Virus record (IMG/VR): IMGVR_UViG_3300025892_000041
Coordinates: 1 to 44,046 of that record
Source of the DNA: a virus
Length of the DNA: 44,046 nt
Reading direction: 5' to 3' (one strand)
The position numbers were made by a program, and so were the translations under genes. The notes under the pieces were generated by a model. It ran no database searches. It was not told where the DNA came from and worked only from the letters and a program-made list of their open reading frames with translations. Of this stretch, positions 1 through 44,046 are shown piece by piece. Positions within the stretch are counted from its first letter, which is position 1, and every line of letters begins with the position of its first letter.

Positions 1-289
1 GATTATCAAACATTTTAAGTTCAGGTAATAAAGGATCATCTTCAGCAATAATTACAGTATGGTCAAACATATAATCCATCCATTCTTTAGGAGATTTACC
101 ATCAATTTTAGTTTTAGCTCTTTTCATTCCACCAAAATCCCAAACCCAATTTCTATGATCTAATTCACCTTCAAACCATACTTTAAAAGAAATCCCATAT
201 CCATGTAAAAATCTACAATGTGTGTCTTTAGCTTTCCATTGACGAAATACAGTAGAAAAACCATCAAAAACTTTTGTACTTACAAACAT
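1..289 (-). CDS. queD: QueD-like 6-carboxytetrahydropterin synthase (partial, 3' end outside window)
   Basis: The first 96 residues are visible; the gene runs off the left edge. The ATG is at 287-289. The residues F-R-Q-W, then T-H-C-R-F-L-H-G-Y and later W-V-W-D-F-G follow the pattern of the 6-pyruvoyl-tetrahydropterin synthase/QueD family, including the catalytic Cys just before the L-H-G motif and a later F-D-H-T. The family turns dihydroneopterin triphosphate into 6-carboxy-tetrahydropterin, an early step to preQ0. The usual H-G-H zinc pair reads H-G-Y here, and the first His is also not at the expected place. I believe this is a known phage-type variant but cannot verify it. It lies 2 bases after a thioredoxin gene and in the same run as queC and a DpdA-like gene, which supports a role in deazaguanine synthesis. 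GTP cyclohydrolase and QueE are not in the window and may lie further left. Confidence 0.82.
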   Translation of the reverse strand, partial: MFVSTKVFDGFSTVFRQWKAKDTHCRFLHGYGISFKVWFEGELDHRNWVWDFGGMKRAKTKIDGKSPKEWMDYMFDHTVIIAEDDPLLPELKMFDN

Positions 290-291
290 AT

Positions 292-549
292 TTAATTATT
301 GAACCAATTTAATACTTGTTCTTTAGTCCAACCACCAGCTGTAGTTCTTTTAATTTCATTACCATTTAAATCAGTTAATACTAAAAGTGGTATACTTTTA
401 ACTTGATATTGTTCTGTCATCGCAGCATCATATTCTGTGTTTATACTTTTTACATTTATACCTTCACGAGCAATTTGATCCATTACAGGTTTTAATACAC
501 TACAAGGTTCACACCATGGGGCATTAAAAAATAACATTCCTTTATTCAT
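292..549 (-). CDS. Thioredoxin/glutaredoxin-like small redox protein
   Basis: This 85-residue protein has the thioredoxin active site W-C-E-P-C (Cys13 and Cys16) after a short first strand, and the cis-proline loop S-I-P-L-L-V later. Length fits a minimal phage thioredoxin. It is cytoplasmic, with no signal peptide. In phages such proteins commonly serve as electron donors for ribonucleotide reductase, and this genome carries nrdA and nrdB at 18-21 kb. The link to RNR is inference. It sits between a small membrane protein gene and queD, with 2 bases before queD, so it is co-transcribed with the queD/queC group. Confidence 0.9.
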   Translation of the reverse strand: MNKGMLFFNAPWCEPCSVLKPVMDQIAREGINVKSINTEYDAAMTEQYQVKSIPLLVLTDLNGNEIKRTTAGGWTKEQVLNWFNN

Positions 550-567
550 AATTTTATTTAATTTAAT

Positions 568-765
568 TTATACTAATTCTTCTATTATACCTATTACTTC
601 ACTTAAGATAAGAAAAGTAACTGCCCAACCCAAACTAAAGAGAATAGCAGCATAACCTATTATTCTAACACCTGACTTTACAAAACTAATTTGTTGGTGA
701 AGTTTTGGATCTGGGATTTTGTCTATTTTGGTATCAGGATAATCCCATCTTTCTTTATTTGCCAT
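568..765 (-). CDS. Small membrane protein, unknown function
   Basis: This 65-residue protein has a hydrophilic N-terminal third with W-D-Y-P-D-T and a hydrophobic stretch at about residues 34-60 (G-Y-A-A-I-L-F-S-L-G-W-A-V-T-F-L-I-L), which fits one long or two short membrane spans. No enzymatic motif is visible. It follows another small membrane protein gene (770-928) by 4 bases and precedes the thioredoxin gene. I do not recognise a function. Confidence 0.72.
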   Translation of the reverse strand: MANKERWDYPDTKIDKIPDPKLHQQISFVKSGVRIIGYAAILFSLGWAVTFLILSEVIGIIEELV

Positions 766-769
766 ATTT

Positions 770-928
770 TTATTTATTTAATTCTGAAAATAATGTAGAT
801 GCTATATTCCATATTATAAATATAAAAAATAGTATTACTAAATTATTTAAATTTGCATCAATACTGTTTAATGCATCTACTACATTATTAATTCCATTAA
901 TTGTTACTTCATTTTTTATTTCAAACAT
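770..928 (-). CDS. Very small membrane protein (52 aa)
   Basis: An open frame of 52 codons plus TAA starts at ATG 926-928. The N-terminal half is polar and Asn-rich; residues 30-41 (L-V-I-L-F-F-I-F-I-I-W) form a clear membrane segment followed by a short tail. It sits between the tRNA gene and the 65-residue membrane protein, with 4 bases to the next ATG, so the spacing is typical of a real gene in this operon. Its function is unknown. It is short, so coding status rests on spacing and on the membrane segment. Confidence 0.6.
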   Translation of the reverse strand: MFEIKNEVTINGINNVVDALNSIDANLNNLVILFFIFIIWNIASTLFSELNK

Positions 929-942
929 ATTTTAATTTTTAG

Positions 943-1015
943 TTGTCCCTGGAGGGATCGAACCTCCACTCTTCTGCACCAAAAACAGACGTGTTGCCAG
1001 TTACACCAAAGGACA
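943..1015 (-). tRNA. tRNA-Gln, anticodon TTG
   Basis: Read on the minus strand, a full cloverleaf can be folded. The acceptor stem is TGTCCTT against AGGGACA with A as discriminator. The anticodon stem is TCTGT/GCAGA with the seven-base loop TTTTGGT, giving anticodon TTG. The T stem is GGAGG/CCTCC with TTCGATC in the loop. The U1-A72 start pair is typical of tRNA-Gln. CCA is not encoded. It lies between queC and a small membrane protein gene. Gln tRNA (anticodon TTG) is not a queuosine substrate, since those have GUN anticodons, so its position near the que genes is probably not functional coupling. Confidence 0.93.
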
Positions 1016-1021
1016 TTTATA

Positions 1022-1855
1022 TTAAGCTAAGTGTTCAGCTAGTAATTTTTCTACATGATTTTTAGCAACTTTATATTCTACTGGACCAGTTTCATCAGCA
1101 TATTCAGTAGGATCAGGTCTTCCTAATTTAATAAATGCTTCAATTCTTTCTACAGAAGAAGCTGATTTATAATCTGAATACCACTTCCAAGAATTAGTTT
1201 CGGGTCTGTAATAATGTTTAATAGGTTTGTAGGATGTATTAGTTCTTTTATAAACTTCATCAAAGTCTATTCCTAATCTTTCACACCAAAATAAACCATC
1301 TTCTAATATTCCAAACTTATCACCATATAGATAAGGTGTAATATATTTTACTTTTTCTGCTTCCCAATTACCTTGTTTAAAAGCTTCATAATCAGCATCC
1401 CTAAATTCTTGTCTACAATCAGGATAAATAGCATGATCACCAGCATGGATACCCATTGCAATATCTACTTCACAATTATTTTCATTAGCAATAGATAGTG
1501 CTACTGCTTGAATAATTGATGAAAACATTTTATTTCTATTAGGTACAACTGTATCTTTCATATTATCTTCTTCATAATGTCCTTCAGGAACATCTTCTCC
1601 TCCCTTAACTAAATTAGAATTTAATAAATCTACTAAACCCTCTAATTTAACTACTTGATATTTGACTTTATAACCATTTTTACCCAAATAATCTATTAAT
1701 TGTTGTGCTCTTTCTAATTCAACATCATGCTTTTGACCATAATCAAAACCAACTGCTGTTACTTGATATTTTTTTCCTAGTAAATATAATAATACTGTAC
1801 TTGAATCCATCCCACCTGATAGGGATAATACTGCTTGTTTTTTATTTATTGACAT
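1022..1855 (-). CDS. queC: 7-cyano-7-deazaguanine synthase QueC (zinc cysteines absent)
   Basis: This 277-residue protein opens with the PP-loop S-G-G-M-D-S-S (residues 13-19) of ATP-pyrophosphatases. It also has F-D-Y-G-Q-K-H, P-N-R-N and Y-P-D-C-R-Q-E-F, all signatures of QueC, which converts 7-carboxy-7-deazaguanine to preQ0 with ATP and ammonia. Oddly, the C-terminal zinc site of the family (a W-S-C then C-x-x-C-x-x-C pattern just before E-R-x-E-A-F) is replaced: the region reads T-N-T-S-Y-K and later D-Y-K-S-A-S-S-V-E-R-I-E-A-F, with no cysteines. The start overlaps the end of the DpdA-like gene by 10 bases, indicating translational coupling. Together with queD and the DpdA-like gene it suggests preQ0-type DNA modification. 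Confidence 0.93.
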   Translation of the reverse strand: MSINKKQAVLSLSGGMDSSTVLLYLLGKKYQVTAVGFDYGQKHDVELERAQQLIDYLGKNGYKVKYQVVKLEGLVDLLNSNLVKGGEDVPEGHYEEDNMKDTVVPNRNKMFSSIIQAVALSIANENNCEVDIAMGIHAGDHAIYPDCRQEFRDADYEAFKQGNWEAEKVKYITPYLYGDKFGILEDGLFWCERLGIDFDEVYKRTNTSYKPIKHYYRPETNSWKWYSDYKSASSVERIEAFIKLGRPDPTEYADETGPVEYKVAKNHVEKLLAEHLA

Positions 1856-2637
1856 TCTTTAAATTTTTTAAATTGTGTTAAATTGTGATTAATATTATAT
1901 AATATTTCTTGAGTCATAGGTGTTAAACCAACAGTATCTATTTTTGTAGATGATTTAGTATACAACCCATTAGAACTATATTTTACTCCCTCTAACCCAT
2001 GAATAATAGGATTTGAAGTATCTATAGATTCAATAAAAGGAAAATCATTATAATAAGCAAATTCCTGAGGTAAAGCACACCCTAATAAATGAACTCTATC
2101 AGTTTTTTCTATTAAACCTGATTTATACATTTTTGAAATAGTCATTATACGACCCATCATTTTACCTACTAAAGGGTTTGGGTGTGGAAATTCTTCAGCA
2201 TACCAATCTGCCCCATAACTAAATGCTATTTTTTTATAACCTTGTACTTTTAGTATGTTATAACATTGAAATGCTTCATGGTAATTTTGTGCTTGAACAA
2301 CTGCTACTTTAGTTACACCTTTTGGTAATTTTATGGACATCCACCTTTTAGCATTAACTAATGTTGCTGTTTGATCTTGCCAAACATCTGGTACTACAAA
2401 TTCATTAGGTTTTAATTCATTAATCCAATACATTAATCTGTCTGAATCATATGCTACACCTAATTCATGAAGTGAATTATCCATTATAATATATCTACCA
2501 TCCTTTTTAGCTTTATAAAAATGATTTTTGTAAATTTCATTTTGATCTAATAAATGAGGTAAACAATATTCATAATCATTAATATCATAACTCCTAGAAA
2601 GCATACTTATAGGTAATTCGTGACTAGTCTTTGGCAT
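1846..2637 (-). CDS. dpdA: DpdA-like TGT-fold transglycosylase (7-deazaguanine insertion into DNA)
   Basis: This 263-residue protein shows the ordered motifs of a tRNA-guanine-transglycosylase barrel: I-M-D-N-S (Asp53, like the TGT substrate-binding Asp of T-D-S-G), V-P-D-V-W-Q-D (82-88), V-V-Q-A-Q-N (113-118, like the TGT I-V-Q-G), H-L-L-G-C-A (183-188) and E-S-I-D-T-S (Asp206, candidate nucleophile). It is shorter than tRNA-directed TGT (about 370) and has no zinc-binding Cys cluster, as known for phage DpdA enzymes that exchange guanine in DNA for a deazaguanine. It is immediately followed by queC (10-base overlap). The ATG at 2635-2637 is preceded by AAATAAAGGAAT, a leader shared with other genes here, and by a host-type promoter at 2657-2686. 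A tRNA substrate cannot be excluded from sequence alone. Confidence 0.75.
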   Translation of the reverse strand: MPKTSHELPISMLSRSYDINDYEYCLPHLLDQNEIYKNHFYKAKKDGRYIIMDNSLHELGVAYDSDRLMYWINELKPNEFVVPDVWQDQTATLVNAKRWMSIKLPKGVTKVAVVQAQNYHEAFQCYNILKVQGYKKIAFSYGADWYAEEFPHPNPLVGKMMGRIMTISKMYKSGLIEKTDRVHLLGCALPQEFAYYNDFPFIESIDTSNPIIHGLEGVKYSSNGLYTKSSTKIDTVGLTPMTQEILYNINHNLTQFKKFKECQ

Positions 2638-2767
2638 ATTCCTTTATTTTAAATTTAATATACGAAAAAGATTGTTGCAAACCAAGTCCACCTAAAAGAA
2701 TAGTCCAAATATTTGGGTGCCAATGCTCACCACAAAGTCCAAGTGCGTGTTTAATAAATTCTATCAT
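2624..2767 (-). CDS. Small conserved-looking phage protein (47 aa)
   Basis: An open frame of 47 codons plus TAG starts at ATG 2765-2767, one base after the previous stop. The peptide has a compact Trp/His/Cys-rich core (L-G-L-C-G-E-H-W-H-P-N-I-W) followed by a hydrophobic Gly-Leu stretch and a basic tail, suggesting a membrane-associated peptide. Its last 14 bases overlap the dpdA-like gene, and the promoter of that gene lies within it. The non-random composition and tight spacing argue for a real gene. Its function is unknown. Confidence 0.6.
   Translation of the reverse strand: MIEFIKHALGLCGEHWHPNIWTILLGGLGLQQSFSYIKFKIKEYAKD
2657..2686 (-). promoter_or_regulatory. Host-type promoter upstream of the dpdA-like gene
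   Basis: On the minus strand CTTGG is followed after exactly 18 bases by GTATATTAA. This matches the recurrent element TTTGG-N18-GTATATT in this window and the Bacteroidota TTTG-N19-21-TAnnTTT pattern. The box ends 19 bases before the ATG of the dpdA-like gene. Confidence 0.65.
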
Positions 2768-2768
2768 A

Positions 2769-2966
2769 TTAGTCTTCTTCTACAAATTCTACATCTCCAT
2801 AATCATCAATTGGTTTATCTCTTACTAGATCCCAATCTGCATTATCTATAATTTCATCTCGGACATCTTCATCACCCGTTTTCCATAGTGCTAATTCTTC
2901 TTTTGTTAACACATATTCTTCCCATCTGTAATTACAGTAATTTACATTTCTTGTTAATTTTGCCAT
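2769..2966 (-). CDS. Small acidic protein, unknown function
   Basis: This 65-residue protein has an aromatic N-terminal part (N-Y-C-N-Y-R-W-E-E-Y) and an Asp/Glu-rich C-terminal half ending in E-F-V-E-E-D. Its ATG overlaps the stop of the UV endonuclease gene in a TAATG arrangement, so it is translationally coupled to it. No recognisable domain. Small acidic phage proteins often mimic DNA or bind host enzymes, but there is no direct evidence here. Confidence 0.72.
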   Translation of the reverse strand: MAKLTRNVNYCNYRWEEYVLTKEELALWKTGDEDVRDEIIDNADWDLVRDKPIDDYGDVEFVEED

Positions 2967-3862
2967 TATATTACTCTTTTAAAAATTGCTTGTTCTTTTA
3001 ATTTTGCCTCAATTACAATATCTGGTTTTAAACCATAAGTATTGATTTTTTCATAAATTAAATCAGAATGAGCTTGAGGACGAATTGACTCATCTAATTT
3101 TTCTTTTCTGCGACTTTCTGAATAATGACAACATTGTGCGATTCCTTTAGGCCATGTAACGGAAGCAGTTTCTAATGCCTCTTTTTCAGTTAAACCCCCA
3201 GTATTAAATTTATGATGAAAATAATCAAATGTAATTGGAATCCCAATAGCTTGATAAACAAAATCAAATAAATCAGCTACCGAATATTCATTTGGACTAT
3301 CATCATTTTCAACAACTAAACGTTTTTTAGTATCTTCATTTAATAATTCAAAATTTTTACAAAAACGTTTTAATGTTTTTTCTTTATCACCATAAGCTCC
3401 TCCTACATGAATATTAATTTTGTTATAGGGTGAAGGATCAAATCCCATCATATTAAATTGTTCGCTATGAAAATTTAATTCTCTAACTGTTTTTTCTACA
3501 ACTTTTTGATTAGGTGAAGCTAAACAATTATAAGGGCCAGGGTGCATTGTAAGTCGTTGACCTGCATCTGTTGCAATTTTACCAATTTCAAGCATTATGG
3601 ATGCAATTTCATCATAATCCTTTAGATCTTTGACATTATATTCATCTGACCAAGGGAATATTTGGGATGATAATCTAAATAACTTAATACCCATTTCATT
3701 ATTCCATTGAATATATGTTTTAAGATCCTTAACATTGAGTAATGCAAGATCAGAGACATAATCTTCTCCATTAGCATCATATGTTTTTCGACGCATAGTT
3801 CGATTCGTAGTAATTTTATTTTTGCTAAGTGCTGTGTTTATACACGCGTATCCTAAATTCAT
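2966..3862 (-). CDS. uvsE: UV damage endonuclease (UvdE/UvsE family)
   Basis: This 298-residue protein begins with L-G-Y-A-C-I-N and T-T-N-R-T, hallmarks of the UVDE family, a TIM-barrel nuclease that nicks 5' of UV lesions and other distortions. Metal-ligand motifs appear in order: M-H-P-G (His103), N-I-H-V-G-G, V-V-E-N-D-D, F-D-Y-F-H-H-K and H-Y-S-E-S-R. Length is normal for bacterial UvsE. Its ATG overlaps the preceding stop by 4 bases (ATGA). Its job here is presumably direct repair of sunlight damage to the phage DNA, comparable to T4 DenV but from an unrelated family. Confidence 0.94.
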   Translation of the reverse strand: MNLGYACINTALSKNKITTNRTMRRKTYDANGEDYVSDLALLNVKDLKTYIQWNNEMGIKLFRLSSQIFPWSDEYNVKDLKDYDEIASIMLEIGKIATDAGQRLTMHPGPYNCLASPNQKVVEKTVRELNFHSEQFNMMGFDPSPYNKINIHVGGAYGDKEKTLKRFCKNFELLNEDTKKRLVVENDDSPNEYSVADLFDFVYQAIGIPITFDYFHHKFNTGGLTEKEALETASVTWPKGIAQCCHYSESRRKEKLDESIRPQAHSDLIYEKINTYGLKPDIVIEAKLKEQAIFKRVI

Positions 3863-4050
3863 TTGTCTCGTCTTTCGTTATCAATTTGATCAGGGTCCAT
3901 TTGTAGGATTTCATCCAATAAATCACCTATTTGAAACATAGTATCTTCTTTACTACGTTTAATTGCTGATTCTAGGGCGCCATCTCTTTCATCCCATACT
4001 TCTTTATGGTTTTTTAACCATTTTGCTAAAATTTCTAATTGTAATCTCAT
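3859..4050 (-). CDS. Small charged helical protein, unknown function
   Basis: This 63-residue protein looks entirely helical and charged, with heptad-like spacing of Leu/Ile (L-Q-L-E-I-L-A-K-W-L, I-G-D-L-L-D-E-I-L). It overlaps the UV endonuclease start by 4 bases and follows the 87-residue gene by 5 bases. No domain is recognised; it may be a small adaptor or dimerising protein. Confidence 0.7.
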   Translation of the reverse strand: MRLQLEILAKWLKNHKEVWDERDGALESAIKRSKEDTMFQIGDLLDEILQMDPDQIDNERRDK

Positions 4051-4055
4051 AACTT

Positions 4056-4319
4056 TTATTTTAATATTATATCTTTATATTTAATTTTACCTACTGCTCT
4101 TTTACCTAACATATCATAAGTATATAATGTAACACAGGTAGGACCCCATTTAGTAACATTCATTCCTCTATATTCAGAATTGATGGCATCTGCAATATCA
4201 TTTACCTCAAATACTTTTGGATGGTCTCCATACTCACCATCATCACCTTTACGATAGGTAACAATACCTTTAATATAAAAATCAACATTACCTTCTTGCA
4301 ATTTTTCTTTAATATTCAT
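4056..4319 (-). CDS. Hypothetical protein, 87 aa
   Basis: The frame is open from an ATG at 4349, but I favour the internal ATG at 4317-4319. That start is preceded by AAATAAAGGTTAT, the same leader that precedes the gene at 6095-6316. The promoter at 4360-4389 would leave almost no leader for the upstream ATG. The product is a mixed alpha/beta small protein with V-D-F-Y-I-K-G, a middle D-D-G-E-Y-G-D-H and C-terminal V-T-L-Y-T-Y-D. No family is recognised. Confidence 0.7.
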   Translation of the reverse strand: MNIKEKLQEGNVDFYIKGIVTYRKGDDGEYGDHPKVFEVNDIADAINSEYRGMNVTKWGPTCVTLYTYDMLGKRAVGKIKYKDIILK

Positions 4320-4359
4320 ATAACCTTTATTTAATTGTTTGTAACTCATTTACAGGGTA

Positions 4360-4389
4360 AATATACGAAAGATATCTCAGGAAACCAAA
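4360..4389 (-). promoter_or_regulatory. Host-type promoter upstream of 4056-4319
   Basis: TTTGG, 18 bases, GTATATTTA on the minus strand. The spacer contains GATATCTTTC, shared with the promoter at 6357-6386, giving a small ATAT-N7-ATAT dyad across the -7 box. It overlaps the end of the upstream gene at 4377-4823. Confidence 0.7.
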
Positions 4390-4823
4390 TTTTTTCGCAT
4401 AAAAAGAAAAAGTTCTTCAATAGTACCATCAAACTCCTCTATTGTTTCTTTAATAATATCTTTTGAAATTTTAAAATGTTTTTTAAAATCATTTACTAAT
4501 CTATCCATTCTATCAAATTCATCTTTCATTCCATCTTCAAATAATTTATTATAGCGTTTTCTTGCCCTAATTTCAATTTCTGTATATAGATTATCAAGTT
4601 CATAATCTTCACCTTGGTAATTATTAATAAAACTTTCCTGTTCTTCTTTCATCCAATGTAGTTCCCATTTAGCTTGTTCAAAAAAGGGTGAATAATCAAA
4701 ATCACCATTTTTAATTTTATCAATTAGTGGTGCTTTATATGGAAGATTTCTATGTGTTCTAAATCGTCTCCACCAATAAAAGGGTAATGCTCTTCTACCA
4801 CTTGGTTTTTTAGGTACTCTCAT
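4377..4823 (-). CDS. Hypothetical protein, 148 aa
   Basis: The N-terminal 30 residues are basic and aromatic (R-A-L-P-F-Y-W-W-R-R-F-R), which could bind nucleic acid. The rest is charged and helical (E-I-E-I-R-A-R-K-R-Y-N-K and repeated K-D/E pairs), likely coiled-coil. Its ATG overlaps the ligase stop (TAATG), so the two are translationally coupled. No domain is recognised. Confidence 0.72.
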   Translation of the reverse strand: MRVPKKPSGRRALPFYWWRRFRTHRNLPYKAPLIDKIKNGDFDYSPFFEQAKWELHWMKEEQESFINNYQGEDYELDNLYTEIEIRARKRYNKLFEDGMKDEFDRMDRLVNDFKKHFKISKDIIKETIEEFDGTIEELFLFMRKNLVS

Positions 4824-6079
4824 TACACTTCTCTTTTTTCACCATGAATTACTTTTACAGTTGGGAATCTTAATGAAATCCCACCTTTATCGTTTTTAGT
4901 TTCCTCAAAATATTGAACTGTGATTATTTTTCCAAGAATAGATCCATCCATATACTCCAACCTTTGTTCTTGGGTAAACCCACTACCAACTTTTACTATA
5001 TAACCCTTATGTTCAATCCATACTTGTGATAACATTGTCATTGATTCTGACTTACCATTTCTAACTACTTCATGTGTATCAATGTCCCAACCTAATACTT
5101 CATATTCAGCATCATGGAATGACTTAACTTTAACTAAATTTTTAGTACGCTTACCTTCATATCCAACATCCTTACGTAACATTAAACCCTCCCAATTATC
5201 TTTATTTTCAACAGTATTCCAATATTCAAAGTGATCTTGATCTGTTATTAGAGTTTGTTCTGTAAAACGTAAAATACTTTTATCAATAAATCTACCTCTT
5301 AACCATTGTTTTAAAATAATTAATCTTGGATATAATTTCCTCTCACTTTTTTCAGCTTCAAATTCAGATTTAGTCAACATATCGAATATCATAAATGCTG
5401 GATTTTCAATCTGATGGTCTTTACGTCTTAATTGTTTCATAACACCTTGAAAATCTTCATTACCCTCATCATCAACTAAACAAATCTCACCATCAAATAC
5501 ACTATTAATAATACCAGTTGCTTCAATTGCTTCTTTAACTTTATCTAATGTAGTAAATTCTTTACCCATTCTACTATAAAGCTTACATTTACCATTTTCA
5601 TCTGTAATAGCTAAACAACGAACACCATCTAATTTTCTTGAAACCCACCACCTATCATTCCAATCACATTTACCTTTATATTCTTGGGCTAATGCTACCT
5701 TAAATGTAGGAATTAAACCTGGTATTGCTTTATTAATTGTAGAAGCTCCAACTCTAATATCTAAATCTTTATCAATAATTTTATAAATTAACTTATCATT
5801 AAACCCATTAACTAATTTAATAGCATTATGACCCGTAACTTCTCTATTTGTTAATTTATCTAATACTTCAAATAAAACACTTGGATATCCAAGATAAGTT
5901 TCACATAAATGTGAATTTTTAATGCATGTTTTACTTGTAACGTGATACTGTTTGTATGGGTTATATGTAGCTTCAAGTATCTTGTGTATAAACGTACTAC
6001 TGCGCGTTATAATCGCAATTTTATCGGTAGCACTACTAGTACTCCTCATTTCTTCTATAAATTTATTTAATTCTTCCAT
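4823..6079 (-). CDS. ATP-dependent DNA ligase (T4 gp30-like)
   Basis: This 418-residue protein has the nucleotidyltransferase motifs of ATP-dependent ligases in order: motif I K-L-D-G-V-R with the adenylated Lys149; L-Y-S-R-M-G-K-E; V-F-D-G-E-I (motif III); F-M-I-F-D-M; E-G-L-M-L-R-K (motif IV) and L-V-K-V-K (motif V). The C-terminal OB-fold region ends with T-V-K-V-I-H-G. The N-terminal 130 residues form the helical DNA-binding part. It seals nicks in replication and recombination and is somewhat shorter than T4 gp30 (487). It is co-transcribed with the downstream hypothetical gene (TAATG overlap). Confidence 0.95.
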   Translation of the reverse strand: MEELNKFIEEMRSTSSATDKIAIITRSSTFIHKILEATYNPYKQYHVTSKTCIKNSHLCETYLGYPSVLFEVLDKLTNREVTGHNAIKLVNGFNDKLIYKIIDKDLDIRVGASTINKAIPGLIPTFKVALAQEYKGKCDWNDRWWVSRKLDGVRCLAITDENGKCKLYSRMGKEFTTLDKVKEAIEATGIINSVFDGEICLVDDEGNEDFQGVMKQLRRKDHQIENPAFMIFDMLTKSEFEAEKSERKLYPRLIILKQWLRGRFIDKSILRFTEQTLITDQDHFEYWNTVENKDNWEGLMLRKDVGYEGKRTKNLVKVKSFHDAEYEVLGWDIDTHEVVRNGKSESMTMLSQVWIEHKGYIVKVGSGFTQEQRLEYMDGSILGKIITVQYFEETKNDKGGISLRFPTVKVIHGEKREV

Positions 6080-6094
6080 AACTTTTATTTTTAA

Positions 6095-6316
6095 TTATTT
6101 ATATGAGTTCGGTGAAGGCATCCCTGAGTAATGACACCAATTATCTTCTTTTAATTGTTGAAATGTATCTACAAATCCTCGATCCCATTCATTACGTAAT
6201 TCAACATCATTATCTACCATTAATTGAGCTATGTTTACACCAGTATCACCTCTAAATTTAGGTTTCCATCCAGAAGCTTTTAATCTTTTTTGTTCTTCTA
6301 ATATTAAATCTATCAT
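6095..6316 (-). CDS. Hypothetical protein, 73 aa
   Basis: A 73-residue protein with L-I-L-E-E-Q-K-R-L-K at the start and W-D-R-G-F-V-D and W-C-H-Y-S-G in the second half. The ATG is preceded by AAATAAAGGTTATAAAA, a ribosome-binding leader shared with the gene at 4056-4319, and by a promoter at 6357-6386. It is the first gene of the transcription unit leading into DNA ligase. No family is recognised. Confidence 0.75.
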   Translation of the reverse strand: MIDLILEEQKRLKASGWKPKFRGDTGVNIAQLMVDNDVELRNEWDRGFVDTFQQLKEDNWCHYSGMPSPNSYK

Positions 6317-6356
6317 TTTTATAACCTTTATTTGTTTTTAACCTTATTTACACATA

Positions 6357-6386
6357 AATATACGAAAGATATCTCGGGTATCCAAA
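6357..6386 (-). promoter_or_regulatory. Host-type promoter upstream of the ligase operon
   Basis: TTTGG, 18 bases, GTATATTTATG on the minus strand, with GATATCTTTC inside the spacer. It lies directly downstream of the terminator at 6396-6426 and so opens a new transcription unit. Confidence 0.75.
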
Positions 6387-6395
6387 TATTTTGGC

Positions 6396-6426
6396 AAAAA
6401 AAGAAAGGTGCTGTTAAGCACCTTTC
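6396..6426 (-). terminator. Intrinsic terminator after 6451-6681
   Basis: A perfect 10-bp stem (GAAAGGTGCT / AGCACCTTTC) with a four-base loop, followed on the minus strand by seven T residues. It ends the transcript coming from the outer-membrane and small membrane protein genes. Confidence 0.92.
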
Positions 6427-6450
6427 CCTAAAAAATATGTTATTTTAAAC

Positions 6451-6681
6451 TTATTTCTTATTTCCTACGAAAAAAGATGCAAGAATTACTAGAACTACTA
6501 ATCCTACAAATCCACCATTACCTAGTGCACTTACAAGAGCAGTAATATTAGCTACTACATCCATTCCGAAAACTGATCCACCTGTTAAGATGTACCATAA
6601 GATAGTTACTGGAACTAGAGCTAAAAATAAAGCTCCTAATCCACCTAAAAATCCATTTAAATACGAAAATACCTTTTCCAT
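6451..6681 (-). CDS. Small two-span membrane protein, holin-like candidate
   Basis: This 76-residue protein has two strong hydrophobic segments (about residues 10-33 and 52-72) separated by a loop G-G-S-V-F-G-M-D-V-V, and ends in N-K-K. Size and topology fit a class II holin or a small inner-membrane protein, but no lysis motif can be seen and a better holin candidate lies at 11719-11934. It follows the outer-membrane protein gene by 28 bases and is directly followed by a strong terminator. Confidence 0.75.
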   Translation of the reverse strand: MEKVFSYLNGFLGGLGALFLALVPVTILWYILTGGSVFGMDVVANITALVSALGNGGFVGLVVLVILASFFVGNKK

Positions 6682-6709
6682 TTTTTCAGTTTTTTAATTA
6701 ATAATTAGT

Positions 6710-7120
6710 TTAAAATTTAAGACCTACGCCTAACATTAAGTTAGTCGTTTTCTCACCTGTGTTGTAAACAACTTTAGGATCTACAAAAATTCCTTTGTGG
6801 ATCGTAAACATTTTACCAAGACCTAAACTTAACATATCAGTGTCTAAATTAGGTGCTGATGCATAAGCAAAATATCCATTAAAGAAATATCTTGCATGTA
6901 CGTCAATAACTTGATCAGCAGTTGAATCAGCTTGTGAAATATTCAAACCTACCATAAGGTTATCAGTTACACCATATCCAACTGTTGGGTTTACGGACCA
7001 CTCAGTCCATGCTTGTCCAGAAATGTCACCTGTACCTACGTAAAAGTCACCTTTCTCCTGTGCGTTCACTCCAAAGACTAAACCTAGTCCTAAAGTTAAA
7101 CTCAAAATCATTTTTTTCAT
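6710..7120 (-). CDS. Exported outer-membrane beta-barrel protein (136 aa)
   Basis: It has a clear signal peptide (M-K-K-M-I-L-S-L-T-L-G-L-G-L-V-F-G-V-N-A, cut before Q-E-K), then alternating aromatic/polar strands (N-P-T-V-G-Y-G-V, L-M-V-G-L-N-I, A-R-Y-F-F) and a C-terminal G-V-G-L-K-F with terminal Phe, the outer-membrane insertion signal. It resembles small host outer-membrane proteins of Bacteroidota. A phage may use it to alter receptors, block superinfection or strengthen the envelope before lysis; that is inference. It has its own long leader (7121-7312) rich in palindromes, unlike other genes here. Confidence 0.85.
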   Translation of the reverse strand: MKKMILSLTLGLGLVFGVNAQEKGDFYVGTGDISGQAWTEWSVNPTVGYGVTDNLMVGLNISQADSTADQVIDVHARYFFNGYFAYASAPNLDTDMLSLGLGKMFTIHKGIFVDPKVVYNTGEKTTNLMLGVGLKF

Positions 7121-7144
7121 TTTATTGATTTTAATTAATAAATA

Positions 7145-7167
7145 ATATATAGGACCGTCCTATATAT
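7145..7167. repeat. Perfect 11+1+11 palindrome
   Basis: ATATATAGGAC and GTCCTATATAT flank a single C, about 25 bases upstream of the ATG of the outer-membrane protein. It could be a protein operator or a hairpin near the ribosome entry site. Confidence 0.85.
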
Positions 7168-7172
7168 GTTAA

Positions 7173-7193
7173 TATGTGAGACTATCTCACATA
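7173..7193. repeat. Perfect 9+3+9 inverted repeat
   Basis: TATGTGAGA and TCTCACATA flank CTA. It lies 5 bases from the preceding palindrome, so two dyads are nearly adjacent. Confidence 0.85.
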
Positions 7194-7277
7194 AATTTTT
7201 ATACTTTCTTGGAAAAACGTAGCGAATGCCACTTTTGTGCGGCATCCATAACATTTTCCTCAAATGTATGTTCATAA

Positions 7278-7299
7278 TGTACAAAATAGAATTTGTACA
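7278..7299. repeat. Perfect 8+6+8 inverted repeat
   Basis: TGTACAAA and TTTGTACA flank six bases. The geometry is typical of a dimeric helix-turn-helix operator. It lies 15 bases downstream (minus strand) of the terminator T-tract, where a promoter for the outer-membrane gene would be expected. Confidence 0.8.
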
Positions 7300-7312
7300 A
7301 CCACACTAAATT

Positions 7313-7343
7313 AAAAAACTTACGCAATTGTGAACAATGCGTA
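7313..7343 (-). terminator. Intrinsic terminator after 7354-8160
   Basis: On the minus strand TACGCA and TTGT pair with ACAA and TGCGTA (one bulged base), followed by AG and six T residues. It starts 10 bases after the stop of the upstream gene. Confidence 0.82.
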
Positions 7344-7353
7344 GTTCATAACT

Positions 7354-8160
7354 TTATTTTATTAATCTTTTAAATTGTTCCTTTAGAGTTTCACCTCTCC
7401 AGTTTACTGCTTCTTCAAATGCACCTGATGCTGATTCTTTTTCTATAGCACTATCACCTGCTGCTGCATCACTTAAATCTACACCAATATTTTCTTCTTC
7501 CATATAATCAGCTCCAGTTTCATAGTTAACTGAGAAGAATTCTTCAAATTCATCTTTAATATCTTCATCAGAAGCACCTCTAATATCTTCTATATGAGTT
7601 TTAACAAAATCAACTAAGATTTTATCATCCATTCCTGGAAATAATGATTTTATTTCTTTAACTTTGTCTAATATCATATTCATATTTTCTTCTTTTAATT
7701 CTTTATTTTCATCAACAGGACCATACATTGTAGCTGCAGACGCTAATTGATTAGCTAATTGATCTACCATACTTCTAATTCCTGTATTTTTTATTTCAGA
7801 CCAATCACCATCATCTTCATACCAAATATAAGCATAATCGGCACCATAACCATCAATGTGTTTAGCCATTTCAAGTAACGCATCTTCCCAATCTAATTGA
7901 TCTCCAGTTCCTAGATCTCTACCAAGTTCTATTTTATCAGGATTCCTTTTGTTATTTGGAAAAACGTTAGATACTATATCACCATCATCTTCAAAATATG
8001 AAATATATCCTTTATTTGCTACATCTCTAGCTCTTTTATTTCTACTATAGTATGTATCTAATATTTTTCCTAAATGATCAGGGTAACCATCATAGTGATT
8101 ATAAGTAGTAGTTAATACTCCATCATCATCTAAATACCCTATAAGTGCTCTTGTTGCCAT
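7354..8160 (-). CDS. Phage protein with N-terminal 'ATRALIGY' domain, 268 aa
   Basis: The first 120 residues (M-A-T-R-A-L-I-G-Y, then Y-N-H-Y-D-G-Y-P-D-H-L-G-K-I-L, later Y-A-Y-I-W-Y-E-D-D-G-D-W) match a widespread but uncharacterised phage family that begins M-A-T-R-S-x-I-G and has a W/Y-D-G-Y-P motif. The second half is acidic and helical, ending in W-R-G-E-T-L-K-E-Q-F-K-R-L, and appears to be a separate extension. It follows the 239-residue gene by 6 bases and is the last gene before a terminator. Its role is unknown. Confidence 0.8.
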   Translation of the reverse strand: MATRALIGYLDDDGVLTTTYNHYDGYPDHLGKILDTYYSRNKRARDVANKGYISYFEDDGDIVSNVFPNNKRNPDKIELGRDLGTGDQLDWEDALLEMAKHIDGYGADYAYIWYEDDGDWSEIKNTGIRSMVDQLANQLASAATMYGPVDENKELKEENMNMILDKVKEIKSLFPGMDDKILVDFVKTHIEDIRGASDEDIKDEFEEFFSVNYETGADYMEEENIGVDLSDAAAGDSAIEKESASGAFEEAVNWRGETLKEQFKRLIK

Positions 8161-8166
8161 ATTATT

Positions 8167-8886
8167 TTAATATTTATATTCTTCTTCATCCATTGTAGAA
8201 TTCATTGAATTATCTGGCGCATCATGTGGTTCTACATTATATTCATCAACAATTTCTTTTTTAGCTTTTTTCTTACCATTTACTTTGTCTAATTGTTTTT
8301 CATATAATTTTTTAGACCTTTCTAAGAGTTTAATTTCTTTTTGCATTTCTTTAACTCTTTTCTTATCTATTAATTCTGATAGATTTTCATCTTCTTGAAC
8401 CATATTAATTCTACTATTTTTAGCTTCAATAGCTTCATCAATAGCATTAATTTTAGCTTCTAAAGTAGTAATAGCTCCTGCTTTATCTATTTCAGCTAAT
8501 TTTTTATCTAAATCAGATTTTTTACCTTCGTTAATAACACCTTCAGTGATTGGAGTTAATATATAATCTCCATCTTTATGTTTTTTAACTTTAGACATTG
8601 CATCAATGATTTTCATCATTTTTAATTTTGATATACCTAATTCATCTGCTAAGTCTTCAAATGGATCTTTTCCTGCTGCTCCACCTTCATCTGAAAGTAC
8701 TTTTTCTACTTTTTTCTCAACATCTTTTTCATCTACTTTATCTTCAGCTTTTTTAGCTTCATAAGCAGCTTGTACACTTTCTAGTGTTGGTAATGGCTCT
8801 CCAGTTTTTCTAGTATCATATCCTGGGGCATTTTCGTTTAATAACGTTTTTTCGCTAACAAACTTTTTAAGGTCAAAATTATCCAT
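8167..8886 (-). CDS. Charged coiled-coil protein, 239 aa
   Basis: It is highly charged. It opens with F-D-L-K-K-F-V-S-E and L-L-N-E-N, then a Lys/Glu-rich helix (residues 45-70), a compact L-A-D-E-L-G-I-S-K-L-K-M-M-K-I-I segment, and a long coiled coil (about 120-210). The F-D-L-K-K-F start and the Asn-Glu motif resemble the N-terminal tags of other proteins in this genome (compare 11337-11714), suggesting a shared processing or scaffold-associated region; this is speculative. It carries the late element AATATTTATAACAAAAT directly in front (8895-8910), so it is probably a late, virion-associated gene. Confidence 0.75.
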   Translation of the reverse strand: MDNFDLKKFVSEKTLLNENAPGYDTRKTGEPLPTLESVQAAYEAKKAEDKVDEKDVEKKVEKVLSDEGGAAGKDPFEDLADELGISKLKMMKIIDAMSKVKKHKDGDYILTPITEGVINEGKKSDLDKKLAEIDKAGAITTLEAKINAIDEAIEAKNSRINMVQEDENLSELIDKKRVKEMQKEIKLLERSKKLYEKQLDKVNGKKKAKKEIVDEYNVEPHDAPDNSMNSTMDEEEYKY

Positions 8887-8894
8887 GTTTTTGT

Positions 8895-8910
8895 ATTTTG
8901 TTATAAATAT
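8895..8910 (-). promoter_or_regulatory. Late-promoter-like element upstream of 8167-8886
   Basis: ATATTTATAACAAAAT on the minus strand, ending 8 bases before the ATG. It is identical to the copies in front of the sheath and tape measure genes. Confidence 0.65.
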
Positions 8911-8917
8911 ATAAAAA

Positions 8918-9328
8918 TTAAGCTAGATTATATTTTTTGCTATATTCCTTAATAAATGATAAACCTACGCCTATATCTAGTATTTCTGCTTTTTCAGGGA
9001 CACCTGGCAGTTTTTTAGCTGTTAAAATATAATCAATATTTTCATTTTTCCATACTTTTATTTTAGTTTTAGCATTAGAACGATTTGATGTTTTAAAAGC
9101 CATAACAACCGGCATTTTTCCGTATGCCTTACCTTTTTCTATTTTAATTTTTTCTGTTCGTTCTCCTTTAGGTGGAAATTGTTCTACTTTATAAGCGCCA
9201 TTTTTAGATTTTTTATCATCAAAATGCCAAATAGATTTACTACCTAATTCAGGTTTTGTTGGATATTCTAAAAATTCTAAAGTATACTTAGTTTTACGAA
9301 CTACATTTTCTGATGGTCTACCTCTCAT
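8918..9328 (-). CDS. Hypothetical protein, 136 aa, basic
   Basis: A Lys-rich, beta-strand-like protein starting M-R-G-R-P-S-E-N; G-R-P resembles an AT-hook core, but a single copy is weak evidence. It contains Y-T-L-E-F-L-E-Y, V-V-M-A-F-K-T-S-N-R and Y-I-L-T-A-K-K-L-P. It may bind nucleic acid because of its charge. It has its own host-type promoter at 9352-9381, so it may be expressed early. No family is recognised. Confidence 0.72.
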   Translation of the reverse strand: MRGRPSENVVRKTKYTLEFLEYPTKPELGSKSIWHFDDKKSKNGAYKVEQFPPKGERTEKIKIEKGKAYGKMPVVMAFKTSNRSNAKTKIKVWKNENIDYILTAKKLPGVPEKAEILDIGVGLSFIKEYSKKYNLA

Positions 9329-9351
9329 ATGTTTTATTTATTTATAGGATA

Positions 9352-9381
9352 AATATACGAAAAGTATCTTGGAAAGCCTAA
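9352..9381 (-). promoter_or_regulatory. Host-type promoter upstream of 8918-9328
   Basis: TTAGG, 18 bases, GTATATTTATCC on the minus strand, with the spacer ending TACTTTTC. It fits the recurrent TTTGG-N18-GTATATT geometry with one mismatch in the -33 box. Confidence 0.62.
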
Positions 9382-9388
9382 TTTTTTA

Positions 9389-10570
9389 TTAATTATTTTT
9401 ATTAGGTTTTTTTATTTTAGATAATTTTTCAAAATACCAATTAGAATCCCACCCCCCATCTTCTTTTTCCTTTTTTAAATTTTCTACAGTATTTTTATAT
9501 TTTAATTCTTCTTCATCAATTATTCCATCTTTATTTAAATCAAACTCATCATAATGTAATCCATCATTACCATTTTGACCTATAATATCCATTCGTTCAC
9601 CAAATTCCCCTTCTTTTTTTAGTTTTTCTTGATTTTCTTTTACTCGTTGTTTTAAATATTCAGATGGTATTGGATATTCTTTATTAAACTCCATTCCATC
9701 AGGAACAGACATTTTTACTTTTTTTGGTTGTCTTATTCTTATTGGTTGTGGGATAAAAGAGGGGGATTTAATCTGGTCAAAAGCAAAGTTAGCTGCTACT
9801 ACTAAAGCAATTGCTAAGGGATCAAATACAAAAATAATAGTTAAAAGTAACCAATTAATAATTTTATCCATAGGGGTTCCAGTTAATCCTGATAGATATT
9901 TTAAAGGACCTAATTCACTAGAAACAGCATCACTAGTTTTTACTTCAACTATTTCAGTTTCATATTGAAATATTTTATCATTTAAATCATCAACTTTAGA
10001 ATTTATTATTGTTTGTCTATCTATTGCTTGATCTAATTGTTTTTCTAAAGCTCTACGGGTTGATGATGAGGTTGTTGTAACTATATTACCACTTGTGTCT
10101 GTATACTGTATTACATTGTTGCTTAAACCATTACGTAAACTTGTTATGGATTTATTTATACTTGATTTTTCTTCATTATATACAATTAGTTGTTCTTTTA
10201 TATTATCTCTTTTAGTTTCTATTAAAGTAATTTGGGCATCTATATTTCCGGATTTGGCAGCAGTTTCTTGATAGGCTGCAGATAAAAACCCATAAATACC
10301 CATAGATGTAATTAATATTAATACTACACAGGCTATAGATAAATAATATTTTAATAATTTAGGTAATGTTTTTCTGTATTGATATAAAAGAGATGCTATA
10401 ACTAATTTAGCTATTTCTAATGATGCCGCCATTACTATAACTGCAAATGCTGCTCCTGCAAATAATTTACTTAAACCACTAATTGAATAAAATGCTGCTG
10501 ATAATGAAACTGATAATGCTGAAAAGGCAATTAACAGAGGAAATAATCTCACTTGGATGTTTTTCCACAT
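9389..10570 (-). CDS. Four-span membrane protein with coiled coil and EF-hand
   Basis: This 393-residue protein has three membrane spans near the N-terminus (about 9-30, 36-62, 74-98), then a long coiled coil (about 110-220, I-E-T-K-R-D-N-I-K-E-Q-L and similar), a fourth span (about 229-258), and a basic, Pro-rich tail. Near the end residues 344-355 read D-L-N-K-D-G-I-I-D-E-E-E, a textbook EF-hand calcium loop with Asp/Asn at 1, 3, 5 and 9, Gly at 6 and Glu at 12. The coiled coil lies between two spans and so is probably periplasmic. It follows the transpeptidase-like gene by 14 bases in the lysis/envelope block. No named family is recognised. Confidence 0.82.
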   Translation of the reverse strand: MWKNIQVRLFPLLIAFSALSVSLSAAFYSISGLSKLFAGAAFAVIVMAASLEIAKLVIASLLYQYRKTLPKLLKYYLSIACVVLILITSMGIYGFLSAAYQETAAKSGNIDAQITLIETKRDNIKEQLIVYNEEKSSINKSITSLRNGLSNNVIQYTDTSGNIVTTTSSSTRRALEKQLDQAIDRQTIINSKVDDLNDKIFQYETEIVEVKTSDAVSSELGPLKYLSGLTGTPMDKIINWLLLTIIFVFDPLAIALVVAANFAFDQIKSPSFIPQPIRIRQPKKVKMSVPDGMEFNKEYPIPSEYLKQRVKENQEKLKKEGEFGERMDIIGQNGNDGLHYDEFDLNKDGIIDEEELKYKNTVENLKKEKEDGGWDSNWYFEKLSKIKKPNKNN

Positions 10571-10584
10571 AACTTAAATTTTAA

Positions 10585-11193
10585 TTAAATAATATCTTTT
10601 GACTCAATAAGAGTATAAGTAAATGAATTACCCCAAAGATCTTTTGATTGGTTACATATTTTCATAAATACAGCAAAATCATCATTTGATGATATTACTT
10701 GACAACCTGCTGACCATTTATCTACTCTTGTTGATTTACCTCCTGTTTTAGCAGTTGCTCTATGAATATTAATTCCAAAAATACCTTTATCAATATCTTC
10801 TTCTAAACAATCATAAATTCCATCTTGATTATCATCACGATAAACTTCTAAAGGTTTTTGTTGTCTTAATGCTTCATATTTTCCTTGGTGTAAACCAATT
10901 TTATGAGAACTTCTATATTGCCCTGGTTTTAAAATTGCTACACCATTAGGATTAAGTAAATTTTCTACCCAATGAGTTCCTGGGTCTGTAGTACATTTAA
11001 AGCAGTGAAATTTCCATTCACTATCTAATTTATAAGATAAAGTAATACAATCATCAAATGCATTTGTAACTCTATTTTTTGTTTCTGAATTTCTAACTCC
11101 TACAATGTTAAGATTAAGATCTCCTGACTTAAAATATCTATAACCTTTTTTAGCCATAGCATTTTCTATTTGTTCTCTTGTATAACAATTCAT
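10585..11193 (-). CDS. L,D-transpeptidase-like peptidoglycan enzyme, candidate endolysin
   Basis: This 202-residue protein contains G-I-F-G-I-N-I-H-R (His144) followed 16 residues later by W-S-A-G-C-Q-V-I (Cys164). This spacing and order match the His...(S/T)-x-G-C catalytic motif of YkuD-like L,D-transpeptidases, as in W-S-A-G-C-Q variants found in Bacteroidota and their phages. A D-N-Q-D-G-I-Y-D loop (121-128) could bind calcium. No signal peptide is present, so release would depend on a holin. It directly follows a small lipoprotein gene and lies near a holin-like gene, fitting an endolysin role. Whether it cuts or crosslinks peptidoglycan cannot be told from sequence. Confidence 0.65.
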   Translation of the reverse strand: MNCYTREQIENAMAKKGYRYFKSGDLNLNIVGVRNSETKNRVTNAFDDCITLSYKLDSEWKFHCFKCTTDPGTHWVENLLNPNGVAILKPGQYRSSHKIGLHQGKYEALRQQKPLEVYRDDNQDGIYDCLEEDIDKGIFGINIHRATAKTGGKSTRVDKWSAGCQVISSNDDFAVFMKICNQSKDLWGNSFTYTLIESKDII

Positions 11194-11199
11194 AGTTTA

Positions 11200-11337
11200 T
11201 TATTTAATTGTGTCTTTTGTTGTTAAATCTTTAATTGTTCCATCTGCTTGTATTGATCCTGCTAATGGTTTATCTAATTTTTCATTACTACTACATCCTA
11301 TAAATAAAAATAAAAATAAAAGTAATAATTTTTTCAT
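11200..11337 (-). CDS. Small lipoprotein, candidate o-spanin
   Basis: A 45-residue open frame starts at ATG 11335-11337. The first 14 residues are M-K-K plus a Leu/Phe-rich core, then F-I-G-C gives a lipobox with Cys15 as the lipidated residue; the mature part of about 30 residues is polar. Size and type match outer-membrane spanin subunits (Rz1-like). It sits 6 bases before the transpeptidase-like gene and near a holin-like gene, which favours a lysis role, though a host-envelope role is possible. Confidence 0.75.
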   Translation of the reverse strand: MKKLLLLFLFLFIGCSSNEKLDKPLAGSIQADGTIKDLTTKDTIK

Positions 11338-11714
11338 TATTTTTTTGTATTAGTTTTAATAATATTTTTAATAATACGCCTTAATATTAAATTATCTTCA
11401 TTTGCTGACATATTAATAAAGGCTTCTAAATAATTAATGTCATCATTACTTAAACTATGACCTTCAGCTAAATACGAAGGTTTAAATTGATTAACTATTT
11501 GATCTACAGCTTTATATAAATCTAATTTATACCCTGGTGATCTAAATGATCCTCCTACTTGTTCTAAAGCTTTTACAGCTTTATTCATTTCAATCATTAA
11601 TTGTCTAGTAAATTGATCAATTACAGCTTGTGCTTGTTTTTCTTCACCTTGGGAAACAGTTCCATCTGGATTAGCTTCATTAAGAAATACTCTAAAGTTT
11701 TTTAATTCTTCCAT
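11337..11714 (-). CDS. Hypothetical protein, 125 aa
   Basis: I use the ATG at 11712-11714 (M-E-E-L-K-N-F-R-V-F-L-N-E) rather than an upstream TTG that would overlap the previous gene. This ATG is 4 bases after the stop of the holin-like gene. The protein is helical, with F-R-V-F-L-N-E-A-N-P-D-G at the start, resembling the N-terminal tag at 8167-8886. Its last base overlaps the lipoprotein start (TAATG-type coupling). Function is unknown; a small virion or scaffold role is a guess. Confidence 0.75.
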   Translation of the reverse strand: MEELKNFRVFLNEANPDGTVSQGEEKQAQAVIDQFTRQLMIEMNKAVKALEQVGGSFRSPGYKLDLYKAVDQIVNQFKPSYLAEGHSLSNDDINYLEAFINMSANEDNLILRRIIKNIIKTNTKK

Positions 11715-11718
11715 ATTT

Positions 11719-11934
11719 TTATTTTTTTGCAAATTTTTCAGCCCCTGCTATTCCAAAACAACCTATTACAACCCATGTAAATGAATCATATATTGTTTCA
11801 TTGATTACTAAATCTTTGCCTGTGTATCCAGTTAATAAATCTAATAAAGCAAATAATACCATTACTAAAAAAGCTATAAAACCTACTACAGTTTTTTCAT
11901 TCCACTCATTATCATTTTTGAATATTGACCACAT
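11719..11934 (-). CDS. Holin-like two-span membrane protein
   Basis: A 71-residue protein with a short charged N-terminus (N-D-N-E-W-N-E-K), span one at about 15-37 (V-V-G-F-I-A-F-L-V-M-V-L-F-A-L-L), a loop T-G-Y-T-G-K-D-L, span two at about 50-66 (F-T-W-V-V-I-G-C-F-G-I-A) and a basic end A-E-K-F-A-K-K. This is the usual size and topology of class II phage holins. It is close upstream of the lipoprotein and transpeptidase-like genes, so a holin / spanin / endolysin set is likely. Confidence 0.68.
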   Translation of the reverse strand: MWSIFKNDNEWNEKTVVGFIAFLVMVLFALLDLLTGYTGKDLVINETIYDSFTWVVIGCFGIAGAEKFAKK

Positions 11935-11940
11935 AATTTT

Positions 11941-14900
11941 TTAATTTTTAATTATTCTTTTACTATATCTTTTATCTTCATGTATTATTGTCATATTATA
12001 AATACCTGAAGGGAAATTATTTATATCAATTCTATTAGAAGCATTATTAGATTTAATTAATAATTTACCAGTCATATCATAAAGTTCAACTTCTATTTTT
12101 AATCTAGTTTCTATATGAATTAATCCTCTTGTTGGGTTGGGATAAACAACTATACCTAAAGCAGAAACATCAGGAATATTAGTTGGCCAACCTAATTGAC
12201 AATAATCATACATTGATTGGCATGTAGGATCCCAATCATTTGTACAACAATAATCATCTACATCTATTACCCAGGCATAACATTCATCATTTAACCAATA
12301 AGGTATTCCAGGTCCTCCATAACAACCAGCATCATATAAACATGCTGTTGAATCTGAAGTATTTGCTAAAGGATCATAATTGAATGCTGAAACATCAGTA
12401 CAACCTGTTATAGGTAAAATACAAGTTCCATTATCTGTGTTTGCTAATATGTCATAATTTAGAGCTGTAGAATCAGTACATCCAAATATTACTGGTGTAC
12501 AAGATCCATTATCAGTATTTGCTAAAGGATTATAGTTAAATGCTGTTGCATCCATACAACCATAAATGTAAGGAATACAACTACCATCATCACTATTTGC
12601 TAAAGGATCATAATTAAATTGTGTAGGATCAGTACAACCATAAACGTATGGTAGACATGAACCATCATTTACATTAGCAAGTGGGTTAAAATTAAATGCT
12701 GTTGAATCAGTACAACCTAATACCGTAGCTATACATGAACCATCATCAGTATTTGCTAATGAATTATAATTAATTGCAGTAGAATCTGTGCATCCTAAAA
12801 TTATTGCTATACAAGAATTATCATTTGTATTTGCTAGAGGATTGTAATTTAAAGCAGTTGAATCTGTACAGCCATATACAAATGGAATACAGGATCCATT
12901 ATCAGTGTTTGCTAAAGGATTATAATTGAATTGGGTATTATCAGTACAACCATAAATATAAGGTATACAAGATCCATTATCTGTATTTGCTAAAAGATCA
13001 TAATTGTATTGAGTTGGATCTATACACCCATATACAAAAGGAATACATGAACCATCATCTGTATTTGCTAATGGGTCAAAATTAAATTGTGTTGCATCAG
13101 TACAACCATAAATATAAGGTATACAACTTCCATCATTAGTATTAGCAAGTGGATTATAATTAAAATAATTTGGATCTGTGCAACCATAAATAATTCCTAA
13201 ACATGATCCATCTTCAGTATTTGCTAATGGATTGTAGTTAATTGCTGATGTATCAGTACAACCTAAAACAACAGGAATACAACTTCCATTACTTGTATTT
13301 GCTAATGGGTCATAGTTAAATGCTGTTGAATCCATACAACCATATACAAAGGGAATACAACTCCCATTATCTGTATTTGCTGAAGAGTTAAAATTAAATT
13401 GTGTTGGATCTGTACAACCAAACACAACAGGTACACAAGACCCATTGTCTGTATTAGCTAAAGGATCATAGTTAAATGCTAAAGGATCAGTACAACCATA
13501 AATTGGTAAAATACATGTTCCATTATCATCTGTTGCTGTGATATCAAAATTTAAAGCAATAGGATTAGTACAACCAGGTATTTCTAATTCATCACAAATA
13601 CCATCTCCATCTGTATCTAATAAACATACATTATTACAATCATAATATTGTGCTGGATATTGGCATCCATTATTAACTGTTGCTGTTATATCAAAATTAC
13701 AGGCAACTGTATCCATACAACCAATATAATAACACGAACCATCATCAAAATTAGCGAATGAATTATAATTATCTGCTGTTGAATCAGTACAACCATTAAT
13801 AAAAGGTATACATGAACCATCATCTACATTTGCTAATGGGTTGTAATTTATTGCAAATACATTCATACAACCTAAAATGTAAGGTATACATGAACCATCA
13901 TCTACATTAGCTGTAGAATCATAATTAAATGCTAATGAATCCATACAACCTAATATTGTAGGAATACAATAATCACCACAAAATGGCACTGCAGAATATG
14001 TTACCCAAAATGGTGAGCTAAAAGATTGTAATGCACCTTGACCATTATTAGCAAAAGGATTAACACCTTCATGCATTAATACAACACCATCTGCATTTGT
14101 TAGTTTAAATGAATTATGCCAAGTTTGAAATTGTACTTCTTCTGGTGGTTGTTGTGGCCCACCTACTTCAAAATAATATACGTTAACAGGAATACCTGCG
14201 TCTAATACTAATAAAAATGAATCTTGATAACTACCAGGACCCATTGTAAATGTACCAAAATTAATTCCATTTTGATAAACACCAATATATGAATTACCCC
14301 AACCATCACCACCAGCATCACCAATCCATAATTGATATTGACAATCAGGTACTATATCATTAATAGTTGCATTAGGATTATAATTAAAAGCAGAAGAATC
14401 AGTACAACCATAAATGTGTAAATTAACACATGAACCATCGTCAATTGTAGCTAATGGGTTATATTCTTGATAATCATCATCCATACAACCATATATTGGA
14501 GGAGATGATAAACAAGGTACACCAAATTGTTGTCCTGAATATAATACATTTCCAAATCCAGGATTATCCATCCACCATATAGTATCTCCTAAACAATCAT
14601 ATATAACAACCATCCCATCTAATGAACCACCTGAAGTAGTTCCTGCCATACCATCACCATATGTATCTGTTATAATTAATTCAAATCCTGCTGTTTGGTC
14701 TACACAAAAATTATAAGTATAAGTTTGACCTATATCATTAAAATTATATGCTCCTGGAAGTTCTTCTTGTAATACACCATAACCACCACTTGTAATAGAC
14801 CAACCAGTTTCACTTGGCCAGTTATCAAATGTAATTTCCATTGTAATTTGATAAGTTGTGTTTGTATCACAAGTTGTACCAGCACATGAACCATCATCAA

Positions 14901-15720
14901 ATGTGGCCCATGGGTTATAAGTTGGTTGTGTTGGATCTGTACATCCTGCTATACAAGAAGTAGGTGTGTAAGCCATAGTATCTGAAAAAGTACTATCTGC
15001 AAATTCCACCATACCATAATGTTCTACTGACCAGTTAGGAGGCATTTGCCCATTACCTGCATATACTGCAAAATCTTGTTGATTAGGACCAAGTCCGTAT
15101 TGAAAAGGACCTACACCATTTTCATTCCAATACCAAAATCTAACTGGATTACAGTTACCATTTGATATATCATTTTGCCAAAAGAATTGAACTAATGTTT
15201 GTCCTGTTGGTAGACAAGTTTGTTGTACAGTATCAGACAAAAGTCCACCACAAGCTGGATAGGTACAAGGACCAGGAAAGTATGCTGTTGAGTCATAATT
15301 TAATCCATTAGGATCCAAACAACCAAATGTAGGAGGAGCACAAGGTGCAACAGTTAATGTTTGTACTAAACTATCTCCAAAGTTTCCTGCTACATACATT
15401 AATGTATCTTGACACGAATTACTAATCATAAACCAACCATCAGTTCCACCCCATTGAGATGAACCTAAACCATCACCAAAAGAATCATATATACCAGCAA
15501 TTATTGTACCACCAAGTTGAACAATAGTATCATACATTGTATTTGGTAGCATGTTGCTATCGTTTTCTATAATAATAGGTGATCCACCAGGAGGTGTAAT
15601 ATTCCAACTTGTTTCAGATGGGTAATCATCTGTCATCAATTGGATATGGATCCAAGAACCCTGTGTATAACCTAAAAAAGGTATTAAAAATGTTAATAAT
15701 AATAACTGTAATTTTTTCAT
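11941..15720 (-). CDS. Giant secreted Cys-rich repeat protein with type IX secretion sorting domain
   Basis: This 1259-residue protein has a signal peptide (M-K-K-L-Q-L-L-L-L-T-F-L-I-P-F-L-G-Y-T-Q). Two copies of a secreted domain with Y/W-P-S-E-T-x-W-x-I-T and D-x-Y/F-G-D-G follow at about 25-125 and 285-390. About 24 copies of a Cys-rich unit G-C-T-D-x-T-A-F-N-Y-N-P-L-A-N come next, 16 of them in an unbroken tandem. The last 80 residues (V-V-Y-P-N-P-T-R-G, V-E-L-Y-D-M-T-G-K-L-L, G-I-Y-N-M-T-I, K-R-I-I-K-N) match the type A sorting tail of Bacteroidota type IX secretion. The host machine would thus export it to the cell surface or medium. It stands in the envelope/lysis block between a thioredoxin-fold exported protein and the holin-like gene. 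A virion role is unlikely because of the sorting tail; an adhesin, shield or host-surface modifier is possible. Confidence 0.9.
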   Translation of the reverse strand: MKKLQLLLLTFLIPFLGYTQGSWIHIQLMTDDYPSETSWNITPPGGSPIIIENDSNMLPNTMYDTIVQLGGTIIAGIYDSFGDGLGSSQWGGTDGWFMISNSCQDTLMYVAGNFGDSLVQTLTVAPCAPPTFGCLDPNGLNYDSTAYFPGPCTYPACGGLLSDTVQQTCLPTGQTLVQFFWQNDISNGNCNPVRFWYWNENGVGPFQYGLGPNQQDFAVYAGNGQMPPNWSVEHYGMVEFADSTFSDTMAYTPTSCIAGCTDPTQPTYNPWATFDDGSCAGTTCDTNTTYQITMEITFDNWPSETGWSITSGGYGVLQEELPGAYNFNDIGQTYTYNFCVDQTAGFELIITDTYGDGMAGTTSGGSLDGMVVIYDCLGDTIWWMDNPGFGNVLYSGQQFGVPCLSSPPIYGCMDDDYQEYNPLATIDDGSCVNLHIYGCTDSSAFNYNPNATINDIVPDCQYQLWIGDAGGDGWGNSYIGVYQNGINFGTFTMGPGSYQDSFLLVLDAGIPVNVYYFEVGGPQQPPEEVQFQTWHNSFKLTNADGVVLMHEGVNPFANNGQGALQSFSSPFWVTYSAVPFCGDYCIPTILGCMDSLAFNYDSTANVDDGSCIPYILGCMNVFAINYNPLANVDDGSCIPFINGCTDSTADNYNSFANFDDGSCYYIGCMDTVACNFDITATVNNGCQYPAQYYDCNNVCLLDTDGDGICDELEIPGCTNPIALNFDITATDDNGTCILPIYGCTDPLAFNYDPLANTDNGSCVPVVFGCTDPTQFNFNSSANTDNGSCIPFVYGCMDSTAFNYDPLANTSNGSCIPVVLGCTDTSAINYNPLANTEDGSCLGIIYGCTDPNYFNYNPLANTNDGSCIPYIYGCTDATQFNFDPLANTDDGSCIPFVYGCIDPTQYNYDLLANTDNGSCIPYIYGCTDNTQFNYNPLANTDNGSCIPFVYGCTDSTALNYNPLANTNDNSCIAIILGCTDSTAINYNSLANTDDGSCIATVLGCTDSTAFNFNPLANVNDGSCLPYVYGCTDPTQFNYDPLANSDDGSCIPYIYGCMDATAFNYNPLANTDNGSCTPVIFGCTDSTALNYDILANTDNGTCILPITGCTDVSAFNYDPLANTSDSTACLYDAGCYGGPGIPYWLNDECYAWVIDVDDYCCTNDWDPTCQSMYDYCQLGWPTNIPDVSALGIVVYPNPTRGLIHIETRLKIEVELYDMTGKLLIKSNNASNRIDINNFPSGIYNMTIIHEDKRYSKRIIKN
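12340..13575 (-). repeat. Tandem array of about sixteen 78-bp units inside the secreted protein gene
   Basis: Each unit encodes 26 residues on the plan G-C-T-D-x-x-x-x-N-Y-N-P-L-A-N-T-D-D-G-S-C followed by a short link such as I-P-Y-I-Y. Units differ at DNA level by synonymous and conservative changes, so this is protein-level repetition kept by selection rather than a very recent copy event. Eight less regular units lie outside the array. Confidence 0.92.
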
Positions 15721-15730
15721 TGTTTAATTT

Positions 15731-16111
15731 TTAAAAATCTGACATTATAATTTCATCAATCTTCTCTTGTACATCCTTTTTAGTTGCTTCCATTTGCATC
15801 ATAATATTTGCTTGAAATCGTCCAACTTCTTCTCCATCACTGTATATTACAATTGTAGGAACAACTACTATTTTATATTTACTTGCTGCTTCCGTATCAG
15901 TTTGAATATCAATAAACTTTTTAGAACAGTCATTTAATTTATCAACCCAGGTTACCTTATTAATTTCATTAAACCCAGCATTAAATTGTACTACACATAA
16001 ACCCTCATCTTCACAAGGTGATTGACCATTAGCTGTGTTTGAAACTAATATAAGGAGTAATATTAATAAATATCCTCCAAACATTTTTATCCATGTATAA
16101 TCTTTTTTCAT
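15731..16111 (-). CDS. Exported thioredoxin-fold protein without redox cysteines
   Basis: I start at ATG 16109-16111 (M-K-K-D-Y-T-W), one base after the previous stop; an upstream GTG would overlap the neighbour. The 126-residue product has a membrane/signal segment at about 12-28 (Y-L-L-I-L-L-L-I-L-V-S) and then a thioredoxin-like fold: V-V-Q-F-N-A-G-F-N at the usual active-site strand and V-V-V-P-T-I-V-I-Y with the cis-proline. The W-C-x-x-C pair is replaced by F-N-A-G-F-N, so it cannot act as a dithiol oxidoreductase. A structural or chaperone role outside the cytoplasm is likely. It precedes the giant secreted protein by 10 bases. Confidence 0.78.
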   Translation of the reverse strand: MKKDYTWIKMFGGYLLILLLILVSNTANGQSPCEDEGLCVVQFNAGFNEINKVTWVDKLNDCSKKFIDIQTDTEAASKYKIVVVPTIVIYSDGEEVGRFQANIMMQMEATKKDVQEKIDEIIMSDF

Positions 16112-16112
16112 A

Positions 16113-16457
16113 TTATTGGTTTCTACGTTTATCGATTTTTCCACCTTTTATATATCTTATACTATCCCAGGAACCATCTTCATAATCTAACCTCTCTAAA
16201 ATATATACTATATCTTTTTTAATGTCTGTTATATCATTTTGAGTATTTCTAATTATAATATACATGCTATCTTGATATGCTATATCTTCTTTAGTAGGAA
16301 CCCACATTTCTTCTTTATTATTATCTTTAATTTCTAATACTTTTATTTCTTCTTTTGACCAAACATTAGCAAGTACTATTGTACTAAATAATAAAGCAAC
16401 TATAATCATTATAGTTGTAGGTGATGTTAAACAAATATTTTTATTCCAAAATTTCAT
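16113..16457 (-). CDS. Single-span membrane protein with extracytoplasmic helical domain
   Basis: A 114-residue protein with a span at about 14-33 (T-T-I-M-I-I-V-A-L-L-F-S-T-I-V-L-A) followed by a charged, helical part (K-E-E-I-K-V-L-E-I-K-D-N-N-K-E-E, D-I-T-D-I-K-K-D-I-V-Y-I-L-E-R-L). The layout, short inside, one span, long coiled coil outside, resembles an i-spanin, and it lies next to a second protein of the same layout. Its function is not established. Confidence 0.7.
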   Translation of the reverse strand: MKFWNKNICLTSPTTIMIIVALLFSTIVLANVWSKEEIKVLEIKDNNKEEMWVPTKEDIAYQDSMYIIIRNTQNDITDIKKDIVYILERLDYEDGSWDSIRYIKGGKIDKRRNQ

Positions 16458-16461
16458 AAAA

Positions 16462-16743
16462 TTATCTACCGTATAATTTATCTTCTATTTTTTCTAGTGT
16501 TTTTTTTATTTCTTCTACATCTTTTTGAGTATCCATAATAGTTTGTCTTACTAATTGGTCTTTCATATCAAATTCCATTCTAGTAATAGCTGGAGGTGGA
16601 GGAACTGGTAGTTCTTTTGCTTCAGCTATATCTGCTTGTAATGCAAACCACATACCTACAATTGTAGCTATTAAGGCTGCTATACCTCCTAATGTTTTTA
16701 AACTTACCTGTACGTTAGTATCTTCACTTAATTCTTTTGCCAT
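16462..16743 (-). CDS. Single-span membrane protein with proline hinge and coiled coil
   Basis: A 93-residue protein with a span at about 17-36 (L-G-G-I-A-A-L-I-A-T-I-V-G-M-W-F-A-L), then a P-V-P-P-P-P hinge and a C-terminal coiled coil (M-D-T-Q-K-D-V-E-E-I-K-K-T-L-E-K-I-E-D-K-L). I recognise this layout from marine T4-like phages, where it is unnamed. It could be an inner-membrane spanin partner for the lipoprotein at 11200-11337, but that is inference from topology. Confidence 0.75.
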   Translation of the reverse strand: MAKELSEDTNVQVSLKTLGGIAALIATIVGMWFALQADIAEAKELPVPPPPAITRMEFDMKDQLVRQTIMDTQKDVEEIKKTLEKIEDKLYGR

Positions 16744-16746
16744 TTT

Positions 16747-17829
16747 TTAAAATATTATGTAATTCATCCCAACGGAAAAATCATGCCATTCTCTATTCCA
16801 ATATTTATTATACTTACCTTCTATAAATACTCCTAAATTTTTATTATATTTGTACCCAAAAATTAATCCTCCAGAATAATCCATCCATTGTTCACCATCA
16901 TTAAAATTATGATATGAAAATTCACTACCATCATTATAATGCCATGGCATCAAATTACCCCATGAATGTAACCAAAATGATTTTGTGTAGTAGTAGTAAT
17001 CAAATCCAACAACTAATGAATGTTGTATAGTATTGTCTTGTTGATCTCTTTTTTTCTCAGTGTAATCAGCTAATGCCTGTGGAATAACGACTGCTTCCCA
17101 AACTTCATTATTTTCTGCTACTATATTTCCTTGTGGGTTTAGGTATTGAATAATATCATGTGAAATAAAATTAACATTATAACCTTCTTCTAATGCTAAA
17201 TAAGTATAATGTAAATTACCATTTGATAACTTCCATTCTTCTAATGGATCATACCCATAAGGTTCTGATAAGCGTTGTACAGCCCCTATATTAATGGATA
17301 ATTTTCCTTTTCCTAGTTCACCTGGTAGACTTTCTAATGCTTTTACTTGGTATCTGTATCTTTGTGATGCTTCAAAATATTCAATATCAGCAAATCCATC
17401 TTGTAAGTATTCTACTTTAGCAATCCAACTATCATTAACATATCTTAAAAAATGGTGTTGGTCTAAATATTCAATTCCTTCTTGTCTTTTATAATCAACT
17501 TCAAATAAAAATTCAAATCCTTTAACTTTACCAATAGTAGCAGCATCCGAAAATGAGTTTTCTTGACCATTTTTAAATGCCTCTTTGGGTTCATAGCCCA
17601 TTCTAGCTATTTTTCTAACTCCTAATGCTAATGAATAATCAAATGGGGTTTCTATTGTGGTTGTTGTTAAACCATCTGTAACTGAGTAAATATCAACATT
17701 AGAAAGAGAAGTTCCGCCATTTGCAGCTGCATAAAATGTAGAAAATTTAAATATTTTCTTTAATTCATTTTGAGAATAAGAATTTAAAGAAAAAAGTATA
17801 AAAAATAATAGTAATATTTTTCTCATCAT
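16747..17829 (-). CDS. Outer-membrane beta-barrel-like protein (360 aa)
   Basis: A signal peptide (M-M-R-K-I-L-L-L-F-F-I-L-F-S-L-N-S-Y-S) is followed by many amphipathic strands rich in Tyr/Trp (R-Y-R-Y-Q-V, S-L-V-V-G-F-D-Y-Y-Y-Y, G-G-L-I-F-G-Y-K-Y, F-S-V-G-M-N-Y-I-I-F) and a terminal Phe. This pattern indicates an outer-membrane barrel of perhaps 12-16 strands. Its start overlaps the preceding stop by one base (TAATG), so it is coupled to the 72-residue gene. It is the second phage-encoded outer-membrane protein of the window. Function is unknown; candidates are receptor blocking or envelope remodelling. Confidence 0.8.
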   Translation of the reverse strand: MMRKILLLFFILFSLNSYSQNELKKIFKFSTFYAAANGGTSLSNVDIYSVTDGLTTTTIETPFDYSLALGVRKIARMGYEPKEAFKNGQENSFSDAATIGKVKGFEFLFEVDYKRQEGIEYLDQHHFLRYVNDSWIAKVEYLQDGFADIEYFEASQRYRYQVKALESLPGELGKGKLSINIGAVQRLSEPYGYDPLEEWKLSNGNLHYTYLALEEGYNVNFISHDIIQYLNPQGNIVAENNEVWEAVVIPQALADYTEKKRDQQDNTIQHSLVVGFDYYYYTKSFWLHSWGNLMPWHYNDGSEFSYHNFNDGEQWMDYSGGLIFGYKYNKNLGVFIEGKYNKYWNREWHDFSVGMNYIIF

Positions 17830-18047
17830 TATTTCTTTTTAGGTCTACCTCTTCTTTTTTTGCCTTTAGAAGCATCAATAACATCTTTAGATTGAGCTGC
17901 TACATTTTTTAAAGCTTTTTTTACATCTTTAAATTCATTAGCCATTTCTTTAGCTCTATCCTTAACTTCATCATAAATTTCAACAGCTTTTTCGTCTAGG
18001 GTTGTCTTACCTAAAATCCAGTTCCAAAATTGTGTTAACTTTTCCAT
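17829..18047 (-). CDS. Small helical protein with basic AT-hook-like tail
   Basis: A 72-residue protein with an N-terminal W-N-W segment, a long amphipathic helix (K-D-R-A-K-E-M-A-N-E-F-K-D-V-K-K-A-L) and a tail K-K-R-R-G-R-P-K-K-K that carries the AT-hook core G-R-P flanked by basic residues. An AT-hook would fit binding to this AT-rich DNA. It opens the envelope block after nrdA, with a late-type element directly in front (18054-18069). Its function is not established. Confidence 0.75.
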   Translation of the reverse strand: MEKLTQFWNWILGKTTLDEKAVEIYDEVKDRAKEMANEFKDVKKALKNVAAQSKDVIDASKGKKRRGRPKKK

Positions 18048-18053
18048 ATAAAC

Positions 18054-18069
18054 ATTTTGGTATAAATAT
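18054..18069 (-). promoter_or_regulatory. Late-promoter-like element upstream of 17829-18047
   Basis: ATATTTATACCAAAAT on the minus strand, 6 bases before the ATG; two bases differ from the copies before virion genes. A weak host-type promoter (CTTGT-N18-ATATATT, 18065-18094) overlaps it. Confidence 0.55.
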
Positions 18070-18080
18070 ATGTTAGTATA

Positions 18081-19790
18081 CTACCCGTCACAAGAAACAC
18101 ATTCAGCTGTGCGAGATCCTAAATCTCCTTTAATTACTGAATCAGTTCTTAAATAATATAGTGTTTTTATGCCTAATTTCCATGCTTCCATATGAACTTG
18201 ATTAATCCATTTAGGGGAATCTGTAGGAGGGAAACAAAGGTTTAATGATTGTGTTTGATCTATATACTTTTGACGTATTGCTGCTTGTCTAACTAATTCT
18301 AATTGATTAATTTCAGCAAATGTTAAAAATACATCTTTATCTTCTTCAGATAATATATCAGAAGGAATATTAATAACAGAACCATCATCAGATAAAATTT
18401 GATCCCAAACTTTATTTGTATTTTTTCCTTTTTTTATAAGTAATTTTTCTAATTCTGGATTTTTAACAATAAATGTTCCTTTAGCTCCATTAAATGTATA
18501 AACATTTGCAGGTTGTGGTTCAATACCAGCAGAACATCCTGCTATTCTAGAATTTGATACTGTCGGTGCTATAGCTAAAACATGAGTATTTCTCATACCA
18601 GTTCCTTTACACCACAAAGGTTCTCCATATTCAACTGCTAATTGTCTACTTGCTGCTTCAGCTTCATTTCTTATTTTAGACATTATAGTATGAGTCCATG
18701 CAGTTGAAGCTATTGAATTAAAGGGTAAATTTTTCTTTTGTAAAAAAGTATGCCAACCCATTATTCCTAAACCTAATGCTCTACCCTTTTTGGCATGTTT
18801 ATGAGTACGTTTCATTGCTTCTTTACCATTAGTTTTTTCAATAAATTCTTCCATTATTCCATCTAAAAAATAAGTTGCAGTTTCAACTACATCTGTATCT
18901 TTCCATTCATCATATTTTGCTAAATTTAGAGAGCTTAAACAACAAATAAATGAATGCTCTTCATCTGTATGTAATGTAATTTCAGAACATATGTTAGTCA
19001 TAGAAACATGAAGATTATTCATCATGTAAGCTAAAGGATTGTTTTTATTAACATTATCCTCAAACATAATATAAGGTTCACCTGTTTCTACACGTGATTT
19101 AAGTATTTCTAACCATAAAGACATAGATTCAGCATCACGATCATTTAACTTACGCATAAACGCATCATCAACAACAACACATTGGTGGAGATTTAAACAT
19201 TGTCTATTAGGATCACCTTTAGGTCTTCTGATTTGTAAAAATTCTTCAATATCTGGGTGGTTAATATTACAATTAACTGATGCTGCTCCTCTTCTTACAT
19301 TACCTTGATTAGTAGCAATAATTGTTGAGTCATATATTTTACACCAAGGTACTACACCTTCGCTTTTTCCATTTCCTCTAATTTCTGTTCCCCTAGCTCT
19401 TATTCTATCAACACTAATTCCAACTCCACCTCCAGATGAAGTTAATTTCATTAATTCCGCATTTGTTAATCCAATTCCTCTAATTGAATCTGGGGTATCA
19501 ATTCCAAAGCATGAGATTGGTAATCCTCTATCTGTTCCTGTATTTGAAATTACAGGTGAAGCTAAACCAATCCAACCATTCCAAATATATTTGAAAAATT
19601 TAGCTGCTAAATCTGGTCTTTTAAGACGATCTGCTGCGGCATTTGCTACCCTTCTATATGCTTTTTTAGGAGTTTCTCCTGGAATTAAATATCCTTTAGA
19701 TATAGTAGATAGTGCTACCTCATTCATCCATTCAGGGTAATCTCTCCCTTTTTCCCAACTTGTATAATCTGCTATTAAATTATTATCCAT
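18081..19790 (-). CDS. nrdA: Ribonucleoside-diphosphate reductase, large subunit (class Ia)
   Basis: This 569-residue protein has the catalytic residues of class I alpha subunits: P-I-S-C (Cys94), N-I-C-S-E (Asn266, Cys268 as thiyl radical, Glu270), C-C-L-S-S-L-N-L (Cys283/284), the radical-transfer pair Y-Y (545-546) and a C-terminal C-V-S-C (564, 567) for reduction by thioredoxin. It is shorter than E. coli NrdA (761) and T4 NrdA (754): the N-terminal ATP-cone that mediates dATP inhibition is missing, as in many marine phages, so the enzyme should escape shutdown by dATP. It follows nrdB by 10 bases. It supplies deoxynucleotides for replication. Confidence 0.96.
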   Translation of the reverse strand: MDNNLIADYTSWEKGRDYPEWMNEVALSTISKGYLIPGETPKKAYRRVANAAADRLKRPDLAAKFFKYIWNGWIGLASPVISNTGTDRGLPISCFGIDTPDSIRGIGLTNAELMKLTSSGGGVGISVDRIRARGTEIRGNGKSEGVVPWCKIYDSTIIATNQGNVRRGAASVNCNINHPDIEEFLQIRRPKGDPNRQCLNLHQCVVVDDAFMRKLNDRDAESMSLWLEILKSRVETGEPYIMFEDNVNKNNPLAYMMNNLHVSMTNICSEITLHTDEEHSFICCLSSLNLAKYDEWKDTDVVETATYFLDGIMEEFIEKTNGKEAMKRTHKHAKKGRALGLGIMGWHTFLQKKNLPFNSIASTAWTHTIMSKIRNEAEAASRQLAVEYGEPLWCKGTGMRNTHVLAIAPTVSNSRIAGCSAGIEPQPANVYTFNGAKGTFIVKNPELEKLLIKKGKNTNKVWDQILSDDGSVINIPSDILSEEDKDVFLTFAEINQLELVRQAAIRQKYIDQTQSLNLCFPPTDSPKWINQVHMEAWKLGIKTLYYLRTDSVIKGDLGSRTAECVSCDG

Positions 19791-19800
19791 TATTTATTGT

Positions 19801-20787
19801 TTAAAATATTGATCCTGCATCCCAGTCCTGTGTTCCCTTACTATAATTTGTTACTCTATTTGCGAAAAAATCAGTATGTTGTTTTCCTGCTGATAGATGA
19901 TCAAACCATTTCATTCTTTCAATAGCTGTAGGGTCAATACCATTAACTATAGGTCTATAACCTAAATCTCCCATTTTAGTATTTACTCTATGTTTAATAA
20001 AAGATATTAAATCTTCCTTACTACATCCTTCTAAATCACCTTGTTCATATACTTTTTCAATAAAGTCTACTTCTAATTTTAATGAAAGTAAAGCAGCTTC
20101 ATTAATAGCTGCTTCTAATTCTGGTGTTTTTAACTCTGGTTTTTCTTCTAATAAAGTTCTAAATAACCAACACCCAGCATCTGAATGCATAGATTCATCT
20201 CTAATTGACCATTCAACTATTTGTCCTACTCCTTTTAGTTTATTTCTTAATTTAAATGATAATAAAACAGCAAAAGAACTAAATAAATTTACACCTTCAG
20301 TAAAAGCAGAAAAGATAGCTAGGGATTTTGCTCTTTCATGCCAATCTACTTTATTACCAAAACTAGCTGCATTTTCAGTTAATGCTTCTATTTTAGCCAT
20401 TGTAGCTTCATCTTCTAAAAATTCACTAAAATCATCTAATCCTAACTCTTCATTTAATAAAGAATATGCTTCAGCATGAATTGTTTCCATAGCACCAAAA
20501 ACAGTTGCCATAGCAATAATTTCAGGTTTTCTAAACCACTTTGTAACTAATCCCGTCCAATAATCATTTACTACAGTTTCAGTTTGAGCAAAACCTTTTA
20601 AAATAGAACCAATAATATTCTTTTCAGTTTCTGTTAAATTTTGTTTCCAATCATTAATATCACTCATCATAGGAACTTCTGTATGAATCCAATGTGCTTG
20701 TTGTTGTTTTAACCAATAATCAAACGCTACTGGGTATTCAAAGGGTTTGTATACTATCCTTTCTTTTGTTATGTCTTTTTTTGCCAT
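19801..20787 (-). CDS. nrdB: Ribonucleoside-diphosphate reductase, small subunit (class Ia)
   Basis: This 328-residue protein has the di-iron ligands and radical tyrosine of R2: Glu70 (Q-T-E-T-V-V-N-D-Y-W), Glu101 and His104 in M-E-T-I-H-A-E-A-Y-S with Tyr108 at the radical position, Glu164 (F-T-E-G-V-N-L-F), Glu198 and His201 (R-D-E-S-M-H). The first ligand is Glu where E. coli has Asp84. The C-terminal peptide D-A-G-S-I-F would dock to NrdA. It lies between the helicase and nrdA with short gaps. Confidence 0.96.
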   Translation of the reverse strand: MAKKDITKERIVYKPFEYPVAFDYWLKQQQAHWIHTEVPMMSDINDWKQNLTETEKNIIGSILKGFAQTETVVNDYWTGLVTKWFRKPEIIAMATVFGAMETIHAEAYSLLNEELGLDDFSEFLEDEATMAKIEALTENAASFGNKVDWHERAKSLAIFSAFTEGVNLFSSFAVLLSFKLRNKLKGVGQIVEWSIRDESMHSDAGCWLFRTLLEEKPELKTPELEAAINEAALLSLKLEVDFIEKVYEQGDLEGCSKEDLISFIKHRVNTKMGDLGYRPIVNGIDPTAIERMKWFDHLSAGKQHTDFFANRVTNYSKGTQDWDAGSIF

Positions 20788-20805
20788 TTATTTTATTTTA
20801 TTAAT

Positions 20806-22182
20806 TTATGAGTTTAATTCAAAAAATTTCTTTTGCAACTCAGATCTATCAAATTTATCTATTCCACTAAAACTATTTGTTTGGGGTGTTGATGGTTTAG
20901 TATCACTATCATCTTCACCTTCATAATAAAGATCATTTGATACTTCAAAATGACCTGTTGATGTGTCAGCTTTTACCCCAAATGTTAAACCATCCATTCC
21001 ATATCTATTTTTCATAATATGAAATCTTCCAGTTCCTTCAACTTTATCTTTACGTTGTCTAGAAAGAGAAATGCAAACATCTGTTATCATAATTTTATCA
21101 TATGAACCAGCTGCTTTATCTCCCTCTACAATATTGTCTTTAGCACCCGCTCTATTGACCTGAGATACACTCCAAACTGGGATATCTAATTCACGAGCTA
21201 AGCCCTTTGTACTAGTATAAATATCATCAATTTCTCCCTTACGATCAACAGTTTTTCTTTTTGATGAAAGAAGATCAACATAATCTATTATAATTAAATC
21301 AGGTTCAATCCCCATATCTTTTACTTTCTGAATATGCGCTTCTATAGTAGACATTGTTGCCTTTCCTGTTGGAAATTCTTTAATAATTAAGTTTCCCTTT
21401 ATATCTCCCATTAAATTTTCAATCTTATCTTTATGTTTTTGAATTTTATCAACTCCAATTTTAGAAAAATAAGCATCATATCTTCTCCCTACATATTGTT
21501 CTCCTAATTCTAAAGTATAATGTATTACATTATATCCTAATTTAGTAGCATGACCCCCTAGAGCTACTAATGACCAAGATTTACCACCTCCTGGATTACC
21601 AAATATAAGGCCAAAATCTCCATTTCCGAGACCTCCTTGAAGTAGTTCATTAATCTTATCCCAAGGGGTTTTAATTGTTGTTCTACTATCTTCTCTGTAT
21701 CTTGATTCAATGTCTTTAGCATATTCATGTCCTATATTCTTGTCTTGTCCAGCTTTAATAGCATTATTAATTAATGATCTAATGGATTCATAATCTCCAC
21801 CTTTTAAAAGATCAACACTTTGTAATAAAGCTCCTTTTAATTGTTGGTTTTTACAAAAAGCTGCAAATTCTTCTTGCACATAATTTAAATCATCACTTGA
21901 ACTTTTATAAGCTTCCTTAAGTTGTTCTTTTATAGATATTTGTAAAACTTCATTCCCGCATTTTTGTAATTCAACAGCTAATGTTTCCATTGAAGGTGTA
22001 GTATGATATTTATCATAATATCTTAATATTTCTTTAATAATCCATTTATGGGCTTGATTATCAAAATAATCCTCAACTAGCATATCATTGATATTTACTA
22101 GAAATTCTTTATGTGTTAGTAAGGAAGAAATTACCTTAATTTGGAAACTGGTTCCATATGAATTTAAATTGGTTAATGTCAT
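20806..22182 (-). CDS. Replicative DNA helicase (DnaB / T4 gp41-like)
   Basis: This 458-residue protein has a RecA-type core: Walker A G-N-P-G-G-G-K-S (195-202), a catalytic Glu region Y-T-L-E-L-G, Walker B L-I-I-I-D-Y-V-D-L-L (296-305), and the sensor S-Q-V-N-R-A (motif H3/H4). The first 150 residues fit the N-terminal helical domain of DnaB/gp41. Length is close to T4 gp41 (475). It would unwind the fork 5'-3'. It starts 4 bases after the exonuclease gene ends and is part of the operon driven from 23240-23269. No primase is seen in the window. Confidence 0.92.
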   Translation of the reverse strand: MTLTNLNSYGTSFQIKVISSLLTHKEFLVNINDMLVEDYFDNQAHKWIIKEILRYYDKYHTTPSMETLAVELQKCGNEVLQISIKEQLKEAYKSSSDDLNYVQEEFAAFCKNQQLKGALLQSVDLLKGGDYESIRSLINNAIKAGQDKNIGHEYAKDIESRYREDSRTTIKTPWDKINELLQGGLGNGDFGLIFGNPGGGKSWSLVALGGHATKLGYNVIHYTLELGEQYVGRRYDAYFSKIGVDKIQKHKDKIENLMGDIKGNLIIKEFPTGKATMSTIEAHIQKVKDMGIEPDLIIIDYVDLLSSKRKTVDRKGEIDDIYTSTKGLARELDIPVWSVSQVNRAGAKDNIVEGDKAAGSYDKIMITDVCISLSRQRKDKVEGTGRFHIMKNRYGMDGLTFGVKADTSTGHFEVSNDLYYEGEDDSDTKPSTPQTNSFSGIDKFDRSELQKKFFELNS

Positions 22183-22186
22183 ATAA

Positions 22187-23218
22187 CTATTTTTTTATAA
22201 CTAAATTTTGAAAACAATCTTTAACCCAAAACTCAACATTTCTAATTAAACCCCCTATCTGATCTTCATTATACATTGCTATAAATTGATCTGGATAATA
22301 TGAAAGATCATTTGCTTCTACTATCTTATCTAAATATTCTTTATCTTCTTTGCTTAACATTGGATTACTTAAATCCATTATTTTATAATTTTTTTCTAAA
22401 TCATCCTGACCGTGAATTATTCTAGCATATACAACATGATCTGATATTTTACTTTCACATATATTTAATATGTCATCCCAATTCATATTTTTTTCTACTA
22501 ACTCAGGGAATTTTTTTAATAATCCCTTTTCACCTAATCCTTTTACGCCTTTAATTTTATCAGAATTATCACCTAACAAGGTTTTATGTAATATAAAATT
22601 ATGAGGAGATATTTTATATTTATCCATTACAGTTTGGGGAGTATAATATTCTTTTTCCATAGGGCGATACACAACAATATTATCACTAACTAACTGTAAA
22701 AAGTCTTTATCTGAAGATACTATAAATGCCTTATCTTTTGGATGTTGAGGTATAGTTTTACTTAAATATGCTATAATATCATCAGCTTCTACTTTATCAA
22801 TACTTACAGTTTTAACAGGTAATGTTTTTAAATATTGAATAATTCTAACCATTTGGTCTACTTTAGCATCATCTTCATCATCTTTATCATCAAAGGCATC
22901 CCAATTAGTAATTCGTTGGAGATCTCTACCTGATTTATACTCGGGCATTATATTTTTTCTATTATTTGCTGATCCTGCCCCATCAAATACTACATAAACT
23001 TGAGTAGGATTTATTTGTCTAATCATAGCTCCTAAAGAACGAAAGAATCCACCTAAACCCCCAATATGAATACCAAGGGGATTTACCATATTTAATACAG
23101 CAAAATTTCTAAAGAATAAATTTAAACCATCTATAAATAATATTCTTTCATGAACTTCAGTCTCTGGGCCTTGCTCCTGGATGTTATCCAGAAGTCTAAA
23201 TAATTCTTTTTGTTTCAT
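22187..23218 (-). CDS. 5'-3' exonuclease / RNase H (FEN family, T4 Rnh-like)
   Basis: I use the ATG at 23216-23218 (M-K-Q-K-E-L-F); the longer frame needs a TTG that lies inside the promoter at 23240-23269. The 343-residue product has FEN/PIN acidic motifs: F-I-D-G-L-N, V-V-F-D-G, V-E-A-D-D-I, S-S-D-K-D-F and L-L-G-D-N-S-D-K-I-K-G-V-K-G-L-G-E-K (helix-hairpin-helix). It would remove RNA primers, as T4 Rnh does. It is the first gene of a long operon through helicase, nrdB and nrdA. Confidence 0.93.
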   Translation of the reverse strand: MKQKELFRLLDNIQEQGPETEVHERILFIDGLNLFFRNFAVLNMVNPLGIHIGGLGGFFRSLGAMIRQINPTQVYVVFDGAGSANNRKNIMPEYKSGRDLQRITNWDAFDDKDDEDDAKVDQMVRIIQYLKTLPVKTVSIDKVEADDIIAYLSKTIPQHPKDKAFIVSSDKDFLQLVSDNIVVYRPMEKEYYTPQTVMDKYKISPHNFILHKTLLGDNSDKIKGVKGLGEKGLLKKFPELVEKNMNWDDILNICESKISDHVVYARIIHGQDDLEKNYKIMDLSNPMLSKEDKEYLDKIVEANDLSYYPDQFIAMYNEDQIGGLIRNVEFWVKDCFQNLVIKK

Positions 23219-23234
23219 GTGATGTGGTTTTATG

Positions 23235-23269
23235 CCCGGAATATACAAAAGATATTCCGGGTATCAAAA
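23235..23269 (-). promoter_or_regulatory. Host-type promoter with embedded perfect dyad, upstream of exonuclease-helicase-nrdBA
   Basis: TTTTG, 18 bases, GTATATT on the minus strand (23240-23269). CCCGGAATAT and ATATTCCGGG (23235-23244 and 23252-23261) form a perfect 10-bp inverted repeat around seven bases and cover the -7 box. It could be an operator or a hairpin at the 5' end of the transcript. It lies directly after the uvsX stop. Confidence 0.75.
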
Positions 23270-23270
23270 T

Positions 23271-24344
23271 TTATTGTGGTTCTTCTCCGAAAGATGTTAT
23301 ATCAGTATAAGCTTGATCTTCTTCTACTACTCTAAAGTCTCCGCCACCTAAAATAGCAGCCCAATCATCTTTTCTTGCATCTTTATAACCTTTTAATTCT
23401 CTATCATTATCATTAATAAATCCATGAGGAGTCATAACAATTTTACCTCTTGTAGTAACACCATTAATGTGATTTTTATCAATTTGAATATTTACCCTTT
23501 TAGCAAATTCAACTTGTTTACCATCTTTAATAGCTTTAATTTTAGAAGTTCCAGCTGACATAACATTACCAAATGTAACTACAAATGTAGAATCAAACCA
23601 CATTGCATAACCACCTTTATTCATTAATTTTGGTTGACCCATTGGGGATTCTGCTTTTAATGTCCAAACTTTATTAATACATACAAGTGTATTGGTGTAT
23701 GGGGATGATTCCTTACGTGACAATGTAATACGTTGATTTACGCTATTACCAAATTGAGTTGACATAGCTCCTGCATTCCATTCATTATTATTTTTATTTG
23801 ATTTAATAGACATTTCACAAGGTACAGATCCTATAGAGTCCCATAAGAAAAGTAAATCATAAGGTAAATTACCTTTTTTCTGTTCATCCATTAAATCTAA
23901 AATAAATCCTGCTACATCTTCAATTGAATTGATAGTTTCTCTATCTACATAAATAAAATTACCTTCATAATTAGTAATTTCACCTGTAGTTTTATCAACT
24001 ACTTCTTTAACATCCATTCCCATCATTTTAGCATGATCCCAAGACCATTTCATTTCTGTAATAATAAAAACAGGTAAAATATTTCTTTTTTGTGCTGATA
24101 CTGCTGCTTCTAATAATGCAGTAGTTTTACCTGTATCTGAATGACCTCTAAGAAGTACAATATGCCCCATAGGAATACCTGGGATTGAAGTAACATCTTG
24201 AAATGCTGATGATAAAGGGATCCATTCTTGGTCTTTAAATTTAACATTTTGTCTTAGACCTTTTTTATCCTTAAAGGCACCTAGATCAAATTTTGATCTA
24301 AGTTCCTTAGAGGCAGCTTCTGTAAGTGATTTTTTTCTAGCCAT
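23271..24344 (-). CDS. uvsX: UvsX-like RecA-family recombinase
   Basis: This 357-residue protein has Walker A G-H-S-D-T-G-K-T (67-74), the catalytic Glu in F-I-I-T-E-M-K, Walker B L-L-F-L-W-D-S-I-G-S-V-P (Asp in the W-D-S form typical of UvsX), and N-K-V-W in the core. Length is near T4 UvsX (391). It drives strand exchange for recombination-dependent replication and repair together with the ssDNA-binding protein directly upstream (3 bases apart). The acidic tail (E-E-D-Q-A-Y-T-D) may contact partners. Confidence 0.95.
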   Translation of the reverse strand: MARKKSLTEAASKELRSKFDLGAFKDKKGLRQNVKFKDQEWIPLSSAFQDVTSIPGIPMGHIVLLRGHSDTGKTTALLEAAVSAQKRNILPVFIITEMKWSWDHAKMMGMDVKEVVDKTTGEITNYEGNFIYVDRETINSIEDVAGFILDLMDEQKKGNLPYDLLFLWDSIGSVPCEMSIKSNKNNNEWNAGAMSTQFGNSVNQRITLSRKESSPYTNTLVCINKVWTLKAESPMGQPKLMNKGGYAMWFDSTFVVTFGNVMSAGTSKIKAIKDGKQVEFAKRVNIQIDKNHINGVTTRGKIVMTPHGFINDNDRELKGYKDARKDDWAAILGGGDFRVVEEDQAYTDITSFGEEPQ

Positions 24345-24347
24345 ATT

Positions 24348-25172
24348 TTAAAAGGGTAAATCATCAGATTTACTATCTTTACCATCAAATAAAGCATCAA
24401 ATTTGTCTGATTTTGAAGTTGTATCTTTACCCTCAAGTGAGTAATTATTTTTACTTTCACTATCAAAAGCAACAGCAGGTTCTGAAGTAATTGAACCTTC
24501 TTCTTCACCTTCAGGTTGCATAAAAGATTGTAAATTAGCTTTTACTTCATCAAAAGTAAGTCTTTTAAATACATTTTTAGGATCTGGTTGATCATCTAAT
24601 ATCTTAGCAACTAAAGCAGCATCGCTACTAATAGGAGATACTTTCATTGATGGAGATATAGTAGTTTTATTATAAGGAGTTCCTGTTACTTCAGGACCTA
24701 CTGTAGTTAATTTAATATCTCTACCATTTGATGCTTCAGTATAATCACCTATTTCATCATCAGATGCTAAATTTAAAAATGCTTGGTAAACTTCTTTACC
24801 AAATTGCCATAATTTAACTCCTTCTGCTTCTTCACCTCTTACAATTACAGGAGCAAAAATACGAGTTTTAGCATCTAATTTTTTAGCTAAATACCAATTA
24901 TCTTTATCTCCACTTTCACGTAATTGTTTTACAAATTCTTGAATTGGATCTTTTTCACCCCAATTCAAGGGAGAAGCCATTACTCTCTGACCAATGCCAT
25001 AGTAAAACATCATTTCAGTAAATGGGAATGATTTATTATATTTATTAGGTACAACTCTAATTTGTTGTTTTCCTACTGTTGGTTTCCAGAAAATTGATTT
25101 TCCTCCACCCTTATTTGAGTTTGATTGTGTTTGAAGTGACTCTAACTTCGATTTGATTTGGTTTAAATCCAT
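24348..25172 (-). CDS. Single-stranded DNA-binding protein (T4 gp32-like) with SSB-type tip
   Basis: This 274-residue protein has the gp32 order: a basic N-terminal arm, F-W-K-P-T-V-G-K-Q-Q-I-R-V-V-P, F-P-F-T-E-M-M-F-Y-Y-G-I-G, A-R-T-like nucleic-acid core and L-W-Q-F-G-K-E-V-Y-Q-A-F, then an acidic Ser/Asp tail. The zinc cysteines of T4 gp32 are absent, as in many marine T4-like phages. The last residues K-S-D-D-L-P-F copy the tip of bacterial SSB, which docks host repair proteins. It is the first gene after the promoter at 25208-25237 and precedes uvsX. Confidence 0.88.
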   Translation of the reverse strand: MDLNQIKSKLESLQTQSNSNKGGGKSIFWKPTVGKQQIRVVPNKYNKSFPFTEMMFYYGIGQRVMASPLNWGEKDPIQEFVKQLRESGDKDNWYLAKKLDAKTRIFAPVIVRGEEAEGVKLWQFGKEVYQAFLNLASDDEIGDYTEASNGRDIKLTTVGPEVTGTPYNKTTISPSMKVSPISSDAALVAKILDDQPDPKNVFKRLTFDEVKANLQSFMQPEGEEEGSITSEPAVAFDSESKNNYSLEGKDTTSKSDKFDALFDGKDSKSDDLPF

Positions 25173-25207
25173 AATAATAACTTTTTATTTATTTTATAAC
25201 TGTGAAT

Positions 25208-25237
25208 AATATACAACAAATACTTAAGACAACCAAA
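25208..25237 (-). promoter_or_regulatory. Host-type promoter upstream of the gp32-like gene and uvsX
   Basis: TTTGG, 18 bases, GTATATTATTC on the minus strand, 35 bases before the ATG. It fits the recurrent element fully in both boxes. Confidence 0.72.
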
Positions 25238-25675
25238 CTATAGTTCAATTATTTTATGTATTTTTGTTTTTAATTGTTTTAACTCATCATGTTGAGTTAA
25301 CAATACGGAATTTTTGTAGTGTTCCCAAGTTATAGGAAACTTAGTATCAACTACTCCTCCATTTAATTTTTTAATAAGTTCATTTAAGGCATTAATAGTA
25401 TACAAAGTATTTGTTTCTTTTTTTCTATGAACTAAAATTGTATTGTCTGGTAAGTCTGAAATATTACCTTGATCTATATTGTAGGTGCAGACATACTCAT
25501 CATTTTCTTTGACATACAAAACAAATATTTTATTATACATTATATTATATTTGTCTGTAATAGAACTTAGAAGTAACTCTAAATTATCTAGGGTTGTAAA
25601 TGTGCAAAATAGTTTATTATTCAAATCTCCTAAATTTTGATTAGTAATGTCCGAAAAATCGTCCATAGTATACAT
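25238..25675 (-). CDS. Hypothetical phage protein, 145 aa
   Basis: I favour ATG 25673-25675 (M-Y-T-M-D-D-F), 10 bases after the polymerase stop; an ATG at 25711 inside the polymerase gene would add 12 residues. The protein has L-F-C-T-F-T-T-L-D-N-L, I-F-V-L-Y-V-K, N-T-L-Y-T-I-N-A-L-N-E-L-I and T-W-E-H-Y-K-N-S-V-L-L-T, a pattern I associate with an unnamed family beside replication genes of marine myoviruses. Its end touches the promoter of the ssDNA-binding gene. Function unknown. Confidence 0.72.
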   Translation of the reverse strand: MYTMDDFSDITNQNLGDLNNKLFCTFTTLDNLELLLSSITDKYNIMYNKIFVLYVKENDEYVCTYNIDQGNISDLPDNTILVHRKKETNTLYTINALNELIKKLNGGVVDTKFPITWEHYKNSVLLTQHDELKQLKTKIHKIIEL

Positions 25676-25685
25676 ATTAGGAGTA

Positions 25686-26945
25686 TTATTTAAAATTGTA
25701 GTCGCTTCCATAGCATGTTTTTATTTGTAATTTATGTTTATTAAATAGTTCTTTTATTTCCCCCAACACATCTTCTTCTTCTTTATCTACATCAAATAAA
25801 AACGAATCATAAGTATATAAAACTATCTTTGTTTTTTTATTTCGTAATAACCTTATTATTTCCCACAATATATGAACATTCATTGCCGTCTCCAAATTTT
25901 GTAGCAAATAATTCAATAATTTTTGCGGTTTCATTTCACTAAGTTTATCTTTTTCAAATCGATGTTTTGAAATAGGACATTCAATCCAGCCTTTTTCACA
26001 AAACTCTTTCCACAAACTATCAGTATATACTTGTACTTTTTGGAAAAACTCTAAATCTTTATATTGATCAAATACTCCCCCATATAATTGCTTAAATGTT
26101 AATTCTTTAGCTTTTTTATACTCCACTCCATACATTTTTGCAAAGGCAGAATGAATATCCTCATCACCAAAATCAAAACCCACCAACTTAGCCAACAAAG
26201 TAGGGTGATAAGCACCAATGTCAAACTCAACAAAAATATCATTACGGGGTATAAAACTTTCTCTGCTATTGTTTTCTTTATTAAGTGCTGCATAATTTAC
26301 TCCTTTAAATTTATTGCTTGGTCTTCCTGTAAGGGTTTTAAAGTTGTACTGCGTGTAGGTGTACTCTCCATCGATAGCATGAAAATGCGATTCAAATTTT
26401 TCCCTATTAATTCGTATACCACTTCTTTCGATGGAGTTGAAGACCATTGAAGATTTATCATTGTAGAATTCATTGATTTTTCCATTTATTTTTTCTTTAA
26501 GGTTATTATATATTTCTTCACAATACTCATAGTGTTTAACTATAGGTATAATTCTATTCACATCATTTTTATTTGGATATCTCTTATTAAAAATGTGATG
26601 TGTTTGTAGTAGTTCTGGTATATACGGAGGGTTTTGTTGGTTTATGTCAAGAAGACCTTTTAATGGTAAATAATGTAAAAATTCTTTCTTATCACGTACA
26701 TATATGCTACTAAATTTATGTAACATCGTGTTTATCTCCGTCATATTTATATTTAAAGTTTCACTATGTGATAGTGGGACAATAAATCCTTTAGTTGATA
26801 CTAACGGTTTAATATACAACGCACAAATATTATTTTGTGCAGGGTGTATTAAATAACTATTTGGAATTACTTCTATAAAAACTTCTTCCCAATTAGCATT
26901 TGAAAATTGTTCAAATTGAACTTTACTTTCAACTAACCAAAACAT
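25686..26945 (-). CDS. Family A DNA polymerase, short, exonuclease-deficient looking
   Basis: This 419-residue protein has the palm/fingers motifs of Pol I-type enzymes: T-G-R-P-S-N (206-211), motif A F-D-I-G-A-Y-H-P (Asp242), D-I-H (263-265), motif B K-E-L-T-F-K-Q-L-Y-G-G ending at 290, L-L-Q-N-L-E-T-A-M, and motif C Y-T-Y-D-S (Asp380, where H-D-E is usual). The first 190 residues could be a remnant of the 3'-5' exonuclease fold, but the D-x-E pair and other acidic ligands are not visible. It is unusual because T4-like phages normally use a family B polymerase; none is in this window. It may be the replicase or a second, repair-type polymerase. A weak promoter-like site (26960-26989) lies in front. 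Confidence 0.85.
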   Translation of the reverse strand: MFWLVESKVQFEQFSNANWEEVFIEVIPNSYLIHPAQNNICALYIKPLVSTKGFIVPLSHSETLNINMTEINTMLHKFSSIYVRDKKEFLHYLPLKGLLDINQQNPPYIPELLQTHHIFNKRYPNKNDVNRIIPIVKHYEYCEEIYNNLKEKINGKINEFYNDKSSMVFNSIERSGIRINREKFESHFHAIDGEYTYTQYNFKTLTGRPSNKFKGVNYAALNKENNSRESFIPRNDIFVEFDIGAYHPTLLAKLVGFDFGDEDIHSAFAKMYGVEYKKAKELTFKQLYGGVFDQYKDLEFFQKVQVYTDSLWKEFCEKGWIECPISKHRFEKDKLSEMKPQKLLNYLLQNLETAMNVHILWEIIRLLRNKKTKIVLYTYDSFLFDVDKEEEDVLGEIKELFNKHKLQIKTCYGSDYNFK

Positions 26946-26977
26946 AACTTTTTGGTTTTAATATATGAAAATTTTAT

Positions 26978-27934
26978 TTAATATCCACCCCCAGTTGAAG
27001 GACTTATATTAGGAGGCATTGGTTGGGTAGGTTCTACAGTTAAATCATTAATAAATTCAATTCTTTGAGTTTCTTCAGTTCTAATAACTCCTTCTTGATT
27101 TAATGAATTAACAATTTCTCCTCTATAAAATCTTTTATAAAATAATTTTTGGTGGACTCCTTTTATATGAGTTGCTCCTTCCATTGGACCTTGTTTTGGA
27201 TGAATGTGATATTGTCCTATATAATCATTACCATCAAATGTTATTAATTCTCCCCCAAGAGTATTTAATTCTTTTGCAGATTCATACTCAAAATATTGTA
27301 AATATTGTTTTCCTAAATAATCATTTAATCCTGGTCTTTTTATTTCTTTTTCAGCTAAAAAAATATTTCCTTTATTATTATTAAATACTCTATCAATATC
27401 ACCCTTTATATACCAATTAATTTTAAAAGGAATATAATTTTCCCAAACCCACGCTTTATTTTGTGTATAAATGGCATCATAAGTATCTTTATTAACTTCA
27501 GTATAAATTGTTTGATTAGTTTTAACAACAAAATATCTTATATATTGACCTTTAATATAATCTTCAGGCATTGGTAAAGTTGGAGATAGTGATGGTATTG
27601 ATTTATATAAATTATAATTAGTATCAGTTAATATTCCATATATTTCAACATCTTGGATATTTTGATATTGTTCACCATAAGTGTAACCATCCCAATTACT
27701 TGCATACTCTACAACCCTATCTGGTTGAAGTCCTGATTGTGGGGTAGAGACAATGTATTTAGTTTTAGTGATTTCTTCATTCGGGGGATCATTTTGATTT
27801 CTACCTGTAAATACTTTACCACTAGCTAATTCATAATAATATCCTGTGTAAGATTTATTATTTTTAACATAATACCATTCTTCACCAGATGTGAATTGGT
27901 TTTCTTTTACTTGTGATTTAGGTATATACGCCAT
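26978..27934 (-). CDS. Putative virion protein (tail/baseplate region), 318 aa
   Basis: It is rich in Tyr and beta-strand-like sequence (Y-Y-E-L-A-S-G-K-V-F-T-G-R, Y-I-R-Y-F-V-V-K-T-N, Y-I-G-Q-Y-H-I-H-P-K-Q-G-P-M) and ends Pro-rich (P-T-Q-P-M-P-P-N-I-S-P-S). The H-I-H-P-K-Q-G-P-M-x-G segment recurs in virion proteins of related phages, as far as I recall. It is 5 bases after the large hub gene and last in the virion block, so a baseplate or fibre-attachment role is likely but not proven. Confidence 0.72.
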   Translation of the reverse strand: MAYIPKSQVKENQFTSGEEWYYVKNNKSYTGYYYELASGKVFTGRNQNDPPNEEITKTKYIVSTPQSGLQPDRVVEYASNWDGYTYGEQYQNIQDVEIYGILTDTNYNLYKSIPSLSPTLPMPEDYIKGQYIRYFVVKTNQTIYTEVNKDTYDAIYTQNKAWVWENYIPFKINWYIKGDIDRVFNNNKGNIFLAEKEIKRPGLNDYLGKQYLQYFEYESAKELNTLGGELITFDGNDYIGQYHIHPKQGPMEGATHIKGVHQKLFYKRFYRGEIVNSLNQEGVIRTEETQRIEFINDLTVEPTQPMPPNISPSTGGGY

Positions 27935-27939
27935 AATTA

Positions 27940-30900
27940 TTATATATATTCGCTATCAAAATTTTCTCCAGTTAGATCTTCTAATTGTGCTATTTTATCT
28001 TGCACAGCTCTATCATTATAAAAATCTGTATATGCTGGTTTTTCTCCTCCCCCTAATGCTATGATTTCCATTTTAAACATTGGATTTTCACCTGTATTAA
28101 ATAATGTTCTTACTAATTTATCTATTGCTTGTTGAGATTCTTGTTTTGATGGAGAAACATATTTACCATTAGCATCAACATAACCTAAATCAGTTCCTGT
28201 TCCTCTAGGGTTACCTTTTGGATCATCTTGACCGGTATTAAATACAAATCCAGGTGCTATACAACCTAATAATAAAGGGCCAGTATTTCCTACTGCTGCT
28301 TGCATAGCATGTAATAGAACAAATGTTCTATTTGTGGTATTACTACCATCAATAGGTCCTCCTGCTCTTAGTATTTTATTAATATTATCACTATTTTCAT
28401 TAGCTACAATAAAATGATTCCCCCATTTATCACTATTTCTTGAAGCAATAGTATAAGTTCCTGTAGGTATACAACTTGCATTATTCCTATTATCATTCCA
28501 TGGTAGTTCGCATGTTGGTAAAGTATATAAAGTATTACCATTTTCATCTAATACTTCCATTAAACCTAAAGTTTGATAACCATTATCAACTAATCTAGTT
28601 AATCTTAATCTTGTAATTTGATCTTCATTAGAAGCAGGTACTATAGGATCCTCAACAACAGCTTCTATTTTTTTACTTACATCACTAGTTGCTTTTGATC
28701 CTGAATCTGATACGATTATATCTTCTTTAAATCTTGGGACAGATAAGGTATCAAGAGTTGTTTTCCAAGATTGTACATCAACATTATGATTAATACCTTT
28801 AACTATAATATCAACACTATCTTTAGCATATGATGGGGGTAAAATATCATCTGTTACTTGAAATTTTTCAAATAATCTCATTCCAGATAGTCCTTCCATT
28901 TCTATATTTAAATTAAAAGGTAGAAAAAATGGTTTGGGGATTCTATTAAATTGAGCTGCTAATCCTTGTACTAACTTTATATAAGTTGTGTAATTTTCAG
29001 TAAAATTTCCTGTTACATCTGGGTGGAAATTATAGCTTTTACCTTCTAAATATACTTCTTCAAAAGGTCCAATTAATTTTTCTCTAAAAATAGTTTGAAT
29101 TTCTACTATAGGATTAGGTTCTTCTGAGGTAGGTTTAGCTGTTTTTGTAGGGATAATTCTATCTACTAATCCCCTATTATAAGTATTAAAAGAATAAGCA
29201 TTGCCTTGAAGATTATTTCCACCATTTATTTGTGATCCAATAGATACTAATGTGGAGAAATTTTGTGGAATTTCAGCATCTAATCCTATATTAGTCACAA
29301 AAGATCCAAATTTTACTGTTGAAACTTCACCATTATCAAAATTAACAAATTCTTTTTTGGATTGAGGCATACCAAAAATATTTATTGTAGATAATTTATC
29401 ATCTTCTATTGAGGGTGTAACATTAGGCATTGGGGATTCATCATAAATTTTAATATATCCACTACTTTCATCATTTACAACCATAAAATTATTAATACTT
29501 CCCATTGAAGAATTTATTCCTTGTAATATAGTTTGTAAATAAGATATTACAGCTACTCCCCCATCTTCATCTCTTGGTGCCTCTGATAGAGCTTGAGCTG
29601 CAAATCTTAAATTTATCATTACATTACCTAATCTCCCAACATAAGGATTACCTTCTACTATAAAATCAGAATTTTCAACCATGGATTTGTTTAAATCTGT
29701 GTCTGTTTTAAAATCTATTTTTACTCCTTCTTCAACTTTACCCTGAGAGGTATAGGTAGAATAAAGTTGATCTTTATCTACAATCCCTTTAATAACAGCC
29801 GACACGTAAGGAACAGCACATTTTTGGGGATTTGTAGATATATTAGGAGGTATAATAGCCATATAATTTTCATCTTCTTCCATATTATTATATTGAAAGT
29901 CAAATTTCATTAAAGGTGTTCCATTATTAATAGATGAAAATAAATTACAGTTCTTTTCAATTATTTGTAGTAAATAAGCAAATTTTATAAAAGCACTAGT
30001 TGAAGATTGTCCTTGACCTGGTATTAATATTTCTCCGTTATAAGTGTTAGGAATAATCATACCAGCATTTTTCATTGAAGGTATTTTATTTTTTGAAAAT
30101 TGAACACCTCCATCTTTAATTGAATCTAATGTTTGATATGTTTGATAAAAAATATTATTTAATATTGTAGTATCTTTGTTAGCTATTAGGGGATTATTGT
30201 CATCATTTTGTTGCTGTGCATTTGCTGCCTCATCTACTCTTGTTTTATATGCTTCGTATCTTTGATTAATTTCTTCTTTAAAATTTGTCCAAGCTTTTGT
30301 ACTTTCTGCTTCTTTAGCAACAGCAGAACCCCCAACACTATTTTTATAGTAATATTTTTTAGCTGTTTTACTTCTTTGTACTTGTTTTACAAATTCTGTA
30401 AATGTTGGAAATTTTGTAGTATATTCATCATTTAATGCTCTTGAAATTTGGTTTAAACTGCTACCAAAAAGTTCTTCAATCCATTCATCCTTACTCTGGT
30501 AAACACTAGTAAAGCCACTATCTTTTGTTTTTTGAGTTGTTGATTTTGTAATTTTAATTACATTTAATTTTAAAGATTCAAGAATACTACCTACTCCTAT
30601 TAAATCTATAGAACAATTATAAACACCATCATTATCTACACTCCATTTAAAATTAGTTACTTTCCCATAAACTGCTTCATAATTTCCTGAATATTTGGCT
30701 CTTTCTAAATTAATAAGAGATTGCATAGAATATTGAGAAGGTTTATAGTTTGATGAAAAAGCTTCAGGATCTAATAAAAATTCCAAAGGATCTGTTTTAA
30801 ATGATGGGAAAGTAGATATTCCACCATAACTATTATTTTGTAAATATACAGACCAACCAAATTCTAATAAAAGGGTATATCCTGGTCTTAAATACAAAGC

Positions 30901-31458
30901 ATCTAACAATGCAAACTGAGCCCTATTAAAACATTTTACATTAACTGTAGCTTTACTTAAAGCTCCATTGTTATAATATTGAGTAGTTGCAGAAGTAATA
31001 CCGGGCATTGGGACAAAACCCCTTTCGCCAACTCCTCCAAAACCATATGCTCCTTCAAAAATTGAATTTGAATCTAAATTAGGACTTAATCCAAATTTTT
31101 GACCATTAAATTGTAAGTTTTCCCCATCAATATCATTACCATTTTCATCTTTAAGTTTATTAACAGATACTACTCCTCCTTGAAGTATTAAATTTCTAGA
31201 TAAATTTTCTCCTCTAATTTGATCTTCTGAAAAGCCTGCTAATAATAATCTATTATAAACTGAAGTAGGATCTTCGGCTCCATTAACTGTAGTTGCTTCT
31301 ACATTAATTGAACTAGCTAATCTTAACCATGGAGTTTTTGTAGTATAATATCTTAAAGCATCATAATCAATATTTTTAGATTTTCCTAAGGTTTTTTGTC
31401 TTAAATCTATTTGATCTTTTACAAATCTATCAAAGGGTGAACCAATAATATTACTCAT
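27940..31458 (-). CDS. Large baseplate hub protein with C-terminal DUF5675-like domain
   Basis: In this 1172-residue protein the first about 950 residues look like a tail-hub protein (A-L-Y-L-R-P-G-Y-T-L-L-L-E-F-G-W, V-K-F-G-S-F-V-T-N-I-G, and V-T-D-D-I-L-P-P-S-Y with I-I-V-K-G-I-N-H). From about 970 a separate domain begins: L-P-T-C-E-L-P-W, N-N-A-S-C-I-P-T-G-T-Y, W-G-N-H-F-I-V, L-L-H-A-M, L-L-G-C-I-A-P-G, the pattern of DUF5675, thought to act on cell wall. The fusion parallels T4 gp27-gp5, where the hub carries a lysozyme. It would help the tail tip cross the peptidoglycan. It overlaps none of its neighbours; 4 bases separate it from the LysM-like gene. Confidence 0.78.
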   Translation of the reverse strand: MSNIIGSPFDRFVKDQIDLRQKTLGKSKNIDYDALRYYTTKTPWLRLASSINVEATTVNGAEDPTSVYNRLLLAGFSEDQIRGENLSRNLILQGGVVSVNKLKDENGNDIDGENLQFNGQKFGLSPNLDSNSIFEGAYGFGGVGERGFVPMPGITSATTQYYNNGALSKATVNVKCFNRAQFALLDALYLRPGYTLLLEFGWSVYLQNNSYGGISTFPSFKTDPLEFLLDPEAFSSNYKPSQYSMQSLINLERAKYSGNYEAVYGKVTNFKWSVDNDGVYNCSIDLIGVGSILESLKLNVIKITKSTTQKTKDSGFTSVYQSKDEWIEELFGSSLNQISRALNDEYTTKFPTFTEFVKQVQRSKTAKKYYYKNSVGGSAVAKEAESTKAWTNFKEEINQRYEAYKTRVDEAANAQQQNDDNNPLIANKDTTILNNIFYQTYQTLDSIKDGGVQFSKNKIPSMKNAGMIIPNTYNGEILIPGQGQSSTSAFIKFAYLLQIIEKNCNLFSSINNGTPLMKFDFQYNNMEEDENYMAIIPPNISTNPQKCAVPYVSAVIKGIVDKDQLYSTYTSQGKVEEGVKIDFKTDTDLNKSMVENSDFIVEGNPYVGRLGNVMINLRFAAQALSEAPRDEDGGVAVISYLQTILQGINSSMGSINNFMVVNDESSGYIKIYDESPMPNVTPSIEDDKLSTINIFGMPQSKKEFVNFDNGEVSTVKFGSFVTNIGLDAEIPQNFSTLVSIGSQINGGNNLQGNAYSFNTYNRGLVDRIIPTKTAKPTSEEPNPIVEIQTIFREKLIGPFEEVYLEGKSYNFHPDVTGNFTENYTTYIKLVQGLAAQFNRIPKPFFLPFNLNIEMEGLSGMRLFEKFQVTDDILPPSYAKDSVDIIVKGINHNVDVQSWKTTLDTLSVPRFKEDIIVSDSGSKATSDVSKKIEAVVEDPIVPASNEDQITRLRLTRLVDNGYQTLGLMEVLDENGNTLYTLPTCELPWNDNRNNASCIPTGTYTIASRNSDKWGNHFIVANENSDNINKILRAGGPIDGSNTTNRTFVLLHAMQAAVGNTGPLLLGCIAPGFVFNTGQDDPKGNPRGTGTDLGYVDANGKYVSPSKQESQQAIDKLVRTLFNTGENPMFKMEIIALGGGEKPAYTDFYNDRAVQDKIAQLEDLTGENFDSEYI

Positions 31459-31462
31459 AACT

Positions 31463-31753
31463 TTATCTATTTATTTTCTTATAATTTGAAATTACATTAT
31501 CTATATTTGTAGGAATTCTAATTGTAGTACCTATAGGAATAAATAAAGAACCAAAATCCACTAAATTTGGATTAGCTATAGATATTATCCACCATAAAGT
31601 TGGGTCTTGATAAAATTGAAAAGCTAAATTATCAAATCTATCACCCCATTCTGTTATAGCATATATATCATTAATATTCTGAGGGATTTCAGGATATTTA
31701 TTTAATTGTGTAAAACTTTCTCTTTGAAAATTAGTAATATTATATCTATTCAT
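31463..31753 (-). CDS. LysM-like baseplate wedge protein (T4 gp53-like)
   Basis: A 96-residue protein with W-G-D-R-F-D-N-L-A-F-Q-F-Y, W-W-I-I-S-I-A-N-P and G-T-T-I-R-I-P, the standard LysM-like pattern of phage baseplate proteins of the gp53 type. It lies between the two largest baseplate genes. LysM in this setting is structural and may still contact peptidoglycan. Confidence 0.82.
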   Translation of the reverse strand: MNRYNITNFQRESFTQLNKYPEIPQNINDIYAITEWGDRFDNLAFQFYQDPTLWWIISIANPNLVDFGSLFIPIGTTIRIPTNIDNVISNYKKINR

Positions 31754-31763
31754 TATGTTGGGG

Positions 31764-33776
31764 TTAAGTTGTTAGAGATTTATTTGGTTGTTTATATTTT
31801 GTAATCCCATTATCTCCATCATAATTATTATCTGTATTATTTTTTAAACTAATAAATCTTTGAGGTCCAACATTTGTTAACTCACTTCCTCTATTACCCT
31901 CTATATTATAATCTAAGGTTTGATATGAAGGTAAGAAATCTTCTATTGGAGAAAAAGCTAAACTAACCTCTATTCTATGAGGAAGTTGTTTTACTGAAGC
32001 ATCTTTTTCACCTAAAGCATCTATTCCTATTTCCCATGTAGAATCATCAGGTACTGTATAAGTTAAAGATGTTATTACTCCTGGTGTTTGGTGTAAATAA
32101 CCCCCTACAGTCATTTTAACCATATTACCCCTCATAAATCCTGCAGTAGAATAATCAGGTGCTAATGATGATGCTAAAATATTTAATTTAGTAAACATAG
32201 GTATTAGTTCTGCTTTAGAAGTAGCCATTACTGTAAAATTTAAAGCTATATCTCTATTATACCCACTATAATTCTTAAATGAATTACCTCTACCTACATA
32301 TTGAACGTCATTCCAAGTAGCTCCATAAGTATCTGTAAATCCTGATATATATGCCCTAAAATGTAAAAATGAAGATTCTCCATTAGCATACTCTCCATTA
32401 CTTATAATAGCAATATTAAAATCACATAAATCATCAACTGGTAATAAAGAATCAGGTGATCTTGCAATATAAGGTTTTAAAGCTGTAATTTTATCTAATG
32501 CTTCCATTTGAGAAGCTGGTATTCCATAATTAAATACATTTCTTACTACTGCATCACTTCCACTAACGGCATATGTAGCATGTTGACCTGGATCCCCTAA
32601 ATTTACACTTAGTGATTTATTTTTAGTTTGGTAATCGGGGGATGTACTAATTATTTTAGATACAGCTGTGTTTAACTCTAATTCTTCAGATAATATTACT
32701 TCATTAATAAAATTTCTGGGGTACGTAAACCTAAAGGAATTTTTAGCATCATCAGAATATGTAGCAAAAGTATCACCATATAATAAAGTAGATCTTCCAT
32801 TAGGTTGAACACCATTATATAAAGGATTTGATGCTGCTAAATTTTGATAGTTTCTTATTGCATTGTATGTAGGTTGTTCCCTGAATATATTTGTTTTACC
32901 TACACCCAATATAGAACCAGGACCTCCACCATAAGAATATAATACAGGAGATTTTTGATTTTCTCTATTTGCTTTTGGGTTATAGGTAAATCTAGCACCA
33001 TTATTTTTACCTAATCTTTGAACTAAATTTAAATCTTGCTGTTTTTGAAAATTTTTATTTTCTTTTCTAGATTTACCCTTTTGCCCCGTTTGTATAAAAT
33101 ATTGAAGATTTGTTAATCTATTAATTTCTTCTGCTTGGTCATTTTTAACTACAGCTGAGTATAAATTTAATGCTCCTCCCCCAACTCCAACTTGATTTGC
33201 TCCATCTGATTTTAAAGGATTATCTATACCTCGAATCATACCTGAGGGGCCACCTAAAGCTCCAATAGGGTTTATTCCATTTTTATTTAAATGGGCACCA
33301 GCCCAACCAAATCCTGCTTGAAGTAGAGTACCTATAGGTAGGTAAGCACCCTGATTCATAATTCCTGCAAAATAACCTACTCCAAATGATGATTGAGTTT
33401 TTACACTTGCTCTTGATAATAAATTTTCTTTTAAGATAAATTGTAGTCCCCTTGGAGATTTATCATCAGTAAACATTTTAAGTAATCTACTTGCATCTTT
33501 AATTGCATATAAAGGAGCTAGTAAACCTCCTCTTAATAAAAAATCGGGTCCTGATTTAGCGGGCAATCCATTTTCTAAAAATTGAATTGCTGGGTTTAAA
33601 GCATTACCTATCCCACCAGAATTCCCATCAATTATTTGACCAGGAATAGGTTCTACCATATAAGGTTGATTACTAGTACCAGAGTTAGGTCTATCCCCTC
33701 CAAATCTTAAACTTTTTAAGTTTGTTTTTAGATTAACCAAACGGCCATTACTTTCAGGTGTTAAAGTACTAGACAT
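31764..33776 (-). CDS. Baseplate/tail-tube-initiator-like virion protein, 670 aa
   Basis: The N-terminal 250 residues are Gly/Asn-rich with hydrophobic patches (F-G-V-G-Y-F-A-G-I-M-N, L-L-Q-A-G-F-G-W-A-G). The C-terminal third (L-H-F-R-A-Y-I-S-G-F-T-D, Y-V-G-R-G-N-S-F-K-N-Y, M-V-K-M-T-V-G-G-Y-L) resembles the tube-like fold of tail-tube initiators and baseplate proteins, with a W-x-I-G-I-D-A-L strand near the end. Position between tape measure and LysM-like gene agrees. Exact T4 counterpart (gp48 or gp54) cannot be decided. Confidence 0.72.
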   Translation of the reverse strand: MSSTLTPESNGRLVNLKTNLKSLRFGGDRPNSGTSNQPYMVEPIPGQIIDGNSGGIGNALNPAIQFLENGLPAKSGPDFLLRGGLLAPLYAIKDASRLLKMFTDDKSPRGLQFILKENLLSRASVKTQSSFGVGYFAGIMNQGAYLPIGTLLQAGFGWAGAHLNKNGINPIGALGGPSGMIRGIDNPLKSDGANQVGVGGGALNLYSAVVKNDQAEEINRLTNLQYFIQTGQKGKSRKENKNFQKQQDLNLVQRLGKNNGARFTYNPKANRENQKSPVLYSYGGGPGSILGVGKTNIFREQPTYNAIRNYQNLAASNPLYNGVQPNGRSTLLYGDTFATYSDDAKNSFRFTYPRNFINEVILSEELELNTAVSKIISTSPDYQTKNKSLSVNLGDPGQHATYAVSGSDAVVRNVFNYGIPASQMEALDKITALKPYIARSPDSLLPVDDLCDFNIAIISNGEYANGESSFLHFRAYISGFTDTYGATWNDVQYVGRGNSFKNYSGYNRDIALNFTVMATSKAELIPMFTKLNILASSLAPDYSTAGFMRGNMVKMTVGGYLHQTPGVITSLTYTVPDDSTWEIGIDALGEKDASVKQLPHRIEVSLAFSPIEDFLPSYQTLDYNIEGNRGSELTNVGPQRFISLKNNTDNNYDGDNGITKYKQPNKSLTT

Positions 33777-33787
33777 ATAATTTTATT

Positions 33788-34093
33788 TTAACAAGATGCT
33801 CCGCTAGGTAAATTATTTTTGTATCTATTTGCTGGATCTTGTTGTCCAAAAGATTGTTCACCTAATTGTGATGTTGAAGGTGTAGAGTAAGCTATAGCAG
33901 ATGCCCCAAAATTAGTGTATGCTGGTGTTGTATTTTCAGGGGTACCAATATTAGAGTACTCATTATGTAGTAATGAATTACCTACAACACTTACATTATC
34001 TGGTGTAGATGGACTTGAATTTGGAGAAACGGGTACAGCTAATGTTGAACCGTTTGTTTCAAACTTATTTTTTAATGAATTTTCTGATGCCAT
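33788..34093 (-). CDS. Small Ser/Asn/Pro-rich virion-associated protein
   Basis: A 101-residue low-complexity protein (V-S-P-N-S-S-P-S-T-P-D-N) with no domain. It follows the tape measure gene and has a late-type element (34122-34136) in front; the leader is 28 bases. A small tail or baseplate part is likely from the context alone. Confidence 0.7.
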   Translation of the reverse strand: MASENSLKNKFETNGSTLAVPVSPNSSPSTPDNVSVVGNSLLHNEYSNIGTPENTTPAYTNFGASAIAYSTPSTSQLGEQSFGQQDPANRYKNNLPSGASC

Positions 34094-34121
34094 TTTTGTA
34101 AATTTTAATTATTAATTATTG

Positions 34122-34136
34122 TTTATTATAAATATT
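34122..34136 (-). promoter_or_regulatory. Late-promoter-like element upstream of 33788-34093
   Basis: AATATTTATAATAAA on the minus strand, overlapping the last codon of the tape measure gene. Confidence 0.6.
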
Positions 34137-36717
34137 AACCCATTTTAGAAGTTACAAGTGCTAATGATTTTCCAACTTTATTCCCATCCATAAACACATC
34201 ACCACCTTTTCTAACTTCTGATATTAATTCTTTTAGTAAAGCAACAACTTCTCCATTATTACCTCCCCCTAAACTAGTTCCACCAACTATAACATCATCT
34301 TTTCTAAACTTTTGAATTGGTTGACCTGGTCTTGAAATAAAATCTGCTGCCATACCACCTCCTCCAGTTGCTGCTTTATAATCTTTAGCTGCTAAACCTG
34401 CATCTATTGCTACTGATGCAGCTGTTCCTAATCCAGGAATAGTACTAGCTGCTCCTGATGCTAATTCTAATGCAGCTCCTGCAAAATCTCCCTTCATTGC
34501 TCTTTGTATACCAAACCCTACACCCGCTAATAAACCAATAACTGGTATCTTTTTAAGTAGTGATTTACCAACAGCTTTTACTCCTAATTTTGCACCTACT
34601 TTTAATCCTGTTTTACCTGCCATTTTACCCCCTTGCTTTGCTAATTGATCTTTTGCTGCTTTTCCAGCAAATCCTGATGCTATTTGTTTTGTTGAAAATT
34701 TTCCTGATGCTTTTGCTAATGCGTCAGGTTTTTTCTTAAAAAGACTTTTAATACCATCAAAAGTTTTAGACATAGCACCCCCTTTACCAAATACTACATG
34801 CATAGGATTCATCGCTGATCCCATCTTCATTGCTGACATGCCTATTGCTGCTCCTCCAGCTACAAATAAAGATGTAATTGGATTATCTTTTATCATTCCA
34901 AACATCTTTCCTATCATAGGTAAAACACTCATAATTCCATCTACTACTTTACCCATTACACTTGCCATAGTTTTCATCCCAGTTTGAAAAGTTGTACTAT
35001 TAACAAACTTTGAAATAGCATCTGCTACTTTAGTAGCTAAAGGTGCTAATGAATTTTGTAATACTCCTTTGGCTTGTTCTAATGCTCTTTGAGAAGCTTC
35101 AGCTGTTTTTCCTTGTTTAACTGTGTCTGCTAATTCTTTTTCAACAAGAGATGCTATAGCTTCTTTTTGGGTTTTACCTTCCTTCATTAATTGATTTATC
35201 TTTTTTTCAGCTGCTTCTCTTGTAGCTGCATCCATGTCACCAAGTTTATTTTGAAGTAAACGTGTTTGATTCATTTTATGCATTTCCTCAACACTTATAC
35301 CTAAACTATCAGCTAATGCTTTTTGTTGGATTTTATTTCCTTTAGTAGAATCATAATTTGCAGCAAGAATTCTTTCCATTTCTTTAGCTACTGTAACTTC
35401 ATCTCCTCTTAAAGAAGCAGATCTAAGTGCTTCTAAATTAAGATTTTTTCCTAATAATAATTCAGCAGCCATTTCTTTTTCAATAGAAGATTGAAAATCT
35501 AAATTTGCTTCACCCGCAGCTGCAACCTGATCTAATGTCATTCCTAATCTTTTAGCCTGGAATGCTGCTTTTGCTAATGCCTCAGGGTTGGCCCCAATAT
35601 TAGCTATTGATGATGCTGAAGCTGATGAAACTTCTTCCATTACATCATTCATACTTATAGCTGAGTCAGTTGCAAAATTTAATCCTTTTACTATTGTACC
35701 AATTTCTGTAGCTGTGTCACCAAATTCTTTTCCAGATAATGTTGATACCTTAAATAGTCCCTGTGCAGCTTCTTCACTTAAACCTAAAAAATGGGTGAAT
35801 TTTTGATAGTTATTGATTTGTTCTTCAGATAACATTACTGAAGTACCTGCTACTTTATTTAAACCTATTAATGCTGATTTAGCTTCTTCAAAATTAAGAT
35901 ATAAATTACTATCTGCCATATCTGCTAAATTATTCTTCATCATTTTAGCACTAGTATTTGCTCCCATAAATGCTTTTCCTAAATCAGCTGTTTTTTGAGC
36001 GAATTTTTTACCTAATTTTAATAATGCTTGAAAACCTTTTACCATCATAGTAATCATTGCTACAGGATCTGTTATAAATCCTATAAAACTTTTACCTAAT
36101 GATCCTATACCAGCACCTAATACTTTAAATTTACCAGTTAAACCTGATGAATTTTTAGCTACTTCTAAAGCTGCTGAATTTGCATTATCTAAAGCAGTGC
36201 TTATACTTCCTAATCCTAATTTACCTGCTACAGTTTTAAGAGCACCTAAGGCTGCCCCTGTAAGACCCATCTGACTAGTAATTTTAGCAGATAAATCTAA
36301 TTGTTCTTGCAAACCTTTTTCAAATTCATCATTATAACCTTGAACTTTTTTTAATTCATCTTGTAATGATTTTTTTTGCTTTAACTCACCTCGACCCAAC
36401 ATTGAAATTTGGTAGTTTATAGCCTTTATTTTAGATTGTCTTTGTTGAATAAGTTTAGCAGCATCAGCTTGTTTAAAAGCTCCTTCAGCTGCTTTACTAT
36501 TAGCATCTGCTAATTCTTTTGATACCTTAGCTAGAGAATTTAATGATCCTGTAATATCTTTAGCTACTGCTTTAGCTACATTATCAGTTGATGATAGTGC
36601 TTCTTTAAATATATCACCTACCTTATCAGCAATATTTCTTAAAGCATCTTCAACAACTACTGCTGTTTCTTTTGCGCCCTTTTCTGCATCTATTTGGGAT
36701 TTACTCTTTTTGGCCAT
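34135..36717 (-). CDS. Tail tape measure protein
   Basis: This 860-residue protein has a long coiled-coil N-terminal half (V-E-D-A-L-R-N-I-A-D-K-V-G-D-I-F), a central helical part with many Ala/Lys, and hydrophobic Gly/Ala segments in the last third (A-G-G-A-A-I-G-M-S-A-M, V-I-G-L-L-A-G-V-G-F-G-I), all standard for tape measure proteins that set tail length and may help DNA cross the inner membrane. Position after the tail chaperone pair and before baseplate genes is the classical one. A late element precedes it. Confidence 0.88.
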   Translation of the reverse strand: MAKKSKSQIDAEKGAKETAVVVEDALRNIADKVGDIFKEALSSTDNVAKAVAKDITGSLNSLAKVSKELADANSKAAEGAFKQADAAKLIQQRQSKIKAINYQISMLGRGELKQKKSLQDELKKVQGYNDEFEKGLQEQLDLSAKITSQMGLTGAALGALKTVAGKLGLGSISTALDNANSAALEVAKNSSGLTGKFKVLGAGIGSLGKSFIGFITDPVAMITMMVKGFQALLKLGKKFAQKTADLGKAFMGANTSAKMMKNNLADMADSNLYLNFEEAKSALIGLNKVAGTSVMLSEEQINNYQKFTHFLGLSEEAAQGLFKVSTLSGKEFGDTATEIGTIVKGLNFATDSAISMNDVMEEVSSASASSIANIGANPEALAKAAFQAKRLGMTLDQVAAAGEANLDFQSSIEKEMAAELLLGKNLNLEALRSASLRGDEVTVAKEMERILAANYDSTKGNKIQQKALADSLGISVEEMHKMNQTRLLQNKLGDMDAATREAAEKKINQLMKEGKTQKEAIASLVEKELADTVKQGKTAEASQRALEQAKGVLQNSLAPLATKVADAISKFVNSTTFQTGMKTMASVMGKVVDGIMSVLPMIGKMFGMIKDNPITSLFVAGGAAIGMSAMKMGSAMNPMHVVFGKGGAMSKTFDGIKSLFKKKPDALAKASGKFSTKQIASGFAGKAAKDQLAKQGGKMAGKTGLKVGAKLGVKAVGKSLLKKIPVIGLLAGVGFGIQRAMKGDFAGAALELASGAASTIPGLGTAASVAIDAGLAAKDYKAATGGGGMAADFISRPGQPIQKFRKDDVIVGGTSLGGGNNGEVVALLKELISEVRKGGDVFMDGNKVGKSLALVTSKMG

Positions 36718-36723
36718 AAAGGT

Positions 36724-36740
36724 ATTTTGTTATAAATATT
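36724..36740 (-). promoter_or_regulatory. Late-promoter-like element upstream of the tape measure gene
   Basis: AATATTTATAACAAAAT on the minus strand, ending 6 bases before the ATG. Identical to the copy in front of the sheath gene. Confidence 0.68.
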
Positions 36741-36748
36741 AGAAAATA

Positions 36749-37048
36749 TTATTTTCTTGATGCTTTGGCAACATATGAGGGAGGTGAAACAGTTCTTTTA
36801 GGAGGAAGTTTTGATTTATTAGGATTAGCTAAATCTATGTCATTTTTACTTTTAGGATTATTTGCTTCTGATTGTTCTTTGTAAAATTCTGCTATTTTCT
36901 TAAAAGTAAAATTACGAAGCCACATGGGCATATTATACACAGTATCCCAATCATATCCTCCTTTACCATTAAATACTATATCATGGATTTGAGAAAATAA
37001 ACTACTTCTATAAGTTAGTGCTTCACTAGGCGTCAGGGAAAAAAAAAT
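36749..37048 (-). CDS. Tail assembly chaperone, downstream frame (start-less, expressed by frameshift)
   Basis: The frame is open from 37048 down to TAA at 36749 (99 codons) but lacks an ATG until well inside; the only early candidate is a GTG at 36938-36940, in the middle of what looks like one continuous domain (L-F-S-Q-I-H-D-I-V-F-N-G-K-G-G-Y-D-W-D-T-V-Y-N-M-P-M-W-L-R-N-F). It overlaps the end of the gp26-like gene in the +1 (equivalently -2) frame, with T9 at the overlap. In many phages the gene before the tape measure is read as a fusion through such a shift. The fused product would be about 340 residues. Confidence 0.72.
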   Translation of the reverse strand: MFFSLTPSEALTYRSSLFSQIHDIVFNGKGGYDWDTVYNMPMWLRNFTFKKIAEFYKEQSEANNPKSKNDIDLANPNKSKLPPKRTVSPPSYVAKASRK

Positions 37049-37769
37049 TTAAAGAAATTGGTACATCTATTTCTTCAAGCTCATCATACTCATTAGTAAT
37101 TGTGGCCTTTAATTCTATATCAGGCTGTATTTTTACTATATGATCTCGTAATGCTTTTGCATCTCTAGCTAAAAGATAATTATCAACAAAATCTCTAATA
37201 GTTTTACCTGATGTATCTCCTTCTACTGAAGTGATTAAATATTTCATTCTAGTAGAAATTTCAGGTGATGATGATTTGTTTATTTTTTGAATACCTTTAA
37301 TTTCGGCATCAATTTCTTTATCTAAACCGTCAGTTAATAATCTAAATGTTAATTTAGTTCCTGATGATGGTAGTTCCCAATCAAATTTATTTTCTCCACT
37401 TTTAAATAAACTTTTATCAAGTTCTTTATTTTTCATTAGACTTAAATCTACTATATGTTCTTGACCTTCATATCTAATTTTATAATCTTTACCGTATCCT
37501 AAAATACGTGAAGCAATTAAAATAGCATTTTTATCACCAATTAATATATCTTTAAGTTTTACATCAGTAATAATTAAAGCTTGTAATAATTTATCTAATA
37601 CTATGCCTTTAGCTATATAATTTTGATTAGTTAATATATCTTCTTCTTTAGCAGTCATATATTTCATTTCAATCTTACCAGATTTTAATGGATGACCTTC
37701 AGGATATAATAAACCTTTTGATGGTAATTCTACTTCTTCAGTGGGGAATTTAAATTTTGATTCAGACAT
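37026..37769 (-). CDS. T4 gp26-like tail assembly protein/chaperone
   Basis: This 247-residue protein has V-E-L-P-S-K-G-L-L-Y-P-E-G-H-P-L, I-E-M-K-Y-M-T-A-K-E-E-D-I-L-T-N and L-I-G-D-K-N-A-I-L-I-A-S-R-I-L-G-Y-G, signatures of the T4 gp26 family, called baseplate hub subunit in T4, and it ends in F-F-F-P-D-A. Its place between tail tube and tape measure is where other phages encode the tail assembly chaperone. The last codons include T9 (37039-37047) and overlap a second frame. It may be expressed from the element at 37793-37808. Confidence 0.85.
   Translation of the reverse strand: MSESKFKFPTEEVELPSKGLLYPEGHPLKSGKIEMKYMTAKEEDILTNQNYIAKGIVLDKLLQALIITDVKLKDILIGDKNAILIASRILGYGKDYKIRYEGQEHIVDLSLMKNKELDKSLFKSGENKFDWELPSSGTKLTFRLLTDGLDKEIDAEIKGIQKINKSSSPEISTRMKYLITSVEGDTSGKTIRDFVDNYLLARDAKALRDHIVKIQPDIELKATITNEYDELEEIDVPISLNFFFPDA
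37039..37047 (-). promoter_or_regulatory. Homopolymeric slippery site (T9) for +1/-2 frameshift
   Basis: Nine T residues on the minus strand read TTT-TTT-TTC-CCT in the zero frame. A shift by +1 or -2 on TTT keeps perfect codon pairing and enters the downstream frame (TCC-CTG-ACG). A -1 shift would hit TGA within two codons. Confidence 0.6.
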
Positions 37770-37792
37770 AGTTCTTATTTATTAATAACTTA

Positions 37793-37808
37793 ATTTTGTT
37801 ATACATAT
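37793..37808 (-). promoter_or_regulatory. Late-promoter-like variant upstream of the gp26-like gene
   Basis: ATATGTATAACAAAAT on the minus strand differs by one base from the late element. A host-type match CTTGG-N18-GTATATT (37811-37840) lies just upstream and overlaps the terminator hairpin, so which one is used is uncertain. Confidence 0.5.
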
Positions 37809-37817
37809 ATAATATAC

Positions 37818-37843
37818 AAAAAAGCTTGACGTATGCCAAGCTT
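37818..37843 (-). terminator. Intrinsic terminator after the tail tube gene
   Basis: A 7-bp stem AAGCTTG/CAAGCTT with an eight-base loop, followed by a T-run on the minus strand (T6 including the last two stem bases). It sits 26 bases beyond the tube gene stop and would partly insulate the tube gene from the chaperone gene. Confidence 0.75.
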
Positions 37844-37868
37844 AAATGTAAAATATATTGTTTTTCTT

Positions 37869-38357
37869 TTAGAAATTTAATACACAATAATCCATTCCTA
37901 ATGTTAATGAAATATTCATTACAGTAGTATCATCATCCCAATTCATATCTCCAAATGAAGCATCTTTAATAAATGCACCTTTAATAATCCACTCAGAAAC
38001 CACATCACCTACTGGGCCCAATACATCAATTGTTAAGTCTTTTTTATAGAAATCAGAATAACCATCTCTACCTGTAACTGATTCATGATGTAATCTCGTC
38101 CACTCCATTACGGCTTGTGCTCCTGAAGGTGTAATAGGATCAAATAATTCCATTGTTAAATCATTCCATTTTAATTTACCTTTTACTTTTCTATAGGTGT
38201 TTATATGATTTAATACTATTTCATCCTGCGCGAACCCCATTCCACTAACTCCTTTAATTATATACGATGGTATACCGTCAACATACAGTATAAATCTGTT
38301 AGCTACTTTTGGTTCAAAAGCTGTGAAAAATATTTCGTTTGGGTCTAATACTGCCAT
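37869..38357 (-). CDS. Tail tube protein (T4 gp19-like)
   Basis: This 162-residue protein has V-A-N-R-F-I-L-Y-V-D-G-I-P-S-Y-I-I-K, I-V-L-N-H-I-N-T-Y-R-K-V-K-G-K, W-T-R-L-H-H-E and C-terminal W-D-D-D-T-T-V-M-N-I-S-L-T-L-G-M-D-Y, all typical of the gp19 tube family; length equals that of T4 gp19 (163). It forms the inner tube hexamers. A late element lies in front and a terminator behind, which fits high-level expression of a major structural protein. Confidence 0.95.
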   Translation of the reverse strand: MAVLDPNEIFFTAFEPKVANRFILYVDGIPSYIIKGVSGMGFAQDEIVLNHINTYRKVKGKLKWNDLTMELFDPITPSGAQAVMEWTRLHHESVTGRDGYSDFYKKDLTIDVLGPVGDVVSEWIIKGAFIKDASFGDMNWDDDTTVMNISLTLGMDYCVLNF

Positions 38358-38371
38358 TTTTGTTTTATTTT

Positions 38372-38388
38372 ATTTTATTATAAATATT
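38372..38388 (-). promoter_or_regulatory. Late-promoter-like element upstream of the tail tube gene
   Basis: AATATTTATAATAAAAT on the minus strand, ending 14 bases before the ATG. Confidence 0.68.
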
Positions 38389-38402
38389 ATCGTTTTTCAT
38401 TT

Positions 38403-40724
38403 TTATGCTGGGAAAGTTGCTCCAGTTGGTAAAATGTTAAAGTCTAGGTAGATAAATTCAGCTGTTTTGGTTGGTTGTAAATAAACAGCACCAATTAATT
38501 CATTTCTATCAATTACATCTGGTGTGTTATTTGAATTATCCATTACAACTTTAAATGCATATAAACCTTGTCTTTGTTGTACTGACTCTAAGTAAGGATT
38601 AACTTGACTTAAGAATGTATTTCTTGTAGCTGCAGTATTTTGTTCAAATACTAATGTATCAGCGATTTGAGAAATATAATTTTTAAGTGTAATTAATAAT
38701 CTTCTTACATTTACTCTATCTAAAGCACTTGCTTTAGTTTGTAATGTTTTTTGTCCAAATACTACTATTCCTTGTCCTGGGAATGAAGCTATTGGATTTA
38801 CTTTTCCAGTATATAAAGTATCTCTATTAGTATTAGTTAATTTTCTTTCTGCTTGATTAACTGCTCCTAATCCACCTCTATTAATACCTGCTGGTGCAAA
38901 CCATGGCTCACCTGCTCTATCATTATAAGCATAAACACCTGGTATCATTGCTGAAGCTGGTACCCAAACTAATTCTCTTGAATCTGGGTCAATTATCTGT
39001 AACCATGGCCAATAAGTTGCAACATATGAAGAATCAACTGAAGCTGCTTGGCTAGTTACTTGTGTTAATGAAGAATTATAATTAACTAAATCTCCTACAA
39101 ATATTGCATCTCCTCTTGTTTCACAATTTGATTGAATTGTTGTCCAACCTGCTCCTGTAGTACTATTTGCTAATATTAAACCTGGGGCTGTAATTATATT
39201 ATATCTAAAATCATCTCTATTAGCTAATAAATTAATAGCTGTAGTGTAATTTGTTCCTACTAAACCTTGAGAATCAGTATTATTAATTTCTTGGTAGAAT
39301 TTTGAAGGTGTTCCACTTCCTGTTATATCTCCTACACCATCTCCAAATGATCCAGATGCTGTAATTGGAATAGAACCTGTAAATTCTGCTTTAGGACTTC
39401 CATTATTATCAAAATAATTAGGAGTCTGCATATTTACAGATTTTACTCTTACATATCTTGAAGCATTTGGAAAAGATCCAGATGATTGTAAATAAACATC
39501 AGTTCCTGTTCCTCTTACTGTTTGTATTTGATCACCAATTACTTTTGAAACATAATTAGGGGATAAAGGATCTAATGATAGGTTTGAAAAAGTTTCAACT
39601 ACTGCTTTAGATGTTTGAGTATCATTACCTTGTCTAATTAATAGTGAAAATACTCCTGATGAAGTACTTGGATTTGTTATTTCCCATCTAAAGTTATCAG
39701 CTGATCCTGAATCTAATGTTCCATTAGCTCCTGTAGGTCCTGCACTATTCATTATATTACCATCTGCTAGTGTTTCTAATACAAAAGCTTCTTCATTTGG
39801 AATATTACTACCTATTAATGTTAATGTTAAATCACCAGTACCATTACCTATATTAGCAGCAGCAAAAGTTAAAACATCTCCTACGTTATATCCAGCTCCA
39901 TCTGCATTAACTTGAACAGCTGTTACTTCTGTAAATAAATCATCAGCAACTAATGTAAATATTGGATCAGTTCCAACTGGAGAAGCTGCTCCTCCTAATG
40001 ATGCTGAAGGAATTGTAATAGTTTCACCGAAAGAAAATCCTGAACCTGTTGTAGTAGCTGTAACATTTGAAATATTTGTTGCTGAGTCTAATTGAACTGA
40101 TAATGTTGCTGTTCCACCTCCACTTCCAATTACATTAACTGAATAAATTCCAATTGCACACTCCGCAGGTTGTGTTGTAATACTAGGTTTTAAAGCATTA
40201 AGAGTTCCTATTAATTTACCACTTGCAGATGATAAAGTAACAAGAGACGATCCTACTGTAGTTGGTACTACTGTTACACCACCTCTAGTAACAGTTGGTG
40301 CAGCCGTATAACCTGCTGCTAATACTGCTCCGTTTTCACCACCAAAATTACTTACTTGAGGAAATAAATTAGTAGAACCACTTATTAAATTTCCTGTTTC
40401 TGTTGCACTTTGTATTAAAGATGAAGTAGCAGCACTAAAAGCTCCTGGAGTTACTCTAGTTACTAATAATGTATTCCCCCCATTCTGGAAATAATTATAA
40501 GCTGAAATAGATGTAAAATATGTATATTGGTTTGATCCACTCATAAAAGTACTACCAAAATTAGCTAAATACTCTGAGTAACTAGTTACTAATTTAGGAA
40601 TATTTTGTTGACCCTTTACAGTTGGCCCAATAATTGCAGCTCCTGCTTGTATAGGACCTGCTGTTATTTGTGATTGGTCGTTTTCTCTTGCTAAAACACC
40701 CGGTGATATTAATACTTCTGCCAT
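38403..40724 (-). CDS. Contractile tail sheath protein (T4 gp18-like)
   Basis: This 773-residue protein starts M-A-E-V-L-I-S-P-G-V-L-A-R-E-N-D, with G-P-I-Q-A-G-A-A-I-I-G-P-T-V-K-G, the standard N-terminus of T4-type sheath proteins. The C-terminal part holds W-P-W-L-Q-I-I-D, Y-N-D-R-A-G-E-P-W-F-A-P-A-G-I-N-R and L-L-I-T-L-K-N-Y-I-S, the conserved sheath core. Residues about 130-300 are Gly/Thr-rich insert domains, probably surface-exposed, and make it longer than T4 gp18 (659). It shows that the phage has a contractile tail. Confidence 0.96.
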   Translation of the reverse strand: MAEVLISPGVLARENDQSQITAGPIQAGAAIIGPTVKGQQNIPKLVTSYSEYLANFGSTFMSGSNQYTYFTSISAYNYFQNGGNTLLVTRVTPGAFSAATSSLIQSATETGNLISGSTNLFPQVSNFGGENGAVLAAGYTAAPTVTRGGVTVVPTTVGSSLVTLSSASGKLIGTLNALKPSITTQPAECAIGIYSVNVIGSGGGTATLSVQLDSATNISNVTATTTGSGFSFGETITIPSASLGGAASPVGTDPIFTLVADDLFTEVTAVQVNADGAGYNVGDVLTFAAANIGNGTGDLTLTLIGSNIPNEEAFVLETLADGNIMNSAGPTGANGTLDSGSADNFRWEITNPSTSSGVFSLLIRQGNDTQTSKAVVETFSNLSLDPLSPNYVSKVIGDQIQTVRGTGTDVYLQSSGSFPNASRYVRVKSVNMQTPNYFDNNGSPKAEFTGSIPITASGSFGDGVGDITGSGTPSKFYQEINNTDSQGLVGTNYTTAINLLANRDDFRYNIITAPGLILANSTTGAGWTTIQSNCETRGDAIFVGDLVNYNSSLTQVTSQAASVDSSYVATYWPWLQIIDPDSRELVWVPASAMIPGVYAYNDRAGEPWFAPAGINRGGLGAVNQAERKLTNTNRDTLYTGKVNPIASFPGQGIVVFGQKTLQTKASALDRVNVRRLLITLKNYISQIADTLVFEQNTAATRNTFLSQVNPYLESVQQRQGLYAFKVVMDNSNNTPDVIDRNELIGAVYLQPTKTAEFIYLDFNILPTGATFPA

Positions 40725-40739
40725 TTTTTATATTGTTTT

Positions 40740-40756
40740 ATTTTGTTATAAATATT
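40740..40756 (-). promoter_or_regulatory. Late-promoter-like element upstream of the sheath gene
   Basis: AATATTTATAACAAAAT on the minus strand, ending 15 bases before the ATG. Confidence 0.68.
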
Positions 40757-40773
40757 GTGTTTTTTTTTAAAAA

Positions 40774-41028
40774 TTATTCTATTGGGGTAAATTCTCCTGT
40801 TTCTAAAGAAATATTTCCTTTACCATATTTTTTTTCTAAATCTAGAGCTATTTGTGATTCTTTTGATTGAATCTCTAATAATTCTTTTTCTAATTCTTTT
40901 TTTCTTCCATTAAGGTTCATTATAGCTATCTCAACATCTCCTACATTACCTACTAAAATTTGGAAATCTTCTCTTACTTTTTTAATATTTTCGATTTCTT
41001 CTTTATTTAAAACTTTTGCTTTTGACAT
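40774..41028 (-). CDS. Small coiled-coil protein, unknown function
   Basis: An 84-residue Lys/Glu-rich helical protein (E-I-E-N-I-K-K-V-R-E-D-F, L-E-K-E-L-L-E-I-Q-S-K-E) with the form of a short coiled coil. It sits between the neck genes and sheath, where T4 has the terminase genes; it is far too small to be a terminase subunit. A small assembly factor is possible. Confidence 0.72.
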   Translation of the reverse strand: MSKAKVLNKEEIENIKKVREDFQILVGNVGDVEIAIMNLNGRKKELEKELLEIQSKESQIALDLEKKYGKGNISLETGEFTPIE

Positions 41029-41109
41029 TACTTTTATTTTTGATTAATTATTGTTTTTTATTATCAATTATACATATTAGTAAATGTATTAAAAATAAAT
41101 ATATTTTAA

Positions 41110-42099
41110 TTACTCTTGTGAAGGAGATGGTGGTATTCTACGTGTATTAATTTTACTATTAGGTATTAATGTTGAAGGAGGATCTACATAATTTACATTA
41201 CCTGTGTGTGGGATATTTGTTCTAATAGGTGGGGGTGGATCTATATCATTTATATTACTTACCATTTCACTATTAAAAGTAATAGATGATTTAGAATTAT
41301 ATTTTTTTATTGAAGATAAATCTTTTTGAAGAATATTAGGTACTATATACCCATACATTTTTATACTAAAAGTACTTTTAACTAATCTATCTTGATCAGA
41401 TGGCATTTCAACGTTGGTAGCTACTGAATCTATCCTAGCTCTAAATTGGTATCTTTCAGGATTACCCCAATATGAATCAGATGCATAATTTATAGCTTCT
41501 ACTATTCCATTCATCTGTTCTACATAATAAGTAGAAACAATACAATCATAATTTAAAGTTACATAATCAGGAACAACAACAGCATACATATCTTTTGTTG
41601 GCTTCCTATTATTCAAAATATTAAACTTATCATAAGTGTTTTTAGTGCTATAAGACTTTTCATATACTCTATAATTATTTGGAAAATTAGCATCTAATTT
41701 ATTAGTAACATTTCTATTTTTTTCAATATTAGTTCTTTTAAAAGTAATTAAAGGCATCATTATTCTTCCTTTTCTATCTCTAAAATAGCCATCTTTTTGT
41801 ATTTGATTCCATCTTTCAGAATCAGCATAAACAACTGGAACTTCAATTCTTTTACCATTTTGGACTACAGTAGGTTTAATTACATTATTAAAATAATATA
41901 ATATAGTTTCATCAATATCATATAATCCAACTGTAAAGGGTTTTACAGTATCTCCCTTAAATGATGTTTGATTACTTCTATCAGTTCTTTGATATGCAGA
42001 ATCATTAGGATTACCTATTTCCTTAGAATAAGGGGTATGCATTTCCTTACTTATCTCTTTTTGAGATTTAGGCACTACTTTTCTTCCTTTATTTGACAT
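41110..42099 (-). CDS. Tail terminator / sheath stabiliser (T4 gp15-like)
   Basis: In this 329-residue protein the middle part has G-L-Y-D-I-D-E-T-I-L-Y-Y-F, I-E-V-P-V-V-Y-A-D-S-E-R-W, D-R-K-G-R-I-M-M-P-L-I-T-F-K-R-T and Y-D-C-I-V-S-T-Y-Y-V-E-Q-M-N, a pattern of the gp15 family that closes the tail below the neck. The first 45 residues and the last 60 (Pro-rich) are extensions compared with T4 gp15 (272). It overlaps the gp14-like gene by 11 bases. Confidence 0.85.
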   Translation of the reverse strand: MSNKGRKVVPKSQKEISKEMHTPYSKEIGNPNDSAYQRTDRSNQTSFKGDTVKPFTVGLYDIDETILYYFNNVIKPTVVQNGKRIEVPVVYADSERWNQIQKDGYFRDRKGRIMMPLITFKRTNIEKNRNVTNKLDANFPNNYRVYEKSYSTKNTYDKFNILNNRKPTKDMYAVVVPDYVTLNYDCIVSTYYVEQMNGIVEAINYASDSYWGNPERYQFRARIDSVATNVEMPSDQDRLVKSTFSIKMYGYIVPNILQKDLSSIKKYNSKSSITFNSEMVSNINDIDPPPPIRTNIPHTGNVNYVDPPSTLIPNSKINTRRIPPSPSQE

Positions 42100-42664
42100 G
42101 TTTTATACTTGATATTAATCTTTCTTCTGATATTCCTACTCTATCTGCTGGGACATAATGTGTTTCTGCTATTATAGATACATCATAACCAAAATTTGCT
42201 AAATCTGAATTTCCATAAGGGTTATAATTATTATCATCTTGATTAGGATAATTTGGGTCTTTACCTACAAATAATTGATTATTAATTAAATTATATATTT
42301 CATAATATCCATTTTCATACCATATAATATCTCCTACTTCAGGAACAACTACTCCTATTTTACCTGATCCATTAGCTTCAACACCTGCTAAATCATCTCT
42401 TAAAAATTTAAATGTACGACCCCCTGCAAAATCAATACCTAAATCAGAATTAGGTGTACTTTGGTCTTGTCTATCAATTAAAGTATTAAGTAACATAGGA
42501 GCTTCGTAATATTTTTCTTCAGCTGCTTCTCCATAAATATTAACATTAGTTTCTTCTAATCTAAATTTATAAAGTGCACATTCTTGTACTATAACATCCC
42601 ACATTAGTTCTCTACTAATGCCTCTAAACATACTTACATCTCTTGCTCCTCCAAATAATGCCAT
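42089..42664 (-). CDS. Neck protein (T4 gp14-like)
   Basis: This 191-residue protein has N-V-N-I-Y-G-E, Y-Y-E-A-P-M-L-L-N-T-L-I, L-G-I-D-F, F-K-F-L-R-D-D-L, G-D-I-I-W-Y-E-N-G-Y-Y-E-I and N-N-Q-L-F-V-G-K, matching T4 gp14-type neck proteins, although it is shorter than T4 gp14 (256). It is placed between gp13- and gp15-like genes as in T4. One base separates it from the gp13-like gene. Confidence 0.84.
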   Translation of the reverse strand: MALFGGARDVSMFRGISRELMWDVIVQECALYKFRLEETNVNIYGEAAEEKYYEAPMLLNTLIDRQDQSTPNSDLGIDFAGGRTFKFLRDDLAGVEANGSGKIGVVVPEVGDIIWYENGYYEIYNLINNQLFVGKDPNYPNQDDNNYNPYGNSDLANFGYDVSIIAETHYVPADRVGISEERLISSIKHVK

Positions 42665-42665
42665 A

Positions 42666-43823
42666 TTATCCTATATAAATTGGGTAAGGTACTGCTGCTT
42701 CAATTTTTTGTAATGATTCAGCTTCAGCTGCTTTGACTGCTAATAAATTACTTCTTGAAGTTTCATCAAAATATTCTCTTAATCTTGTAACTAATGCTTC
42801 TTTTTCAGATGTGGCTGCTGTTAATAAATCTGATTGATTTAATGTAGTTTCTGCCCCGGGAATTGGTACTTGTGTATATTTACCTCTAATATACCCTAAA
42901 ATTTCTTTACATACAGCTAAAGTATAATCAAATATCCAACTTCTACCAATTGAATTAATTTCACAATAATCAGGATTACAATAATTAACATTTGAAACAT
43001 TTGTTACATTATATTGTCCTTCAGGATATTTTGAAATTGGATTATTTCTTTCTGATAATTTTATATATTGTATATGCATACTTCCACTTCTTTGGGGTAT
43101 AGGAAATATTCTTAAATTATTATTAATTAATTCAAATGAATATTGTGATCTACGAACTTGATCACTCATTTCTATAGCTTGAATTTTTTGCATATCAAAA
43201 CTAAGAGGCATCATTACAAAATTAATCGCTGGTGAATAATTTCCCCACCCAAAAGTATCCATCATATTTACCATTCCTGTACCTGTACCTGCATAAGGAT
43301 CGAAAAATTTAACAATTGCGGGAGTTGCTTCATAAAATATTCTTTTTACCTCAATAAAATCTTTATTATCTAATCCTAAAGATTCTGATGCCCATGTTTT
43401 TAAATCATAATCTTGTTGTCCCGCTGTAACTGGAACTGATCCTGTATACCAAGTTGTAGTTCCACCTGTACCTGCTTCTTCCCCATATTGCTCTGTATAG
43501 CGTACTACACTAGCAAAATTAGGAGTTATTAATTCATGGTTTAAATTTGAAGCTGTTGGGGATCCTTCAATTGATAGATAATTTTCTCTTACTTTATAAG
43601 CATATAATTCATTACCATAGGTAGTTACGGCATCTTCAAATGCTGCATAAAAATTTAAATCTTGTAATTCAACATCCATTATAGGATAACCTAATCTTCT
43701 AGAAACATATGTTACTACTTTATCAGCATCTACTTGAAAGTCAATTTGGTTATCATAAAATCCAAAAGGTGTATCTCCAGGAAAAAATGATGATGAACCA
43801 GGATAAATAGGGATTACAGCCAT
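42666..43823 (-). CDS. Neck protein (T4 gp13-like)
   Basis: This 385-residue protein has R-R-L-G-Y-P-I-M-D-V-E-L-Q-D-L-N-F-Y-A-A-F-E-D-A-V near the N-terminus, typical of marine gp13 neck proteins, then a strand-rich middle (Y-D-L-K-T-W-A, I-E-V-K-R-I-F-Y) and Y-T-L-A-V-C-K-E-I-L-G-Y-I-R-G-K-Y before a C-terminal helix. It is longer than T4 gp13 (309). A late element directly precedes it, so it opens the neck-tail transcript. Confidence 0.84.
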   Translation of the reverse strand: MAVIPIYPGSSSFFPGDTPFGFYDNQIDFQVDADKVVTYVSRRLGYPIMDVELQDLNFYAAFEDAVTTYGNELYAYKVRENYLSIEGSPTASNLNHELITPNFASVVRYTEQYGEEAGTGGTTTWYTGSVPVTAGQQDYDLKTWASESLGLDNKDFIEVKRIFYEATPAIVKFFDPYAGTGTGMVNMMDTFGWGNYSPAINFVMMPLSFDMQKIQAIEMSDQVRRSQYSFELINNNLRIFPIPQRSGSMHIQYIKLSERNNPISKYPEGQYNVTNVSNVNYCNPDYCEINSIGRSWIFDYTLAVCKEILGYIRGKYTQVPIPGAETTLNQSDLLTAATSEKEALVTRLREYFDETSRSNLLAVKAAEAESLQKIEAAVPYPIYIG

Positions 43824-43830
43824 AATTTTA

Positions 43831-43846
43831 ATTTTATTATAAATAT
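43831..43846 (-). promoter_or_regulatory. Late-promoter-like element upstream of the gp13-like gene
   Basis: ATATTTATAATAAAAT on the minus strand, ending 7 bases before the ATG. Confidence 0.68.
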
Positions 43847-43859
43847 GGAAAAAACTCGT

Positions 43860-44046
43860 TTAATCAACAATAATTTTAATACAATAATAATCTTTTCTAT
43901 TGAAATATTTATGTTTCATAATTTTAATAGGAGGATTGACATTTACTTTAGTAAGTGTTAACTTACCATCTATATTTTTAGAATTATTTTCTGTTATATG
44001 TTTTAAATCTGGGTTGTAATAAGTTATTATTCCTTTGGGTCTTAAA
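43860..44046 (-). CDS. Unknown protein, C-terminal 61 residues (5' end outside window)
   Basis: A frame open to the right edge ends with TAA at 43860-43862. The visible end is basic and strand-like (R-P-K-G-I-I-T-Y-Y-N-P, K-L-T-L-T-K-V-N-V-N-P-P, Y-Y-C-I-K-I-I-V-D). It is followed after 13 bases by the late element of the gp13-like gene. No family can be named from this fragment. Confidence 0.65.
   Translation of the reverse strand, partial: LRPKGIITYYNPDLKHITENNSKNIDGKLTLTKVNVNPPIKIMKHKYFNRKDYYCIKIIVD

Follow-up and report, generated by a model that had tools for sequence, protein, structure and literature searches.

The window, by which we mean the whole 44,046-nucleotide stretch of IMG/VR virus record IMGVR_UViG_3300025892_000041 analysed here, carries a run of minus-strand genes in the order DpdA-type gene, queC, tRNA-Gln, thioredoxin gene and, at the contig end, queD:

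2 to 289, minus strand: queD-like gene (6-carboxytetrahydropterin synthase), 96 residues, its 3' part lost at the contig end; PF01242 and PHROG matches
292 to 549, minus strand: thioredoxin-like gene between queC and queD (PF00085, 39.5 bits, cut-off 23.5)
568 to 765, minus strand: small ORF resembling a membrane protein (ORF call only)
770 to 928, minus strand: small ORF (ORF call only)
942 to 1015, minus strand: tRNA-Gln, anticodon TTG (ARAGORN)
1022 to 1855, minus strand: queC-like gene (7-cyano-7-deazaguanine synthase) without the zinc-binding cysteines (PF06508)
1846 to 2637, minus strand: candidate DNA-guanine transglycosylase of the DpdA type (predicted TGT fold, no zinc site), 263 residues (AlphaFold2 model and structural matches)

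The queD, queC and DpdA-like genes lie where a preliminary description of this DNA had located them, and Pfam and PHROG matches together with the predicted structure confirm them. A 10-base overlap joins the DpdA-type gene to queC, in the window as well as in the related contigs L002 to L007 and L023. The window holds three of the five genes dpdA, queC, queD, queE and folE, and its genome is incomplete, the left part being missing. All five occur together in relatives such as L002, L004, L005 and L007, and queE and folE were found in related contigs at positions corresponding to the left of the window, the place where the preliminary description had proposed to look for them. Among 89 sources, dpdA was present in 89, queC in 76, queD in 70, queE in 53, folE in 38 and a thioredoxin match in 38, many of the misses being contig ends. 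Because these sources were picked by similarity to the window DpdA and include near-duplicates (75 distinct DpdA, 67 QueC and 61 QueD sequences) as well as contig ends, the percentages hold for a single clade.

The 263-residue protein could not be identified from sequence families alone. It had no TGT match in Pfam and no match in NCBIfam, its sole Pfam match (DUF6610) fell under the cut-off of that family, and a phmmer search of PDB sequences returned nothing meaningful; it matched phrog_19058, a family of unknown function (E = 4e-42), and the PADLOC DpdA profile (E = 7.6e-4). An AlphaFold2 model (pLDDT 89.5, pTM 0.87) predicts a TIM-barrel TGT fold, in line with what had been proposed from the reading frame, and its top structural matches are TGTs and the DNA preQ0 insertase DpdA (PDB 7ui4), which we take to be a bacterial protein from Salmonella. 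The shared fold aligns over 232 residues with 7ui4 (Z 17.5, rmsd 3.2), although the latter has 413 residues and is 18% identical. The match to arcTGT 1iq8 (Z 17.7) is a structural tie with that to 7ui4, so the fold alone cannot tell a tRNA from a DNA substrate.

Residues D53, D84, Q115, H183 and D206 are invariant in all 17 aligned sequences, D84 sitting in a VPD motif. Across 84 longer homologues the motifs DNS, VxQ and HLLG are found without exception, and VPD in 82. The presumed pair of catalytic aspartates and the presumed base-recognising Asp and Gln (D53, D84, Q115, D206) follow the order of the TGT superfamily. The preliminary description had listed Asp53, Gln116 and Asp206; its two aspartates stand, but the invariant glutamine is Q115, residue 116 being Ala and Q117 variable, and D84 had been overlooked. 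The TGT zinc motif CxCxxC is absent from the window protein, from all 84 longer homologues and from a comparison set of 18 that includes 11 named-phage proteins, which bears out the earlier picture of a TGT fold without the tRNA-type zinc site directly before queC. The gene is under purifying selection (dN/dS = 0.08-0.26, 7 pairs). We found at least 584 matches to the DpdA family in viral contigs and 8 MAG contigs in 84,980 species genomes, making the family essentially viral.

The TGT fold would also suit an enzyme acting on tRNA, with QueC and QueD helping to boost queuosine in host tRNA and thereby aiding translation, and the accessible part of Tominaga et al. (PMC7198788) weighs a translation role for the queuosine genes of marine Bacteroidetes viruses. 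We consider this very unlikely here: none of the 84 homologues has the TGT-type zinc motif, QueA was found in 0 of 22 records, queF exceeded its cut-off in a single phage, Flavobacterium phage immuto (1/26; 1/22), the phage tRNA has anticodon TTG and not GUN, and the closest annotated relative bears the name DNA guanine transglycosylase. Pfam TGT matches were likewise found in 0 of the 22 records.

The nearest named relatives are immuto and the Campylobacter firehammerviruses. A profile of the window-clade DpdA scored 242.6 bits with immuto and 185.8 with firehammervirus CP220, and 65 or less with other phage proteins; in the tree, the window DpdA groups with these two in a nine-row group whose support is only 80/82. 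The immuto DpdA (vB_FspM_immuto_2-6A, MW353175) is 38% identical to that of the window over residues 1-233, its QueC is 65% identical to the window QueC and its QueD 69% identical to that of relative L005. Immuto also shares a zinc-less QueC and an HGY-type QueD, and has queE and folE as the window's relatives do, but some 15 kb separate its queC and dpdA, and queF and a formyltransferase lie close to dpdA, which suggests a preQ1-derived base there. The CP220 homologue, CPT_0056, is 36.5% identical to the window DpdA and clusters with the immuto and marine-clade proteins. CP220 has QueC, QueD and FolE too, but its pathway genes are scattered across the genome (the stretch compared, L026, does not reach queC, which lies elsewhere in the record) and its QueC retains the zinc cysteines. 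Queuovirinae phages (CAjan and the Iggy lineage) share a single cluster of queE, queC, queD, folE and dpdA; their DpdA, in contrast, falls on a separate branch (100/100), and the profile built on the window clade barely detects it (5.1 and -2.1 bits).

We take the group around the window DpdA to be DpdA3, a subfamily that reportedly permits guanine to be replaced completely (Cui et al. 2023, NAR) and to which the firehammervirus and immuto proteins would presumably belong. In firehammervirus DNA all dG is reported, in the accessible part of PMC10273834, to be replaced by 7-deazaguanine derivatives. Since the window DpdA groups with firehammervirus and immuto proteins, guanine replacement may be extensive or complete and not motif-limited; this is the weakest step of the argument.

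The biosynthetic enzymes are variants. The window QueC matches PF06508 (E = 5.3e-36, 124.5 bits, cut-off 22) and keeps four motifs, SGGMDS, YGQKHDVE, VPNRN and YPDC, that correspond to those of canonical QueC (PF06508 cluster 1: SGGxDS, YxQxHxxE, VPxRN, YPDC; PMC13329287). The zinc site C(x)8CxxCxxC is absent from the window and from all 76 homologues, of which 72 extend across it, so the protein appears to be a QueC-like zinc-less variant; a narrow literature search found no published mention of such a QueC. The altered zinc motif, and the fact that protein-deazaguanylating enzymes of the Qat/Cap9 type also fall in PF06508 (PMC13329287), raise the idea that this protein modifies proteins instead of making the base. 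We regard that as barely conceivable, given that all four canonical substrate motifs are kept, including the YPDC and VPxRN that QatC lacks (PMC13329287), and that the gene shares an operon with queD, queE, folE and dpdA.

The window QueD matches PF01242 (30.8 bits, cut-off 22.4) and the PHROG 'QueD-like' family (E = 3.4e-25), and the model of full-length QueD from L005 (pLDDT 88.3) has the PTPS/QueD fold, with E. coli QueD 4ntn at Z 13.6. We take the zinc ligands of QueD to be three histidines, one upstream and two in an HGH motif. These are missing: the window reads CRFLHGY at the expected HGH, homologues have HGY in 69 of 70 cases and HGH in none, and the upstream His is replaced by a hydrophobic residue in an alignment with E. 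coli QueD. As both QueC and QueD are without zinc ligands held necessary for activity, the product becomes less certain.

The absence of queF outside immuto and of queA makes preQ0 or a close derivative the best reading of the base in the DNA, as had been expected from the gene content. QueF matches in four further genomes (G019, G021, G035, G037) were under the cut-off and at folE positions, and we read them as a shared T-fold. Formyltransferases in two others (G004, G041) were set aside as modifying enzymes, being distant from dpdA and by eye unlike that of immuto. The chief alternative, an unlikely one in our estimate, is that a zinc-free QueC halts at the amide, so that 7-amido-7-deazaguanine (ADG) would enter the DNA as dADG. 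The lost zinc site fits this, ADG is an intermediate of QueC (PMC13329287), and the window DpdA groups with that of CP220, a member of the firehammerviruses, which the accessible part of PMC6884629 reports to carry dADG. CP220's own QueC, however, retains the zinc cysteines, and immuto pairs the same QueC type with QueF, which uses preQ0. The Iggy lineage likewise appears to have lost the QueC zinc site in a second, separate event, with loss of zinc ligands of the same kind in its QueD, yet the title of a paper cited in reference lists attributes dPreQ0 to Iggy. The contrast between CP220 and the Iggy lineage led us to reject zinc loss as a mark of ADG production.

Modified guanine in virus DNA is a known counter to bacterial defences, and modules of this kind have been described before. 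We infer, with a probability of roughly 0.87, that the present one makes a 7-deazaguanine base and puts that base into the phage's own DNA. FolE, QueD, QueE and QueC would convert GTP to preQ0 (7-cyano-7-deazaguanine), the expected base. Once the DNA has been replicated, the DpdA-type protein would cut its guanines at the glycosidic bond and put in the preQ0 base, with D206 the likely nucleophile and D53 the likely general acid/base, roles assigned by homology and, we presume, transferable from Zymomonas TGT. DNA modified in this way would resist host restriction enzymes.

In cells, FolE, QueD, QueC and TGT are zinc-requiring steps. A wholly zinc-free pathway was ruled out here, since 37 of 38 FolE sequences retain the CxHH and HxC motifs. 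More tentatively, and at somewhat less than even odds, we propose that this marine Bacteroidota-phage clade may use a zinc-sparing pathway in which QueD, QueC and the transglycosylase are zinc-free and FolE alone keeps zinc, that preQ0 would still be made, that an unusually small transglycosylase would replace much or all of the guanine, and that among DNA-modifying phages there may have been two or more independent losses of the QueC zinc site.

These results add a very abundant, uncultured and mostly marine-looking phage group to the likely guanine replacers, and such replacement would have consequences for restriction assays, for nanopore calls and for virome library recovery. A 2019 survey missed the transglycosylase of Campylobacter phages, for which the CP220 homologue now offers a concrete candidate, though one that may have been assigned in the meantime. 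The zinc-less QueC and QueD call a textbook requirement of the pathway into question.

We place the probability that this module modifies the phage's DNA with a 7-deazaguanine at roughly 0.87. Within the complete virus contig (44,046 bases), a TGT-type gene does lie directly before queC and close to queD, as the preliminary description had it, on the minus strand. Listed in the direction of transcription, the genes are:

4823-6079 (-), ATP-dependent DNA ligase, upstream of dpdA, as is uvdE
2966-3862 (-), UvdE/UvsE-type UV endonuclease (PF03851, 197 bits)
between uvdE and the next gene (-), two small ORFs
1846-2637 (-), 263-residue transglycosylase-like protein (DpdA)
1022-1855 (-), QueC
after queC (-), tRNA-Gln, anticodon TTG
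between tRNA-Gln and the thioredoxin gene (-), two small ORFs
292-549 (-), thioredoxin, between queC and queD
last (-), QueD, truncated at the contig end

The transglycosylase-like gene and queC share 10 bases in the window, as they do in the related stretches L002-L007 and L023. Elsewhere on the contig, a 1259-residue protein (11941-15720, minus strand) carries many GCTDPxAxNYxPxANxDDGSC-like repeats and an apparent C-terminal Bacteroidota sorting domain, features hinting at a Bacteroidota host.

Sequence libraries gave little for the 263-residue protein: a DUF6610 match below its cut-off, an uncharacterised family as best PHROG, PADLOC DpdA at E 7.6e-4 and no NCBIfam match. For an AlphaFold2 model built from an input including 16 relatives from viral contigs (pLDDT 89.5, pTM 0.87), the top Foldseek matches were bacterial TGTs (E from 7.9e-8) together with the DNA preQ0 insertase DpdA 7ui4 (E 7.3e-7). 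VIA-align scored the archaeosine TGT 1iq8 at Z 17.7 (rmsd 3.1, 234 aligned) and 7ui4 at Z 17.5 (rmsd 3.2, 232 aligned, 18% identity), which on this predicted structure is a tie. All 17 aligned sequences share D53, D84, Q115, H183 and D206; two residues of the proposed Asp53/Gln116/Asp206 motif stand, and residue 116 is Ala, Q115 being meant. The claim of a TGT fold lacking the tRNA-type zinc site also held, as CxCxxC occurred in 0 of 84 longer homologues and 0 of 18 rows of a comparison set (11 from named phages), an absence common to every phage DpdA compared. Both dpdA (dN/dS 0.08-0.26) and queC (0.18-0.27; 7 pairs each) are under purifying selection.

Across 89 sources (86 stretches from IMG/VR, the window itself, and parts of the genomes of Campylobacter phage CP220 and Flavobacterium phage immuto) we found dpdA in 89, queC in 76, queD in 70, queE in 53 and folE in 38, with many missing genes falling at contig ends. 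Thioredoxin matched 38 sources, in many relatives again between queC and queD; uvdE and ligase each occurred in 8, mainly the window's closest relatives. The queE and folE expected left of the window are both present in the nearest contigs (L002, L004, L005 and L007; DpdA 92-93% identical), ordered ligase, uvdE, dpdA, queC, thioredoxin, queD, queE, folE. Such genes could instead serve queuosine in tRNA, but immuto alone gave a QueF match above the cut-off (1 of 26 in one search, 1 of 22 in another) and a QueA search found 0 of 22; for want of both, a tRNA function is unlikely and the pathway is expected to yield preQ0 or ADG. Of the clade's 54 QueE ORFs, 48 have their cysteines spaced as CX3CX7C (e.g. 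L005 12743-13516, L007 12718-13500 and L020 12868-13650); the usual radical-SAM motif is CX3CX2C.

Predicted fold, conserved residues and the relatives' queE and folE support the DNA-modification reading. The module is an instance of the known phage 7-deazaguanine pathway, and its particulars are a short firehammervirus/immuto-type DpdA with variant QueC and QueD. In QueD, 69 of 70 homologues have HGY at the place of the zinc motif HGH (the other is a fragment; HGH in 0 of 70), and alignment with E. coli QueD puts a hydrophobic residue at the upstream histidine; we take that histidine and those of HGH to be zinc ligands. The modelled QueD still has the QueD fold, with Z 14.9 against Wolinella WS1659 and 13.6 against the E. 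coli enzyme. Of the canonical QueC motifs listed in PMC13329287, the window's QueC retains SGGxDS, YxQxHxxE, VPxRN and YPDC but has lost C(x)8CxxCxxC. CxxCxxC was found in 0 of 76 homologous ORFs, 72 of which span the site; all 72 read TxTSY, versus SCY or TCY in zinc-keeping comparators, and the other three cysteine positions, by eye, are Asp, Ser and Ser. Zinc is described as needed by FolE1, QueD, QueC and TGT (PMC9508795). FolE keeps its motifs in 37 of 38 sequences and is alone among the four in doing so, QueD, QueC and DpdA lacking theirs.

Zinc loss in QueC as a predictor of ADG was ruled out by CP220 and HTN2/Iggy. HTN2, of the Iggy lineage, combines a QueC without zinc cysteines with an HGY QueD, as in the window clade; its queC shares 99.3% DNA identity with that of Iggy, reported with dPreQ0 (Olsen 2023). 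CP220 QueC, unlike the window's, keeps the cysteines, and dADG is reported there (PMC6884629). HGY QueD spreads wider still (HTN2, phiST, MA9V-3, phi3ST:2), and HGH occurs in CAjan, a Rosebush-group phage and BSTP5. The QueC tree, whose branches are long, would require two losses of the zinc site, its starred branches forcing two. In our judgement preQ0 is the likelier inserted base, and near-complete guanine replacement is a tentative suggestion.

Scored against 18 sequences, a window-clade DpdA profile gave immuto 242.6 bits, CP220 185.8, MA9V-3 65.1, BSTP5 58.4, Youna2 54.5, phiST 41.3, CAjan 5.1, KVP40.0122 (a candidate guessed from gene neighbourhood) -0.1, phi3ST:2 -1.5 and HTN2 -2.1; the Rosebush-group protein had no reported match. 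The DpdA tree set the CAjan/Iggy pair apart (support 100/100) and grouped window, marine, immuto and CP220 proteins with moderate support (80/82). In both Cellulophaga phage phiST and Chryseobacterium phage MA9V-3 a distant homologue of DpdA occurs alongside queD, queE and folE; the stretches examined hold no annotated queC, suggesting carboxy-deazaguanine or plain deazaguanine as their base. Contigs of the window's family also sit inside MAGs labelled Candidatus Pelagibacter, Woesearchaeota and Legionellales (L195, L200, L202), probably binning errors.

Passages on Campylobacter phages in Hutinet et al. 2019 describe them as highly modified by dADG without a recognised DpdA (PMC6884629), and a review gives firehammervirus dG as completely replaced (PMC10273834). 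CP220's homologue of the window DpdA is CPT_0056 (11995-12771 of its stretch), annotated as hypothetical; it is likely the DNA-guanine transglycosylase of firehammerviruses. Cui et al. 2023 reportedly gave the name DpdA3 to a subfamily associated with complete replacement, which they tied to such phages. If so, the firehammervirus-type DpdA is already known, and the window DpdA would be a new member.

Follow-up and report, generated by a model that had tools for sequence, protein, structure and literature searches.

A putative structured leader RNA ahead of a predicted outer-membrane protein gene pair in a T4-like phage fragment

Phage lambda offers known examples, the lom and bor morons, of small envelope-protein units that sit within a phage genome and bring along a host-type promoter and terminators of their own. 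The present locus resembles these morons in that arrangement; it differs from them in belonging to T4-like myoviruses, not lambdoid prophages, in consisting of a two-gene pair that is widely conserved, and in carrying an elaborate leader. Several bacterial mRNAs, among them recA of Acinetobacter baumannii and vacA of Helicobacter pylori, are stabilised by stem-loops in the 5' untranslated region (UTR) (PMC7509114). With the ompA-type stabilisers of E. coli the locus shares a 5' UTR hairpin, which here stands at the predicted 5' end, and an open ribosome entry site, and with the ompA case alone it shares an outer-membrane protein gene; the phage leader sequence and its setting are new, the first hairpin is much longer, the short hairpins are duplicated and stabilisation is putative. 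Attenuators and riboswitches offer a further likeness, in that hairpins which exclude each other precede a U run, but the phage leader has a weak terminator and no recognisable aptamer. The sigma-A promoter of Bacteroidota, finally, is built from a -33 box (TTTG) and a -7 box (TAHHTTTG), the first T of the latter lying at -12 (PMC6847099), and a motif resembling it is found ahead of the leader.

The window, meaning the whole stretch of 44,046 nucleotides that was analysed (positions 1 to 44,046 of IMG/VR record IMGVR_UViG_3300025892_000041), is a fragment of a T4-like myovirus with genes for tail sheath, ribonucleotide reductase, DnaB helicase and ligase. The phage, an uncultured marine myovirus, probably infects Bacteroidota, as judged from the promoter type, the lack of a Shine-Dalgarno (SD) sequence and a Q that follows the signal peptide. 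Every protein gene assigned in the window runs on the minus strand, which places a 233-base gap upstream of the gene for a small outer-membrane protein (OMP) and downstream of gene 7354-8160 (Table 1). A tRNA-Gln(TTG) at 942-1015 adjoins a QueC-like queuosine gene at 1022-1855.

An earlier note on this DNA had listed three perfect dyads, an imperfect stem at 7226-7245 and a terminator stem in this gap, and all of them are present, the imperfect stem within 7223-7248. Chance accounts poorly for the cluster: 0.12 perfect dyads with arms of at least 8 are expected in the gap, three or more arose in 1 of 2000 dinucleotide shuffles, and 15 shuffles of the whole window never placed more than two such dyads within 160 nt. 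The compact genome with which the cluster had been compared, with gaps of 0-30 bases, is a typical picture, although several gaps of 60-256 bases occur in the window. Clustered palindromes are also the one feature that would suit a replication origin or another DNA-level element, which the earlier note had raised and which we regard as most improbable: the skew runs through the region unchanged, iterons are lacking, and in relatives the structured leaders keep their place before the OMP gene with a different gene upstream. The best reading is instead a structured leader family, new in sequence and setting and ordinary in kind, whose function we infer. With a probability of about 0.55, the region consists of a promoter and a structured 5' UTR of about 149 nt that belong to a two-gene moron-like unit, the hairpins stabilising the transcript and leaving the start codon accessible. 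The palindromes would for the greater part be hairpins that evolution has kept folded in the OMP mRNA leader, where they most likely protect or regulate the small gene unit.

Table 1. Positions of the features in the window and of related leaders at other loci
Feature	Position	Strand	Sequence or description
Strong terminator closing the two-gene unit	6396-6430	-	GAAAGGTGCT-TAAC-AGCACCTTTC + T7
Second gene of the pair, hydrophobic protein of 76 aa	6451-6681	-	conserved pairing with OMP
Small outer-membrane beta-barrel protein (OMP) gene, predicted	6710-7120	-	136 aa, signal peptide, about 8 strands
Unpaired A/T-rich stretch before ATG	7121-7144	-	no SD; from the fold
Tandem hairpin copy A, perfect dyad	7145-7167	-	ATATATAGGA-CGG-TCCTATATAT; dyad arms 11, loop 1; 27 nt from copy B
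Tandem hairpin copy B, perfect dyad	7173-7193	-	TATGTGAGA-TAG-TCTCACATA; dyad arms 9, loop 3
Long imperfect hairpin at the predicted mRNA 5' end	7201-7269	-	in MFE and centroid folds
Promoter -7 box	7274-7281	-	TACATTAT; motif T[TG]NGG-N19-TAYNT, T at -12 (PMC6847099)
Perfect dyad filling the promoter spacer and edging the -7 box	7278-7299	.	TGTACAAA-N6-TTTGTACA; arms 8, loop 6
Promoter -33 box	7301-7305	-	TGTGG; same motif
Intrinsic terminator of upstream gene 7354-8160	7313-7343	-	TACGCATTGTTCACAATTGCGTA + TTTTTT
Family II leader (hairpin, anti-SD GCTCCTT, AAUAGU-loop hairpin, SD AAGGAG)	L172:2417-2507, L178:2420-2507, L186:2429-2516, L188:1824-1916		
Family II leader, further loci	L068:3645-3734, L170:2317-2405, and others		
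Family III leaders	L021, L023, L025, L115, L121, L134, L146, L193		

The promoter rests on a motif with a rigid geometry. On the intergenic minus strand of the window it occurs five times at a spacing of 19, whereas the same boxes at other spacings give one match at 23 and none at 14-18, 20-22 or 24; over all fetched loci, 177 matches at N19 compare with 17-34 at spacings of 17, 18, 20 and 21. The two-box geometry and the T, A and T positions of the -7 box are those of the Bacteroidota sigma-A promoters, of the Flavobacterium -33/-7 type (PMC6847099), from which the phage version differs by favouring TTNGG, by its fixed 19-base spacer and by TATATTTA without the final G; the OMP version reads TGTGG...TACATTAT. 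From this motif, a host sigma-A-type promoter (7305-7274) is predicted to start transcription near 7269. Further promoters of the form TTNGG-N19-TATATT stand ahead of phage genes on the minus strand of the window, at 4389, 6386, 9381 and 25237, and this form can serve as a promoter definition for the phage group. At GTATAAAAA (about 7207) a promoter of the sigma-70 or T4-late type was considered and set aside, its consensus being lost in relatives. Many structural genes are closely preceded by a second repeated element, ATATTTATAA, in gaps within 33788-43823 and 8167-8886 of the window; it is possibly a late promoter. In some relatives (L167, L203-L205) a T4 gp55-type sigma-like protein, recognised by eye, is encoded upstream of the cassette.

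The dyad in the promoter spacer has to be considered apart from the others, since from its place in the spacer it would not be part of the RNA if the start near 7269 is right; it is therefore probably not transcribed. All five relatives retain its pairs, which have changed on both sides in two cases. A site in the spacer that borders on the -7 box is where an operator is classically expected, and the dyad stays symmetric in relatives, so that it may be a candidate operator for a regulator of the OMP promoter. As an account of the palindromes at large, DNA operators are nevertheless quite improbable: this dyad is the sole such site in the window, matches elsewhere with 3 mismatches being no more than chance would give; the dyad arms change quickly between relatives; and the hairpins downstream tolerate G-U pairs and change in sequence while keeping their pairing, a behaviour that fits RNA better than a DNA site read by protein. 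The suggestion that the palindromes are sites for several regulators could apply to the spacer dyad only.

Downstream of the predicted start, and between a promoter known by its motif only and the OMP start codon, the 149-nt 5' UTR on the minus strand would consist of the long hairpin, hairpin B, hairpin A and 24 unpaired bases. It folds at -46.6 kcal/mol (z -8.6; 0 of 200 shuffles as good), and its z is the most extreme of 586 minus-strand tiles, the runner-up being the tile that covers the terminator behind the 76-aa gene. In 19/19 OMP genes whose promoter matches strictly, 105-163 nt separate the -7 box from the ATG; in other genes the median is 32 (IQR 27-54, n=158). Among 51 distinct OMP leaders, 29 fold at p<=0.05 and many others do no better than shuffles. 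The structured leader RNA proposed in the earlier note therefore finds backing in the promoter, the long UTR, the extreme folding score, the compensated stems of relatives and the recurrence of this arrangement in many of them. An Rfam scan of the window returned the tRNA-Gln only and no leader family at gathering score, the best sub-threshold match reaching 20.9 bits against a cutoff of 65.3.

The window's own leader family (family I) comprises five distinct sequences only, and covariation support for the leader as a whole is weak among relatives. An alternative three-way junction, in which GTGTGG pairs with CCRCAC and encloses two hairpins, fits 5/5 relatives equally well; since the -33 box supplies its first strand and the promoter spacer its second hairpin, it should not be transcribed from the OMP promoter, so it is kept as a caveat only. 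A leader peptide, MDAAQKWHSLRFSKKV with its stop, was noticed on the minus strand at about 7248-7198, and similar peptides occur in L003, L006 and L081; by eye it was judged non-coding, because the frame is lost (the loop has 6 or 7 nt, and L013 is out of frame) and because both L081 changes in the conserved block alter amino acids.

The clearest signs of selection for pairing come from the short hairpins. The dyads had been taken as unrelated in sequence, which does not hold for hairpins A and B: they are diverged copies of one 27-nt unit, with identities of 20/27 in L006, 20/27 in L013 and 16/27 in the window, and L003 and L081 each keep one copy, copy A being absent. When eight hairpin copies are aligned as one, nine cells are changed on both sides, a number that 0/500 shuffles reach, and 97.5% of cells are paired. 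When viral contigs were searched for exact matches to the hairpin consensus, only those that carry the window's leader were hit. The terminator stem upstream is likewise retained, with two both-side changes among 5 relatives. The earlier note had named a lack of stem conservation in close relatives, together with a lack of transcript or protein binding, as what would refute its reading; on the side of sequence this comparison has been run and does not refute it. A plus-strand terminator at 7173-7193 was rejected, there being no plus-strand gene for it to end.

The long hairpin contains the imperfect stem noticed earlier, and a counterpart occurs in a second leader family (family III), where the N19 promoter is found in all eight leaders with a relaxed -33 box, the -7 box lies 110-134 nt from the ATG, the predicted leader measures 98-122 nt and a long hairpin stands near the predicted start. 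In both families this hairpin begins at most about 5 nt from the predicted +1, and a covariance model makes it common to the two: model R1, built from other phages without the window's relatives, finds the matching place in L006 (E 4.5e-5) and L003 (E 0.0018). In the window itself R1 reaches a weak 15.8 bits at 7207-7266, near the level of chance sites, one site in a coding region scoring 17.2. No pairs of the long hairpin changed on both sides were seen within family I or family III, and three apical pairs are broken in L081; most of its pairs do not vary inside a family, and for these covariation gives neither support nor contradiction.

The same hairpins could form an attenuator or RNA switch, in which the long hairpin competes with a terminating hairpin, GUGGC-AUUC-GCUAC-GUUUUU, under the influence of a ligand, of a protein or of the speed of RNA polymerase. 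The long and short hairpins are indeed mutually exclusive, the GTGGC....GCTAC pairs are retained in 5/5 family I leaders, other leaders carry an equivalent GTAGT-N5-ACTAC-GTTTTC, and CTACGTTTT is invariant in both families. We consider this rather unlikely all the same. The short hairpin, of 5 pairs and -6.3 kcal/mol, is weak and followed by a short U run, against longer stems and runs of 6-7 T in other terminators of the window; the long hairpin is far more stable than the short one; and neither an aptamer-like conserved loop nor an Rfam match was seen in the leader. Being the only terminator-like hairpin inside the region, this weak hairpin also makes the free small RNA suggested in the earlier note less likely.

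Other relatives, which use SD sequences, have a different leader (family II), in which GCTCCTT can pair with the ribosome-site AAGGAG around an AAUAGU-loop hairpin; both-side changes are found in its two hairpins (model R2). A leader able to sequester the SD in these relatives is one reason to consider that the hairpins are bound by a phage or host protein controlling translation or processing of the cassette. Another is that (A)AUAGU-type loops recur in hairpins of several leader families, making up 9/23 of the six-base loops upstream of OMP genes and 11/2922 elsewhere, counts that come from related, not independent, sequences. For the window such binding is unlikely: the loops of its family vary (CGG and UAG here; UGG, UAA and GAG in relatives), and the start region is open, with no SD to hide. 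More broadly, it is conceivable, and put forward tentatively, that OMP leaders represent several unrelated RNA control architectures before one cassette, which would sense the state of infection or bind a shared protein and so time when the phage-encoded OMP is displayed in the outer membrane of the host.

The product of 6710-7120 is modelled as an outer-membrane barrel on the basis of its signal peptide, an AlphaFold2 model of about 8 strands (pLDDT 72.8) and barrel matches. The OMP gene and the small hydrophobic gene stay paired across dozens of viral contigs with differing upstream neighbours, and in L081 the same leader as in the window precedes a divergent OMP type. Neither cassette gene was found in the isolated phages searched (OMP by tblastn); in bacterial genomes an OMP match was met in one contig assigned to a Nitrosopelagicus MAG, a contig that is probably viral and was misplaced in that bin. 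Judged by sequence motif, the pair has what marks a moron, its own promoter and terminators inside a phage genome: one terminator lies before the promoter and one after the 76-aa gene, which makes it a moron-like, independently transcribable unit, and the next N19 promoter, at 6386, comes after the closing terminator.

Under the favoured reading of a stabilising leader, the mRNA would carry the long hairpin at its 5' end, then one or two copies of the short hairpin, and an A/T-rich ribosome entry site left open before the OMP start codon. The 5'-terminal and tandem hairpins may stabilise the transcript, a role known for 5' stem-loops of some bacterial mRNAs, and the OMP/76-aa pair would be expressed independently of the surrounding phage operons. 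For an uncultured group of marine phages the analysis provides a clear promoter definition and a structured leader RNA that had not been described, and it ties the group to a two-gene outer-membrane cassette. That long structured leaders recur ahead of this cassette in distant phages suggests that it matters in infection how the surface protein is controlled, and the leaders give specific sequences to test.

Some further elements were noticed around the cassette in other loci. The family II leader model also matches before the small hydrophobic gene, at L068:4132-4204 (E 4e-6), L169:2913-2987 (0.046) and L186:2901-3002 (0.099), and the recurrence of AAUNNU-loop hairpins before that gene in many relatives suggests a shared binding factor. 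In another leader group (L014, L031, L166, L167, L197), repeated AAAGGTTAT words occur upstream of the OMP gene.

Follow-up and report, generated by a model that had tools for sequence, protein, structure and literature searches.

An open reading frame of the minus strand spans exactly positions 11941-15720 of the window, that is, of the whole 44,046-base stretch analysed, and stops occur throughout the plus strand across the same interval (Table 1). The preliminary description of this DNA had these coordinates and the length of 1259 residues right, but not the strand shown, as the gene is read from the minus strand. It lies in an unbroken minus-strand run leading from the ribonucleotide reductase genes nrdB/nrdA (18081-20787) to the endolysin gene, separated from its two neighbours by 10 and 6 bases. 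Near the place equivalent to that of the endolysin, a related locus (L195) has a PG-binding amidase. The rest of the window holds a T4-like tail module, replication genes and nucleotide genes.

Table 1. Features of the locus, numbered by position in the window
Feature	Position	Strand	Basis
T9SS cargo gene P0001 (cassette gene S), 1259 aa	11941..15720	-	ORF and profile searches
Signal peptide, about 20 codons, MKKLQLLLLTFLIPFLGYTQ	15661..15720	-	Seen in sequence, hydrophobic
GCxD-x-x-A-x-NY repeat region, period 78 nt, interrupted	12359..13968	-	Tandem-repeat analysis
Type A T9SS sorting tail, residues 1192-1259	11944..12147	-	TIGR04183, 8glk_D fold match
Gene T, exported thioredoxin-fold protein without CxxC	15731..16144	-	Profile search
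Small protein with one membrane segment, in few relatives only	16113..16457	-	
Gene C, 93 aa, N-terminal membrane segment, then coiled region	16462..16743	-	
Gene B, 360-aa outer-membrane beta-barrel-like protein with signal peptide	16747..17829	-	Fold search
Small gene, one border of the empty site in cassette-less relatives	17829..18047	-	
Candidate holin-like 71-aa membrane protein	11719..11934	-	
Endolysin	10585..11193	-	PHROG 33083 'endolysin', E 5.6e-17

From the N to the C terminus, the cargo protein consists of a signal-peptide-like start, beta-rich domains, GCxD repeats, a Cys-rich block and a type A sorting tail. The start is hydrophobic, in keeping with the signal peptide named in the preliminary description, and all 67 cargo relatives that retain their own start have a signal-peptide-like one, as called by a hydrophobicity rule and not by SignalP. 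Its account of a large repeat protein likewise fits the many 'GCTDSTAFNYNPLANTDDGSC' repeats of the GC-x-D type, 26 residues each, which are encoded by a tandem array with a period of 78 nt in two stretches (12359-13503 and 13732-13968). Relatives carry from 6 to 31 of these repeats and differ widely in overall length (601-1465 aa). No Pfam family matched the repeat domain, and the Pfam search recognised no binding domain in the cargo of the window. An AlphaFold2 model of residues 60-1259, built with 26 aligned relatives, has a mean pLDDT of 58.6 overall and of about 70-82 in the tail, confidence being low outside the tail.

The tail carries the motifs VVYPNPTRG...VELYDMTGK...SGIYNMTI...SKRIIKN. 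The proposal that it is a type IX secretion system (T9SS) sorting tail was upheld by both profiles searched: TIGR04183 matches the C-terminal 68 residues with 52 bits (cut-off 23, E 5e-14; 57 bits at the DNA level), and PF18962 with 48.4 bits (cut-off 27, E 1.2e-12). No other TIGR04183 match occurs within the record. T9SS tails are seven-stranded sandwiches, and type A cargo is carried off by PorV (PMC10994853). In the AlphaFold2 model the tail folds as such a seven-stranded sandwich and superposes on 8glk_D, the NucA tail of 75 residues caught inside the T9SS translocon of F. johnsoniae (Foldseek, target TM 0.80, rmsd 2.2, 33% identity), which was also the first match for the tail in a phmmer search of PDB sequences (E 3.8e-6). 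A near-invariant lysine has been described near the C terminus of type A cargo (PMC10994853); the candidate here is the K in SKRIIK, which aligns with the KK pair of NucA and has a counterpart in 56 of the 78 type A tails counted among relatives. The protein thus shares with NucA-type cargo (F. johnsoniae, TIGR04183/PF18962) a signal peptide, a C-terminal seven-stranded tail, the YPNP/DLxGK/GxY motifs and a lysine near the end. Unlike such cargo, it is encoded by a phage, in a lysis-side cassette that also supplies a barrel, a coil protein and a thioredoxin-like protein as partners.

The contig is viral. Stray host DNA or a chimeric contig was ruled out by the flanking T4-like tail, replication and nucleotide genes and by the recurrence of the block in many viral contigs. 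The preliminary description had likewise assigned the gene to the phage program rather than to stray host DNA, a view supported by the unbroken run from nrdB/nrdA to the endolysin, by the recurrence of its partners across dozens of viral contigs, and by a tail that is under purifying selection in relatives and swapped between two host types. It had also placed the gene in a block of envelope proteins; by eye, signal-peptide-like starts are seen in the ORFs at 15731, 16747 and 6710, and membrane segments in those at 16462, 16113 and 11719. The window is a 44-kb fragment, whereas the contigs of close relatives are 96-171 kb long. The phages form a large group of uncultured marine myoviruses whose hosts are probably Bacteroidota.

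Judged by gene content, the cargo gene belongs to a set of four inherited together, namely the genes for the barrel (B), the coil (C), the thioredoxin-like protein (T) and the cargo (S). A scan of viral contigs for the cargo gave 35 loci, on contigs of up to 171 kb, and the search against phage genomes that had been proposed earlier thus returned recurring neighbours in different orders. With the barrel (16747-17829) as the query, at least 559 viral contigs were found in IMG/VR. In all 39 distinct loci, defined as distinct barrel sequences with more than 6 kb of flank on both sides, B, C, T and S are present together, and every barrel locus without a detected cargo had less than 6 kb of flank on at least one side. 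A holin-like gene is within reach in 19 of the 39. The genes are arranged as BCTS in 20 loci, SBCT in 13, CTSB in five and STCB in one, the first three orders being cyclic permutations of one another. The grouping into a four-gene cassette is a point absent from the preliminary description.

The cassette is not universal in this phage group. Twelve of the 16 nrdB-related viral contigs tested, all 12 of them possibly fragments, lack the barrel, and the same 12 lack any TIGR04183 match. Relatives without the cassette show a site between nrdA and the lysis genes that is cleanly empty; in L085 the homologues of the genes at 17829 and 11719 are adjacent and are followed by an endolysin-like gene that resembles, by eye, the PG-binding amidase of L195. 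Because of the co-occurrence in 39 of 39 loci, the 12 contigs without both barrel and tail and the empty site of L085, the cassette is, as far as gene content tells, an accessory, all-or-none unit outside the basic lysis set. Among the sequenced phages of INPHARED neither barrel nor coil found a match, with queries from several lineages. A single-sequence scan of 85,000 genomes gave no bacterial homologue of the whole cargo protein, and an alignment scan of genomes gave three loci: L195 and L197, where the cassette is surrounded by phage-type genes, and L196, a contig of 3.8 kb that has the cassette. Bacterial homologues of the whole protein were rejected on these two scans.

The partners point to the envelope. 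Gene B has a signal-peptide-like start in 88 of 89 sequences and a mean column identity of 64%, and belongs to no sequence family found by Pfam or PDB sequence searches. Its AlphaFold2 model consists of antiparallel strands (pLDDT 70), for which Foldseek returned the NanC, OmpG, FapF and FadL barrels (E 5e-7 to 1e-4, low TM) and BFVD one distant barrel model, from the viral protein A0A516LKJ4 (E 1e-21). A relation of B to PorV or SprF was considered; it has no sequence support, and the fold search was unspecific, FadL being one of many matches to a model of pLDDT 70. Gene C has a mean identity of 72% and, although its layout is that of a membrane segment followed by a coil, no spanin match in PHROG. 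Gene T has a thioredoxin fold by PDB profile search (2vim, E 1e-8); the CGPC loop is missing, and CxxC occurs in none of 81 relatives, so that the exported protein is read as redox-dead. By eye, no lipobox was seen in the cassette proteins of the window.

The tail itself comes in two kinds. Among 73 distinct cargo loci, the tail is of type A in 55; in the other 18 it is different and shorter, with the pattern VTDLLGRP.K..KNKLLLYIYSDGSV.K..IK, also written LIKITDVLGR...KN.LFYIYDDGTVEKKIIIE, and no Pfam or NCBIfam model recognises it. This second tail is a host feature, present in 23 of the 60 genomes searched from the order to which MAG G077 belongs, with up to 48 copies each; in the regions sampled, it stands at the end of proteins about 100 to 690 residues long, most of which have signal-peptide starts. 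SprA and type A tails were found in all 26 genomes tested from that order. A division of the two tails by host was ruled out, as the host genomes with the second tail also carry 22 to 147 type A tails.

Mapped on the barrel tree, the tail type has switched at least four times. Between L175 and L176/L184 the cargo bodies are 72-95% identical per 80-column block until just before the tail, and the tails are unrelated; the difference is, on this alignment, a tail exchange between type A and the second host tail. A tail dN/dS of 0.07-0.22, resting on eight diverged pairs, indicates purifying selection, the window differing from L003 and L029 by too few changes for such an estimate. In these three, identity is 88-100% over the last 400 bases but drops as low as 50-80% relative to L029 in the adjoining repeats, so that the tail-end block may have been exchanged as a unit.

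The host genomes also hold counterparts of the stalk. Matches to the cargo, mostly in its GCxD repeats, were found in 108 of the 396 genomes searched from the MAG G077 order, within ORFs of hundreds to over 7000 residues. The barrel was found in two of the 396, with phage-type genes beside it in both. With the repeats common in hosts and the barrel present in so few host-order genomes, each time beside phage-type genes, the cargo has the look of a host-type protein within a phage-specific set of genes.

The closest isolate is Flavobacterium phage immuto (MW353175), which infects Flavobacterium sp. LMO8 and is matched by 24 ORFs of the window (NrdA 73%, recombinase 65%, sheath 54%). In immuto, nrdAB are directly followed by genes for a C-type lectin and a further protein, both exported, and then by immuto26A_15, annotated only as a 'cohesin domain-containing protein'. 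Besides a signal-peptide-like start, this protein has a domain of the cohesin family PF00963 (36.7 bits) and a tail of type A, which matches TIGR04183 with 44.8 bits. Dockerin-like stretches were noticed by eye in the two proteins before immuto26A_15; Pfam reports no dockerin in them. Immuto therefore shares with the window the phage backbone and a protein with a signal peptide and a T9SS tail at the same place after nrdAB. It differs in its passenger, a cohesin instead of GCxD repeats, in its exported lectin and other exported neighbours, and in having no detected relative of the barrel.

The earlier remark that sorting tails are rarely discussed in phages is fair, but the window is not the first case. 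Cryophage carries endoglucanase, GH39 and PA14 genes as T9SS cargo in variable islands (Bellas et al. 2020, PMC7468147), and one case is reported of a crAss-like phage with a BACON ORF bearing a T9SS domain (de Jonge et al. 2019, PMC6949934); these two were the only precedents of phage T9SS cargo found in the open-licence literature. The Cryophage genes have type A tails and a presumed use of the host exporter in common with the cargo; they are variable, whereas here one orthologous repeat protein is tied to three partners in many phages. The crAss-like ORF shares the sorting domain, but is an isolated case from gut phages, with BACON repeats near head genes. A further parallel, drawn by description, is that of the csgG/csgF curli pore genes of pelagimyophages and phage Melnitz, for which a role in lysis timing was proposed from synteny (PMC9004378). 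These too are marine myophages with outer-membrane export parts and a proposed link to lysis; they bring their own pore, whereas the window cassette would depend on the host T9SS. A conserved T9SS cassette, tail exchange and the second tail are not reported in the open-licence literature searched, relative to which the conserved cassette in abundant marine phages and the tail exchange are new.

Because the cargo bears the host's own type IX secretion tag, we strongly infer that the phage uses the host T9SS for its export. The favoured reading, to which we give a probability of about 0.6, is that of a phage-made T9SS cargo in a four-gene envelope cassette beside the lysis genes, exported late and masking the cell surface. 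What was observed by sequence is the tail, the signal-peptide-like start, the cassette, its co-inheritance, the empty site, the tail swap and the selection. In this large group of marine myoviruses, the cassette would have been inserted alongside the lysis genes. Late in infection, a timing suggested by the gene run leading into the endolysin, the cargo would cross the inner membrane via Sec by means of its signal peptide, after which its C-terminal tail would let PorV carry it through SprA, so that it would end on or outside the cell. There the long repeat stalk could coat the dying cell and its debris, while the barrel and the periplasmic partners might hold the cargo, assist its exit or prepare the envelope. 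The likeliest gain, a speculative one, would be a masked surface that keeps both progeny and competing phages from adsorbing to a doomed cell or the debris it leaves.

The position of the cargo gene, directly beside the holin-like and endolysin genes, would suit breaking of the outer membrane equally well, and the cassette might act in lysis itself. Gene C has the one-TM and coil layout of i-spanins; at the same site in the cassette-less L101, a small TM-coil gene, Rz-like but matching PHROG 739 only at E 0.03, overlaps a gene with a lipobox-like start; and the phage CsgG/CsgF pores, with their lysis-related synteny, have been proposed to time lysis in marine myophages (PMC9004378). We nevertheless consider such a role unlikely, given the missing spanin match of gene C and the fact that a conserved, swapped tail and a stalk of 6-31 repeats would be needless for mere membrane breaking. 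Moreover, L084 and L085 have endolysin-like genes with neither the cassette nor recognisable spanins at the site, so that the cassette is not needed for lysis.

It seems quite unlikely, too, that the cargo is an adhesin, by which infected or lysed cells would be stuck to neighbours or to particles and progeny be set free among new hosts. The very long repeat ORFs of the host order, the wide range of cargo lengths and the exported C-type lectin of immuto, two genes upstream of its T9SS-tailed cohesin, would fit an adhesin, but the window protein has no recognised binding domain and, for the similar proposal of 'sibling capture' by phage curli genes, no clumping was seen in culture (PMC9004378). 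The occurrence of the repeats and of both tail types in host genomes could also be taken to mean that the cargo is a domesticated host gene (a moron from Flavobacteriales) with a vestigial tail, or else a virion protein whose end resembles a sorting tail. Either is highly improbable: the signal peptide is always kept, the tail is under purifying selection and is exchanged for that of another host type instead of lost, and co-inheritance is strict with three phage-specific partners, of which the barrel occurs in host-order genomes only beside phage-type genes. The preliminary description had offered a block to superinfection, the sticking together of lysis debris or hosts and the shielding of receptors as effects, between which sequence alone gives no choice. 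Masking of the dying cell and its debris is preferred, speculatively, to outer-membrane disruption and adhesion.

Phages are usually thought to reach the cell exterior by lysis alone. The phages described here, an abundant marine group, appear to send a protein of their own to the surface through the motor-driven exporter of the host, before or during lysis. More tentatively, the cassette could be a phage-encoded surface-display system, which would use the host T9SS for a long stalk, supply its own barrel and periplasmic parts and exchange tails to suit the host; if so, the second tail would be an unrecognised class of T9SS-like sorting signal. The locus provides a case in which the use of type IX secretion by a virus can be tested, with immuto as a tractable cultured relative, and it brings to light a second C-terminal tail, so far uncatalogued, on secreted proteins of marine Flavobacteriales. 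It also provides candidates for superinfection control in ecologically important bacteria.

The A7 tail, which on the cargo of the phage loci L181, L013 and others takes the place of the type A tail, is the C-terminal sequence LIKITDVLGRe.k..KN.pLFYIYDDGTVEKKIIIE, carried in multiple copies (up to 48 per genome) by secreted proteins of marine Flavobacteriales (L214-L233). No Pfam or NCBIfam model matches this tail, which in those bacteria is likely a second sorting signal.

The last 400 bases of the cargo gene are nearly identical in the window and its close relatives L003 and L029, and among these relatives the repeats adjoining the cargo end and the downstream gene diverge strongly; the cargo end looks like a recombination unit. 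The cassette itself occurs in the orders BCTS, SBCT and CTSB (B, barrel; C, TM-coil; T, thioredoxin-like; S, cargo), which are cyclic permutations of each other (39 loci, e.g., L125, L147, and L137). The CGPC loop is absent from the T protein in 81 of 81 relatives, and this family is a redox-dead thioredoxin retained by the phages.

Locations of the features discussed
Stretch	Positions	Feature
Window	1-3862	QueD-, QueC- and DpdA-like genes
Window	2966-3862	UV-damage endonuclease-like product, judged by eye
Window	11941-12340	final 400 bases of cargo
Window	15731-16144	exported thioredoxin-fold protein (T)
L013	1200-5882	second large GCxD-repeat protein, without signal peptide
L018	1279-5895	same
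L101 (relative without cassette)	12997-13775	small TM-coil gene and overlapping gene with lipobox-like start, at the cassette site
L198 (Flavobacterium phage immuto)	10527-15868	exported C-type lectin, T9SS-tailed cohesin and dockerin-like stretches, adjoining

The second GCxD-repeat protein, which some phages encode about 4 kb upstream of their cargo gene, is possibly a virion protein that has the repeat in common with the cargo; on contig G006, a TIGR04183 match below threshold falls inside it. The L101 gene pair is reminiscent of a spanin pair, with weak PHROG support.

The window's QueD/QueC/DpdA-like genes resemble the 7-deazaguanine DNA modification set of immuto. The adjoining lectin, cohesin and dockerin-like stretches of this cultured phage, the last judged by eye, may point to a phage-made cohesin-dockerin surface complex.

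Follow-up and report, generated by a model that had tools for sequence, protein, structure and literature searches.

A 2016 review describes the G/GT frameshift of tail chaperone genes as a conserved trait of long-tailed phages "except T4", and assigns a -2 shift to phage Mu and very likely a +1 shift to the haloarchaeal phage HSTV-2 (PMC5009743). The hub assembly chaperones listed for T4 include gp26 and gp51, the latter being required and absent from the particle (PMC3004832). The gp51 proteins of cyanophages and vibriophages were reported without the first ~200 residues and gp51 was reported missing in Aeh1 (Sullivan et al. 2010, PMC3037559).

The window analysed here is the whole 44,046-nucleotide stretch of IMG/VR virus record IMGVR_UViG_3300025892_000041. 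It carries a gp26-like gene overlapped by a second frame with coding content. Judging from the sequence comparisons below, the best explanation overall is programmed entry of ribosomes into the +1 frame, yielding a tail chaperone with a C-terminal extension, to which we assign a probability of roughly 0.87.

The gp26-like locus and the family of its two parts

Gene order in the window is sheath, tube, chaperone and tape measure, with the following features:

38403-40724, minus strand: tail sheath gene
37869-38357, minus strand: tail tube (gp19-like) gene, directly upstream of the gp26-like gene
37769-37026, minus strand: gp26-like gene in frame 0 (open 37769-37029, TAG 37028-37026), predicted short form of 247 aa
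37051-37049, minus strand: TAA that closes the +1 frame directly upstream of its open stretch, read in the window
37047-37039, minus strand: run of nine T (T9) in the frame overlap, containing the putative shift site and conserved in part only
37046-37040, minus strand: putative shift site TTT TTT T (consensus TTT YTT T), placed by conservation and the pairing table
37039-36749, minus strand: coding region in the +1 frame, SLTPSEALTYRSSLF...ASRK (stop 36751-36749), predicted C-terminal extension of the long form
37035-37033, minus strand: TGA that closes the -1 frame, read in the window
34135-36717, minus strand: tape measure protein gene, directly downstream of the gp26-like gene

The second frame lies in the +1 (equally -2) phase relative to the gp26-like gene and is open from 37048, just past the TAA, to 36749 on the minus strand. 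This TAA leaves it without ATG, GTG or TTG ahead of the conserved domain, and the first such codon is a GTG at 36940, within the conserved block. Fusion of both frames would give a long form of ~339 aa with a C-terminal domain of ~95 residues. An earlier note on this DNA had given coordinates for the gp26-like TAG and the start-less frame (37048-36749), and had pointed to nine T in their overlap; all of its coordinates were correct on re-examination. It had also stated that a -1 shift is closed at once by TGA, and the TGA at 37035-37033 is indeed present; a -1 slip would therefore yield nearly the same short protein.

Flavobacterium phage immuto has an annotated tape measure protein to which that of the window, the expected client of the chaperones, is homologous (E=3e-15). 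Residues 642-788 of the window protein match PHROGs labelled endolysin/peptidase, possibly only from the peptidase domains of tape measure proteins in those families. Elsewhere in the window, a tRNA-Gln (UUG) gene at 942-1015 is the sole tRNA found.

The frame-0 protein matches phrog_150, "baseplate hub" (E=1.2e-8), and the fused window protein matches positions 7-264 of the 282 of this profile (E=1.4e-9). T4 gp26 covers positions 14-235 and T4 gp51 positions 13-280, so gp51 consists of a gp26-like domain and a C-terminal piece, and BLASTP also aligns the two proteins with each other (E=2e-6 for this pair). This sequence evidence makes gp26 and gp51 of T4 paralogues that correspond to the predicted short and long forms. 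The cyanophage "gp51" (57 aa in S-PM2) matches the C-terminal piece of gp51 only (phrog_634, E=2e-27; phrog_150 positions 240-281, E=2e-6). When fused, the proteins of S-PM2, P19, VH7D and ACP17 cover nearly the whole phrog_150 profile, and these four and the fused window protein run colinearly into its C-terminal part.

Profile comparisons with hhalign connected the second domain of the window to that of the relatives in the -1 phase (the -1 clade; E=7e-6), to this clade plus the C-terminus of gp51 (E=1.5e-5) and to distant +1 domains (E=1e-8). The latter matched the -1/gp51 set (E=4e-7), and the -1-clade domain matched the C-terminus of T4 gp51 (E=7e-5). All 40 column-shuffled control profiles stayed below 5% probability, and the direct profile comparison of the window domain with the T4 gp51 C-terminus alone was not significant (E=0.19). 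By this chain of intermediate families, the second frame is identified as the C-terminal domain of T4 gp51. The earlier note had guessed that a frameshift may lie behind the separately annotated gp26/gp51 pair of relatives; given this domain and the paralogy of gp26 and gp51, the guess was right in kind.

The AlphaFold model of the gp26-like protein has a pLDDT of 89. Its best PDB matches are YqbN (Z 5.8), one of the XkdN-like tail chaperones, and, at Z 4.6, the HK97 tail assembly chaperone, followed by an uncharacterised PICI protein (Z 3.8) and unrelated chains at about 2.3. All these values lie below 8 and are modest, so that the fold match is support and not proof. Searches of Pfam and of PDB sequences gave no matches, and Foldseek of the second-domain model (confidence 73) against viral models returned nothing significant. 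The gp26-like protein is thus a putative tail chaperone.

Conservation of the junction and mode of decoding

Viral contigs searched with the gp26-like protein as query yielded 215 usable loci, and dropping loci with more than 85% nucleotide identity left 111 non-redundant junctions. All 215 of 215 loci have their second domain in the +1 phase. At the junction, TTT-YTT-T is present in all of the 111 but one (TTT-CTA-T in L043), within a frame-0 pattern TTT YTT T(GG/TC/AC) CC that is followed in most by T GAC. CCTGAC is almost invariant in close relatives but not in the deeper L346-L349. Phe codons at the two site positions are TTT in 213 of 213 cases, while TTC makes up 17% of the Phe codons upstream (167/960), which puts the all-TTT site at log10 P = -25. 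Third codon positions carry 2.0 bits in the site against 0.0-0.7 bit upstream, and this jump indicates that the second frame comes under constraint exactly at the site. From these sequences, the overlap in the +1 phase is more than chance.

The T9 run itself varies, with seven T followed by GG in most relatives and TTTCTTTGG, TTTCTATGG or TTCTTTTGG in some. The earlier note had placed the shift on T9; relatives keep the frame relation and not the homopolymer, and the conserved part is TTT-YTT-T, for which T9 is unneeded.

The sequences themselves show the phase, the conservation of the site, the absence of starts, the family of both parts and the distribution of single versus paired genes. We infer from these comparisons that shifting occurs, that it involves a minority of ribosomes, and that it is +1 rather than -2. 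Most ribosomes would stay in frame 0 and stop at 37026, giving the short form, as with T4 gp26 and lambda gpG. The others would slip +1 with peptidyl-tRNA-Phe on UUU_Y, re-pairing from UUU to UUY, and would read ..N-F-F-S-L-T-P.. into the ~95-residue extra domain of a long form comparable to T4 gp51 and lambda gpGT. By analogy with lambda, the probable task of the two forms is to coat the tape measure protein jointly, and that of the extra domain to recruit subunits of the tube or hub.

The direction of the slip was considered with a pairing table whose lineages include Bacillus SP-15, Listeria LIS04, Streptococcus GXN1, Rhodothermus RM378, one uncultured jumbo phage and the L318-L332 group. 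In every lineage, the junction has a UUU codon whose next base is U or C, and a +1 move of tRNA-Phe there keeps pairing. A -2 ribosomal shift at the same place, with ..NFFFSLTP.. and one extra Phe at the junction, is unlikely. In its favour, phage Mu employs this mode (PMC5009743), and in the window and the majority of relatives pairing survives if the second codon slips by -2. Nearly all close relatives also have TTT as their first codon, which would be dispensable if only the second codon slipped by +1. Against it, GXN1 (TTC TTT CGT) and the L318-L332 group (TTC TTT TGG) have their second domain in the +1 phase, yet a -2 move would mispair there at the middle base, which favours the +1 slip of tRNA-Phe from UUU to UUY. 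Of the earlier statement that +1 or -2 slippage keeps full pairing, the +1 half thus fits all lineages and the -2 half fails in these two.

Nothing was seen that would account for the slip, be it a slow stop codon, a rare codon or a conserved RNA structure on the 3' side. Alignments were devoid of a conserved downstream stem or pseudoknot (z +0.3 to +0.5 in near relatives, 0.2 in the wide set, 0.4 in cyanophages), and single-sequence folding downstream revealed no structure (mean z -0.4 to -0.8). A precedent for a +1 slip on a Phe codon is PA-X of influenza A. It is likewise without visible stimulators (PMC5009743). A hairpin UUGAAGAAAU...AUUUCUUUAA is predicted at 37078-37049 (minus strand), ending two bases upstream of the shift site. 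It has an alignment z of -2.3 in the closest relatives, is not conserved elsewhere, and could limit backward slipping or be due to chance in AT-rich sequence.

Expression of the second frame as a separate small protein, comparable to the cyanophage "gp51" and begun at a non-AUG codon or by coupled re-initiation, is improbable. Between the upstream stop of the +1 frame and 20 codons past the junction, some ATG, GTG or TTG is present, by chance or design, in 76 of the 111 window-type loci, and an ATG lies one codon past the stop in 45 of 80 cyanophage-type loci. On the other side, the same stretch holds none of the three codons in 35 of 111, the window included, and no ATG in 80 of 111. A nearby CTG, considered as a start of the second frame, was ruled out by its variants, CTA or CAG in 4 of 111 and CTT or CTC in deeper lineages. 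Moreover, constraint begins at the slippery codons and not at a start codon, U_UUU_UUC is kept in 80 of 80 cyanophage-type loci whether the ATG is present or not, and T4 gp51 is an in-frame fusion.

The case closest to a separate protein is that of L329 and L333, where the second domain is an ATG-started ORF in another phase just past the frame-0 stop, with an added N-terminus of ~25 residues (MxNIDxxLxE...GRQFLG). Their junctions, TTC TTG TAT and TTC CTT TGG, are without a UUU_Y codon. A start was thus gained where the site was lost, in two cases that are probably related to one another. A clear ATG start, which the earlier note had weighed against a frameshift, exists in these two relatives and goes with a lost site; it supports the frameshift claim rather than refuting it, and it indicates that fusion is not mandatory in every relative.

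Slippage of RNA polymerase on T9, with mRNAs of 8 or 11 U read normally, is likewise improbable. Bacterial polymerases can slip on a run as long as nine T, and the closest relatives share this run. Relatives in the same phase with TTTCTTTGG, TTTCTATGG or TTCTTTTGG have no run above 3-4 T, so it is not the conserved mechanism; within the T9 group it may make a minor contribution. A homopolymer sequencing error or a decayed gene, conceivable since T9 in a metagenomic contig is error-prone, was ruled out by the relatives: as the earlier note had wished to see established, T9 is identical in other assemblies, those of close relatives (L003, L004, L005 and L084), the +1 phase is kept in 215 relatives including the isolates immuto and Mel-JY01, and both frames are conserved at the protein level.

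Relatives in the -1 phase and the T4 lineage

The proposed shift into the +1 frame in the window clade has a counterpart in other T4-like phages, where slipping by -1 at U_UUU_UUC would give the same two forms. S-PM2, P-HM1, ACP17, VH7D, P19, OLIVR6 and Atu_ph07 have this heptamer and their second domain in the -1 frame. The sites of pf16 and RHph_I1_9 are close variants, and those of K474 and Kevin, also in the -1 phase, are less clear; IME-SM1 stands outside these assignments. Frame 0 ends as ..TTT TTC NNN (NNN) stop in the first seven of these phages and as GAT TTT TTC NNN stop in KVP40, Aeh1 and Cronobacter S13, and both NNT TTT TTC and the -1 phase were found in 80 of 80 cyanophage-type environmental loci. 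The earlier note had called the -1 shift usual for tail chaperones of long-tailed phages and a +1 or -2 event in a T4-like phage unusual.

In Aeh1 (L353), a -1-frame domain without annotation follows U_UUU_UUC at 1789-1950, and in KVP40 (L354) the one at 1849-2016 is annotated as gp51; both records could be re-annotated as joined CDS. The uncultured jumbo phage L141 (LR756511) has a -1 second domain and U_UUU_UUC at the end of its gp26-like ORF, and the jumbo phage L138 (LR756508) is in the +1 phase, so that jumbo phages differ among themselves in the direction of the shift.

When whole genomes were searched with the profile in six frames, T4 alone had a pair of phrog_150 genes, and the other ten complete phages had one each. 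Profile positions 226-281, missing from the single gene of S-PM2 and P-HM1, lie in another frame that overlaps the gp26 stop. According to the record of KVP40, the likeness of its gp51 to T4 gp51 is confined to the 40 C-terminal residues of the latter. A -1 frameshift probably explains this C-terminal-only likeness, the "missing" gp51 of Aeh1 and the "truncated" gp51 of vibriophages and cyanophages, including the 80% truncated appearance of the latter. In a Slopekvirus (L356, 1501-2795), a long gp51-like and a short gp26-like phrog_150 paralogue are adjacent with a 4-base overlap, which fits the expectation after tandem duplication; the gp26 and gp51 genes of T4 are arranged divergently, unlike this pair.

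In the T4 lineage, the two forms would have turned into separate genes, 26 and 51, and the sequence distribution suggests that T4 is a derived exception inside a frameshifting family. We lean towards a reading in which a single orthologous tail-chaperone family has been decoded in three ways and has switched among them: by a -1 shift at U_UUU_UUC, by a +1 shift at UUU_Y, and by duplication in the T4 lineage. The +1 shift at UUU_Y, with no stop codon, rare codon or RNA structure to stimulate it, would be a class of phage shift site undescribed as far as we searched. If this reading is true, the G/GT arrangement is ancestral to T4-like phages, duplication made frameshifting dispensable in the T4 lineage, and gp51 is a fossil of the frameshift product. 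T4 gp26 and gp51 would also gain a concrete role, suggested to be that of short and long tape-measure chaperones. No paper on frameshifting or paralogy of gp26/gp51 was found in a search confined mostly to literature outside subscription journals, which does not establish priority. Many phage records annotate the gp26-like/gp51 protein wrongly or not at all.

Comparison with known systems

Like lambda gpG/gpGT, the window has a small gene with the tube gene on one side and the tape measure gene on the other, a start-less overlapping frame, a conserved slippery site and predicted short and extended forms. Lambda shifts -1 at a canonical heptamer, whereas the window clade would go into the +1 frame at UUU_Y, and its putative chaperone belongs to another sequence family with a larger first domain (~250 aa). 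The canonical -1 arrangement, X_XXY_YYZ with a second frame at -1, is thus not that of the window, whose second frame is +1.

Other tail or virion genes that reach the +1 frame are those of Mu (-2), HSTV-2 (+1) and Listeria phage PSA, tsh and cps (+1) (PMC5009743). PSA shifts at CCC, before a stop in tsh and with a pseudoknot in cps, whereas the window would use Phe UUU and no such stimulator was seen. A PSA-like slippery proline codon (CCC/CCU) was rejected for the window: moving from CCU to CUG breaks pairing, and the codon is variable.

In the +1 shift of prfB (RF2) at CUU_U, a P-site YUU slips onto UUU, as proposed here, and immuto-type relatives have CUU_U. The two differ in that the window is without a stop codon in the A site, and in that prfB serves autoregulation while the shift in the window is proposed to give constitutive dual products. 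With a conserved +1 site on Phe codons and no visible stimulator, the window clade offers a clean model for forward slippage.

The homologous system is T4 gp26/gp51 (phrog_150, phrog_634), with frame 0 corresponding to gp26 and the extension, via intermediate families, to the C-terminus of gp51. T4 has two paralogous genes and no frameshift, whereas in the window one gene would give both forms.
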